From an uncultured bacterium (GTDB lineage Bacteria; Bacillota; Clostridia; Lachnospirales; Lachnospiraceae), in contig CANRVD010000018.1 in the NCBI GenBank assembly GCA_947643145.1, forward strand, positions 1-45,305: a DNA stretch of 45,305 bases, read 5' to 3'. Positions 1-45,305 of this stretch are shown piece by piece. Every line of letters begins with the position of its first letter. Within the stretch, counting starts at the first letter, position 1. The notes beneath the pieces were generated by a model. The model saw only the letters and a list, made by a program, of their open reading frames with translations. It searched no databases and was not told the origin of the DNA. Made by a program: the position numbers and the translations under genes.

Positions 1-50
1 GTGCAAATTGACGAAGTATATACAAAAATTTACCTTTTGACCCTAACATC
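1..50 (-). repeat. Trailing repeat, copy 1 (partial)
   Basis: Read on the minus strand this contains GTCAAAAGGTAAATTT followed by CTTCGTCAATTTGCAC. Related sequence recurs at about 7398-7449 and 44889-44933. The other two copies sit directly downstream of a minus-strand terminator hairpin. Here a weaker hairpin lies at about 72-110 (GGCTGACAT against ATGTCacAGCC). No gene of this window reads into it. Function unknown. Confidence 0.5.
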
Positions 51-126
51 ATACAAATATTTCCATTAAAAGCGGCTGACATATTATTTAAAATGTCACA
101 GCCATACAAACAGGAGGAACAGGAAA

Positions 127-2121
127 ATGAAAAGCATTCGAACCAAAATAACCTTGTGTCTCATCCTAACCGTTTTGATAGCTTTGGTCGCATCTGGAAT
201 TTCCAGTATTATTCCTAATTACAACAGCACTATCTCCAATGTAGAATATATGATGAGTGAGACTGCTGTTTTGGCGTCAGAACGTGTAGAACAGGAACTG
301 ATGGCCTATAAGAACGCCGTCATGGATACAGGCTGCATTCCACAGTTATCCAGTCCGAAAGTATCGCTGGATAAGAAACGTACTATTGTAGAGGAACGCG
401 TAAAAATGCATAACTTCCAGCGTGGCAATATCATCGGCATGGATGGAATCAGTATTTTTGACGGAAAAGATTATTCTGACCGTGAATATGTACAGCAAGC
501 TATGAAGGGCAATGTTTATGTATCAGAACCGTTAATCAGTAAAATTACCAGTGAACTGTCTATAATGGTTGCCGCTCCTCTTTATAAAGATGGAGTTTAT
601 GGCTCTTCCATTGTTGGCGTCGTATATTTTGTTCCGCATGAAACCTTTTTAAATGATATCGTATCTTCCATTCAAGTCGGAGAAAATAGCAGAGCTTATA
701 TGATTAATAAATCCGGTGATACCATTGCCGATATTACCCTTGATACGGTTACGGTTCAAAATATTGAGTCTGAGGCAGAAAAGGATGAATCGCTACAGGA
801 ACTTGCGACAATCCATACTGCCATGCGCGAAGGGAAAAACGGATTTGGAAGCTATACCGACGGAGAAAACAAAATGTTCACGGCATATGCTCCTGTAAAC
901 GATACAGATGGCTGGAGTATTGCTGTTACTGCACCACAGCTTAATTATCTGGCTTCCACAAGAGATGCTATGGTTATTAACATTGCAGTAATTGTCATTG
1001 CCATACTAATTTCCAGCATTATTGCCCTGATTTTAGCCAACAGCATCAGCAAACCAATGAAAGCCTGTGCACAACGTATGGATTTACTTGTAAAAGGTGA
1101 TTTGGAAACACCAATGCCAAAGATAATCAGCAAAGATGAAACCGGGATGCTTGCAAGGTCTACGGCTGCTTTGGTTGAAGGTCTGAGTACTGTCATTAAT
1201 GACATCAGCCATCTAATGAATGAACTGGCAAACCAGAACCTGAATGTCCATACCCAGCATGAAGATGTATATGTTGGAAGCTTCCAAGATATCCTGCTCT
1301 CCATGCGCCATATGAAAACAGAGTTAAGCAATATCATAATGAAAGTTAACCGTTCTGCTGAGCAGGTGTCTTCAGCCAGCACTCAGTTATCTGTAAGTGC
1401 CCAGTCTCTCAGTCAGGGAACGACAGAACAGGCCAGCTCCGTACAGGAACTGGCGGCACGAATCAACGTAATTTCCGGTCAGGTCAAAAATACTGCTGGA
1501 GAAGCTATGGATGTCCGCAGCCAGACTCACCAAACCGGTGAAGAAATTTCTCTATGCAATCAGAAAATGCAGAACCTAATAGATGCTATGGATAAAATTC
1601 AGAACAGCTCTCAGGAAATCGAAAAAATCCTAAAAACAATAGATGATATTGCATTCCAAACAAATATACTGGCCCTGAATGCAGCAGTTGAAGCCGCCAG
1701 AGCAGGCGATGCAGGCAAAAGCTTTGCTGTTGTCGCAGAAGAAGTACGCAATCTGGCCAGCAAGTCTGCGGAGGCTGCTCAAAATACTTCTGTATTGATT
1801 GAGCATTCCACAGATGCAGTACATACTGGTACAGAAATCGCCGCAACTACAGCAAATATCCTGTCAGAAGTTGTAAGCAGTATCCAGACTGTAGTTCATT
1901 CTATTGATAATATCGCCACAGTATCTAATGAACAGTCCGATGCTGTTTTGCAGATTACCGAAGGAATTAACCAGATATCAGTCGTTGTACAAAACAACAG
2001 TGCAACAGCACAGGAAGGCGCTGTCGCCAGCGAACAGCTCTCTTCTGAAGCAAAAGATTTGAAGCAACTGGTAAATCAGTTTAAGGTCGCTTCTTCTAAG
2101 GAGCAATTTCCTGTTCCATAG
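127..2121 (+). CDS. Methyl-accepting chemotaxis protein with extracellular Cache-type sensor
   Basis: This 664-residue membrane chemoreceptor should relay ligand binding to CheA/CheW and flagellar switching. A membrane anchor lies at about residues 8-30. It is followed by an extracellular region of about 250 residues that looks like a dCache sensor (contains a DREYVQQAM motif), a second membrane span at about 282-306, a HAMP segment to about 360, and a cytoplasmic signalling domain. The conserved signalling hairpin is present ([17 protein letters not shown], then [12 protein letters not shown]). Start: a GGAGG site lies nine bases before the ATG. It is a single-gene unit closed by a strong terminator. 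The ligand cannot be read from the sequence. Confidence 0.95.
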
Positions 2122-2174
2122 AGAAACGTTCTGCGTTCCTTTACCACTACATTTTGAACCGTTTCCTATACAGT

Positions 2175-2220
2175 AAAAAATATCTCCGTCATTTCATCAT
2201 CAAATGACGGAGATATTTTT
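2175..2220. terminator. Bidirectional intrinsic terminator
   Basis: A perfect stem of about 19 bp (ATATCTCCGTCATTT paired with AAATGACGGAGATAT, loop CATCATC) is flanked by A and T runs on both sides. It lies between the chemoreceptor (plus) and the MATE gene (minus), so it can end both converging transcripts. Confidence 0.93.
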
Positions 2221-2277
2221 GTGAAATACGGACATAACCAAATTTCACAAAAAGTCCCTTCTCCAAAATTTCATTCT

Positions 2278-3597
2278 TCAATACTTTGATTTATAATAAA
2301 TAAACCCGGCAATATCTGCCAGAAACCATCCAATTGGTACTGCCCACCAGATACCAACAACACCGATTGCCGGAACTGCCGAAAGAACATAAGCTAATAG
2401 TACCCGTGTTCCAAGTGAAATAACAGTAAGAACTACTGACATTCCCGGTTTTCCCAGTGCCCGGTAAAGCCCGTACAATAAAAACAGGCAACCGATTCCA
2501 CAATAAAATGCACCTTCAATCCGCAAATACCGGACTCCTTCTGCTATAATATCTGTTTCACCTGCATTGATAAACAAAAGCATTAGCGAACGGGCAAACA
2601 CCCATACAATTACCGAAACAATAATACCAAAAATCAATACTGCCATAACAGCACCCCGAAAACCGATACGTATACGTTCCTCCTTTTTTGCTCCATAATT
2701 CTGGGCAATGAAAGTAGAAAAAGCATTTCCAAAATCCTGCACCGGCATATAGGCAAATGCATCTATTTTAACCGCAGCAGCAAAGGCCGCCATAACTGTA
2801 GCACCAAAACTGTTGACCACACCCTGCACTAATAAAATACCCAGATTCATAACAGACTGCTGAACACAGGTCAGTACAGAAAATCCAGCAATTTCCCTCA
2901 TGCAACTCCACTGGATATGGCACTCCTGCCTTTTAATTTTCAAATATGGCATACATTTCCATGAATATACAGCAATACCAACTCCCGAAATATATTGTGC
3001 AATCACAGTTGCTGCCGCCGCACCCACTACACCTCGTTTCAAAACGACCACAAACCACAAATCAAGCACAATATTTAATACAGCAGAAACTGACAGAAAT
3101 ACCAGCGGTACAACCGAGTTTCCCACTGCCCGAAGCAGCGAGGCAAAATAATTATAAAGAAATGTAGCAAATATTCCACAAAAAATAACAGCAAGATAAC
3201 TACGCATTTCTTCCCATACTTCCTCTGGTACTTTTAAAAATATCCGAATCTGATTCAGCAAAACAAACGCAAAAATATTGAGAAAAATTGTCAGAACAAA
3301 AATCAGAACAAAGGAAGCGCAGACACCTTCTTTCAATCTCTTCTCGTTCCCCTCTCCGTAACGGATAGAAATAAATGTTCCACTTCCCATACATAATCCC
3401 AAAAGAATTGATGTCAGAAAAGTCATAAGTGTGAATGAGGAACCCACTGCTGCCAATGCACCAGGGCCAAGAAATCTGCCAACAATCAGCGTATCGGCTA
3501 TGTTATAGCACTGCTGTAACAGATTCCCCAATATCATTGGAAAAGCAAACCACAGCATGGATTTCATAGTTGGGCCTTGTGTCATATCTACGTTCAT
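2278..3597 (-). CDS. MATE family multidrug/toxin exporter
   Basis: A 439-residue polytopic membrane protein with about 12 hydrophobic segments. Its N-terminus is typical of bacterial NorM/DinF-type MATE antiporters (PMILGNLLQQCYNIADTLIV, then VGRFLG). Family members use a Na+ or H+ gradient to expel organic cations or other toxic molecules. The start lies 7 bases after the stop of the NUDIX gene, whose final AGGTGA provides the ribosome site, so the two are translated as an operon. It is the last gene of the helicase-NUDIX-MATE unit and faces the bidirectional terminator. The substrate is unknown. A second, different MATE gene lies at 42465-43793. Confidence 0.93.
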   Translation of the reverse strand: MNVDMTQGPTMKSMLWFAFPMILGNLLQQCYNIADTLIVGRFLGPGALAAVGSSFTLMTFLTSILLGLCMGSGTFISIRYGEGNEKRLKEGVCASFVLIFVLTIFLNIFAFVLLNQIRIFLKVPEEVWEEMRSYLAVIFCGIFATFLYNYFASLLRAVGNSVVPLVFLSVSAVLNIVLDLWFVVVLKRGVVGAAAATVIAQYISGVGIAVYSWKCMPYLKIKRQECHIQWSCMREIAGFSVLTCVQQSVMNLGILLVQGVVNSFGATVMAAFAAAVKIDAFAYMPVQDFGNAFSTFIAQNYGAKKEERIRIGFRGAVMAVLIFGIIVSVIVWVFARSLMLLFINAGETDIIAEGVRYLRIEGAFYCGIGCLFLLYGLYRALGKPGMSVVLTVISLGTRVLLAYVLSAVPAIGVVGIWWAVPIGWFLADIAGFIYYKSKY

Positions 3598-3604
3598 AGT
3601 GACA

Positions 3605-4003
3605 TCACCTTTCTCCTCCCAAATCCTCTTTTATCTTTTCTATAAGTTTCAAATCCGCTGGTAACCATTCCACACTATCCAATTCATTTCTAGAAAGCCA
3701 TTTTGCAGCCTTATGTTCTTTCAAAATCAAATTGCCAGATATAATTTCTGCCCAAAAGCATTCCATAGATAAATGAAAATTGGGATAATCATATTCAATG
3801 CACATTATTTTTTCTCCCACATCAATTTTGGTATCAAGTTCTTCCCATATTTCCCGAATTAACGCATTCTCTGGTGTTTCACCCTCTTCAATTTTCCCTC
3901 CTGGAAATTCCCAGCCATCTTTAAACTCTCCATAACCACGCTGTGTTGCAAAAATCAGATTTCCATTTCGTATAATTGCTGCAACTACTCTTACTGTTTT
4001 CAT
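3605..4003 (-). CDS. NUDIX (deoxy)nucleoside triphosphate pyrophosphohydrolase, MutT-like
   Basis: A 132-residue NUDIX hydrolase. The NUDIX box is clear: GKIEEGE, seven residues, then REIWEEL, with Asp where Gly is usual after the box. The FPGG motif precedes it. Enzymes of this type hydrolyse oxidised or non-canonical (d)NTPs to monophosphates. The start chosen is the ATG at 4003 (MKTVRVVAAI) because GGAGG lies five bases upstream. A longer reading from 4042 would overlap the helicase gene and has no comparable site. It lies 31 bases after the helicase stop and is co-transcribed with it. The pairing suggests joint work on nucleic acids or nucleotide pools, which is inference. Confidence 0.9.
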   Translation of the reverse strand: MKTVRVVAAIIRNGNLIFATQRGYGEFKDGWEFPGGKIEEGETPENALIREIWEELDTKIDVGEKIMCIEYDYPNFHLSMECFWAEIISGNLILKEHKAAKWLSRNELDSVEWLPADLKLIEKIKEDLGGER

Positions 4004-4034
4004 TTTTCCTCCATCTCTACAATATGAACAATAG

Positions 4035-7028
4035 TTAACCAATAATATATTGATAAATATCCTCTCTCACCGGAGTATCTAAAAACCATTCAATTTCAAC
4101 TGCCGTTTTTATTGTATTTGCCATACAGAATTCTTCTGCTCTTCCAGACGCGTTCATCCGTCCAAGATAATAAAATTCTCTTGAAATTTTATCATCCTTA
4201 TTTTTACGAACAAACAGATGCACATCAATTTCTCTTTCCTTGGCATGAAGGAAATTTTGAACATCTTCTGACTCTATTGTCCTTCCTGATTTTGAAATAG
4301 CAATCAATGTGTTTGCATTTACAAAATGGTCTTCATACTTTGTGGTATCGCTAATATCATCTGATTTATCATAATTTATAAAAACCGGAAATGTCCTTGT
4401 CTTTTTATCGTATTTGTAACCACCAATATTTAAAGGGACTTCATTGTTCTCCCAATTTAGAAGACGACAAACGTCTTCATACGTATATTTCTGATAAAGA
4501 ACAAAATTAGTATCCTGATACCGCCTGCTAAAATTCTTTTTATATCTTGAAATACCAAACTCAATCAGTTCCTGAACAATATCATAAAAATCCTGATTTT
4601 TTAACATCTCGCCAAATTGGTGAGAAATCCCATACTCTTTCCCTTCCTTCTCAATAAATATACAAGAATCATACGTCCTCTTACCCAAGCCAGAAGGAAA
4701 TTCATTCGTCATAACATTCACAATATTTTTCCATGTATATTTATCCATAGATATTTTATAATTTTCCTGAAGCGTTTTTTCCAAACTCCCCATAATACCA
4801 TGCCGATAGACCATGAGCCGCTTCAGCATTTCAAGTTCGTGAATTCGTTTACCAGAAGATAATTTTTTAGAAATAAACTCCACCATCTTTTCTTCTTCCA
4901 CTGATAAACGAATTTTGTATTCCTTCTCATATTTCTTAAGGAACTTATAATATGAACCAAGACTACTATTATCAAAAATGCGACATACATCCATTTCCCC
5001 ATACTCATCAAAATCCTTTAGATTTGGAACTCTTCCCAGCTTATATTTTAAATTTATGTAATTCTCTTTAATCAATTTAATATCGCTAAAATTCGCTGCA
5101 TCAATCGCCGCAAAAATTTGTTTGCGGCTAATTTCGTCAAAATGTATTGTGGATGTTCCTGGAATCACGCGATCCCCTTCCATCAGATAACGGCGAAGAT
5201 TATCTTTATTATAACTACGGTCACCAGAAAGGGCAATTGGAATCAAAAAGTTATTCTTATAATTACCTATAAAATCTAAAATAACAACAAATTCCTTATC
5301 CTCTGACTTTCTAAGCCCACGTCCCAATTGTTGAACAAATACAATAGCAGACTGTGTAGGTCGTAGCATAATAACCTGATTTATTTCTGAAATATCCACA
5401 CCTTCTGAGAAAATATCAACAGTAATAATATAGTCCAAATAATCTGATTCTTCCAATTTATCCTTTGGAACATCCATAACTAACCTGTCAATAACCTTTT
5501 CCCTTTGCACTTCGTTATCCTCTCCTGTAAGTACCTCCGTTCGTAATCCCCGCTCATTAAATTTCCAAGACAATTTCTTTGCCTCTTCCTTTCGGCTACA
5601 AAAAATCAAACCTTTGACTCGCTTTCCGCTATACCCATAGTATTTTGCCTGCTCTATCACATAACCTACCCTTGCATCACTTACCAAATGATTAAAACTA
5701 CGAAGCCCATCTACACAATCCGTATCACCAATTACTTTTCCATCAACGCTTAAATCTGTTATTCCAAAATAGTGAAACGGACAAAGTAAATCTTCTTCCA
5801 ATGCCTGCTGCAAACGAATTTCATATGCAATATTATGATGAAATATATCATAAACATCAAAACGATTGGTTTCAGGACTAGCCGTCATTCCAAGCCAAAA
5901 ATCCGGTTTGAAATAAGTCATAATTTTTCGATAGCTCTCCGCACCAGAATGATGTGCCTCATCGACACAGATTACAGAAAATGCCTCTGGAGTAAACTCA
6001 TTTAAAATATTATCCTTACTCATCATCTGCATTGTTGCAAATATCATATCCGATTCTTTTACTTTATGCATATCTTTAGATGTATTTCCAGAAAGAAGCG
6101 CATATTTATAATCTGAACCATCATCACGTCTACTGCCAAATACTCTTTGGTAACTAACAAACGCCTGTTTTGCAATCTGTTCTCTATGCACAAGAAATAG
6201 CAATTTCTTTGGATGCATTTCCCGCAACGCAAAAGCTGAAGCATATGTTTTCCCAGTACCTGTTGCAGATATCAAAAGTGCTCGTTTTTCTTTCTTCTCA
6301 ATCAATCTCATAACATTTTTTACAAACGCAGACTGCATCGTATTTGGCTGTAATTTATACTGCTCCAAAGAAACAGGTATTGTTTCCTTAGCAATCTTTT
6401 TCTGCTTTCTAATCAATTCATACCTAACACGATAATCTTCAATAAAATCATTATAATTCATGCTATGACAATCATTCCATAACTCGTTAAATTGACGCAG
6501 AATATCACTAACTACTTCTCCATCTTCATATCCAATAAGTTTTGTATTCCATTCTCGATTTACTTTCAAAGCACTTGCTGTCATATTAGAACTTCCAACA
6601 ATAATCCGATACATCTCTTTTTTTCTAAAAATATATCCCTTAGTATGAAAGCCATCCTTATCTTTATTAGTACAAAACATCTTCAATTCAATATTCTTCA
6701 GTGAATGTAGCCGTTCCAAAGCATCCGGGTCACTAAACGCAAGATAATCTGTTGTAAGAATTTTACCCTTTATATCTTTTTGCTCTAATTCTTTTAATAT
6801 CTGTAATAACGGAGTAAGCCCACCCAATGTAATAAATGCAACACTGATAAAGAACTCCTCACAATTCATAAGTTCCTGCTCAATTGACGATATTACTCTT
6901 TTTCCCTGTTTGTAATCATTCGATATAAACTCTGGACGGTACGCCAGATTAGAATGAAAACTCTGATTAATAAATGCTGTTTCCAACCCTCTCCGCAATT
7001 CACAAATATGTTCCATAAAAATCCCCAT
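4035..7028 (-). CDS. PLD-like nuclease / DEAH-box helicase / DUF3427 fusion protein
   Basis: A 997-residue three-part protein. Residues ~40-185 form a phospholipase-D-like domain with a catalytic H128-x-K130 and GSSN at 145-148. A superfamily 2 helicase follows, with Walker A SATGTGKT at 254-261, a VDEAHHSG motif near 356, and the motif VI region QQLGRGLRKSEDKEF. The last ~400 residues resemble DUF3427, seen in restriction-like or repair-like helicases. The protein probably binds and cuts nucleic acid while moving along it; the substrate is unknown. Start: the ATG at 7028 has AAGGAAAG just upstream, but the ATG at 7016 (MEHICELRRG) with GGGG upstream is also possible. It heads an operon with NUDIX and MATE genes. 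A role in phage defence or DNA repair is plausible but unproven. Confidence 0.9.
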   Translation of the reverse strand: MGIFMEHICELRRGLETAFINQSFHSNLAYRPEFISNDYKQGKRVISSIEQELMNCEEFFISVAFITLGGLTPLLQILKELEQKDIKGKILTTDYLAFSDPDALERLHSLKNIELKMFCTNKDKDGFHTKGYIFRKKEMYRIIVGSSNMTASALKVNREWNTKLIGYEDGEVVSDILRQFNELWNDCHSMNYNDFIEDYRVRYELIRKQKKIAKETIPVSLEQYKLQPNTMQSAFVKNVMRLIEKKEKRALLISATGTGKTYASAFALREMHPKKLLFLVHREQIAKQAFVSYQRVFGSRRDDGSDYKYALLSGNTSKDMHKVKESDMIFATMQMMSKDNILNEFTPEAFSVICVDEAHHSGAESYRKIMTYFKPDFWLGMTASPETNRFDVYDIFHHNIAYEIRLQQALEEDLLCPFHYFGITDLSVDGKVIGDTDCVDGLRSFNHLVSDARVGYVIEQAKYYGYSGKRVKGLIFCSRKEEAKKLSWKFNERGLRTEVLTGEDNEVQREKVIDRLVMDVPKDKLEESDYLDYIITVDIFSEGVDISEINQVIMLRPTQSAIVFVQQLGRGLRKSEDKEFVVILDFIGNYKNNFLIPIALSGDRSYNKDNLRRYLMEGDRVIPGTSTIHFDEISRKQIFAAIDAANFSDIKLIKENYINLKYKLGRVPNLKDFDEYGEMDVCRIFDNSSLGSYYKFLKKYEKEYKIRLSVEEEKMVEFISKKLSSGKRIHELEMLKRLMVYRHGIMGSLEKTLQENYKISMDKYTWKNIVNVMTNEFPSGLGKRTYDSCIFIEKEGKEYGISHQFGEMLKNQDFYDIVQELIEFGISRYKKNFSRRYQDTNFVLYQKYTYEDVCRLLNWENNEVPLNIGGYKYDKKTRTFPVFINYDKSDDISDTTKYEDHFVNANTLIAISKSGRTIESEDVQNFLHAKEREIDVHLFVRKNKDDKISREFYYLGRMNASGRAEEFCMANTIKTAVEIEWFLDTPVREDIYQYIIG

Positions 7029-7054
7029 TCTTTCCTTAATTCTCCGCCCCTGCC

Positions 7055-7080
7055 CTGCAATGCGAACTTCGTTCGCTGTG
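7055..7080 (-). repeat. 5'-leader hairpin repeat (GAAC-loop-GTTC, TTGCAG), copy 1
   Basis: On the minus strand GCGAAC-GAA-GTTCGC is followed by attGCAG, about 27 bases before the helicase start. Related hairpins occur at 15486-15521 (before mtlA) and 39204-39238 (before the second leader-bearing protein). The loop side AAGTTC and the trailing GCAG are kept, while the lower stem pairs change together. A second hairpin (GTGAGAAAA with TTTTCTCAC, 7078-7100) adjoins it. Confidence 0.6.
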
Positions 7081-7206
7081 AGAAAAATTTATTTTCTCAC
7101 GAACCATCTGTTACTTCTGATTACTATATCTTTCATTATATAGCAATTTCAGATTAATGTCGAGAAACCTTTTTTAAACATGAGGGAAAGGTTCATTATT
7201 TCTTAT

Positions 7207-7413
7207 ACTTCGTCCATTTGCACAAAAGAAAAAGATAACTAAGAAAGCAGAATAATAATTTTTATCTCAGGACTGTTCGAAGCCGTTGGTGCTTAAACAG
7301 CGTTGTTTGCTGTTTTATGCACCATTACGTGCTGAGTCAAGCGAAAGCGTGTCCTGAATGAAAATTATTATTCCGCTTTCTGCATTATTGTATCATTGTG
7401 CAAATTAACGAAG
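7207..7413. repeat. Inverted flanks around structured repeat, in a 500-bp gene-free stretch
   Basis: The gap 7029-7528 holds no gene. ACTTCGTCCATTTGCAC (7207-7223) is repeated inverted as GTGCAAATTAACGAAG (7398-7413). The pair encloses the structured element at 7243-7380, so the whole looks like a small nested inserted unit. No open reading frame is present and no target duplication was recognised. Confidence 0.55.
7243..7380 (-). ncRNA. Candidate structured RNA element, copy A
   Basis: A ~138-bp element closed by a terminal stem of about 20 bp (GAAAGC, purine, GAATAATAATTTT against its complement, with one G-T pair). An inner stem pairs TCAGGAC with GTCCTGA. A central hairpin has AAACAGC and GCTGTTT flanked by GGTGC and GCACC. 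The core matches copy B (26912-27046) closely, but the terminal stem is a different sequence that still pairs. Orientation is the same in both copies. The minus strand is the likely RNA because the element lies after the soluble chemotaxis gene. It resembles no RNA family that I can name. Confidence 0.6.
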
Positions 7414-7449
7414 CTGATATGTAAATTTATCTTTTGACACCTTAATCCT
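7398..7449 (-). repeat. Trailing repeat, copy 2
   Basis: Read on the minus strand, TAGGATTAAGGTGTCAAAAG then ATAAATTTA follows the terminator of the soluble chemotaxis gene and ends in AGCTTCGTTAATTTGCAC. The first part recurs almost unchanged at 44889-44933, again just after a terminator. Confidence 0.6.
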
Positions 7450-7454
7450 ATTAG

Positions 7455-7487
7455 TTAAAAAAGCGCACCGACATTGCCGGTGCGCTT
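7455..7487 (-). terminator. Intrinsic terminator of the FIST/chemotaxis pair
   Basis: On the minus strand AAGCGCACCG pairs with CGGTGCGCTT around a seven-base loop and is followed by a run of T. It lies 42 bases after the stop of the soluble chemotaxis transducer. Confidence 0.9.
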
Positions 7488-7528
7488 GCATACTGCATTT
7501 CGATAGCTTCCTATCCCATACAAATACT

Positions 7529-8452
7529 TTATTTGGCATTATAATCTTTAATGACAGGCGGAATTTGAGACATCATATTGTCAATATCCTCATACATAGC
7601 ACTTTTGGTTGTCCCCATTTTACTTGCACAATTGATATGCTGCATTACTTTCTCATACTGTATTTTCATTTGCCCAAAGAAACCACTTAGTCTCTGGAGC
7701 TTAGCCTTTGACTCATGAATAACCTGAGATATCTCCGTTTGCACGGATTCTGCACCTTCCGCAGCCTGTGTAATATTATTAAACATTTCATATGTCTCAT
7801 CTACTTTTGACAAACTCTGTCCCAACGCCTGATGAGAAGTATGAATGCTGGCACTGAGCTTATCCGTCCCCTGCTCCACATTATCAATACTGGCATCTAC
7901 CATAGCGGCAAGATTTTTAATTTCTTCCGACAAACTTTTTACTTCTCCCGCCACTGTTGCAAAACCCTTGCCATGTTCTCCTGCCCTTGCAGCTTCTATG
8001 GAAGCATTGAGTGAAAGTATATTCGTCTGGTCTGCAATGGATACAATTTTATCCATGCATTTCTTAATCTCATTTAAAGACAACTGAAAGGTCTCAAAAG
8101 TACTCTGCATTTCATCAAAATAATTTTCCACTAAAAGTGAACTGTTTTTCAGCGCTTCCACTTCATCCTGTGCCTGAACCACAGACTGGGAAATATTATC
8201 TTTTACAGATGCAAACTGTCCAGATACCGCACTAATATTAGAAAAAGTATCTTCGAAATCCTGTAAAGACACTCTCAAATTTTCTGAATCCTTCAACACA
8301 TTGCTAAAAGAGCTGCTTACCATGTTTAATTCATGCAAAGATGCTACTTCACTTTGAACAAGCGTGTTACGGTATTCATTAAGACTCTCTATTACGTATA
8401 ATACCGGGTACAGGCTTTTTGCTTCTTGCTGGGATTTTTTCCCTAATTTCAT
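7529..8452 (-). CDS. Soluble methyl-accepting chemotaxis-type transducer
   Basis: A 307-residue cytoplasmic protein with no membrane span. It is mostly coiled coil and carries the chemoreceptor signalling hairpin ([17 protein letters not shown], then [15 protein letters not shown]) in the middle. The start at 8452 ([10 protein letters not shown]) is chosen because GGGAGG lies eight bases upstream. An earlier in-frame start at 8482 would overlap the FIST gene. The transducer lacks its own sensor domain and directly follows a FIST-domain gene. The FIST protein may therefore supply the sensing function, with this one docking on the CheA/CheW array; that link is inference. The transcript ends at the hairpin at 7455-7487. 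Confidence 0.9.
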
Positions 8453-8465
8453 CTTCTTTCCTCCC

Positions 8466-9572
8466 TTACTCAAAAACAACACAAGTCATAGACTGATTAA
8501 CAAAACGATTATTATAATGCTCTCCATACCCAACCAACCCGGCATGACTACCTAAGACACTCATTTCCTGCAGATACTCTTCCATATAATTATTGTCATT
8601 AAAAAGCATATACCGAAACAGACAGTTTACAGAAAACACAGCAGAAACTCTTGGAAAATCTCTTTGGATTGTCCTGATGGTATTTTTGACAATTTCTTTA
8701 TAATCTCCCAACTCCAGCATAATAAGTACATCCGAATCATTTACCTGACGAAAACAGGTTAATGCATTCCCACTGACTTCTTTAATGGAAATAATACAGG
8801 TATCATCTCCATTAACTTTTCCAAAAGGATTTTTAAAGGTCTGTGTTTGTATTTCATTCTCTGTTATATGAAGAATATCCTGATAGACCTGTTTTGAAGG
8901 CATTCCGTTTAATTTTCCTAATTTATAATCCGCTTTATCCGTTCCTGAGGCAACAAAACGATACTTCCCCATCTGATGATAAATATTTTCTTTATATGCT
9001 TTTATCCTGCCATGGTTATTTTTAATTAGTGCATATGCTACTCCATCGTGATAAACTTTACCATTGGCTGACACCCTTCCTCCATCACCAGTCCCACCAA
9101 TCAGCGAAATATTATTATGTTTTAATACACTGTAAATCGTAGTTAGTGCACAGGCATCATTTCCAGAACAAAAATCAATGCACACTGTATTCTCATCGGA
9201 ACTATTAATTTTATGTACATCCTGCCTCAAACGTTCAATATATTTCACCGGCATGACAGATACCTCTTCTAACACATTCGCAGTCGCACTGACACCATCA
9301 AAAAAAGCAACAACACCCACACCTTTTTCCACTACCTTTGTATCATAACTCATCCCAATGCAACCAATACTGGGAACATGAGGATATAGCGCTTCTAACT
9401 TTTTTACATGTGCTTCAAATTGCTCATCATTAGATAGAAGCATAATCAATTGAGGGTCTCGCAGCCCTTGGACTGCCTCCTGCAGATTTCCACTCTGACT
9501 CATACCAAAAAACTGTCTCAAAACATTTTCCTCTCTTCCTTTAAAATATACTCGCATTTTATCAAGTAGCAT
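8466..9572 (-). CDS. FIST domain sensory protein
   Basis: A 368-residue protein resembling FIST_N plus FIST_C, a predicted small-ligand (possibly amino acid) sensor domain often linked to chemotaxis or GGDEF/kinase proteins. Supporting features are the glycine motif [10 protein letters not shown] in the middle and the C-terminal GYGEHYNN. There is no signal peptide or membrane span, so it is cytoplasmic. It lies 13 bases upstream of the soluble chemotaxis transducer, which suggests a two-protein sensing unit. The start is uncertain. TTGACT-18-TATAAT overlaps the first ATG at 9572. If that promoter is used, the second ATG at 9557 ([10 protein letters not shown]) would be the start, with almost no leader. 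Confidence 0.88.
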
Positions 9573-9633
9573 TATACTTCATGTCAACGCAATAAGTCAA
9601 TGATAACTCTTTAATCCTACAGAACATAACATG

Positions 9634-11562
9634 TTACTGTTCTTTAATAGTTCCTGATTTATACGCCTTTAGCAGCTTTCTCAAATCATCGATTCTTTCT
9701 AATATTTCTTCACCCTTGTCGGTATCCGATATATTAGCCCTGCTTTCAAGTTTTTCTACAAGCTGAATCTTTGGTGTTTGATTACTTTTTCCTGATATAA
9801 ATGGTTTATGTTCGGCAAGGCTTAGACTGTGTGAATCGTAAATCAAAGTGTATCCGGCAATTCCTGTCGCCTTCTGGTATGCTTTTGAAATTCCTCCGTC
9901 AATTACAAACAGCTTTCCGTCTGCTTTAACAGGGCTTTCTCCATTTTTAATCTTTACCGGAACATGTCCGTTAATGATATGTCCTCTGTTTTCGTCAATG
10001 CCAAACATATTTAAGATTCGGTCACATACTGCCACATCCTGCGAAAAAACATAATAGTCATTATAGCTCTCCTTATGCAGCTTTTCATCATCTATATAAT
10101 AACTTTCAAAAAACGCCATTTTATCCTTACCGAATAACGGGGAATTGGAGCCACACCACAAATACCACATAAAGTCACAGGCATACTCTTTTTCCTTTGT
10201 ATTATCATAAGAAAAATATGCCCTGTTCACTATTTCATCCAGCTTATCCAAAAGAATTTTTCCACTGTAACTTTTGCCATTTATATTCACGCTCTGCAGC
10301 TCTCCCTTTTCGTCCATAGGAATGCACCCATGAAAAAGCAAATTACTGTTACATACATTATACATAGAACCTTTCGCAAAAAGAAACTTAATATGCTCAT
10401 GCAGCTTTTCACTGTGCAAAAAAGAATTCGTAAGCACCGTCATAAGCTCTTTTTCTCCATCAGAAAGAACTAATGGGTTATCTGATTTCACAGTTGGGAA
10501 AAAATTGTCCTTCAACTTATAAACATTTCCACCAATTTCAACTGTATTGTCAGAAAAATTAATTTTTGCAAATAAACTACGCTGCTGCATTTCCCATTCC
10601 GGATATTTTGCCATAAGCTGGCCTTCCAGTTTAAGCTGGATTACCGTGATTGCCTTGTGCATTTTTGCGACAAGCTTCGCATCAACAGGATCATAGATAT
10701 TGTCGTCCAGTGTGTTTGGATAATAAAGCTTACATTCATCATCTTTGTAAGCCTCCGCTGCAAATACCGCCAGTGCACGCAGATTCAGCCCATAGCCATC
10801 CTCTAATACGTCAAAGTTATTATAACGCATGGCAATTCGGATTACATTGGCAATCAATGCCGGATTTCCTGATGCTGCGCCCATCCATGAGATATCATGA
10901 TTTCCCCACTGTATGTCTACATCATGCATAGACATCAATTCATCCATAATGATATCTGCTCTTGGACCTCTGTCATAAATATCACCGATGATATGAAGCT
11001 TGTCAATTGCCAGCGACTGAACCAGCCTGCATAATGAGATAATAAACTTTTCGTCAAGTTCCGTATCAATAATTGTATTAATAATTTCCTCGTAATAAAA
11101 ATCCTTATTGACATCATCCGTAACATTCAGCAATTCATCAAGAATATATACCAAATCTTTTGAAACACGTTTCCTCACTCTTGAACGGGTATATTTTGCT
11201 GATACGGATTCACAGATCAAAATCAGACGGTAAATCGTCAGCCTCTTCCATTCATCTGTAATCAGATTTCTGCCTGATAATGCTTTTATCTCCTTTTCCG
11301 GATAATATATCAGGCTGGCAAGAGCCTCACGCTCAGCGTTAGACACTGTCTTCCCAAAGACTAAATCAATTTTTTTCTTAATGATTCCTGACGCACTTTT
11401 CAGCATATGCAAAAAAGCTTCATATTCACCATGTAAGTCACTGAAAAAATATTCCGTACCCTTTGGCAGACTGCGTATTGCCGACAAATTTACCATTTCA
11501 CTTGCCACACTATCAATGGTGGGATACTCCTTTGCAAGAAGTTTTAAATATTTATTATCCAT
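9634..11562 (-). CDS. fbp: Fructose-1,6-bisphosphatase class III
   Basis: A 642-residue enzyme that hydrolyses fructose-1,6-bisphosphate to fructose-6-phosphate in gluconeogenesis. It is the Firmicutes class III type, with the calcineurin-like metallophosphatase motifs SDLHGEYEAF near residue 38, GDIYDRGPRAD, WGNHDISWMG and NGHVPVK. Length fits the family (about 640-670). The start at 11562 (MDNKYLKLLA) is supported by AAGGG six bases upstream. A longer reading from 11601 has no such site and runs into an inverted repeat. It lies downstream of ptsI, separated by 125 bases with two hairpins. Its place next to PTS genes suggests control of flux between PTS sugar entry and gluconeogenesis. Confidence 0.95.
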   Translation of the reverse strand: MDNKYLKLLAKEYPTIDSVASEMVNLSAIRSLPKGTEYFFSDLHGEYEAFLHMLKSASGIIKKKIDLVFGKTVSNAEREALASLIYYPEKEIKALSGRNLITDEWKRLTIYRLILICESVSAKYTRSRVRKRVSKDLVYILDELLNVTDDVNKDFYYEEIINTIIDTELDEKFIISLCRLVQSLAIDKLHIIGDIYDRGPRADIIMDELMSMHDVDIQWGNHDISWMGAASGNPALIANVIRIAMRYNNFDVLEDGYGLNLRALAVFAAEAYKDDECKLYYPNTLDDNIYDPVDAKLVAKMHKAITVIQLKLEGQLMAKYPEWEMQQRSLFAKINFSDNTVEIGGNVYKLKDNFFPTVKSDNPLVLSDGEKELMTVLTNSFLHSEKLHEHIKFLFAKGSMYNVCNSNLLFHGCIPMDEKGELQSVNINGKSYSGKILLDKLDEIVNRAYFSYDNTKEKEYACDFMWYLWCGSNSPLFGKDKMAFFESYYIDDEKLHKESYNDYYVFSQDVAVCDRILNMFGIDENRGHIINGHVPVKIKNGESPVKADGKLFVIDGGISKAYQKATGIAGYTLIYDSHSLSLAEHKPFISGKSNQTPKIQLVEKLESRANISDTDKGEEILERIDDLRKLLKAYKSGTIKEQ

Positions 11563-11590
11563 ATCAATCCCTTCATATTGAGAAATATCC

Positions 11591-11624
11591 CACAAAACCA
11601 AAAATACTTTCTGGTCTTGTGGGA
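11591..11624. repeat. Hairpin between ptsI and fbp
   Basis: CCCACAAaACC pairs with GGTcTTGTGGG around AAAAATACTTTCT. It lies upstream of the fbp ribosome site and may act as a weak terminator or processing site between ptsI and fbp. Confidence 0.5.
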
Positions 11625-11643
11625 ATCACTTGTCACTATTGCC

Positions 11644-11680
11644 AGCAATAGAAATCAGGCTTCGATAAATTTCTATTGCT
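11644..11680 (-). repeat. 3'-end hairpin repeat (AGAAAT-GAAG-ATTTCT), copy 1
   Basis: On the minus strand AGCAATAGAAAT pairs perfectly with ATTTCTATTGCT around a loop containing CGAAG. It begins eight bases after the ptsI stop. Related copies lie after pcrA (24999-25028) and after the first leader-bearing protein (36592-36622), all in the same orientation relative to the gene before them. Confidence 0.65.
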
Positions 11681-11687
11681 TAAAAAG

Positions 11688-13307
11688 TTATTTACTTAAA
11701 TCGCAATCTCTGATTGCAGCTCTGACTGCCAGAATTCTGGAAGGGCTAACCGATAATTCATCCACGCCCATGCGCAAAAATGTCTCGGTCAGGGTCGTGT
11801 CTGCTCCCAGTTCTCCACAAATTCCTACCCATGCCCCACCCTTATGTCCATTCTCAACCGTCATCTGAATTGCACGCAGGACTGCTGGATGATGGGCATC
11901 ATAGAAGGAATCCAAACGTGGATTCTGACGGTCAATCGCCAGTGTATACTGCGTTAAATCATTTGTACCAATCGAGAAGAAATCCACTTCTTTACCTAAC
12001 TCTTCCGTCAACCATACGGCAGCCGGCGTTTCAATCATAACACCTAACTCCACATCACCGTACTGGAAGCCCTGCTCGTCTAATTCCTTCTTAACCTCTG
12101 CCACAATTTCCTTAATCCGTCTTACCTCATCCACAGAAATAATCATCGGAAACATAATCGAAATATTTCCATAGTAGCTGGCACGGTAGATTGCACGAAG
12201 CTGTGTTTTGAAGATATCCGGCTGCTCCAGACAGATACGGATTGCACGGTATCCCATAGCCGGATTGTCCTCATGTGCCAGATTAAAGTAATCAACCTGC
12301 TTATCGGCACCAATATCCAAAGTACGGATGATTACCTTTTTCCCAGCCATCGTCTGCACAACAGAGCGGTAAGCATTAAACTGATCTTCCTCTGTTGGGA
12401 ATGTATCTGACTCCAGATACAAAAATTCGGAACGGAATAACCCAATTCCAGCCGCATCATTCTGCAATACAGATGGCACATCTCCTACACCTCCAATATT
12501 AGCGTAGAGTTTTATTTCCCTGCCATCCTTTGTAACATTAGGCTTTCCTTTCAGCTCCTGCAGCAGGCGGAGTTTTTCCTTTTCCTCATCCTGCTTCCGG
12601 CGGTATTTCTCTAACGTTTCCTCATCCGGGTCAACATACAGAACACCTTCAAATCCATCAACAATTCCGAGATGTCCATCAATATCTTTGCTGTAGTCCA
12701 CACCAATCAATGCCGGAATATTCATTGTTCTTGCCAGTATTGCCGTATGGGAATTCGTAGAGCCATACCGCGTCACAAACGATAACAGAAGCGACTTATC
12801 AAGCTGAACCGTCTCAGATGGCGCTAAATCCTCTGCCACCAAAATTACAGGTTCGTTACTGCTGATCCCTGCTTCCTCTGCCCCTTGCAGTGCAGAAATC
12901 ACACGGTTACTAATGTCTTTTACATCAGCGGCTCTTGCCTTCATGTAATCATCATCCATTGCCGCGAACATTTCTGAAAAATTGTCTCCGGTCACTGCTA
13001 CCGCATACTCTGCATTGACCGTTTGTGTCTGAATCATATTGATAACAGACTCCTGATAATCCAAATCATCTAACATCATCTGATGTACTTCAAAAATCGC
13101 TGCACTGGCCTCTCCTACTTCCTTGGCTGCCTTATCGTAAAGCACACCAAGCTGTGCCTTCGCTTTCTCCGTTGCTTCCTCATAACGCTTAATCTCAGCA
13201 TCCGTATCAGAAATCTTTGTCCTTTTTACTACCTGATCATTTTTTTTATAAATAGATAGGCGCCCTATAGCAACCCCTCCAAATACAGATTTTCCTTCCA
13301 ACTTCAT
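11688..13307 (-). CDS. ptsI: PTS enzyme I (phosphoenolpyruvate-protein phosphotransferase)
   Basis: A 539-residue cytoplasmic enzyme that takes phosphate from PEP and passes it to HPr, the first step of all PTS sugar uptake. The phosphorylated histidine lies in GSTNSHTAILART (near residue 186). The C-terminal PEP-binding TIM barrel has GIGLFRSEFLY, MIETPAAVW, FSIGTNDLTQYTLAIDR and the catalytic cysteine in GICGELGAD. It is slightly shorter than the common ~570 residues but all functional blocks are present. No HPr gene adjoins it, so HPr must be encoded elsewhere. GGAGGAGG lies upstream of the start. It is downstream of the EIICBA gene but separated by a 166-bp inverted-repeat element, so it may have its own promoter. 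Confidence 0.95.
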   Translation of the reverse strand: MKLEGKSVFGGVAIGRLSIYKKNDQVVKRTKISDTDAEIKRYEEATEKAKAQLGVLYDKAAKEVGEASAAIFEVHQMMLDDLDYQESVINMIQTQTVNAEYAVAVTGDNFSEMFAAMDDDYMKARAADVKDISNRVISALQGAEEAGISSNEPVILVAEDLAPSETVQLDKSLLLSFVTRYGSTNSHTAILARTMNIPALIGVDYSKDIDGHLGIVDGFEGVLYVDPDEETLEKYRRKQDEEKEKLRLLQELKGKPNVTKDGREIKLYANIGGVGDVPSVLQNDAAGIGLFRSEFLYLESDTFPTEEDQFNAYRSVVQTMAGKKVIIRTLDIGADKQVDYFNLAHEDNPAMGYRAIRICLEQPDIFKTQLRAIYRASYYGNISIMFPMIISVDEVRRIKEIVAEVKKELDEQGFQYGDVELGVMIETPAAVWLTEELGKEVDFFSIGTNDLTQYTLAIDRQNPRLDSFYDAHHPAVLRAIQMTVENGHKGGAWVGICGELGADTTLTETFLRMGVDELSVSPSRILAVRAAIRDCDLSK

Positions 13308-13414
13308 AAACCGTCAATCCTCCTCCCTGCTTTCTGCTTTTTGAACTGTTACTATTTTTTATCACTCTCTTCTGGTAATTTCATAAAACTGCCAATTACT
13401 TAATATTCGTTGTA

Positions 13415-13580
13415 CTAGTGTACTGACACGTTTATATTTAGCTAAACTTCCTTGCCTATTTTCCTGATAGCACTATTCCCCAAGCCTCAGCGTAGCCCGC
13501 TACGCCTGCGTTTGTGAAACAGCACTCTCAGAAAAATATTCTGCGAAATTCAGCTAAATATAATGCGGTCAGTACACTAG
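13415..13580. mobile_element. CTAG-ended inverted-repeat element, MITE-like (complete)
   Basis: A 166-bp noncoding element with terminal inverted repeats. CTAGTGTACTGAC plus TATTTAGCT on the left is matched by AGCTAAATA plus GTCAGTACACTAG on the right. The interior can fold too (AGCGTAG-CCCG-CTACGCC). It fills most of the 281-bp gap between ptsI and mtlA. CTCAGAAAAATATTCTGCG (13527-13545) recurs exactly, inverted, at 45287-45305. Just outside its left end is ACTTAATATTCGTTGTA, which resembles the arm of that second copy. No transposase gene or clear target duplication was seen. Confidence 0.7.
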
Positions 13581-13588
13581 ATTATGTA

Positions 13589-15475
13589 TTACCTTAGTTG
13601 TTCTAAAATCCATGCAATATCATTGGTCGTTTTCATCTTCTCTAACACATCTTCATCCTCCAATGCTGCACAAATCTTTTGCAGCAAATCAAGGTGCTCA
13701 TCACCAATTCCTGCAATGCCAAATACCAGTTGTGCCTTTTCCTCGCCAAAGTCTACACCTTCTGGATACTGTACCAGCACAATTCCTGTCTTTTTCACAG
13801 AACCCTTTGCCTCTGACGTACCATGCGGAATCGCCAATCCCATTCCCATATAGGTAGTAACCAACTTCTCACGCTCAAGCATTGCATCAACATAAGCCTC
13901 ATCAACACACCCCTGTTTCACCAATAGTTTTCCTGCTGCCTGGATTGCCTCCTCCTTTGACACTGGTGACTGATTTAATCTGATACCTTTTTCATCAATC
14001 ACCTTTTTCTTAGAAGCATCTTCTTTTGTTTCTTCCTTGATAGCGGCTGTTTCAGCCTGTACTGCTCCAGATGAAGCATTCTCGTTTGCAAGCTGCTCAT
14101 ATAAAGCATCCAACGACGGGTCTGCCAGGAAATTTCCAATCGTAATCAGCTTTGCCTGCGGCGCTGACTTTCTCGCACGGTCAGCAAGTGTAGTCTGCAC
14201 CACTGCCACATCACAATCTGACGGGATATTATCCACAGAGGTATTTTTAACGATAATCTCTGGACGGACGTTCTTTAAACGGTTACGGAATTTGGTAGCT
14301 CCCATTGCAGAAGAACCCATTCCTGCATCACAGGCAAAAATAATTTTCCTGATAGCGGAAGAATTCACAGAAACATCCCCCTGCACCGCCTGCCCCTTAG
14401 AATGGGCCTTCATTTGATGCATCTGGTCCTGTGCATCCGACAAACTTCCTTTTTTGCCATCTGTTAATTTGATAATTGGTGCAGCAACTAAAAACGATAC
14501 CACTGTCGCAAACAATACGCCTATAATAGTAAATACCATCTTATCCTTTGGTGCCATGGACAAAAATGCAATAATAGACCCTGGTGAGGACGTTGCCTTC
14601 AGTCCACAGCCTGTCAGCGAGAAAAATGCAATCGAACAGATGTTACCTACAATCGGAGCAATAATCACAATGGGATTCATCAGGATATACGGAAAATAAA
14701 TCTCATGAATTCCTCCAAAGAAATGGATAATTACTGCACCTGGTGCAGACTGCTTTGTGGTCTTGTCTCTCGCAAAGAAGCAGTATGCCAGTAATACTCC
14801 AAGCCCTGGTCCCGGATTTGCTTCTAACATATACATGATAGACTGTCCTGCTGCCTCTGCCTGTGCAGAACCGATTGGTGTAAATATACCATGATTTATA
14901 GCATTATTCAAGAACAATACTTTCGCCGGCTCTACAAAAACTGCAACTAACGGAAGCAGGCTGTGATGAATCAAAATTTCTACCCCGGCTGACAATACAC
15001 TTAAAATCGCTGTCATAACCGGTCCAATTATAAAGTATCCAAGAATTGCAACAATCATACCAAGAATACCAACCGAAAAATTATTGATTAGCATTTCGAA
15101 ACCTGTTGGCATATGGCCATCCATAATTTCATCAAACTTTTTAATAACCCAGCCTGCAAAAGGGCCAATTATCATAGCTCCCATTAACATTGTCTGGCCT
15201 TCTGAACCACCAACACCGGCGATACAGCCCATAATAGCAATCGCTCCCATGACACGTCCTCTGTCTCCTCCTACCAGCGCACCGCCTGTAGAAGCAACCA
15301 GTACTGGAAGCAAATATGTAAGTATATATGGATGAATGGATGCCAGACCTTCATTTGGTATCCATCCGTCTGCAATAAATAATGCTGTAATAAGTCCCCA
15401 TGCGATAAATGCACCAATATTCGGCATTACCATAGAGGACAGAAACTTACCAAATTTTTGTACCCCATTTTTCAT
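13589..15475 (-). CDS. mtlA: Mannitol-type PTS permease EIICBA
   Basis: A 628-residue fused sugar transporter that imports a hexitol, most likely mannitol, and phosphorylates it. Residues ~1-340 are the membrane EIIC domain with the GGIHEIYFPY motif characteristic of mannitol permeases. The EIIB domain has its phospho-cysteine in FACDAGMGSSAMG (near residue 384). An alanine/glutamate-rich linker follows, then EIIA with the active histidine in LAIPHGT. The C-B-A domain order and length match E. coli MtlA (637). GAGGT lies six bases before the ATG. Mannitol-1-phosphate dehydrogenase (mtlD) and an MtlR-type regulator are absent. Instead a zinc dehydrogenase and a DeoR regulator lie upstream, so the natural substrate may be another hexitol. 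Confidence 0.93.
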   Translation of the reverse strand: MKNGVQKFGKFLSSMVMPNIGAFIAWGLITALFIADGWIPNEGLASIHPYILTYLLPVLVASTGGALVGGDRGRVMGAIAIMGCIAGVGGSEGQTMLMGAMIIGPFAGWVIKKFDEIMDGHMPTGFEMLINNFSVGILGMIVAILGYFIIGPVMTAILSVLSAGVEILIHHSLLPLVAVFVEPAKVLFLNNAINHGIFTPIGSAQAEAAGQSIMYMLEANPGPGLGVLLAYCFFARDKTTKQSAPGAVIIHFFGGIHEIYFPYILMNPIVIIAPIVGNICSIAFFSLTGCGLKATSSPGSIIAFLSMAPKDKMVFTIIGVLFATVVSFLVAAPIIKLTDGKKGSLSDAQDQMHQMKAHSKGQAVQGDVSVNSSAIRKIIFACDAGMGSSAMGATKFRNRLKNVRPEIIVKNTSVDNIPSDCDVAVVQTTLADRARKSAPQAKLITIGNFLADPSLDALYEQLANENASSGAVQAETAAIKEETKEDASKKKVIDEKGIRLNQSPVSKEEAIQAAGKLLVKQGCVDEAYVDAMLEREKLVTTYMGMGLAIPHGTSEAKGSVKKTGIVLVQYPEGVDFGEEKAQLVFGIAGIGDEHLDLLQKICAALEDEDVLEKMKTTNDIAWILEQLR

Positions 15476-15485
15476 ACTTTTACCT

Positions 15486-15521
15486 CATTTCTGCAAGGGG
15501 AACTTTATTCCCCTTTGCCTT
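15486..15521 (-). repeat. 5'-leader hairpin repeat, copy 2
   Basis: On the minus strand AAGGGGAA-TAAAG-TTCCCCTT is followed by GCAGAAATG, 10-50 bases before the mtlA start. It matches the hairpin at 39204-39238, with stem changes that keep pairing. Homology seems to extend upstream through a shared CCGACA-AAA segment. Confidence 0.65.
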
Positions 15522-15677
15522 ATTGATTCTAATGTTTTTGCCACAGTGCCGACAGAAACAAAGCTATCAGAGGAACGCCTGTTTTGCATTCTTCTTAGAA
15601 ATAATTTAGATTTTCCTTGGCACGGTTCTTTCGTGCGAACCATGCATTCAGATTATCTCTGGAAATCTTCTTTTCTT

Positions 15678-15785
15678 ACACACTTTTCAACATGCCGGCA
15701 CAAACAATGGAAGAATGCTGCTTTGCAGCAAGTCCGCTTCTGCGGACGTTTCTTCCCGTGTGAATGGTCTTTTCATTCACACTTT
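15678..15785 (-). repeat. Multi-hairpin 3' repeat, copy 1
   Basis: Directly abutting the DeoR stop codon on the minus strand are hairpins GTGTGAATG/CATTCACAC, GTCCGC/GCGGAC and GCTGC/GCAGC, then a GCCGGC block. It is nearly the same as 32552-32676, which also begins at a stop codon. With the leader hairpin and unassigned AT-rich sequence it fills the 310-bp gap between the DeoR gene and mtlA. Confidence 0.75.
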
Positions 15786-16547
15786 TCAAAGTAAATGCAC
15801 CCCAGCCTTTTCACATTCTATCTGAAAATCCCTGGAAACATTCTTATCTGAAATCACCATACTCGCCTCCCCCAGTTGACAGATATGAAAGGTACTCTTT
15901 TTATCAATTTTGGAAGAATCCATCAATATAATTTTTTCAGCAGATTGCTGCAGCACAGCCCGTTTTAAATAAGACTCCATTAAAACTTCACAGGAAAAAC
16001 CACCATCCTCTGCATAACTGGTAACCCCAAGAAATGCCATATCAAAATTAACCATTTTCGCTGACTCAACTGCCTGTATGCCGCACACACTCAGACTGTA
16101 CCGATTCAGCTCTCCCCCAAAAAGCACTACAGTAGGATGCTTTAGTTTTGATAATTCCATCACACAGGTCAGACTGGTTGTAAAGATAAAATTCGGCTGG
16201 TCTGGCCAGATTTTTGCCAGTTCTGTTGTCGTACTTCCCGAATCCAGAAAAACCGACGTATTCGGTTTAATCAGTAATTTTGCCTTTTCAACAATATTTT
16301 CTTTCTCCGTAACATTGCGCACAGACCGTCTGCTGATATAATCATCTGTTCCAAGAACTACCTCAACCGATTTTGCACCTCCGTGAATGCGGACAATTTT
16401 TTTTGCCTCATCCAAAGATTTCAAATCTGTACGCAATGTCATCGGAGATACACTGGAAAACTGTTTTTCCAATTGTGCAAATGTAATATTACCTTTTTCA
16501 TTCACGAAGTCTACAATCGCATTCCTGCGCTGTTCCATTGTATCCAT
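15786..16547 (-). CDS. DeoR/GlpR family transcriptional regulator
   Basis: A 253-residue repressor-type protein. Residues ~5-60 form a DeoR winged helix-turn-helix (MTLRTDLKSLDEAKKIVRIHGGAK). Residues ~75-235 form the DeoR sugar-phosphate sensor domain, with FLDSGSTTTELA and the C-terminal LMDSSKIDKKSTF region. Such regulators release DNA on binding a phosphorylated sugar. The gene starts four bases after the stop of the zinc dehydrogenase and has GAGG eight bases before the ATG, so both are one transcript. It probably controls the dehydrogenase and the downstream EIICBA gene. The stop codon is fused to a multi-hairpin repeat. Confidence 0.92.
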   Translation of the reverse strand: MDTMEQRRNAIVDFVNEKGNITFAQLEKQFSSVSPMTLRTDLKSLDEAKKIVRIHGGAKSVEVVLGTDDYISRRSVRNVTEKENIVEKAKLLIKPNTSVFLDSGSTTTELAKIWPDQPNFIFTTSLTCVMELSKLKHPTVVLFGGELNRYSLSVCGIQAVESAKMVNFDMAFLGVTSYAEDGGFSCEVLMESYLKRAVLQQSAEKIILMDSSKIDKKSTFHICQLGEASMVISDKNVSRDFQIECEKAGVHLL

Positions 16548-16551
16548 ATCA

Positions 16552-17814
16552 TCAATCCTCTACAAAATTATTCAGTAAATATTCCTCTGCTTCCGGACAC
16601 CACAATCCCTTGTTTGCATCCAGAATATCAGCCAAGGCATGAAAACGCTCATCCTCTGCACCCTTCGCACGGAAATCCTCCAATGCAGTCAGCGGCATAT
16701 TCAGATGCGTGTAAATCAGCTTCTTTCCGCCCGGAATCTTAGGCAGGTTCCGTGTAGTTTCTGCTGCTGCGTCCAAACCACCAACATGTGTAACCATAAC
16801 TGCCGGATTAATCCTCTTTGCTGCTGTCAGTTCCAAAGATTCAATCATATCTGCTGTATTTCCGCCTGTCGTGCCCATAACATGTGTTGAATTATAATGT
16901 ACATCATAGAAATTCAACTTTGCACCAAACTGGGTATCGGTAGGTCCTGCAAAAAAGTTCAGACAACCGTCTCTGCCCAGTACCCCGCTGCTCTGTTCAA
17001 CTACTGCTGCCACAGGAGCATAGCAAAGTACATCATCAAATCCTGTTCCACCGGTCATTTCGCGAAGTCCTGCAACCGGGTCTTCCATATTACCAGTATT
17101 GACAAAATGAAGCTCAATGCCATCTGCCTTTGCTTCCTCTACTGGAAACAGCTCCTCTGCCCGCTTCAGCCTGTCTTCATTAACATCTGTTACCACTACC
17201 ATAGAAGGACGTACATCTCTGTGAAGTGCATAAGTTAATGCTCCCAGTCCCATAGGACCTGCACCGGCCATAATTGCCAGTTTTCCGCCCTCTTTAATTC
17301 CCATCTCATGATGGTAAACTCCCATCTTAGTATGGTAGGCGGCGTTAAATGCACCGATACTGCATGACATTGGCTCTGCCAAAGAAGCCTCATAGTATGC
17401 GCGGCCCTTATACTCTAACAGGCAGCCTAATTCCATTACTTCAGCAGGAATGATACAATATGTACAGTCCCCGCCAAAAAATTCATAAGAATATCCCGGG
17501 CTCCACATCGTCCCCTTGTAGTTCAGTGCTGGCTGTAGTGTGAACTTCATACCAGGCTTAAATTTATCCTGATGTAAAACCCCCACCTTTACAATATCAC
17601 CTGCAAACTCGTGTCCCATAATTGCCGGATGCTCTGCTACGTCCTCATGTACACGCTTATGCTGTGTACCCAGAATGGCGCATTTGTATGTAGACATACA
17701 TATACTGTCTGATACTACCTTCACCAAGATTTCATCATCCTTAATCTCCGGTAATTCAAACTCATCCATCCTCAAATCATTTGCTCCATGAAGTCTTACT
17801 GCTTTTGTTTTCAT
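16552..17814 (-). CDS. Zinc-binding alcohol/sugar-phosphate dehydrogenase (SorE/YggP-like)
   Basis: A 420-residue medium-chain dehydrogenase. The catalytic domain has the GHEFAGDIVKVG motif near residue 67. The Rossmann domain has AGAGPMGLGALTYAL near residue 180. It resembles the L-sorbose-1-phosphate reductase/YggP group, which interconverts sugar phosphates and hexitol phosphates. Beside a hexitol PTS permease it is the likely first catabolic enzyme, oxidising the imported hexitol phosphate to a ketose phosphate; the exact substrate is inference. In E. coli, yggP likewise lies beside a mannitol-type PTS (cmtAB). GGAGAG precedes the ATG. It is the first gene after a perfect consensus promoter and forms an operon with deoR. 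Confidence 0.85.
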   Translation of the reverse strand: MKTKAVRLHGANDLRMDEFELPEIKDDEILVKVVSDSICMSTYKCAILGTQHKRVHEDVAEHPAIMGHEFAGDIVKVGVLHQDKFKPGMKFTLQPALNYKGTMWSPGYSYEFFGGDCTYCIIPAEVMELGCLLEYKGRAYYEASLAEPMSCSIGAFNAAYHTKMGVYHHEMGIKEGGKLAIMAGAGPMGLGALTYALHRDVRPSMVVVTDVNEDRLKRAEELFPVEEAKADGIELHFVNTGNMEDPVAGLREMTGGTGFDDVLCYAPVAAVVEQSSGVLGRDGCLNFFAGPTDTQFGAKLNFYDVHYNSTHVMGTTGGNTADMIESLELTAAKRINPAVMVTHVGGLDAAAETTRNLPKIPGGKKLIYTHLNMPLTALEDFRAKGAEDERFHALADILDANKGLWCPEAEEYLLNNFVED

Positions 17815-17845
17815 TTCAAAAACTCTCCTTTCTATTTTTAGATTA

Positions 17846-17921
17846 TTTTGTTTTATTCCAACAGTTATATTTTTGTTTTAAAAGTTTTTATTATTATATC
17901 AACAACTTTATCCCCTGTCAA
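17846..17921 (-). promoter_or_regulatory. Consensus promoter and candidate operator of the hexitol operon
   Basis: On the minus strand TTGACA (17916-17921), 17 bases, then TATAAT (17893-17898) is a perfect sigma-A promoter. Between it and the gene are two direct copies of TTTTGTTTTA on the plus strand (17846-17855, 17871-17880), 25 bp apart. These are candidate binding sites for the DeoR regulator or a carbon-control protein. The operator role is inference. Confidence 0.85.
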
Positions 17922-18005
17922 CACTTTTATTTCAAAAACAAAGCCATTATTAATGCTGTTTTTGTGGATTATGTTTAGAACAGCCTTAATATAGTAAATT
18001 TCCAT

Positions 18006-18038
18006 TCAAAAAAGGCCAGCCATTTACTGACCAGCCTT
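18006..18038 (-). terminator. Intrinsic terminator after the HAD gene
   Basis: On the minus strand AAGGCTGG pairs with CTGGCCTT (two G-T pairs) around an 11-base loop and is followed by TTTT. It lies about 30 bases after the HAD gene stop. Confidence 0.7.
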
Positions 18039-18068
18039 CTGTTGCTTTTTTTAATTACAGGGTTCCAT

Positions 18069-18896
18069 TTATCCCGAAACCCCGGCTCCCTTATAATTCT
18101 CTTCCAGCCATTTTGCCACGCCATCCTCTTCATTACTTCGAATAACAGCCGTTGCCTTTTCCTTCAGCTCTGCAACTGCATTCTCAACAGCATAGCACTC
18201 ATCTGAAATTTCAAACATATCAATATCATTTTTTCCATCCCCAAAAACTACAAGCCTGTCACACTTTAAATACTCTTTCAACTGCAAAACAGCATTTGAC
18301 TTACAGGCCGCCTTTGGCATTATCTCCAGCCACTGTTCATTGGTATAGAGATCTCTTTGATATACACAGTGATAAATATCTTTAAATATCTCATATAATG
18401 GCTTTAGTTTCTCCGGTTCATCAATACAGGTAATATAAAAACAGTCACCTTGTGTCAGGGAAGCAATTTCCTTAACCGGATTCCTTCGGATATCGCCTTT
18501 TCTCAGTTTCAGAAACGCTCTCATTCCAGCCGAACATCTGCTTTCGATAAATGAAAACTTTTCTTTTCCGTGTATATAAGAATATACAATAGGGTAAACT
18601 TCCCTTGCAAACAATTCCGCAAATACTGTCTCAATCCTTTTATCAAAATAATTCGAGAGCATTATCTGTTCTGTCGCATTGTCTATTACAAATGCCCCAT
18701 TATATACAATTAACGGAATAGAAGCATTCATTCCTTTTGTCACTTTCTTTGCTGTAATCAGTGACCTTGCTGTCGCATATGAAAAAATCATGCCCTGCTC
18801 TGTTAATCTGTTGATTACGGCATTGGTATATTCCGATGTAGCTTCATCACTCCTGAGTAACGTTCCATCTAAGTCGGATACATATAAGGTTTTCAT
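18069..18896 (-). CDS. HAD superfamily phosphatase, Cof/YidA type
   Basis: A 275-residue cytoplasmic HAD hydrolase with a C2-type cap. Motif I is DLDGTLL (residues 8-14), motif II ATARS near 42, the motif III lysine lies in the PKAACKSN region, and motif IV is GDGKNDIDMF near 219. The family removes phosphate from sugar phosphates or flavin/PLP-type cofactors. The substrate cannot be read from sequence. A GGGGGG run lies just before the ATG. It begins 24 bases after the chemoreceptor stop and is probably co-transcribed with it, a pairing with no obvious functional reason. Confidence 0.9.
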   Translation of the reverse strand: MKTLYVSDLDGTLLRSDEATSEYTNAVINRLTEQGMIFSYATARSLITAKKVTKGMNASIPLIVYNGAFVIDNATEQIMLSNYFDKRIETVFAELFAREVYPIVYSYIHGKEKFSFIESRCSAGMRAFLKLRKGDIRRNPVKEIASLTQGDCFYITCIDEPEKLKPLYEIFKDIYHCVYQRDLYTNEQWLEIMPKAACKSNAVLQLKEYLKCDRLVVFGDGKNDIDMFEISDECYAVENAVAELKEKATAVIRSNEEDGVAKWLEENYKGAGVSG

Positions 18897-18920
18897 ATCC
18901 CCCCTCCAAACAGCAGCTAA

Positions 18921-20963
18921 CTACTCAACCTCGAAACGCTGTACCAGTTCATTCAATGTGACAGTCTGGTTGGCAAGCTGCTCTGATGTTGCATAAGTCT
19001 CTTCTGATACCGCAGAGTTATCATTTACTCCCCGGGCAATCTCATCAATGCCTATGCGGATCTGCTCCATGTTTTCTGCCTGAATTGCCGCATCCTCAGC
19101 CGTCTTCTTAATCATTTCATTGACACGGTCAACAGCACTGACAGAACCCTCCAAAGAAGACATGACCCCATTAGCAATATCATTTCCTTTGTTAATTTCT
19201 TCCATAGAAACTCCAATCAGCTCTCTCGTCATACTGGCCGCCTTGGAACTCTCCAATGCCAGTTTTCCAATTTCATCCGCTACTACTGCAAAGCCTTTTC
19301 CTAACTCACCGGCACGGGCAGCCTCTATGGAAGCATTTAACGACAGCAGATTCGTCTGCTCTGCAATCTCCTCAATCGTCTGGATGATTCCCACAACCTG
19401 CTGTGATGTCTCACGTATCGTATTCATCGCGCCCATCATCATCTTCATCTTTTCCTGGTTCTGTTCCATCATCTCTGTAACACGTACCGTTGCCTGCGCC
19501 GAAAGCTCTGCATCTTTCCGGCTCTCCTGGACTTTATCAGCAACCTCAGAAGTTGTCGCAGCAAGCTGCTGCACAGATGCCGCCTGTGTCTGTGCCCCCT
19601 CCGCAATCATCTGGGAAGCATCCGCCAGTTCTGACGCTCCAATTGAAACCTGACCCGAAGTTTCACCAATATGCTTCATCACATCATTCATGGAATCAGA
19701 AATATTAATCAGGGCATTTTTAATCTTCTGGAATTCGCCCACATAATCATTCTTTAATTCAATAGTCAGTTTTCCAGACGCAATCTGTGCTAATACCTCA
19801 GCAGTTTCGTCTATGTATACGATATATTCTTTCAATCGGTCTACCGTCTTCCCGATAGACTTACCTAATTCTCCGATTTCATCCTCTGCCGTTATCTCAA
19901 GCTGTACGTTCAAATCACCTGCAGCAAGCTGCTGTGCGGTATGATTCAATTCCATAATCGGTTTTGACAGTTTCTCGGCACTCTTCTTAATACTGATTAC
20001 AATCATCAGTATACCTGCTGCGAATAAAATGATTAAAGCAACAATCATACCAATCAGTAATGCATAATACTCCTGCAACGGCATATTACTGACAACAAGA
20101 TATCCCGTCTCACCAATAGGCTCCAGCACACCATATTTGGTTGAACCATCAACCTTATATTTTAAAAACTGTTCTTTTCCTTCCGTTACTGCATCAATAA
20201 CATTCTGTGATATATTTGTATCTTTAATATTCTTTTGTATCAAATCTTCCTGTGGATGATAAATAACTTCACCGTTACCAGTTAGCAGGAACACATAACC
20301 CTTTTTCCCTATCTTATATCCACTCATAACATCAGTAAGATGTTCCAAGGAAACATCAATTCCGACCGCACCAATTATCTGACTGCCTGATGCATCAAAA
20401 ACAGGGGTAACCGCACTAAGAACAGTATTTCCGGAAGCGGAGTCCACATACGGATCTGTTAGCACGGTCTGCTTTGTGTCAATACAAGGCTGATACCACT
20501 CACGTGATGTAACATCCCAATCCCCATCGGATGTAGTGCCATCTGACTGTGTAAATGTACTGGTATCAAAATCTGCAATCCATACAGCCAAAATGTTCTC
20601 AGAGTCCATTTCGACAACCTTTGCCAGATTCTGCCGGACAGTATCCATCTTTTCTGTTTCCACTATATTGTCTCCCAGCGTAGTCTCTGTTAAAACATAC
20701 TGTAACTCTGGATTAACCGCAAGCTGCGCCGAAGCTCTTGCATATTGTTCAAAAAATCCCGTCAACTGGTTGGCTGCCGCAACTGACTGTAATGTCAATT
20801 CCGTCTGCTTGGAACTGGAAATCACCCACCGTACCATAACAATCGTAACAATTGCCACAACTAAAAATACCAGCAAAACACTCCTTCCAACCTGAAATAG
20901 AATTTCATCTGCTATTCTCTTTTTAGATTGTTGCTTTTTTTCCTTTTTTCCTATTTTTACCAA
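18921..20963 (-). CDS. Methyl-accepting chemotaxis protein with dCache sensor
   Basis: A 680-residue chemoreceptor. A membrane span lies at about residues 28-50 and is followed by an extracellular dCache-type domain to about 300 ([21 protein letters not shown] and [10 protein letters not shown] are typical of amino-acid or small-acid sensing dCache domains). A second membrane span at ~305-328, HAMP segments and a signalling domain follow, with [17 protein letters not shown] and [12 protein letters not shown]. The start codon appears to be TTG at 20963, with GGAGG ten bases upstream. The ligand is unknown. Its upstream region contains a separate terminator and a small noncoding or leader transcript, so expression may be attenuated. 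Confidence 0.94.
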
Positions 20964-21105
20964 TGAAACTTTTCCTCCTCTTCATCTTTAATCGTTTCTT
21001 AGCTTCCTGCTGTTTTGTGAAATTTCTATACACTTTTAGGGGATATGAAAAAGCTTTGCTTTTTGTCGGCTTACCTTCACAATACTAAGACCTTTCCTCA
21101 AAACC

Positions 21106-21153
21106 AAAAAAGACGGCAGCACCAATCTTTTAAGATATGGTGGTCCTGCCGCC
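21106..21153 (-). terminator. Terminator or attenuator upstream of the chemoreceptor
   Basis: On the minus strand GGCGGCAG and ACCACC of the left arm pair with GGTG and TGCCGTC of the right arm, with an inner ATCTT/AAGAT stem, followed by TTTTTT. No known gene ends here. The chemoreceptor starts 143 bases downstream, so it terminates a leader or independent small RNA. Confidence 0.8.
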
Positions 21154-21207
21154 TCTATTACAATTACGATGTAGTAACATCTTGATATACGAAAAATGCC
21201 AACTCAT
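21130..21207 (-). CDS. Possible 25-residue leader peptide
   Basis: A short open frame starts at ATG (21205-21207) and reads MSWHFSYIKM, then LLHRNCNRGG, then RTTIS. Its last codons lie inside the left arm of the terminator at 21106-21153. An even shorter frame (MNVRRVSR) overlaps its start codon. It has no strong ribosome site. The position suggests that translation could affect the hairpin, but no run of regulatory codons is obvious. Confidence 0.3.
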   Translation of the reverse strand: MSWHFSYIKMLLHRNCNRGGRTTIS

Positions 21208-21424
21208 CTTGATACTCTTCTCACATTCATACGGATAACCACCACAGATTAATCATACAACAATTTCAAAAAAATCTCACATTTATGTAGGGATACCTAT
21301 CCATCTTTTCAAGCCTTATTTGACATTTTCCTAAAATCCCACAATATTAAGTTATCAAAATTTCAACTATTGTCCCTCTTCTGAAAATCTAAGAGACTAC
21401 TTCTATATTACTCCTTTTTGCTTG

Positions 21425-21453
21425 ATAATACAAGTATATTTTTTATATTTCAA
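21425..21453 (-). promoter_or_regulatory. Candidate minus-strand promoter of the leader transcript
   Basis: On the minus strand TTGAAA (21448-21453), 17 bases, then TATTAT (21425-21430). A transcript from here would run about 310 bases to the terminator at 21106. It is the only good promoter seen in the 660-bp gap for minus-strand reading. Confidence 0.5.
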
Positions 21454-21482
21454 ATGGTTTTGCCACACTTTTATCCTGCTTA

Positions 21483-21511
21483 TTGACACTTAATTCCGAC
21501 TCCGCTATTAT
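21483..21511 (+). promoter_or_regulatory. tyrA promoter
   Basis: TTGACA (21483-21488), 17 bases, then TATTAT (21506-21511) lies about 105 bases before tyrA. It is back to back with the minus-strand leader promoter. Confidence 0.8.
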
Positions 21512-21623
21512 ATTACTAAGGCGGCTAAATATCGATATATTTTACCACCTTAAAAATATAATGCATGAGTTTCGCCTTACATAATGGCTGACTGAACAGA
21601 AATAGAAAACGGAGAATTCACAT

Positions 21624-22493
21624 ATGATTGAAATCAATACACGTTCCCACTTTGGCTTTATTGGCTTTGGCCTGATTGGCGGTTCAATTGCCCATGCCAT
21701 CAGGAACCTCTGCCCTGACAGTGATATTATGGCATACAATTATTATGAAACAAAACCAAATGAGCGTCTGGAACTCGCCAAAAAGGAAGGAACGCTTTCC
21801 CGGATTAGCACAAACCTTGCTGACTTCTCTGACTGCGAAGTTATCTTCCTGTGTGCACCAGTCATAAAAAATGTTGCCTACCTGCAAAAGCTCTATCCTT
21901 ATCTGAACAAAGACTGTATCTTAACCGATGTAGGAAGTGTCAAAGGAAATATCCATAAGGCAGTCGCCGAGCTTGGTCTGAACAGCCAGTTTGTGGGCGG
22001 CCATCCCATGACAGGTTCAGAGAAGACAGGCTATACAAATTCCAGTGCAGATTTCCTGAAGGATGCTTACTATCTGCTGACTCCGACAGAAGACACCCAG
22101 CCAGAGTATACAGATTGGATGAAAGCCTTTGTCAACGCTGTCGGCTCCGTCTGCATGGTACTGGACGATGTTTCCCATGACCGGATTACAGCAGGAATCA
22201 GCCATGTCCCCCATATTTTTTCCGCAGCCCTTGTCAATGCTGTTGCTGCAAAAGACAGCAATGGCTGCTATAAAAAACTGGCTGCCGGCGGTTTTCGGGA
22301 TATTACACGGATTTCTTCTTCGTCGCCGGAAATGTGGGAAAATATATGCCTGACAAACCCGGATGCCATTTTGGAGTTTTTAAACGAATGCATTGATATA
22401 TTAGAACAGGCAAAAGCAGCGATAAGCAGCAGGGACAGCGAGGCATTAACAAAATTTTTCACAGATGCCAAAACCTACCGTGACAATATCTAA
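21624..22493 (+). CDS. tyrA: Prephenate dehydrogenase
   Basis: A 289-residue NAD(P)-dependent enzyme that converts prephenate to 4-hydroxyphenylpyruvate in tyrosine synthesis. The nucleotide-binding motif GFGLIGGSIA is at residues 12-21. The prephenate-binding region has GGHPMTGSEKTG and the helical domain has DRITAGISHVPHI. It is shorter than Bacillus TyrA (~370) and lacks the C-terminal ACT domain, so tyrosine feedback through that domain is not expected. GGAG lies nine bases before the ATG. No other aromatic pathway gene adjoins it. pcrA follows after 73 bases. Confidence 0.93.
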   Translation: MIEINTRSHFGFIGFGLIGGSIAHAIRNLCPDSDIMAYNYYETKPNERLELAKKEGTLSRISTNLADFSDCEVIFLCAPVIKNVAYLQKLYPYLNKDCILTDVGSVKGNIHKAVAELGLNSQFVGGHPMTGSEKTGYTNSSADFLKDAYYLLTPTEDTQPEYTDWMKAFVNAVGSVCMVLDDVSHDRITAGISHVPHIFSAALVNAVAAKDSNGCYKKLAAGGFRDITRISSSSPEMWENICLTNPDAILEFLNECIDILEQAKAAISSRDSEALTKFFTDAKTYRDNI

Positions 22494-22566
22494 GGTTTGA
22501 AGTTCCACTAACACATGAAATACCATGCGCAGCGAAAACTAAAATATTACAGAAACGAGGAATATT

Positions 22567-24936
22567 ATGCAGATTTTAGAAGGTTTAAACCCGGAACAGG
22601 AAAAAGCCGTAAAACATTTTAAAGGCCCGTTACTCATTCTTGCCGGTGCAGGTTCCGGCAAAACAAGGGTTCTGACTCACCGCATTGCTTACTTAATTCA
22701 GGAATACCGTGTCAACCCGTGGAATATTCTTGCTTTGACATTTACCAACAAGGCTGCCGGAGAGATGCGGGAACGTGTTGACACAATCGTAGGGGAACAT
22801 GCAGGAGACATCTGGGTAAGCACGTTTCATTCTACCTGTGTACGCATTCTCAGACGCCATATCGAAGCCCTTGGCTACGAACGCAGCTTTACGATTTACG
22901 ACAGTGATGACCAACGTGCCCTGATGCGTGACATTTTAAAATATCTTCAGCTAGACCCTAAAAAATACAAAGAACGCGCTGTTCTCAGTGCCATTTCTTC
23001 CGCAAAGGACGAGCTGATTTCCCCGGAACAGTTTGAAATGCGTGCACAGGAGGATTATGCCAAAAAAATCTATGCACGCTGCTACCGTGAATATGAGAAA
23101 CGGCTTCATGATTCCAATGCTCTGGATTTTGATGATTTGATTTGTAAAACCATTCAGCTTTTTGAAGAAAATGAAGATATCCTCTCCTATTATCAGAACC
23201 GCTTTCGTTTTATTCTGGTGGACGAATATCAGGATACCAATACCGCCCAGTTTCGCCTTATCAGCCTGATGGCAAATACAGCAGACGATGACGGAAGTAT
23301 TTTACATAATCTGTGTGTTGTAGGGGATGACGACCAGTCCATTTACAAATTCCGCGGCGCCAATATCTATAATATATTAAACTTTGAAAGCCAGTACCCG
23401 GAAGCGAACGTAATTAAATTAGAGGAAAACTACCGCTCCACCCAGAATATACTGGAAGTGGCAAATGCCGTCATTAAAAATAACAGTGTCCGCAAGGAAA
23501 AGGCACTTTGGACGGAAAAGCCAAAGGGAGATGCCATTTATTATACACAATACCTTAATGAATATGAGGAGGCTGGCTGTATCGCTGATGCGATTGCAAG
23601 CGTTGTATCAAACGGACTTGCTTCTTATAAAGATTTTGCAATCCTTTACCGTACCAATGCACAGTCACGTGTCTTTGAAGAAAAGCTAATCCTCCAAAAT
23701 ATCCCATACCGGATTGTTGGTGCCATCAACTTCTACCAGCGCCGGGAAATTAAGGATTTGCTGGCATATCTTAGAACGATTGAGAATGGTCTGGATGATA
23801 TCAGCGTAAAAAGAATTATTAATGTCCCGAAACGCGGCATCGGACTGACAACGATTGACCGCATTACCAATTATGCTATGGAGCATGAAACCAGTTTTTA
23901 CGGTGCTTTGCAAAACTATGAATATATCGACGGAATCAGCAGAAGTGCCGCAAAGCTTGGTTCCTTTGTCAGCCTGATAGAATCTTTTAAAAGGCATCTT
24001 GCGGCACCGGAATACAACTTAGAAGACCTGCTTCGTGAAATCATTGAAGAAACCGGATATGTCCGTCTGCTGAAGGAAGAAGACAGCGAAGATGCAGAGG
24101 GACGTATCGAAAATATTGAGGAACTTATCAGCAAAGTGGTTGCCTACGAGGAAAACTGTGAAGAAGAACCTACGCTTGGCGGCTTTTTGGAGGAGGTTGC
24201 TTTAGTCGCTGATATTGACAATGTCGAAGAGAGCAGTGATATTGTGCTTTTAATGACACTGCACAGCGCAAAGGGCTTAGAATTTCCTTACGTCTATCTG
24301 ACCGGTATGGAAGACGGCATTTTCCCAAGCTATGCCTCGATTATGGATGATGACGCGGAAGCAGTTGAAGAAGAACGGCGGCTCTGCTATGTCGGGATTA
24401 CCCGTGCTATGCAAAAGCTCTCCCTAAGCTGCGCCCGCTGTCGGTTCCGTAACGGTGAACAGCAGTTTAACCGGCCTTCCCGCTTTATTGATGAAATTCC
24501 ACGCTACCTTATGAAACAGTGCGGCGGCATGGCACAGGCAGCTAAAAACTCCTTCCCCTCCGACAAATTTACAGTTTTGGACAGTAACAGCGTCAGTCGG
24601 ACTTCCAGTACAAAGCAAAACACTACAAATTACAGTTCTTCATGGAATCCGACAGCAAACAAGGGTGCAAAAAAAGGCGGTGCAATGGCAGACAGCACTT
24701 CCCTCTTCGCCGGAAATCCTTATATCAGTAAAGGCTTCGGTAAAAATACCTCCCAGACAAAAAGCAGCTCCACCGTCGACTATACAGTTGGCGACAGGGT
24801 TTCCCATGTCCGTTTTGGAAACGGTACGGTCACGGAAATGAAGGATACTGGTGGTGATTATCAGGTAACGGTTGCTTTTGACGGCGATATCAACCGCAAG
24901 ATGATGGCTTCCTTTGCTAAACTAAAAAAATTATAG
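22567..24936 (+). CDS. pcrA: ATP-dependent DNA helicase PcrA/UvrD
   Basis: A 789-residue superfamily 1 3'-to-5' helicase used in repair and plasmid or replication-fork maintenance. All motifs are present: I GAGSGKTRVLTHR (near residue 27), II DEYQDTN, III GDDDQSIYKFRGAN, IV EENYRSTQNIL, V TLHSAKGLEF, VI EERRLCYVGITRAMQKL. The C-terminal ~120 residues are low complexity, then a Tudor-like module (VGDRVSHVRFGNGTV) found in PcrA for RNA polymerase contact. GAGG lies seven bases before the ATG. It is probably read from the tyrA promoter. Confidence 0.96.
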   Translation: MQILEGLNPEQEKAVKHFKGPLLILAGAGSGKTRVLTHRIAYLIQEYRVNPWNILALTFTNKAAGEMRERVDTIVGEHAGDIWVSTFHSTCVRILRRHIEALGYERSFTIYDSDDQRALMRDILKYLQLDPKKYKERAVLSAISSAKDELISPEQFEMRAQEDYAKKIYARCYREYEKRLHDSNALDFDDLICKTIQLFEENEDILSYYQNRFRFILVDEYQDTNTAQFRLISLMANTADDDGSILHNLCVVGDDDQSIYKFRGANIYNILNFESQYPEANVIKLEENYRSTQNILEVANAVIKNNSVRKEKALWTEKPKGDAIYYTQYLNEYEEAGCIADAIASVVSNGLASYKDFAILYRTNAQSRVFEEKLILQNIPYRIVGAINFYQRREIKDLLAYLRTIENGLDDISVKRIINVPKRGIGLTTIDRITNYAMEHETSFYGALQNYEYIDGISRSAAKLGSFVSLIESFKRHLAAPEYNLEDLLREIIEETGYVRLLKEEDSEDAEGRIENIEELISKVVAYEENCEEEPTLGGFLEEVALVADIDNVEESSDIVLLMTLHSAKGLEFPYVYLTGMEDGIFPSYASIMDDDAEAVEEERRLCYVGITRAMQKLSLSCARCRFRNGEQQFNRPSRFIDEIPRYLMKQCGGMAQAAKNSFPSDKFTVLDSNSVSRTSSTKQNTTNYSSSWNPTANKGAKKGGAMADSTSLFAGNPYISKGFGKNTSQTKSSSTVDYTVGDRVSHVRFGNGTVTEMKDTGGDYQVTVAFDGDINRKMMASFAKLKKL

Positions 24937-24998
24937 ATATTACGTATAGAATATGATATACTGTTGATATGCTATTACTATTCACAGCTAATCCATGG

Positions 24999-25028
24999 CA
25001 ATAGAAATTTTATGAAGCATGATTTCTA
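24999..25028 (+). repeat. 3'-end hairpin repeat, copy 2
   Basis: TAGAAAT pairs with ATTTCTA around a loop containing TGAAG (with an inner ATG/CAT). It lies about 60 bases after the pcrA stop, in gene orientation, and is a relative of 11644-11680 and 36592-36622. Confidence 0.6.
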
Positions 25029-25090
25029 AAATTAGCATGAATAGTAACGATATATTCAAAAAATATAGTTTCAGAAAGGATGGGTTTATT

Positions 25091-25357
25091 ATGTCAAACA
25101 AAGTAGAAGAACTTTTAAACGCAGCTAAATTTAATGAGTTACTGCACAAGAAGGAATTAGAAGAGAAAAACAAAAATACCATCGTTATCGTTCTCGCCAT
25201 TATTGGCGCTGTTGCTGCTGTTGCCGGCATCGCATATGCCGTATACAAGTATCTGACACCGGATTATCTGGATGATTTTGATTCCGATGATATGTATGAT
25301 AACTTTGATGATGATTTTATTGAGTTTTCAGATGACAAACCTGAGGCCGAAGATTAA
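25091..25357 (+). CDS. Small membrane protein with acidic tail, function unknown
   Basis: An 88-residue protein I do not recognise beyond its layout. It has a charged N-terminal helix (KVEELLNAAKFNELLHKKE), one membrane span at about residues 31-54 rich in Ala/Val/Ile, and a very acidic tail with many Asp residues. The start at 25091 is chosen because GGATGGG lies a short distance upstream. An in-frame ATG at 25019 lacks a good site and falls inside the hairpin repeat. The N-terminus probably lies in the cytoplasm and the acidic tail could contact a basic partner; both are guesses. A terminator hairpin follows at 25419-25448. Confidence 0.75.
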   Translation: MSNKVEELLNAAKFNELLHKKELEEKNKNTIVIVLAIIGAVAAVAGIAYAVYKYLTPDYLDDFDSDDMYDNFDDDFIEFSDDKPEAED

Positions 25358-25418
25358 TCATACTGGTCACAAAGTGAGCAGAACGATTCATTCCTGCATA
25401 CGAATGCAAATTTAATCT

Positions 25419-25448
25419 ATACCGAAATGGAAGTTCCATTTCGGTATT
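25419..25448 (+). terminator. Hairpin terminator before argH
   Basis: ACCGAAATGGAA pairs perfectly with TTCCATTTCGGT around a single base, followed by ATTTG. It lies 60 bases after the small membrane protein and 43 before argH. The T run is short, so partial read-through to argH is possible. Confidence 0.65.
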
Positions 25449-25490
25449 TGATTATTAAAGTTATATTTCACAGAAATGGAGGATTTACCT

Positions 25491-26864
25491 ATGAAACTTT
25501 GGGGCGGACGCTTCACAAAAGAAACCAACCAGTTAGTACATAATTTTAACGCTTCCCTATCCTTTGACCAGAAATTCTTTGAAGAGGATATCAACGGAAG
25601 CATTGCCCATGTCACCATGTTAGCAAAGCAGGGCATTCTGTCTGAAACCGATAAAGAATCAATCATTACCGGACTTAAAGGTATCTGTGAAGATATCAAA
25701 TCCGGCAGGCTGCTAATTGACGAAGAACATGAAGATATACACAGCTTTGTAGAAGCACACTTAATCGAACGGATTGGTGAAGCCGGAAAGCGCCTGCATA
25801 CCGGACGCAGCAGAAATGACCAGGTTGCCCTTGACATGAAGTTATACACCAGAAAAGAAGTTTTAGAAATGGATTCCCTTTTAAAGAATCTTTTAAGCAG
25901 CCTTCTTAAGATTATGAAAGAAAATACAGATACCATTATGCCGGGTTTTACCCATCTGCAAAAAGCACAGCCTATCACACTGGCACACCATATGGGCGCT
26001 TATTTTGAGATGTTTAAAAGAGACCGTTCCCGTCTTCATGATATTTATGAGCGTATGAACTACTGTCCGCTTGGTTCCGGTGCACTTGCAGGCACCACCT
26101 ACCCTCTGGACAGGGAATATTCTGCTTCCCTGTTAGACTTTTACGGCCCTACCCTAAATAGTATGGACTCTGTTTCTGACCGCGATTACCTGATTGAATT
26201 TTCTTCCGCAATGTCTATTATTATGATGCACTTAAGCCGTTTTTGCGAAGAAATCATTATCTGGAATACGAATGAATACCAGTTTATTGAAATAGATGAT
26301 TCTTACTCTACCGGAAGCAGCATTATGCCACAGAAAAAAAATCCAGATATCGCTGAGCTGGTACGTGGAAAAACAGGACGTGTATATGGCTCCCTTATCT
26401 CCCTGCTCACGACTATGAAAGGCCTCTCCCTTGCCTATAACAAGGATATGCAGGAAGATAAGGAATTTGTCTTTGATGCCATTGATACAACAAAAGGATG
26501 TATTGTACTTTTTCATGGTATGTTAGACACCCTAACCTTTTGCAAGGACAAGATGCGTGCCAGCGCAGAAGGCGGTTTCACCAATGCCACGGATGCTGCC
26601 GACTATCTTGTAAATCATGGGGTTCCTTTCCGCGATGCTCATGGCATTATTGGACAACTTGTGCTTTATTGTATTGATAAAAATATCTCCCTCGGAGAAA
26701 TGACATTAGAAGAATATCAGGCAATCAGCCCTGTATTTAAAGAAGATATTTACGACGCCATCAGTATGGAAACCTGCGTTTCCAAGCGCAATACCATTGG
26801 CGCTCCGGGACAGGAAGCCATGAAAAAAGTAATCTCTGTTTACGAGAAATACCTGTCTGAATAA
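25491..26864 (+). CDS. argH: Argininosuccinate lyase
   Basis: A 457-residue enzyme that splits argininosuccinate into arginine and fumarate, the last step of arginine synthesis. The fumarase/aspartase superfamily signature GSSIMPQKKNPD is present near residue 280, with TGRSRNDQVALD near residue 110 and the HTGRSR substrate loop. The start at 25491 (MKLWGGRF) has GGAGG eight bases upstream; an earlier ATG at 25476 lies within that site. argG is not adjacent, so the pathway genes are split. A ~135-bp structured repeat follows the gene. Confidence 0.96.
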   Translation: MKLWGGRFTKETNQLVHNFNASLSFDQKFFEEDINGSIAHVTMLAKQGILSETDKESIITGLKGICEDIKSGRLLIDEEHEDIHSFVEAHLIERIGEAGKRLHTGRSRNDQVALDMKLYTRKEVLEMDSLLKNLLSSLLKIMKENTDTIMPGFTHLQKAQPITLAHHMGAYFEMFKRDRSRLHDIYERMNYCPLGSGALAGTTYPLDREYSASLLDFYGPTLNSMDSVSDRDYLIEFSSAMSIIMMHLSRFCEEIIIWNTNEYQFIEIDDSYSTGSSIMPQKKNPDIAELVRGKTGRVYGSLISLLTTMKGLSLAYNKDMQEDKEFVFDAIDTTKGCIVLFHGMLDTLTFCKDKMRASAEGGFTNATDAADYLVNHGVPFRDAHGIIGQLVLYCIDKNISLGEMTLEEYQAISPVFKEDIYDAISMETCVSKRNTIGAPGQEAMKKVISVYEKYLSE

Positions 26865-26911
26865 ATAAATCAATACGAAGAACTCTGTTTTTTTATATTT
26901 AGTCTACTATT

Positions 26912-27046
26912 AAAAAGGAAGAAGAATTTTTATCTCAAGGCTATTCGAAGCCGTTGTTGCTTCAACAGCGTATTTGGCTGTTTTATGCACCAGTCGTGCT
27001 GAGCCAGGCGAATGCGTGCCCTGAGTCAAAATTCTTCTTCCTTTTT
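26912..27046 (-). ncRNA. Candidate structured RNA element, copy B
   Basis: The terminal stem is a perfect 19 bp (AAAAAGGAAGAAGAATTTT with its complement). The core matches copy A (7243-7380): TTCGAAGCCGTTG, AACAGCGT, GCTGTTTTATGCACCA, CGTGCTGAG and GCGTG are shared. The inner stem differs by a paired change (A-T in copy A is G-C here) and one A-C mismatch. On the minus strand it starts two bases after the aminopeptidase stop and ends in TTTTT, so it can also terminate that transcript. Confidence 0.65.
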
Positions 27047-27048
27047 AA

Positions 27049-28428
27049 TCATGCATCCTTTAAAAATGCCGCATAGCATTTCTGCGCTTCATACACATCT
27101 GCCTTACTTGTCACTTCCCAAGGCGCGTGCATACTAAGTACTGCTACACCACAGTCAATTACCTCCATTCCATACAGGGACAAAATATAAGCTATGGTTC
27201 CACCACCGCCAATATCCACCTTGCCAAGCTCTGCTGTCTGGTAATTCACCTTATTATCATCCATAATCTTTCTAAGCACCGCCAGATACTCTGCATTGGC
27301 ATCATTAGAGCCAGACTTTCCACGGCTTCCGGTAAATTTACTAAATACCACACCATGTCCACAGTAAGAGGCATTCTTCTTTTCAAAAGCCGAAGCATAC
27401 AGAGGGTCAAACCCGGCGTTTACATCAGAAGAAAGCATTCTGCTGTTTTTCAGGCAACGGCGGAGCTTGATTCCACTATATTCCCCAACCCTGTCAAACA
27501 GCTCTGCCACCATATCTTCAAAGAAATGCGACTGCATACCGGTAGCGCCCACACTTCCAATCTCTTCCTTATCAACCAGCAGGCAACAGGAAGTCTTATC
27601 CGGCTCTTTTACTTCCAGCATGGAATACAGGGAAGTATATGCGCATACCCTGTCATCCTGTCCATATGCCATAATCATGCTTCTGTCAAAACCAAGCTCT
27701 CTTGCCTCGCCAGCCGGTACTACCTCTAATTCTGCCGAAATAAAATCATCCTCTTCTATCTCATATTCTTTTTTCAAAATCTGGAGGATATTCTTTTTCA
27801 CCGCTTCCTTCTCTTCATCCTTCAATGGCACACTGCCTATCAGAATATCAAGATTTTCTCCTTCTACCACCTTTGCAGCCTTTTTCTCCATCTGCTCACC
27901 AGCCAGATGAATGAGCAAATCTGATACGCAAAATACCGGGTCGTCCTTTTTTTCACCGACACAGATGTTCACTACCTCTCCATTTTTTTTGACAACCACA
28001 CCATGAATTGCAAGAGGAAGCGTCACCCACTGGTACTTCTTAATTCCACCATAATAATGCGTATCCAGATAAGACAAATCCCCGTCTTCATATAAAGGAT
28101 TCTGCTTAATATCCAGTCTTGGTGAATCAATATGTGCCCCTAAAATATTCATCCCTTCCTCTAACGGCCTCTTTCCAATATTAAACATGGCAACCGCTTT
28201 CTTCATGCAGACTGCATACACCTTATCTCCTGCCTTTAACTTCTCCTCTTTCCTGATTACGTCCTGCAAATTCCTATAACCTGCCTCTTCTGCCTGCCGT
28301 ACAATCTCTGCCACACACTCCCTTTCCGTCTTGCAGTCGGACAAAAATTTGCGGTATTTCTTACAAATCTTTTCTAATTTTTCCAAATCCTTTTTACTAT
28401 ACTTCTCCCATACACACTTTTTTTCCAT
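27049..28428 (-). CDS. M18 family aminopeptidase
   Basis: A 459-residue cytoplasmic metallopeptidase of the aspartyl aminopeptidase (M18) family, expected to form tetrahedral dodecamers that trim N-terminal residues from peptides. Metal and catalytic motifs are NILGAHIDSPRLD near residue 96, the DKEEIGSVGATG block with the catalytic glutamate near 252, MLSSDVNAGFDP near 318, and the late HAPWEV histidine. The length fits the family. It is followed on the same strand by the structured element at 26912-27046. The upstream neighbour (phospholipase-C-like) ends 24 bases away, so they share a transcript. Confidence 0.93.
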   Translation of the reverse strand: MEKKCVWEKYSKKDLEKLEKICKKYRKFLSDCKTERECVAEIVRQAEEAGYRNLQDVIRKEEKLKAGDKVYAVCMKKAVAMFNIGKRPLEEGMNILGAHIDSPRLDIKQNPLYEDGDLSYLDTHYYGGIKKYQWVTLPLAIHGVVVKKNGEVVNICVGEKKDDPVFCVSDLLIHLAGEQMEKKAAKVVEGENLDILIGSVPLKDEEKEAVKKNILQILKKEYEIEEDDFISAELEVVPAGEARELGFDRSMIMAYGQDDRVCAYTSLYSMLEVKEPDKTSCCLLVDKEEIGSVGATGMQSHFFEDMVAELFDRVGEYSGIKLRRCLKNSRMLSSDVNAGFDPLYASAFEKKNASYCGHGVVFSKFTGSRGKSGSNDANAEYLAVLRKIMDDNKVNYQTAELGKVDIGGGGTIAYILSLYGMEVIDCGVAVLSMHAPWEVTSKADVYEAQKCYAAFLKDA

Positions 28429-28452
28429 TTCATTTACCTCTTTTCATAAAAT

Positions 28453-29613
28453 CTAGGCCGATGCCCGTTTCCGGCCTGTAAGTGGCAGCCCGCTTTCATA
28501 AGAAAGATTCCCTAACCCCTTTGCCGCATGGTTTATCCGCTCTTTTACCGTCATTTCCTCTTTTCTATTCTCTTCTAAAAGATTTATACTGCCCTCTTCC
28601 ATCTGTTTCATTATATCAGAAGATTTTGGTTTGTACACCCGTTTTGCTCCTCTTTGCCAGTCTGAGATTCTGACATGGCGGTATGATGTATCTGGGGAAG
28701 CCCCGGCAAACCACTTTCTCTTAAAGTAAGGATTCACCTCATCCAAAACCTCACAATATTTCTGATACTGCAGCATGGCAGCATCATAGATTTCCCAAAC
28801 AGAGGCATTAGATACTATGGACTTGTCCCACGGATTATGCCAGATACAGTTTTCTATATTCATAATCTTTCTTTGTTGAATAAACTCATTTGTTACCATA
28901 AAATTACTTAATCCATAGTTTTCCATAAACGGAAACTCTATTTTCTGTAATTTCTTCTTCTGCTTCTCCGATGCTGCAAAAAATCCACTGGCAATCATTT
29001 TCATCATGCGAATGGATGCAATCACATTTTCTTCCTTAAGTTTCATCCGGTAACTTCTGCTCACCGCCTTTGACAAAAGCCCTGCCAGTATTTTTTTCTC
29101 CTGCCTGCTAATCTGTAAACTTCCTCCCGGTATATACTCCGAAGGCAGCATATCCTCCTTTACCGCAATCATTTTTGCATCAATCGCAGATTCCAGACGG
29201 TGGTGAAGTCCGCTTGTCGCCTTTTGGGCATACGGCGCAGAAGCATCCAGCCCGATCCTGGCATAAATATAAGGATGCAGCATACTATCTAAGGTATAAT
29301 GTGACAATAAACCATAAAAATAGCTAATTCCCACTTCCACCGCCTCTACATTCTCCTCCTCCCAAATAGACTGCAAAAGCCATGCAAAATACCGGCTGCT
29401 TCCTTCATGGTGCATCCGCACTCCCAGATTTTTCTCCTGATTGCTTAAAAGCATAGCAATATTGTACAGGAACAAATCCGGTCCCTGACAACCAATTCCA
29501 AATACTCCCTGATGCTTCCGAATAATAGATACTAACATCGTATCTTTCATCTCTTCCAAAATTTCCCTGCCAAAAATAGCATGTGTCGCAAATCCTCCCA
29601 TAACCTGCACCAA
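28453..29613 (-). CDS. Zinc-dependent phospholipase C-like protein
   Basis: A 386-residue protein whose N-terminal ~200 residues match the zinc-dependent phospholipase C/S1-P1 nuclease-like fold. Histidine motifs are GGFATHAIFG at the start, IGCQGPDLFLYN, HHEGSS, and FYGLLSHYTLDSMLHPY. The C-terminal half is not recognised. Unlike secreted PLC toxins it has no signal peptide, so a cytoplasmic housekeeping role is more likely than virulence. The start is uncertain: TTG at 29613 or ATG at 29601 (MGGFATHAIF); the conserved region begins at the latter. Confidence 0.8.
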   Translation of the reverse strand: MVQVMGGFATHAIFGREILEEMKDTMLVSIIRKHQGVFGIGCQGPDLFLYNIAMLLSNQEKNLGVRMHHEGSSRYFAWLLQSIWEEENVEAVEVGISYFYGLLSHYTLDSMLHPYIYARIGLDASAPYAQKATSGLHHRLESAIDAKMIAVKEDMLPSEYIPGGSLQISRQEKKILAGLLSKAVSRSYRMKLKEENVIASIRMMKMIASGFFAASEKQKKKLQKIEFPFMENYGLSNFMVTNEFIQQRKIMNIENCIWHNPWDKSIVSNASVWEIYDAAMLQYQKYCEVLDEVNPYFKRKWFAGASPDTSYRHVRISDWQRGAKRVYKPKSSDIMKQMEEGSINLLEENRKEEMTVKERINHAAKGLGNLSYESGLPLTGRKRASA

Positions 29614-29713
29614 GCCTCAAGCGAAAATACTTGCCTTTTCATTTGAGGCGCAAACACAGCGGGTGAAAGATGTGTGTTTGCATTTTATCCTTCCTTCTTT
29701 TTTTCTTTCACCC
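29614..29713. other. Hairpin-rich gap with alternative pairings
   Basis: Three stems share this 130-bp gap: GCCTCAA (29614) with TTGAGGC (29643), GCAAACACA (29650) with TGTGTTTGC (29673), and GGGTGAAAG (29661) with CTTTCACCC (29705). The last two overlap and cannot form at once. Its role between the YlbJ-like and phospholipase-like genes is unknown. Confidence 0.45.
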
Positions 29714-29744
29714 TTCCCTCCATTTCCCCTCTGCAATATTTTTC

Positions 29745-30668
29745 TTATCCCATTGAAAACCAAAGCGCGGAAAGACAGGCTGCAATAACGGCCTGCCGGA
29801 TTTTTGCCAGCAGATACTTTCCCGTAGACAAATCAGTGCCGACCAGCACACTGGCAGTCTGCGCAATACTGGATAAACCGCCAAAAGCACAAAGTCCGAC
29901 TAAAATACTTTTCAAATATTTCTCACTGACACACATTTCAGAAATAACAGCCCCTCCTGTTGTTATTTCCAAAATTCCAATTCCTATGTATTTTATTATA
30001 GCAGATACCTGCAATAGCTCCGATACTAATTGTGCCAAAATAGAAAATAAAATAATATATCCTCCGATTTTGGTGATTGTCACAAAAGCATCCAGAATGC
30101 TTTCATCCAGTGAAGCAATCACCGTCTGCTTTTGATAACAGGATATTTTAGGGCCTTTTGTACTCTCCCGATAAAACCGTTTCCTTCCCGCCAAAAAACT
30201 TCCAAGCCATCCAGACAAAAAAATAATGAAAAGCAGCACCACCGGAACCTGTAGTCCCATGCAGTGAATCCCAATATATTCAACCAAAAACATAGGACTG
30301 AGATTATTACAAAAACTTAAAAGATACTGCGCCTCCTCTTTTGATATCCTGTCTTCACGGTAAAGCTGCGCCGTTGTTTTGGCTCCGATGGGATAACCAG
30401 ACAAAAAACCAATCACTGCCGGATAGCAGCCTGCCCTTGACAGCCCAAATGCCCTTTTTAACAGGGGATACGAAATCCGGCTCACTCCCCCCGTTATATT
30501 CTGCTTAATCATAAAATTTGACAGTACCATAAAAGGGAGCAATGCCGGAAGAACCGTATGAAACCATAAGGTCAGTCCAAACTTTGCCCCCCGGCTGATA
30601 ATCCCCGGAAATACCACAAATAAAATAATAATAACACCCAAAAGTATGGCAAGAAATTTACGATTCAT
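29745..30668 (-). CDS. YlbJ-like nucleoside-recognition (Gate) domain membrane protein
   Basis: A 307-residue polytopic membrane protein with about eight hydrophobic segments and the paired Gate/nucleoside-recognition pattern. FHTVLPALLPFMVLSNF near residue 40 and FLSGYPIGAKTTAQLY near 90 are characteristic of YlbJ/SpoVV relatives. In Bacillus, SpoVV (YlbJ) carries dipicolinic acid into the forespore. This suggests a sporulation link, but many non-sporulating Clostridia keep homologues of unknown role. AGGTG precedes the ATG. It lies between an ABC exporter and the phospholipase-like gene on the same strand. Confidence 0.85.
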   Translation of the reverse strand: MNRKFLAILLGVIIILFVVFPGIISRGAKFGLTLWFHTVLPALLPFMVLSNFMIKQNITGGVSRISYPLLKRAFGLSRAGCYPAVIGFLSGYPIGAKTTAQLYREDRISKEEAQYLLSFCNNLSPMFLVEYIGIHCMGLQVPVVLLFIIFLSGWLGSFLAGRKRFYRESTKGPKISCYQKQTVIASLDESILDAFVTITKIGGYIILFSILAQLVSELLQVSAIIKYIGIGILEITTGGAVISEMCVSEKYLKSILVGLCAFGGLSSIAQTASVLVGTDLSTGKYLLAKIRQAVIAACLSALWFSMG

Positions 30669-30746
30669 AGAACACCTGACTTTTATCTCTTACTTCATAA
30701 CTATGTGAGACAATGTCCGATTATTCGTTACCCTTCTTATCCTGCC

Positions 30747-32513
30747 CTATCCCCGTTCAAACCGGTCTGCCATCGTGTAAAATTCATAATAGATGCCCTT
30801 TTTCTCCATCAGGGAAGCATGGTTTCCTTCCTCCGCAATCCCCTCCTCTGTCAGCACCAGAATACGGTCTGAATTTTTAATGGTAGACAGGCGGTGGGCA
30901 ATCGTAACAGTCGTACGCCCTTTTGACAACTCATTTAAGGAACGCGCAACTACATACTCACTTTCATTATCCAGCGCAGAAGTTGCCTCGTCCAAAATCA
31001 TAATAGGAGGATTTTTCAAAAATACCCTCGCAATACTAATCCTCTGCTTCTGTCCACCGGAAAGCTTAACTCCGCGCTCTCCGACATACGTATCATAACC
31101 ATCCTTAAGTTCCATAATAAATTCATGCGCTCCTGCCTTCTTTGCCGCTTCTATTGCCTCATCCCTGCCTGCATCTGCCTTGCCATACAATATATTTTCC
31201 ATCACAGTGCCTGAGAAAAGATAGACATCCTGCTGCACCATACCAATATTCTGCCGCAGGCTCTTTAACGTATAGCTTCTTATATCTTTATCATCAATCA
31301 TAATGCTGCCACTGTCGATATCATAGAACCGCGGAATCAGATTACAAAGCGTCGTTTTACCACCGCCGGACGGACCTACAATCGCTAATTTCTCTCCGGC
31401 ATGAATTGTCAGATTCAGGTTGCGAAAGACGATATTCTTATCATCAGGATAGGAAAACGATACATCTTCAAAAGAAATCTCACCCTTTGGTTTTGGCATC
31501 TCCACAGCCCCCGGCTCATCAAAAATCTCTACATCCGCATCCATAATCTGCAAAAAACGCTCAATTCCTGTCATTCCCCTTTGGAACTGCTCTGCAAACT
31601 CTATGATTCGGCGGATGGTAGCAATCAGCGTAGACACATACATGGTATATGCCACTAAATCCCCTGGTGTAATCAGCCCCTCTACCAGAAAAAGTCCACC
31701 ACCTAAGATAACTGCCAGATACATCAATCCGTCAAATGCTCTGGTAGCTGTCTGGAAACGTGCCATATAGCAGTATGTTTCCTTCTTAATCTGATAAAAC
31801 GTATCATTTCCCTTTTGAAATTTCTCAATTTCCTTCTCCTCATTCGTAAAGGTTTTTACCACCTTTTGCCCAAGCAGGCTGTCCTCAATATTAGCATTTA
31901 ACTCGCCAATCTGGACACGCTGCTTTGCAAAAGCCTTCCTGTTCTGCCTGTTTAACCGGATGCAGACAAATATCATAACCGGAACAATCACAAAAACAAG
32001 AAGCGTCAGGGCAAGGTTAACCGTTGCAAGAATAATAAAGGAAACAACAGCCTTTACTCCAGCAATAAAAAATTCCTCCGGGCAGTGATGGGCAAACTCC
32101 GTCACATCAAAAAGATCATTCGTAATACGTCCCATAATCTGACCAACTTTGGTATTATTATAAAAAGTATTGGATAGTTTTTGCAAATGTGTATATGCAT
32201 CCCTGCGCATATCCGTCTCAATCCTCGCCCCCATTACATGTCCCATATCCGCCATATAATAATTCGCCAGACAGTCAATGATACGAAGTACCAGATACAA
32301 AAATGCCAGCTTTCCAATGATACCAACTGTCAGACTTGCTAATGACTGCATCCCTGTATTTGTAATGTAGCGGATGATCATCGGCAGCACCAGTTCACAA
32401 ATCGTCGTCAGCCCTGCACAAAACAAGTCCGTTACAATTACCCTCCAATGCTTTCTGTAATATGGTAAAAACCTTTTTAAAAGGACACCCGTTGCATATT
32501 CCTTATCTTCCAT
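30747..32513 (-). CDS. ABC exporter, fused membrane and ATPase domains
   Basis: A 588-residue half-transporter of the multidrug/lipid exporter type, working as a dimer. Residues ~1-320 form six membrane segments. The ATPase domain (~345-585) has Walker A GPSGGGKT, Q-loop MVQQDVYLFSG, signature LSGGQKQRISIAR and Walker B IMILDEATSALD, with an H-loop in TIAHRLSTI. No peptidase domain is fused. The substrate is unknown. It is a different protein from the exporter at 36865-38649, with a standard LSGGQ signature. Confidence 0.93.
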   Translation of the reverse strand: MEDKEYATGVLLKRFLPYYRKHWRVIVTDLFCAGLTTICELVLPMIIRYITNTGMQSLASLTVGIIGKLAFLYLVLRIIDCLANYYMADMGHVMGARIETDMRRDAYTHLQKLSNTFYNNTKVGQIMGRITNDLFDVTEFAHHCPEEFFIAGVKAVVSFIILATVNLALTLLVFVIVPVMIFVCIRLNRQNRKAFAKQRVQIGELNANIEDSLLGQKVVKTFTNEEKEIEKFQKGNDTFYQIKKETYCYMARFQTATRAFDGLMYLAVILGGGLFLVEGLITPGDLVAYTMYVSTLIATIRRIIEFAEQFQRGMTGIERFLQIMDADVEIFDEPGAVEMPKPKGEISFEDVSFSYPDDKNIVFRNLNLTIHAGEKLAIVGPSGGGKTTLCNLIPRFYDIDSGSIMIDDKDIRSYTLKSLRQNIGMVQQDVYLFSGTVMENILYGKADAGRDEAIEAAKKAGAHEFIMELKDGYDTYVGERGVKLSGGQKQRISIARVFLKNPPIMILDEATSALDNESEYVVARSLNELSKGRTTVTIAHRLSTIKNSDRILVLTEEGIAEEGNHASLMEKKGIYYEFYTMADRFERG

Positions 32514-32551
32514 TTCAAGCCTCCCAAAATCTGTTTTTCATCATTCCACAG

Positions 32552-32676
32552 CCACACTTTTCATTCTTTCCGACATGCCGGCCCTGCCGGCACAAACAAT
32601 GAAAGAATGCTGCTTTGCAGCAAGTCCGCTTCCGCAGACGGTTCTTCCCGTGTGAATGGTCTTTTCATTCACACTT
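32552..32676 (-). repeat. Multi-hairpin 3' repeat, copy 2
   Basis: This nearly repeats 15678-15785. On the minus strand it gives GTGTGAATG/CATTCACAC, GTCTGCGG/CCGCAGAC-type, GCTGC/GCAGC and GCCGGC/GCCGGC hairpins. The NUDIX stop codon lies inside its first hairpin. It fills the gap to the ABC exporter. Confidence 0.75.
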
Positions 32677-33228
32677 GCTCCACGCATAGCAGTATGCCTG
32701 TGTTCTGGCCGCAAAAGGATACTTCTGTATTAACGCCCGAACCTCCTCCTTGGTAAACCAGCCCGGTTCAATCTCCTCTACTACAGAAGTGCTTTCCCTG
32801 AACTCCCCGTCTGCTGTTCCAACAACACACACATTTGTTTCATTTGAAAAACCAACTGCACTGTAGCTGATTGGAATAATATCCTCAATCGTGCGCAACG
32901 TTAAGCCCGTCTCTTCCCAAAGCTCCCGCTTTGCACTCTCTTCCGGCTTCTCCCCCTCATCAATAAGTCCCGCCGGGAAATTATAGACCCAGGCACCGGT
33001 TGCCAGACGAAATTCCTTATTTAACAATACCTTTTCTCCCGCTGCATCATGCATAATTAATACAACCGCATCCGGCACTCCTGGATTCAACTCTTTCATT
33101 CCCCTGATATCGCCATTACGGCTAATCATCTCGTACACCTTCCTGCCCCCATCTGCTGTTTCATACGTAAGATCATACCTGTGGATAAATTCTCCATCTA
33201 ACTTCTTCTCAATTGCTAAAAATTTCAT
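32665..33228 (-). CDS. NUDIX hydrolase, ADP-ribose pyrophosphatase type
   Basis: A 187-residue NUDIX enzyme of the ADP-sugar pyrophosphatase group, which cleaves ADP-ribose to AMP and ribose-5-phosphate. The box is canonical: GLIDEGE, seven residues, REL-WEETGL, preceded by the NFPAG motif. The start at 33228 (MKFLAIEKKL) is supported by GAGG five bases upstream. The last codons (tgg agc aag tgt gaa tga) overlap the multi-hairpin repeat, so the repeat has contributed to or replaced the native C-terminus. It is not closely related to the MutT-like NUDIX at 3605-4003. Confidence 0.9.
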   Translation of the reverse strand: MKFLAIEKKLDGEFIHRYDLTYETADGGRKVYEMISRNGDIRGMKELNPGVPDAVVLIMHDAAGEKVLLNKEFRLATGAWVYNFPAGLIDEGEKPEESAKRELWEETGLTLRTIEDIIPISYSAVGFSNETNVCVVGTADGEFRESTSVVEEIEPGWFTKEEVRALIQKYPFAARTQAYCYAWSKCE

Positions 33229-33333
33229 GTCTTCCTCACTTTCCATACAATTCCATCACTTCATATCCATTATATCGTTGTCCCGATTGGAAGGCAATAT
33301 TTATCTTTTGTATTCTTTACTTTCACATCCTGC

Positions 33334-33879
33334 CTAACCATTCAGCGAAATTCCATCATAAAACTTTTCAAAACATACCTCTGAATCTTTATAATATTCC
33401 CTTACTCCAATAATATGCAGAAAACGTGCCCCTGCATACGTATAGGAATCCAGCCTTCTGTTAAAAGCATCATCGGAATGTGCACTGACCAAATAGGTTT
33501 CCTCCTCAAAACCTGTTACCAGAAGTGTATGGTAATAACGGTCCATGTCATTCCTTAACTGAATGACATCACCAATTTCCAGCTCCCTTTCATCAACTTC
33601 CTCGCCAAAAGGCCCATTCCCGCGGTTTGTCACGATAAAATCATAAAAGAAAGAAACACCTGACCAGGATGGGGAACGGTCATTCAGGCTTCTGTAATAC
33701 CAGCCGTTTTCACGATTATAATTCATCTCACAGCATCCGGCATAAATGCACTGTGACACAAAACTTGTGCAGTCTCCGCCTATCCCTGTAAAATTATAAA
33801 ATAACGGGTTTCTGTCAAATGCCCAGCGTTTTGCATAAGCATATGCCCGTTCCCTGTTATAACTTGTTGTTACCAGCAT
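33334..33879 (-). CDS. Amidase_6-like (putative papain-fold amidase) protein
   Basis: A 181-residue protein matching the putative amidase domain (Amidase_6). YNRERAYAYAKRWAF opens it, then NPLFYNFTGIGGDCTSFVSQC carries the likely catalytic cysteine and HTLLVTGF the likely histidine. The fold is thought to be NlpC/papain-like. There is no signal peptide, so action on the outer cell wall would need an unusual export route. It lies divergently beside the leader-peptide locus, and a role as maturation peptidase there is possible but unsupported. Confidence 0.82.
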   Translation of the reverse strand: MLVTTSYNRERAYAYAKRWAFDRNPLFYNFTGIGGDCTSFVSQCIYAGCCEMNYNRENGWYYRSLNDRSPSWSGVSFFYDFIVTNRGNGPFGEEVDERELEIGDVIQLRNDMDRYYHTLLVTGFEEETYLVSAHSDDAFNRRLDSYTYAGARFLHIIGVREYYKDSEVCFEKFYDGISLNG

Positions 33880-34097
33880 ACGTTTCTCTTTTCTTTGTTA
33901 CTATTCATGCCCCTTTGAAACATCAAGCGTAAATAGTAACTTTCCGTTTTCTACTATTATATTATTTTTATCCTGTTTGGTTCATAAGACGCAAAAGTAA
34001 TCTATTGAAATATCACTTCTTTCTGTTAGAATATATATATATCAATTTTAACAGGTATGCGTTGGGCAATCACCTTAGACAGGAATGGAGACATCAC

Positions 34098-35261
34098 ATG
34101 AAAACAAATCCAAACTATACAATTTGCAACTTTGACGGCACCTCTTATCTGCTTCCCTTTGGCCAGGCAATCGCTGACCAAAGGCGTGGAATGCAATTAG
34201 GTGAATCCGGTATATTTTTATGGAACAACCTGTCGGACGTACAGAACAAAGAAGAGCTTCTAAACCGTTTTCTGGCACATTATGAAGCAGCACCGGAAGA
34301 TATTCCTACACTGACACAGGATTTAAACCATTTTCTTTTTCTTCTGACTTCCCTTGGTATCATTCCAAAGGACTGGAAAGAGAGCACTTTCACAGAATTC
34401 TCCTCACTACATCTGCAAATTGGAACGATTCACTTATGTCTCCGCGGAAAGGAAGAGGCCTTTCCAAAAGAATTTCTTCCGTTCCAGACAGATTCCTCTT
34501 CCGCTACAGATTTGACAATAGAACTTAGAACCGGACATCCACCGCTTTCTGACAACGGCACTGTTCTTATCCAAAATGAGCAGCTCCGCATATGGGAATA
34601 TGCGGATTATTACCGCCTGCTTTTTCCTGAGGCAAAACAGTTAACAGAAGCCTATTTATCCAAAGATGGTTCTTTTTCCTGTATTTACTATATTCCTGCC
34701 AATGATGAGGAACTTCTCTACGAACTGTTTCATGCCATCCGCCTGCTTTACCTATATACTGCCCGAATGAAGGGCTGCTATGCCCTTCATTCTGCTTCAC
34801 TCCTCTATCAGGACAAGGCCTGGCTTTTTTCAGGGCACTCTGGAATGGGGAAGTCAACCCACACAAGACTCTGGAATACACTGTTTGACACCCCTCTGCT
34901 CAACGGAGATTTAAACCTTCTTGCCTTCCTTGATGGCAAACCCGTAATTTATGGAATTCCGTGGTGTGGCACATCCGGCATCTCAGATTCCAAAACCTAT
35001 CCCCTTGGCGGAATTATCCTGCTGTCCCAGGCAGAACAAGACGAATGTGTAAAACTTTCTGCAGACCAGAAAACACTGCTTATTATGCAGCGCCTGATTT
35101 CTCCCGCCTGGACTGCTTCTATGTTGGAGGAAAACCTTGCCTTTACTGGCAGGCTTTCAAAGCAGACCCATGTATGCAGGCTGAAATGTACAAAGAATCC
35201 TTCCGCTGCCCATACAATGAAAAAGTGGATTGATAGTTACTGTTCACTACATGACCAGTAA
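34098..35261 (+). CDS. PqqD-like domain fused to HPr-kinase-like protein
   Basis: A 387-residue two-part protein. Residues ~8-88 look like a PqqD-type peptide-binding (RRE) domain (YLLPFGQAIADQRRGMQLGE). Residues ~215-385 resemble HPr kinase: CYALHSASL with H231, P-loop SGHSGMGKST (245-254) and D271 in NGDLNLL. Such kinases occur in ribosomal-peptide clusters, where some phosphorylate the precursor. The start at 34098 has GGAG seven bases upstream. The frame stays open to a TTG at 34005, but that lies in a likely -35 box (TTGAAA). I infer that it recognises the shared leader of the proteins at 36127 and 38820. Confidence 0.8.
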   Translation: MKTNPNYTICNFDGTSYLLPFGQAIADQRRGMQLGESGIFLWNNLSDVQNKEELLNRFLAHYEAAPEDIPTLTQDLNHFLFLLTSLGIIPKDWKESTFTEFSSLHLQIGTIHLCLRGKEEAFPKEFLPFQTDSSSATDLTIELRTGHPPLSDNGTVLIQNEQLRIWEYADYYRLLFPEAKQLTEAYLSKDGSFSCIYYIPANDEELLYELFHAIRLLYLYTARMKGCYALHSASLLYQDKAWLFSGHSGMGKSTHTRLWNTLFDTPLLNGDLNLLAFLDGKPVIYGIPWCGTSGISDSKTYPLGGIILLSQAEQDECVKLSADQKTLLIMQRLISPAWTASMLEENLAFTGRLSKQTHVCRLKCTKNPSAAHTMKKWIDSYCSLHDQ

Positions 35262-35293
35262 CAGCAGCGTTTTTAATACTGAAGAATGCACAC

Positions 35294-35334
35294 ATTTTGC
35301 CAGGGCACAGACTTCGCTTGTGCTCTGGCAAAAT
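35294..35334. repeat. Strong hairpin after the PqqD/kinase gene
   Basis: ATTTTGCCAGgGCACA pairs with TGTGCtCTGGCAAAAT around GACTTCGCT. There is no T run after it on the plus strand, so it may be a weak terminator or RNA-stability hairpin. Confidence 0.6.
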
Positions 35335-35379
35335 AATCAAAAATAGCATAGCCATGCAGAGAAGGAGTAACAACGAGAA

Positions 35380-35820
35380 ATGATGAGTACCAATATCTCA
35401 AAAAAGTACCCGAAATTTTACAAAAATTATCACAAGAACATTACTGTGAAAAACTGTGAACTATATGGCGCTTCAGCCGAAGGACTTGCTCTCCTGAACG
35501 CAGCAGACCATCACATCATCAATAATAAAATCACTTCCGATGGGACAGTCACCAAAAATAACTACTCAGATGGGCTGCACATTATTTTATTTGGCAACAA
35601 TAAATCCAGCAAAAAATATGCCAACAGCATCACAGGCAACGCCATCCGCGGAAAAGTACATGGAGTCAATATGTGGTCCTTCACAAAGGCATTGTATGGA
35701 AAAACCACAGCCAAAAAGAATAAGATATATACCAAAGCCGGAAAAAAATCAGAAGCTTTTTTGATTCGCTGCTGCACCAAACGTGTCGTATCTGGAAATA
35801 AAATCGGTAAGTGGAAGTAA
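35380..35820 (+). pseudogene. Right-handed beta-helix protein fragment
   Basis: A 146-codon frame with parallel beta-helix repeats (NITVKNCELYGASAEGLALLNA, here split as NITVKNCELY and GASAEGLALL; HIINNKITSDG; NSITGNAIRG; RVVSGNKIG). Normal family members are several hundred residues and secreted. This one has no signal peptide and starts in mid-helix, so it is probably the remnant C-terminus of a surface polysaccharide-acting or adhesive protein. GGAG lies 12 bases before the ATG pair, slightly far. It is also possible that it is a short functional protein. Confidence 0.55.
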
Positions 35821-36049
35821 ATCAGCATATCACAATTTCCTAAATCTGTAACACTTGTTGTGTATCCTTTTTCGGCTTTTGCCCCACACTCCATACATAC
35901 CTTAAATCAATGCCCCTTACTTCTTTATTGATATTCTCATTATAACGAAATCCCACTACTTTTCAAGTTCTCCCTTTTACTCTTCACCCTCAAACGGGTG
36001 AAAACAGTAACTAGGCAGGAAAAATCTGTAAATAACGGCCACAAATTCC
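35821..36049. other. Gene-free stretch before the first leader-bearing protein
   Basis: I see no gene here. The only structure is a small hairpin, TTCACCC-TCAAAC-GGGTGAA, near 35984-36003. The promoter of the next gene follows. Confidence 0.5.
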
Positions 36050-36078
36050 TTTACTCCCCAAAAATTTAGTGTTATAAT
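36050..36078 (+). promoter_or_regulatory. Promoter of the first leader-bearing protein
   Basis: TTTACT (36050-36055), 17 bases, then a perfect TATAAT (36073-36078). It lies about 48 bases before the ATG. Confidence 0.7.
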
Positions 36079-36126
36079 TATAGTATCAATCAATAAGCTT
36101 TAACAACTTATAGAAAGGAGTAGGAT

Positions 36127-36579
36127 ATGAAAAGTTATGAAAAGCCAATTGCAGTTGTAAACGATGAGCTGAGCGAAGGCGTATATGCAGCAAGTGGTAC
36201 AAACAGCGCAGACTGTTGGACAATTAACTCATATTCTGTACAGGATTGGAATGGTTCCCACCATGTATTTGAAGTTAAAATAGTACATTCTGATGCAGTA
36301 AAACATATTTCAACTGCATCAACCTCTGTTATAACATTCAGCAATACTGTAACAGATGCTTATAGTGAGGGCAATTGTACAGCTACTTTTAGTGGTAATA
36401 CCGTAACTGTAGTACGTACACTTCATGCAAACGCATATCAGTCTGGTGACGTTGCAACCTATAAGGTTTGGGTAAAATCTACTGATGAAGCTTCTACAAA
36501 AGCTATTACCTGTACCGGCTCTTCAATCTCCTGCACTAAGTCAGTAAATGTTCAGGGTGAAGGCGGAGATGGTAGCTGA
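36127..36579 (+). CDS. Leader-bearing small protein 1 (beta-rich passenger)
   Basis: A 150-residue protein of unknown family. Residues 1-24 form a leader (KPIAVVNDEL, then EGVYAASG) sharing 21 of 24 residues with the protein at 38820-39176. After it comes a Thr/Ser/Val-rich region with alternating hydrophobic pattern, suggestive of a small beta-sandwich, ending in a flexible GEGGDGS tail. Cysteines are at 30, 84, 129 and 136. There is no classical signal peptide. GGAG lies six bases before the ATG, with its own promoter and terminator. I infer a precursor or cargo exported by the adjacent ABC transporter, possibly with disulfides or modified residues. It might be a bacteriocin or a surface/secreted factor. 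Confidence 0.75.
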   Translation: MKSYEKPIAVVNDELSEGVYAASGTNSADCWTINSYSVQDWNGSHHVFEVKIVHSDAVKHISTASTSVITFSNTVTDAYSEGNCTATFSGNTVTVVRTLHANAYQSGDVATYKVWVKSTDEASTKAITCTGSSISCTKSVNVQGEGGDGS

Positions 36580-36591
36580 TAATTCATGACA

Positions 36592-36622
36592 GCAGAAATC
36601 TTACGAAGTACGATTTCTATTG
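36592..36622 (+). repeat. 3'-end hairpin repeat, copy 3
   Basis: AGAAATC pairs with GATTTCT around TTACGAAGTAC (inner TAC/GTA). It begins 13 bases after the stop of leader-bearing protein 1. It belongs to the family at 11644-11680 and 24999-25028. Confidence 0.6.
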
Positions 36623-36732
36623 TTTTCACTTATTATTTTTTGCGTGTGGCATCCTATCGTTATAACTCTCTTTCCTATACACGCAGATAATAATCACACA
36701 GATTGTTTTATTATTATCTGGTATGTTTTCGG

Positions 36733-36767
36733 GCAGCATCACTGACAGGCAGTGATGCTGCTTTTTT
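36733..36767 (+). terminator. Intrinsic terminator after leader-bearing protein 1
   Basis: GCAGCATCACT pairs perfectly with AGTGATGCTGC around GACAGGC, followed by TTTTTT. It separates the precursor from the ABC gene, so the exporter needs read-through or another promoter. Confidence 0.95.
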
Positions 36768-36864
36768 CAAAATATATGATATCAGGGACAAAAGCAGATT
36801 TGCTTACAAAATACCTTTTGTCCCAAGCATCAGGATATTTATTTACAGAAAGGATTCCTATTCC

Positions 36865-38649
36865 ATGAGAGAAAAACTGAAGTTCATTATTGGCAGAATC
36901 AAGGCAGGACGCCTGCAGGAAATGAAAAAACAGACCATTTGGATTTACCAGTATGCCAAACGCTACTGGCTTATTATGATATTATATACCCTTCTTGGCA
37001 TGGTAAGTACTGTGATTTCTCTGGTAATTAGTATGGTTTCCAGAGATTTGGTAGATATCATTACCGGTCATGAAACAGGTGAGGTAATCCAGACCTTCTG
37101 CATGATGATTGGATTAAATGTAGGAACCACTTTTTTAAGTCAGATATCGGATTATGCTTCCAGCTACCTGAGTATGAAGGTAGACGCTGAAATCAAGACA
37201 GATATTTTCTCCAAAATCCTTGTAACGGACTGGGAATCCCTGACGAACTACCACACCGGGGATTTACTGACACGCTGGAGCTCGGATGCCTCCAACATCT
37301 CGTCAGGCGTGTTAAACTTCGTCCCAAATGCAATTATATATTTGTTCCGCTTTATCAGTGCTTTCTCCATGGTAATTTATTATGATGCCTCCTTTGCCAT
37401 CTTTGCCTTTCTAGGAATGCCAGTCAGCCTGCTCCTTTCAAAAACCCTTTTAAGGCGCATGGTAAGAAATAATGAGCGCAGTGCCGCTATGGGTGCTAAA
37501 ATGTCAGGCTTTAATCAGGAGACCTTTTCCAATATACAGACCATTAAGGCATTTGATTTAATACATATCTATATTGAACGTTTAAAACAGCTGCAAAAAG
37601 AATATATCAGTATGAAACTTGATTTCCAAAAGATGTCCATGGGAACCTCCATCTTACTTTCTACCGTTGCCCTTTTGGTTTCCTATGCCTCCTATGGCTG
37701 GGGACTTTACCGTGTATGGAGCGGAGCAATCAGCTACGGTACAATGACAATGTTTTTAAGCCTTTCCGGTACATTGACCGGAACCCTGCACAATCTCACC
37801 TCGCTGGTACCGTCCGTCATCTCCCTTACTACTTCCGCTGGAAGGCTGATGGATATTATCGAAATGCCGCGTGAGGACTACAGCCATAATGATGAAGTTG
37901 CTGCTTTTTGGAATCAAAATAAAGAAAACGGAATCAGCCTGCAAATAGAGAATCTGGAGTATTCTTATAAAACAGGTACCAAAGTTTTTCAGGATGCTTC
38001 CTTAGAAGTACATCCGCATGAAGTCATTGCGCTTGTCGGTCCTTCCGGTGAAGGCAAAACTACTATGATACGCCTGATTCTCTCCCTGATGCAGAGTCAG
38101 GGCGGCAGCGCCTTTCTCTTTGGCGGAAGCACCACGAAACAGGCATCCGGTTCTAATACGGTTGCACTGACACCTTCCACCCGTAAGCTCTTTTCCTATG
38201 TTCCACAGGGAAATACCATGTTTTCCGGCACAATTGCCGAGAACATGAGAAATGTAAAACCGGATGCTACGGACGAAGAAATTATAGAAGCGCTGCAACT
38301 GGCTTGTGCATGGGATTTTGTAGAAAAACTGCCAATGGGAATCCACAGTGAAATCAAAGAACGCGGCGGCGGATTTTCTGAGGGACAGGCACAGCGCCTC
38401 TCCATTGCCAGGGCACTCCTGCGCCGCTCTCCGATTCTTTTGTTGGATGAAGCGACCTCTGCCCTTGATGTTGCAACGGAACGGCGTGTACTCAAAAGCA
38501 TCATGCGTGATGAATATCCACGCACCTGTATTGTGACCACACACCGCCCTTCTGTCCTGAATATCTGTAAACGTGTTTATGCCATACAGAATAAATCCTG
38601 TGTTGTGCTGAGTGAAAAAGAAATTGATGATATGATGAGAAATTTTTAA
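36865..38649 (+). CDS. ABC exporter of the leader-peptide locus
   Basis: A 594-residue fused exporter. Membrane segments lie in residues ~30-330. The ATPase domain has Walker A GPSGEGKT at 392-399, an unusual signature FSEGQAQRLSIARALL in place of LSGGQ, and Walker B ILLLDEATSALD. It has no N-terminal C39 peptidase domain, so it does not itself cut a leader as bacteriocin PCAT transporters do. The start at 36865 (MREKLKFII) has AAAGGA upstream. The frame is open from 36703, but that part contains the terminator hairpin and is not coding. It probably exports one or both leader-bearing proteins; this rests on position. Confidence 0.88.
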   Translation: MREKLKFIIGRIKAGRLQEMKKQTIWIYQYAKRYWLIMILYTLLGMVSTVISLVISMVSRDLVDIITGHETGEVIQTFCMMIGLNVGTTFLSQISDYASSYLSMKVDAEIKTDIFSKILVTDWESLTNYHTGDLLTRWSSDASNISSGVLNFVPNAIIYLFRFISAFSMVIYYDASFAIFAFLGMPVSLLLSKTLLRRMVRNNERSAAMGAKMSGFNQETFSNIQTIKAFDLIHIYIERLKQLQKEYISMKLDFQKMSMGTSILLSTVALLVSYASYGWGLYRVWSGAISYGTMTMFLSLSGTLTGTLHNLTSLVPSVISLTTSAGRLMDIIEMPREDYSHNDEVAAFWNQNKENGISLQIENLEYSYKTGTKVFQDASLEVHPHEVIALVGPSGEGKTTMIRLILSLMQSQGGSAFLFGGSTTKQASGSNTVALTPSTRKLFSYVPQGNTMFSGTIAENMRNVKPDATDEEIIEALQLACAWDFVEKLPMGIHSEIKERGGGFSEGQAQRLSIARALLRRSPILLLDEATSALDVATERRVLKSIMRDEYPRTCIVTTHRPSVLNICKRVYAIQNKSCVVLSEKEIDDMMRNF

Positions 38650-38670
38650 CCAATCGTTACTATTTTATAA

Positions 38671-38734
38671 AATAAGAATATCCAATGGAAAACTATATGT
38701 TAAAAAACACGAATTTCCACTGGATATTCTTATT
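38671..38734. terminator. Long bidirectional terminator hairpin
   Basis: AATAAGAATATCCA plus TGGAAA pairs with TTTCCA plus TGGATATTCTTATT, a stem of about 20 bp with one internal mismatch. A second hairpin, AAGGGGCT (38742) with AGCCCC followed by a T run (38770), adds plus-strand termination. They separate the exporter from the convergent protein 2. Confidence 0.85.
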
Positions 38735-38819
38735 TGGTACTAAGGGGCTTAAAATCAGTATTAACCGACAGCCCCCTTTTTAAGTACAAATATTTGATTA
38801 GAGTTACACAACCACAAAG

Positions 38820-39176
38820 CTACATAGCCCAGTCAGTAACAGGGTCATTTGGCCCATATCCCTTTCTCTCCCAGGATGGCATACGGTTGCCATCATCCAC
38901 ATCGTAACTTGAAGCATTGCCAGACTCAACATAATGTGTCTGCAGTCCACAACCATTATCGGTATTTGCTGGACATCCAAGACAGGCAAACTGTTGCTTA
39001 TAACCTCTTGTCTTCCCGCCCCAGTCAGAGTAATCCGGAGCCTGCCAAACACCTTTCATGTATTTGCTGTCACATTTTGGTCCGTTATCACCACTTGTGT
39101 TGCTGCCACTTGCAGCATAAACGCCTTCAGCCAGTTCGTCGTTTACAACTGCGATTGGTTTTTGATACTGTTTCAT
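38820..39176 (-). CDS. Leader-bearing small protein 2 (Cys/Trp-rich passenger)
   Basis: A 118-residue protein of unknown family, convergent with the ABC exporter. Residues 1-24 match the leader of protein 1 at 21 of 24 positions. The rest is unrelated: glycine-, aspartate- and tryptophan-rich with cysteines at 35, 65, 68 (CLGC) and 76 and tryptophans at 44, 52, 102 and 116. The start at 39176 is firm, with AAAGGAGG upstream; an in-frame ATG at 39206 overlaps that site. Like protein 1 it has four cysteines and no signal peptide. I infer a second cargo or precursor of the same machinery, made from its own promoter with a long leader. Confidence 0.75.
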   Translation of the reverse strand: MKQYQKPIAVVNDELAEGVYAASGSNTSGDNGPKCDSKYMKGVWQAPDYSDWGGKTRGYKQQFACLGCPANTDNGCGLQTHYVESGNASSYDVDDGNRMPSWERKGYGPNDPVTDWAM

Positions 39177-39203
39177 TAAGTTTCCTCCTTTCATATATTT
39201 CCG

Positions 39204-39238
39204 CATTTCTGCAAGGTGAACTTAGTTCCCTTTGCCTT
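39204..39238 (-). repeat. 5'-leader hairpin repeat, copy 3
   Basis: On the minus strand AAGGGAAC-TAA-GTTC-a-CCTT is followed by GCAGAAATG, about 30 bases before the start of protein 2. It matches 15486-15521, with compensating stem differences. A second hairpin, GGTTGAAAG with CTTTCAACC, lies near 39289-39311. Confidence 0.65.
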
Positions 39239-39441
39239 TTGCGCTATTGGGCATTTGTGCCAGGCATTGTACCGACACAAATTCGTTGGGTTGAAAGATT
39301 TGCTTTCAACCTTATACATTTAACAGTGAAAACAGATTTTTGATAAGTCCCAGGCGCCCATATCCTTGATACAAAACGCCATATTATGTAAGATAAGTTT
39401 TAGTAGAAACGTTCTGCATTACCAAAAAATCCCTTTATATT

Positions 39442-39470
39442 AGTATATCACACGATTGTTTGACCCGCAA
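39442..39470 (-). promoter_or_regulatory. Candidate promoter of leader-bearing protein 2
   Basis: On the minus strand TTGCGG (39465-39470), 17 bases, then TATACT (39442-39447). Transcription from here gives a leader of roughly 260 bases with hairpins. The -35 is weak, the -10 good. The rest of the 39239-39522 gap shows no gene. Confidence 0.5.
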
Positions 39471-39522
39471 CAGACTATTTTATTCTTTTCCTATAAAATT
39501 GGCAGGAGCGATAACCTTCAAA

Positions 39523-40383
39523 TCACACGAACTCATCCCGATACCGCTTAAAAAAGTCGTAATATGCCCTGACATTGGGCAGTTCCGTCCACTTACTTAC
39601 ACACATCGGCTTTTCATCCAGATTATATATTTTGGCGTTCCGCATCGCCAATAGAAATGGCGAGTGCGTCGCGATAATAAACTGGCATCCAAAAAATCTG
39701 GCTGATTCCTCAATAAAGCCTGCCAGTTCCTGCTGCCGCTCCGGCGACAGGCTGTTTTCCGGTTCATCTAACAGATACAGGCCATTTTCATTAATCTTAT
39801 CGGTAAAATAAAGATATGCGCTTTCACCGTTTGAATGCTCCCGCACATTTTCCTTTAAACGCCTTCTGACATATTCTGACTTTGTCTTGCTTCTGGCCTC
39901 ATTTACTTTGCGCAGACGGTCATAGTCCTCAATAGACTGCAGCCTGAAATCAGAATTTTTTGCATCATAATAATCTTCAAACAATGTCTCCCTTTTATTA
40001 TCAATTCCCTCATTCAGACAACGTAAATTTAACATAAAATCAAACACATCGTCACTTGTAATAATTCTACAGTTATCTGTCAGTTCCCGTTCCAGAACAT
40101 AATCACAGAGGGCTACAAAATCCTCAAAAAAATTGGTACGGTTATACAGCGTATCCCTCTTTAAATGAAGCGTTTCTGCAATAACATTTAATGCTGTTGT
40201 CTTTCCTGAGCCATTCCCACCATATAATACAGTAACCGGGTCATCAAAATTCAGGATATGTACTTCATGTTCCTGCAAAACCTGAAAGGGATAAACTGTT
40301 GAAAAGCAGGTTTCCCGAATCCTGTGCAAAAATTGCTCCTCAGTTCCTGCAGATGGAAAAATAAACTGTGAAAGATAGCCCAT
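39523..40383 (-). CDS. Predicted ATPase, COG3910-like (AAA/ABC-ATPase fold)
   Basis: A 286-residue soluble P-loop ATPase. Walker A is LYGGNGSGKTTALNV near residue 57, Walker B GLYLLDEPENSLSPE near 216, and an H-loop lies in IIATHSPFLL. It resembles the stand-alone COG3910 predicted ATPases, related to SMC/RecF-type and OLD-type ATPases, whose function is not settled. The RIITSDDVFDFML and CLNEGID motifs are typical of this group. The start at 40383 (MGYLSQFIF) has GGAGGG upstream. It has no obvious operon partner, so it is a single gene. Confidence 0.88.
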   Translation of the reverse strand: MGYLSQFIFPSAGTEEQFLHRIRETCFSTVYPFQVLQEHEVHILNFDDPVTVLYGGNGSGKTTALNVIAETLHLKRDTLYNRTNFFEDFVALCDYVLERELTDNCRIITSDDVFDFMLNLRCLNEGIDNKRETLFEDYYDAKNSDFRLQSIEDYDRLRKVNEARSKTKSEYVRRRLKENVREHSNGESAYLYFTDKINENGLYLLDEPENSLSPERQQELAGFIEESARFFGCQFIIATHSPFLLAMRNAKIYNLDEKPMCVSKWTELPNVRAYYDFFKRYRDEFV

Positions 40384-40543
40384 AATTATCTCCCTCCAAA
40401 TTATATAATGCAACCACTCGAAATATTACTAATGTGGTTAAATATCCATGTTTTTACTTGACTAAATTTTTTCTGCTGCGTTGTCATCAACCGCTACAGC
40501 TCAATCTTCCGCCTTATAGATAAAAATTTGTAATAAGTTTTAT
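40384..40543. other. Gap between divergent ATPase and putP genes
   Basis: AT-rich and without a gene that I can see. It would hold the upstream sequence of the ATPase gene; no good promoter was picked out for it. Confidence 0.4.
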
Positions 40544-40572
40544 TTTTCAAATTTCTCTTTTTATGGTATACT
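40544..40572 (+). promoter_or_regulatory. putP promoter
   Basis: TTTTCA (40544-40549), 17 bases, then TATACT (40567-40572). It predicts a 5' leader of about 210 bases. Confidence 0.6.
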
Positions 40573-40589
40573 AGTAAGGCAATTTTTTC

Positions 40590-40780
40590 AAGCACAAATG
40601 TTTGGATGCAAAAGTTACTTTTCACACATTGACCAAATTCGAGGATTTTGGCATGATTTTGCCAAATATACGAGTTTTACAGCGCCATTTTGCACGATTT
40701 TGTAAAATGTGTGCATTTAGTGCCAAAAGCACTACTGTTTACCGGTCACGGAATGGACAGTAACACACAAAAAACAAAGG
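40590..40780 (+). promoter_or_regulatory. Structured 5' leader of putP
   Basis: The leader can form TTTGGC/GCCAAA (near 40648-40665), CATTTT/AAAATG and AGTGC-CAAA-AGCACT (near 40720) hairpins. A long-range stem of CACACATT (near 40624) with AATGTGTG (near 40706) encloses the first two. It matches no riboswitch or T-box that I recognise. Control of putP by this leader is inference. Confidence 0.45.
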
Positions 40781-40790
40781 AGAGTATATT

Positions 40791-42329
40791 ATGGATACTG
40801 CATCAATTTGTATTTTAATCACCATATTTGTCTATTTGGGCGGTGTTTTGCTGATTGGCTTCTACTTTGCCCGAAAAAACGAATCAACCTCAGACTTTTA
40901 CCTCGGTGGAAGAAAACTCGGACCACTGGTAACTGCAATGAGTGCAGAAGCCTCTGATATGTCCAGTTACCTTTTGATGGGACTTCCAGGACTTGCGTAT
41001 TTATCCGGTATCGCAGATGTTGGCTGGACAATCATAGGTTTGTCAATTGGTACATATCTGAACTGGCTGCTGACGGCAAAAAGACTCCGCCGCTATACGC
41101 AGATTACAAATTCCATTACTTTGCCGCAGTTCTTTTCCAATCGCTTTCACGATAGAAAGAACATTTTAGCGGCACTTGCGGCACTTATTATCATTATATT
41201 CTTTGTCCCTTACACCGCTTCCGGCTTTGCTGCCTGCGGTAAACTCTTTTCTTCTTTATTTGGGATGGATTATATGACCGCAATGATTATATCTGCCATC
41301 GTTATTGTCGGATATACCGCAGCAGGTGGTTTCCTTGCTGCCTCCACAACTGACTTTGTCCAAAGTATTATTATGACAATTGCAATTATTTCTATTTTAA
41401 TCTTTGCAACTGTTTCTGCTGGCGGCATTGGTACAGTTATGGAAAATGCACAGGCTTTACCGGGATATCTTTCTTTTACAAATACTTATTCCGAAGCAAC
41501 AGCTTCTTCTGAACCTTATGGCCTGCTTAAAATCATATCCACCTGCGCGTGGGGACTTGGATATTTTGGTATGCCGCATATTTTACTCCGTTTTATGGCA
41601 GTGGAAGATGAAAACAAGTTAAAATTATCCCGCCGCGTAGCTTCTGTCTGGGTTGTCATTGCCATGGCAATCGCCCTCTTCATTGGCGTTGTCGGCAGAA
41701 CACTAAGCAGTGCAGGAATCATTCCTGCCCTTTCCGGTTCTGATACAGAAACGATTATTGTCCGCATCTCTGATTATCTGTCAACCTATGGCATTCTTCC
41801 AGCTTTATTAGCCGGATTAGTATTGGCAGGTATTTTGGCTAGTACAATGTCAACGGCAGATTCACAGCTTTTAGCTGCTTCTTCCAGTGTATCGCAAAAT
41901 ATCCTGCAGGAAGCATTCCACTTAAAGCTTTCTCCAAAGGTAAGTATGATAACCGCCAGACTGACTGTTGTTATCATTGCCATTCTTGGAGTAATTATCG
42001 CACAAAATCCTGACAGCTCTGTATTTGGCATTGTTTCATTTGCATGGGCAGGATTTGGTGCAGCATTTGGTCCGATTATCATCTGTGCCCTGTTTTGGAA
42101 ACGCACCACTCTTTCCGGTGCAATTGCCGGAATGGTCACTGGTGGTGTTTCCGTATTCGTATGGAAATACTTAATTGCCCCAATGGGCGGTGTATTTGCA
42201 ATTTATGAATTACTGCCTGCATTCATTGTCGGCATTCTTTTCACCGTTATTGTAAGCCTGCTGTCAAAAGCACCAGATAAAAAAATCATAGAAGAATTTG
42301 AAGCTGCAAAATCCTCTAAAGAGATTTAA
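40791..42329 (+). CDS. putP: Sodium/proline symporter
   Basis: A 512-residue membrane protein of the sodium:solute symporter family with about 13 transmembrane segments, importing proline with Na+. It opens with a short span and the RKNESTSDFYLGGRKLGP motif typical of PutP, followed by SAEASDMSSYLLMGLPGLAY (Na+/proline site region) and the STADSQLLAASSSVSQNI signature late in the protein. AAAGGAG lies eight bases before the ATG. It is a single-gene unit with a long leader and a strong terminator. Confidence 0.94.
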   Translation: MDTASICILITIFVYLGGVLLIGFYFARKNESTSDFYLGGRKLGPLVTAMSAEASDMSSYLLMGLPGLAYLSGIADVGWTIIGLSIGTYLNWLLTAKRLRRYTQITNSITLPQFFSNRFHDRKNILAALAALIIIIFFVPYTASGFAACGKLFSSLFGMDYMTAMIISAIVIVGYTAAGGFLAASTTDFVQSIIMTIAIISILIFATVSAGGIGTVMENAQALPGYLSFTNTYSEATASSEPYGLLKIISTCAWGLGYFGMPHILLRFMAVEDENKLKLSRRVASVWVVIAMAIALFIGVVGRTLSSAGIIPALSGSDTETIIVRISDYLSTYGILPALLAGLVLAGILASTMSTADSQLLAASSSVSQNILQEAFHLKLSPKVSMITARLTVVIIAILGVIIAQNPDSSVFGIVSFAWAGFGAAFGPIIICALFWKRTTLSGAIAGMVTGGVSVFVWKYLIAPMGGVFAIYELLPAFIVGILFTVIVSLLSKAPDKKIIEEFEAAKSSKEI

Positions 42330-42383
42330 AGTTTCATCATCTTACAAAAGAAGCAAGGTTCTTCACAGCAAATATCCAAAAAA

Positions 42384-42422
42384 GGAAATGGGCAGGGCAT
42401 ATTATGTGTCCTGCTCATTTCC
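42384..42422. terminator. Bidirectional intrinsic terminator (putP / MATE)
   Basis: GGAAATGgGCAGG pairs with CCTGCtCATTTCC around a 13-base loop, with an A run before and CTTTCC after. It lies between two converging genes. Confidence 0.85.
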
Positions 42423-42464
42423 CTTTCCAAACCAACGAACCTCAAAATCTGCAACAGCCGTCTC

Positions 42465-43793
42465 CTAATATTGATAAATTTTTTTCTTTATCATAATAAA
42501 TAGCAGTGTTACAACTGCTGCAACCAGTTCTGCCGCTACAATAGACGCCCATATACCATCAATTCCCCAAAAAATCGGAAAAATCAGAACAGCAGCTACC
42601 TGAAACAGCAAACTTCGCAAAAAAGAAATCAATGCGGATGTCAGCCCGTCGTTCAGCGCCGTAAAGAAAGAAGAGCCAAAAATAGCAATGCCGGAAAATA
42701 AAAACGAAAAGGAATAAATACGGAAGGCTCTGGTCGTCAAATCCATCAGCCCTGCATCATAGCCAACAAAAATTCCTGCCAGCGGCTTTGCTAAAACCTC
42801 CGCAAATACAAGCATTGCTATCGAAGAAATCCCTATAATAACAAAACTTTTTTTACGAAGACTTTTTAGTTCATTTTTATTTTGGGCGCCATAGTGATAA
42901 CCTATAACTGGCGCAATCCCAGTGGAATAACCAATAAATACCGCCAAAAAAATCAAATTGACATACATCAGTACACCAAAAGCTGCAATTCCATCCTCAC
43001 CGGCATATTTGATTAATTGAAAATTGTAAAGCATATTAACAAGCGACATAGAAATATTGCTCATCAATTCAGAAGAACCATTTGTACAGGCCCTGAGCAA
43101 TGCCTTTCCATCCATTTTAGTCTTTGTAAGGCGTAACAGACTGGAATTTTGCCTGCTGAAATAGACAAGAGGCACAATTCCGCCAATCATCTGGCTGATT
43201 GTAGTGGCTGCTGCTGCACCCGCCACACCCCAGGAAAATCCCGCCATAAACAATGCATCCAGTACCATATTGGTTCCGCCAGCCACAAGTGTCACAAACA
43301 GGCCAAGCTGCGGCATTTGTGCTGTAATAAAAAAACTCTGGAATGCCTGCTGAATAATAAAAAAAGGCACTGCCACTAAAATAATGCGTCCATATAGAAC
43401 ACAGTCATCTAACATTGTACCCTCTGCACCAAGCAGTGAAGCAGCCGGACGAATAAAAATAAAACCGATCACGGCAATCACAATACCTAAAATGATTGCA
43501 ACATAAATAAAAAGCGAAAACAGTCTTTTCGCTTTTTCATTATGCCCTTCTCCCATTGTCTTTGCAACCAAAGCACTGCCACCGGTTCCAAGCATAAAGC
43601 CTACTGCCCCCATTATCATAAGCAGTGGCATAATAAAATTAACTGCCGCAAACTGCGTTTTTCCCGCAAAATTAGAAACAAAAAATCCATCCACCACTCC
43701 ATAAATGGATGTAAAAATCATCATAGCAACAGACGGCACTGTAAACCGCAAAAGCCTTTTAAAGTTAAATTGGTCTGAAAGCTGAATATTCAT
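42465..43793 (-). CDS. MATE family exporter under MarR control
   Basis: A 442-residue membrane exporter with about 12 segments and a MATE N-terminus (FTVPSVAMMIFTSIYGVVDG, then FFVSNFAGKTQFAAVNF). It resembles the MepA-like group that expels cationic drugs and dyes using Na+ or H+. It is co-transcribed with the MarR gene 59 bases upstream, with GGAGG before the ATG and no promoter seen between. Induction by a ligand of the MarR protein is expected. This is a different lineage from the MATE at 2278. Confidence 0.93.
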   Translation of the reverse strand: MNIQLSDQFNFKRLLRFTVPSVAMMIFTSIYGVVDGFFVSNFAGKTQFAAVNFIMPLLMIMGAVGFMLGTGGSALVAKTMGEGHNEKAKRLFSLFIYVAIILGIVIAVIGFIFIRPAASLLGAEGTMLDDCVLYGRIILVAVPFFIIQQAFQSFFITAQMPQLGLFVTLVAGGTNMVLDALFMAGFSWGVAGAAAATTISQMIGGIVPLVYFSRQNSSLLRLTKTKMDGKALLRACTNGSSELMSNISMSLVNMLYNFQLIKYAGEDGIAAFGVLMYVNLIFLAVFIGYSTGIAPVIGYHYGAQNKNELKSLRKKSFVIIGISSIAMLVFAEVLAKPLAGIFVGYDAGLMDLTTRAFRIYSFSFLFSGIAIFGSSFFTALNDGLTSALISFLRSLLFQVAAVLIFPIFWGIDGIWASIVAAELVAAVVTLLFIMIKKKIYQY

Positions 43794-43852
43794 ATCTCTA
43801 TTCCTCCAAAACTGATATTGCTATGATATGGAGAAAAAACATTTCTTAATCC

Positions 43853-44323
43853 CTATACGCTATCCTCTGGTGACTCTTTTTTAATTTTTTCAGTCTCTGT
43901 TTTCAGTATTCTAATATACTTTTTCATAAGCTCCAACAGCATAGCACACTCCTGCCCGCCCAATCCGGCAAAAGAATTGCACTCCGCTTCTACAAGCGGT
44001 TCAATAATCTTTTCTGCTAATCCCTGCCCGGCTGCAGTCAGATATATCTTTTTATTTTTTCTGCTTTCGGATGCCAGAACCAGTTCTACTAATCCCTGCC
44101 TTTCCAGCCCCTTTAATGCCGTATTAATCGTCTGCGGACTGTATGACCATTCGGCACATACCTCCCGCTGGGTATATGCACCGTCATGTGTCCAAATAAC
44201 ATACAAGATCCACAATGCTGTATCTGACAGCCCCTGTGACAGGGCATAGCTATGGTATATATCATCCAGTTCCTTGTATATCTGGTTAAAAGCAGCTAAT
44301 TGATTTAATAATGTTTTTTTCAT
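43853..44323 (-). CDS. MarR family transcriptional regulator
   Basis: A 156-residue winged-helix regulator. The DNA-binding region is QREVCAEWSYSPQTINTALKGLERQGLVEL (read here in parts: CAEWSYSPQTINTAL, then GLERQGLVEL), followed by the wing ASESRKNKKIYLTAAG. Such proteins act as dimers that leave DNA when small phenolic or toxic ligands bind. The upstream region holds two identical palindromes placed on the promoter, so autorepression is very likely. AAAGGTG lies six bases before the ATG. It heads the MarR-MATE operon. Confidence 0.93.
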   Translation of the reverse strand: MKKTLLNQLAAFNQIYKELDDIYHSYALSQGLSDTALWILYVIWTHDGAYTQREVCAEWSYSPQTINTALKGLERQGLVELVLASESRKNKKIYLTAAGQGLAEKIIEPLVEAECNSFAGLGGQECAMLLELMKKYIRILKTETEKIKKESPEDSV

Positions 44324-44337
44324 ATCACACCTTTTTT

Positions 44338-44386
44338 ATCCGAATTCGGACCAACACAGTATAATCCGAATTCGGATGAATGTCAA
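44338..44386 (-). promoter_or_regulatory. MarR-MATE promoter with twin operators
   Basis: On the minus strand TTGACA (44381-44386), 17 bases, then TATACT (44358-44363). The spacer is filled by ATCCGAATTCGGAT (44364-44377). A second copy, TCCGAATTCGGA (44339-44350), lies just downstream of the -10, over the start point. Centres are 26 bp apart. This is strong evidence for dual-site repression by the MarR protein. Confidence 0.92.
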
Positions 44387-44505
44387 GCACATCCATCGTA
44401 ACAAACATAAAAAATGAAATTTTTCCATCTACTCTAAATATATTTTTAATTCCTCAACTAAATATTGCTGTATTTGAACTATTATCAACATTGTTCAGGG
44501 ATTTT

Positions 44506-44718
44506 CTAATAATTTCCTAAAAAAGACATAGCAAGATTTAAATTAGACTTACCACGTGCATTTGCACCATAAATTGAAACAACTTTAAGAAATTTCTCCT
44601 TTGTCCCCTTACTAATTAAATTAGGCTCATGCTCTTTATATGCTTTAATTGCTGTCATATCAATAATTGTTTCTTCTCTGAACGATAAAACATTTTTTAT
44701 CATAAACCGAACTAACAT
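44506..44718 (-). pseudogene. Truncated AAA-family ATPase (abortive-infection/OLD-like N-terminus)
   Basis: A 70-codon frame matching only the start of AAA ATPases of the AbiLii/RloA-like type: MLVRFMIKNVLSFREET, then VVSIYGANARGKSNL, the Walker A region, then a stop. Full proteins are ~400 residues. The P-loop has Arg where Ser or Gly is usual (GANARGKS). The remaining domains are absent on either side, so it is a remnant, possibly of a lost defence gene. GGAGG precedes the ATG. Confidence 0.75.
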
Positions 44719-44888
44719 AGCATATCACCTCCACAAATACAATATACGTATTTCATGATTTTTATTTAATATTTTTGTGACTTTTTCACAATTTTTCTTC
44801 TACAGCCCCTTATATCAACAAAATAACACTCTTTTCCATCGGTCAAAAGCAGTTTTTTCTCATTGACAGCAAGGCTGATTTTTTCTTA
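44719..44888. other. AT-rich gap
   Basis: No gene or strong signal seen between the ATPase remnant and the trailing repeat. A small GTGAC/TTCAC hairpin lies near 44776. Confidence 0.4.
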
Positions 44889-44933
44889 TTCTTCGTCAAT
44901 TTATAAATTTATCTTTTGACACCTTAATCCTAT
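44889..44933 (-). repeat. Trailing repeat, copy 3
   Basis: On the minus strand TAGGATTAAGGTGTCAAAAG then ATAAATTTA follows the terminator of the motility-protein gene, then AAATTGACGAAG, the reverse order of the end seen at 7398-7449. Confidence 0.6.
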
Positions 44934-44937
44934 ACAG

Positions 44938-44983
44938 TAAAAAAGTGCATAAAACAGCTTAACTTACTGTTCTATGCACCTCT
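44938..44983 (-). terminator. Terminator of the YjfB-like gene
   Basis: On the minus strand GTGCATAGAACAG pairs with CTGTTTTATGCAC around a short loop and is followed by TTTTTT. Confidence 0.9.
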
Positions 44984-44992
44984 ATAGGAAAA

Positions 44993-45193
44993 TTATGCCA
45001 TGATATCAATGTTTCCTCCCAAATGAGGAGCTACAGAATTTTCCATCACCGAACGATTCATCATATCAATCAAACCTGCTCCTGTCATTTCCAGCTGGTC
45101 CATGCTCATCGCAAGCACTTCTGTACTCACTTTTGTCATCAGGCTTGACTGGGACAAATTGACTGCCATTCCTTCAATCCCTCCAATTTCCAT
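44993..45193 (-). CDS. YjfB-like putative motility protein
   Basis: A 66-residue protein of the YjfB putative motility family, short proteins of unknown mechanism found in flagellated Firmicutes. Typical features are the IxxMAxxLSQSSL start, the central METxxVxxMSMDQLE helix and the C-terminal VAPHLGGNIDIMA. The start at 45193 (MEIGGIEGMA) has GGAGG seven bases upstream; a longer frame from 45211 overlaps that site. It is cytoplasmic, with no signal peptide. It is a single gene with a good promoter and terminator. Confidence 0.82.
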   Translation of the reverse strand: MEIGGIEGMAVNLSQSSLMTKVSTEVLAMSMDQLEMTGAGLIDMMNRSVMENSVAPHLGGNIDIMA

Positions 45194-45225
45194 TACAATC
45201 CCTCCTTCCATATTTCTATCTTAAA

Positions 45226-45254
45226 ATTTTAGCACAGTCCCATTGAATTGTCTA
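45226..45254 (-). promoter_or_regulatory. Promoter of the YjfB-like gene
   Basis: On the minus strand TAGACA (45249-45254), 17 bases, then TAAAAT (45226-45231) with an upstream TG (TGCTAAAAT). The first bases of the -35 box are the terminal CTAG of the inverted-repeat element that begins at 45252. Confidence 0.7.
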
Positions 45255-45305
45255 GTACAACGAAAATTAAGTTTTGGATAGTTTGACGCAGAATATTTTT
45301 CTGAG
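45252..45305. mobile_element. CTAG-ended inverted-repeat element, second copy (cut by window end)
   Basis: CTAG followed by TACAACGAAAATTAAGT, then CGCAGAATATTTTTCTGAG (45287-45305), which is exactly the inverse of 13527-13545 in the complete copy. The outer arm differs from that of the complete copy, but resembles the sequence just outside the latter's end (13398-13414). Confidence 0.6.

Follow-up and report, generated by a model that had tools for sequence, protein, structure and literature searches.

A shared leader peptide on exchangeable small domains co-occurs with an RRE-kinase fusion and an ABC exporter in Lachnospiraceae: a candidate variant of the linear polyphosphorylated peptide principle

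Two small proteins encoded in a 45,305 nucleotide contig of an uncultured Lachnospiraceae bacterium (the window) share a 24-residue leader, carry unrelated passengers, and lie beside an RRE-kinase fusion and an ABC exporter (Table 1). The initial annotation of this DNA had suggested leader-guided modification and export with exchangeable passengers, a suggestion that comparison with related genomes supports at the gene level. Our preferred reading, to which we give a probability of about 60% on sequence evidence, is that the leader guides phosphorylation of Ser23, export, and cleavage of exchangeable domains, in a manner like that of the linear polyphosphorylated peptides (LPP) made by lpp clusters of Paenibacillus alginolyticus (Popov et al. 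2026, PMC13381572). In this reading the YxxP part of the leader would be bound by the PqqD/RRE portion of the fusion protein, and the kinase half would then phosphorylate the invariant Ser23 at the junction of leader and passenger. Export of the precursor by the MsbA-like ABC protein would follow, and lastly an unlinked signal-peptidase-like serine protease, acting in trans, would remove most of the leader near Tyr20–Ala22. The predicted product is a small folded domain with a (phospho)Ser near its new N-terminus, whose phosphate may be elaborated by a nucleotidyltransferase encoded elsewhere in the genome. Since such machinery would read the leader only, the passenger would be free to change.

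Table 1 Features of the window locus and of a second module in the same genome
Feature	Position	Strand	Description
RRE-kinase	34098..35261	+	387 aa; PqqD-type RRE fused to HprK-related P-loop kinase domain
Precursor 1	36127..36579	+	150 aa open frame: 24-residue leader and 126-residue passenger
Leader of precursor 1	36127..36198	+	Codon 23 (36193-36195) encodes the invariant Ser, the proposed phospho-acceptor
ABC exporter	36865..38649	+	594 aa; TM and ATPase regions, MsbA-like, no C39 peptidase domain found
Inverted repeat	38670..38735	.	Arms of 22 nt with 95% complementarity, separating the convergent genes for exporter and precursor 2; probably a terminator for both directions
Precursor 2	38820..39176	-	118 aa open frame: 24-residue leader and 94-residue Cys-containing passenger
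Leader of precursor 2	39105..39176	-	Codon 23 is 39108-39110
Second module, window genome	L235:7447-13162 (G000:C1)		Discrete PqqD protein, Stealth, flippase-like protein, NTP_transf_5 nucleotidyltransferase, glycosyltransferase

Comparison of the first 24 residues of the two precursors reproduced the 21 identities reported earlier, and the codon count also agreed: ten codons differ, seven synonymously and three nonsynonymously (14 of 72 bases). Not mentioned earlier is that these genes are encoded on opposite strands. The passengers were said to be unrelated in sequence, and they are: their local alignment scores 29, against a mean of 26.7 (sd 4.6) for shuffled sequences, and 141 of 500 shuffles score at least as high as the real pair. 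Between the kinase and precursor 1 genes lies a 146-aa frame (35380-35820, + strand) with a weak right-handed beta-helix match; it has no BLAST match among 19 genus loci and may be a gene remnant. The window genome is a draft, 83.9% complete, in 153 contigs.

A search with the 24-residue peptide found leader matches in 15 of 28 genomes of the genus, and a profile of 21 leaders found them in 24 of 397 genomes of the family, spread over 21 genera, a recurrence by which the likeness of the leaders exceeds chance. One match, in G338, is partial (model positions 2-16, in a 458-residue frame) and is probably due to chance. Relatives beyond the genus and family samples were reached by a contig scan with kinase alignment A4, from which the best 80 were taken; a single-sequence contig scan with the window kinase gave 0 relatives among 16 pattern matches. 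The samples and relatives together yielded at least 92 distinct precursors, after removal of eight exact duplicates from 100 entries. The system is present in Lachnospiraceae and in Erysipelotrichaceae-labelled genomes, and the relatives include Anaerobutyricum hallii DSM 3353 (L154) and Eubacterium plexicaudatum ASF492 (L138). Among the 92 listed distinct precursors, Pro7, Glu17 and Ser23 are invariant, and Tyr4 and Gly24 are each present in 91. Ser23 is never replaced by Thr and stands 19 residues after the Tyr, a distance constant in all 92. The leader ends in Ser-Gly in 91 cases, in Ser-Asn in one and never in Gly-Gly, where the last leader motif also defined the leader end and rejected none of the precursors found by the profile. 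At position 22, 87 of the listed precursors have Ala, Gly or Ser; at position 21, 19 have Met.

The leaders were also compared with one another within the listed set. Those that share a locus and carry unrelated passengers have a mean agreement of 0.77 (17 pairs), compared with 0.62 for leaders of related passengers at different loci (870 pairs) and 0.58 for leaders of unrelated passengers at different loci (3205 pairs). In 10,000 random samples of 17 pairs taken from the 0.58 group the mean never exceeded 0.69; the pairs are not independent of one another. By this measure a leader resembles those of its locus-mates more than those of related passengers, which suggests that leaders track the protein that reads them. 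Where passengers are related, their leaders are only modestly better conserved than the passengers themselves: 0.60 versus 0.51 in the P1 class (leader ahead in 103 of 136 pairs) and 0.60 versus 0.54 in the P2 class (ahead in 74 of 105).

Passengers of the listed precursors range from 53 to 147 residues. BLAST linked 63 of 91 passengers (one precursor cut by a contig end was left out) into one chained class; 15 others, that of precursor 2 among them, form a second class, four with 53-58 residues a Cys-rich class, and the rest smaller ones. The class of precursor 2 bears the signature CDSKYM...CLGCPA...CGL. Comparison of class profiles relates P1 to IHQ (97%, E 6e-11), gives P1 a weak match to the CBM2-like class (29.5%, hhalign) and connects neither the P2 nor the Cys-rich class with any other. 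Two of three D-type passengers score above the Pfam CBM_2 cut-off of 24 bits (L027, 31.7 bits; L156, 26.4 bits; L148, 22.6 bits). Neither window passenger matches CBM_2 in Pfam, and Pfam and PDB searches returned no fold for the P1 and P2 classes. The sizes of the window passengers, 94-126 residues, are as noted earlier, but cores of this size have ceased to be exceptional, since published LPP precursors span 35-200 residues (PMC13381572). At seven loci (L027, L042, L043, L119, L122, L127 and L128) the precursor gene is distant from all cassette genes within the sequence read; these are dispersed cargo genes, one of them CBM2-like.

The passengers are Ser/Thr-rich, and in lasso peptides of the paeninodin type the kinases act on a C-terminal Ser (PMC7533575). 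Both points would suit a system in which the leader is a recognition and export tag, the kinase phosphorylates Ser or Thr residues of the passenger, and Ser23 is kept for cleavage or export. However, class comparison found no residue common to all the unrelated passenger classes, and the Ser kept in every listed leader stands at nearly the LPP spacing; we leave phosphorylation of the passenger a minor but real chance. Passenger exchange, together with the patchy presence of the leader (15 of 28 genus genomes), is typical of conflict systems and could point to bacteriocins or contact toxins, with exchangeable antagonistic passengers and dedicated ABC export. Against this, no recurrent immunity-like gene was recognised among the annotated neighbour clusters present in at least four of the 95 listed loci, and CBM_2, which some of the passengers match, is a binding module; we consider a toxin system improbable.

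The reader proposed for the leader is the RRE-kinase. It had been described as a PqqD/HPr-kinase fusion, of which the PqqD part stands (25.7 bits against a Pfam cut-off of 23.4) and the kinase label is weaker, the HprK models falling below cut-off. HprK-related NCBIfam models match with E-values of 0.0065, 0.011 and 0.085, far below cut-off, and the closest named models, the ScmC/HprK-related TIGR04249, TIGR04352 and TIGR04355, also remain below theirs. Alignment by hhalign with the genome's own HPrK covered 40 columns at 6.8% probability, a weak P-loop match. The domain has a P-loop and conserved H/NGD/PWCGTS motifs, and its features point weakly to an HprK-type identity. The RRE profile, compared with the PDB, matched TbiB1 (E 5.5e-5) and LppB (9x8z, E 0.0048). 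In LppB, D70 hydrogen-bonds the leader Tyr and a pocket Asn fixes the bend at the Pro (PMC13381572). When we mapped the published pocket residues onto the LppB chain, the residue aligned with D70 was Asp in 26 of 29 kinases and that aligned with F74 was Phe in all 29. The position aligned with N33 was Asn in 28, the exception being the window RRE, which has Gly (residue 34 in the 34101 reading). Gene arrangement varies among the relatives. In G389, two RRE-kinase genes (L121:5814-6953 and 9323-10612) flank one exporter and one precursor. At L133:7246-10600 and L136:7255-10780 the RRE and kinase genes are separate and accompanied by the protease and by an exporter (427 and 392 bits); these may be genuine LPP-type clusters or be related to an unfused ancestor.

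An ABC exporter does stand beside the leader genes, as first annotated. MsbA-related models are among its best matches, below their equivalog cut-offs. A leader with a dedicated ABC exporter recalls double-glycine (C39) export, which we reject because no C39 domain is among the exporter's 19 Pfam matches and the leader ends in Ser-Gly. Of the 28 genus genomes, 16 have the exporter and precisely these 16 have the RRE-kinase, namely all 15 with the leader and G026; only one of the 13 genomes without leader thus has both. Here the kinase count takes full-length RRE-kinases above 200 bits, found in 16 of the 19 genus genomes with a match at E<=1e-20, the other three matching the kinase domain only. 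G026 (76% complete) contains kinase, exporter, protease and nucleotidyltransferase and gave no leader match; its leader may have diverged, or may fall in a part that the incomplete genome lacks. Full-length RRE-kinases are found in 22 of the 397 family genomes, 21 of which have the leader; the association (Fisher 1e-30) takes no account of kinship and, the genomes being related, should not be read as the chance of independent events. G123 has a kinase and no leader match. The leader genomes outside the 21 are three: G173 (68% complete), which has leaders and no kinase match, G338 with its probable chance match, and G239, in which the kinase was called in two pieces and reads as one 412-residue frame beside leader and exporter.

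Across at least 74 loci with a leader, the kinase is also present in 54, the exporter in 57 and both in 52, counts that, like those of neighbour genes over 95 loci, omit seven loci from the kinase contig scan that repeat contigs already counted. The 22 listed leader loci with kinase, exporter or both missing from the fetched stretch include contig ends and dispersed precursor genes, and 13 of 62 listed full-kinase loci have no leader in the stretch. According to the initial annotation, leader homologues without a linked kinase or exporter would refute the system, whereas a search with the leader alone should find diverse passengers next to both genes. Unlinked leaders do occur, at these 22 loci; we reject them as a refutation because every leader-bearing genus genome carries the kinase, and the exporter too, elsewhere. 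The search itself found the leader on several unrelated passenger classes, with kinase and exporter in all 15 leader genomes. Three loci with precursor and exporter and no linked kinase (L031, L038 and L041, in G015, G004 and G014, respectively) might still suggest that the kinase is a regulator or chaperone and the leader pair a mere secretion signal for the exporter. Yet all three genomes carry the kinase elsewhere, and the kinase has a PqqD/RRE domain in which the Tyr-binding Asp is conserved, so we see little chance of this. Least credible by far is that the leader likeness is a functionless relic of recent gene conversion or duplication: 81% of the bases and 21 of 24 residues are identical within the locus, but most of the changed codons (7 of 10) are synonymous and the leader is conserved in the genus, in 21 genera of the family sample and in the listed precursors, on which grounds we reject recent copying, as had been argued from the codons before.

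The remaining predicted steps, cleavage and elaboration of the phosphate, involve genes that are often unlinked. A signal-peptidase-like serine protease is linked in 48 of the 95 listed loci; its family (A5) has invariant Ser, His and Gly-Asp and scores below cut-off against the TIGR02228 and SipW models. It occurs in 15 of 28 genus genomes, 14 of them among the 15 with the leader (G027, 65% complete, lacks it) and the other being G026. The window genome encodes it on another contig (G000:C9:31433-31918), where the surrounding 19.5 kb contain no kinase, exporter or leader. At E<=1e-25 the protease is found in 20 of the 22 family kinase genomes and in 34 of the other 375, so its family is wider than the leader system; G415 has leader and kinase and no protease at that threshold. 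An NTP_transf_5 nucleotidyltransferase is linked in 35 of the 95 listed loci and present in 14 genus genomes, comprising 13 of the 15 with the leader and G026; that of the window genome (149.6 bits) is unlinked, on contig C1. If Ser23 is the counterpart of LPP Ser3, the protease would cut after Tyr20 to give AAS, comparable to AQS in LPP; alternatively, it could cut after Ala22.

LPP clusters encode one to three precursors, 35-200 aa long, whose N-terminus is conserved and whose C-terminus varies; the kinase phosphorylates Ser3 of the core, which lies 18 residues beyond the leader Tyr, adding multiple phosphates and leaving an S3T variant unmodified, and the protease cleaves after Thr-1 and requires the RRE (PMC13381572). 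The system described here matches these clusters in its five predicted functions and shares with them the YxxP leader, RRE, a putatively HprK-like kinase, MsbA-like exporter, SipW/SpI-like protease and NTP transferase, the form of the precursors, the association with capsule-type genes and a nearly equal Tyr-to-Ser spacing (19 versus 18). It differs in that the RRE is fused to the kinase rather than discrete, the protease and nucleotidyltransferase are often unlinked, and the passengers, of 53-147 aa, include related beta-rich and CBM2-like classes. The leaders, YxxPxVLxHQxIxFETxxS in LPP and an xxEGVYAASG core here, have only YxxP and the Ser in common. As the LPP leader core and a discrete RRE were looked for and do not describe it, we do not file the system as LPP. 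By analogy it probably works like LPP, as an unreported variant of that principle. The main text of the LPP paper (PMC13381572) names neither Lachnospir- taxa nor Clostridia, and we found no description of an EGVYAASG-type leader or an RRE-kinase fusion in the open-access literature of PMC.

Two other known systems are similar in part. Phosphorylated lasso peptides of the paeninodin type have an RRE, an HprK-like kinase that modifies a C-terminal Ser (PMC7533575), a nucleotidyltransferase and a [Y/W]xxP leader; the passengers here are far larger, and the neighbour clusters that recur in four or more of the 95 listed loci revealed neither a macrolactam synthetase nor a B2 protease. The SynChlorMet-related families provide the best named models for the kinase domain (TIGR04249, TIGR04352 and TIGR04355), but scores are far below the family cut-offs and no SynChlorMet cassette was seen.

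If the LPP-like reading is right, a single leader-reading kinase and a single exporter would serve gut Lachnospiraceae in exporting small domains of a changing repertoire, in part similar to carbohydrate-binding modules, and the LPP principle would extend from short linear peptides to folded-domain cargo. Reader and kinase would be united in one protein, easier to study than separate parts, with a single residue, Ser23, predicted for modification. The leader would then offer a natural tag for exporting and phosphorylating foreign domains.

A use for the modified Ser23 can be suggested with some reserve. Stealth proteins transfer sugar phosphates. They are found in eight of the 28 genus genomes, all eight among the 15 with the leader and none among the 13 without (Fisher 0.002). 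In the window genome, Stealth and the nucleotidyltransferase stand beside a discrete RRE, a flippase-like protein and a glycosyltransferase (Table 1). From this neighbourhood, and from the co-occurrence of nucleotidyltransferase (13/15) and Stealth (8/15) with the leader in the genus, it is conceivable, though doubtful, that phospho-Ser23 serves for attachment: the nucleotidyltransferase, helped by the Stealth-type sugar-phosphate transferase in genomes that have one, would link it to a surface glycan, and small exported binding domains, some of them CBM2-like, would be displayed on the capsule through an N-terminal phosphodiester. Such a linkage, if true, would be a new way to anchor proteins on Gram-positive cells. 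Another locus (L232, on G018:C307) encodes two PqqD-like proteins, Stealth, two nucleotidyltransferases and the protease. There, a protein at L232:6989-7414 starts near a WVQP motif, followed by NEYVAAC, and is possibly a second leader type, WxxP.
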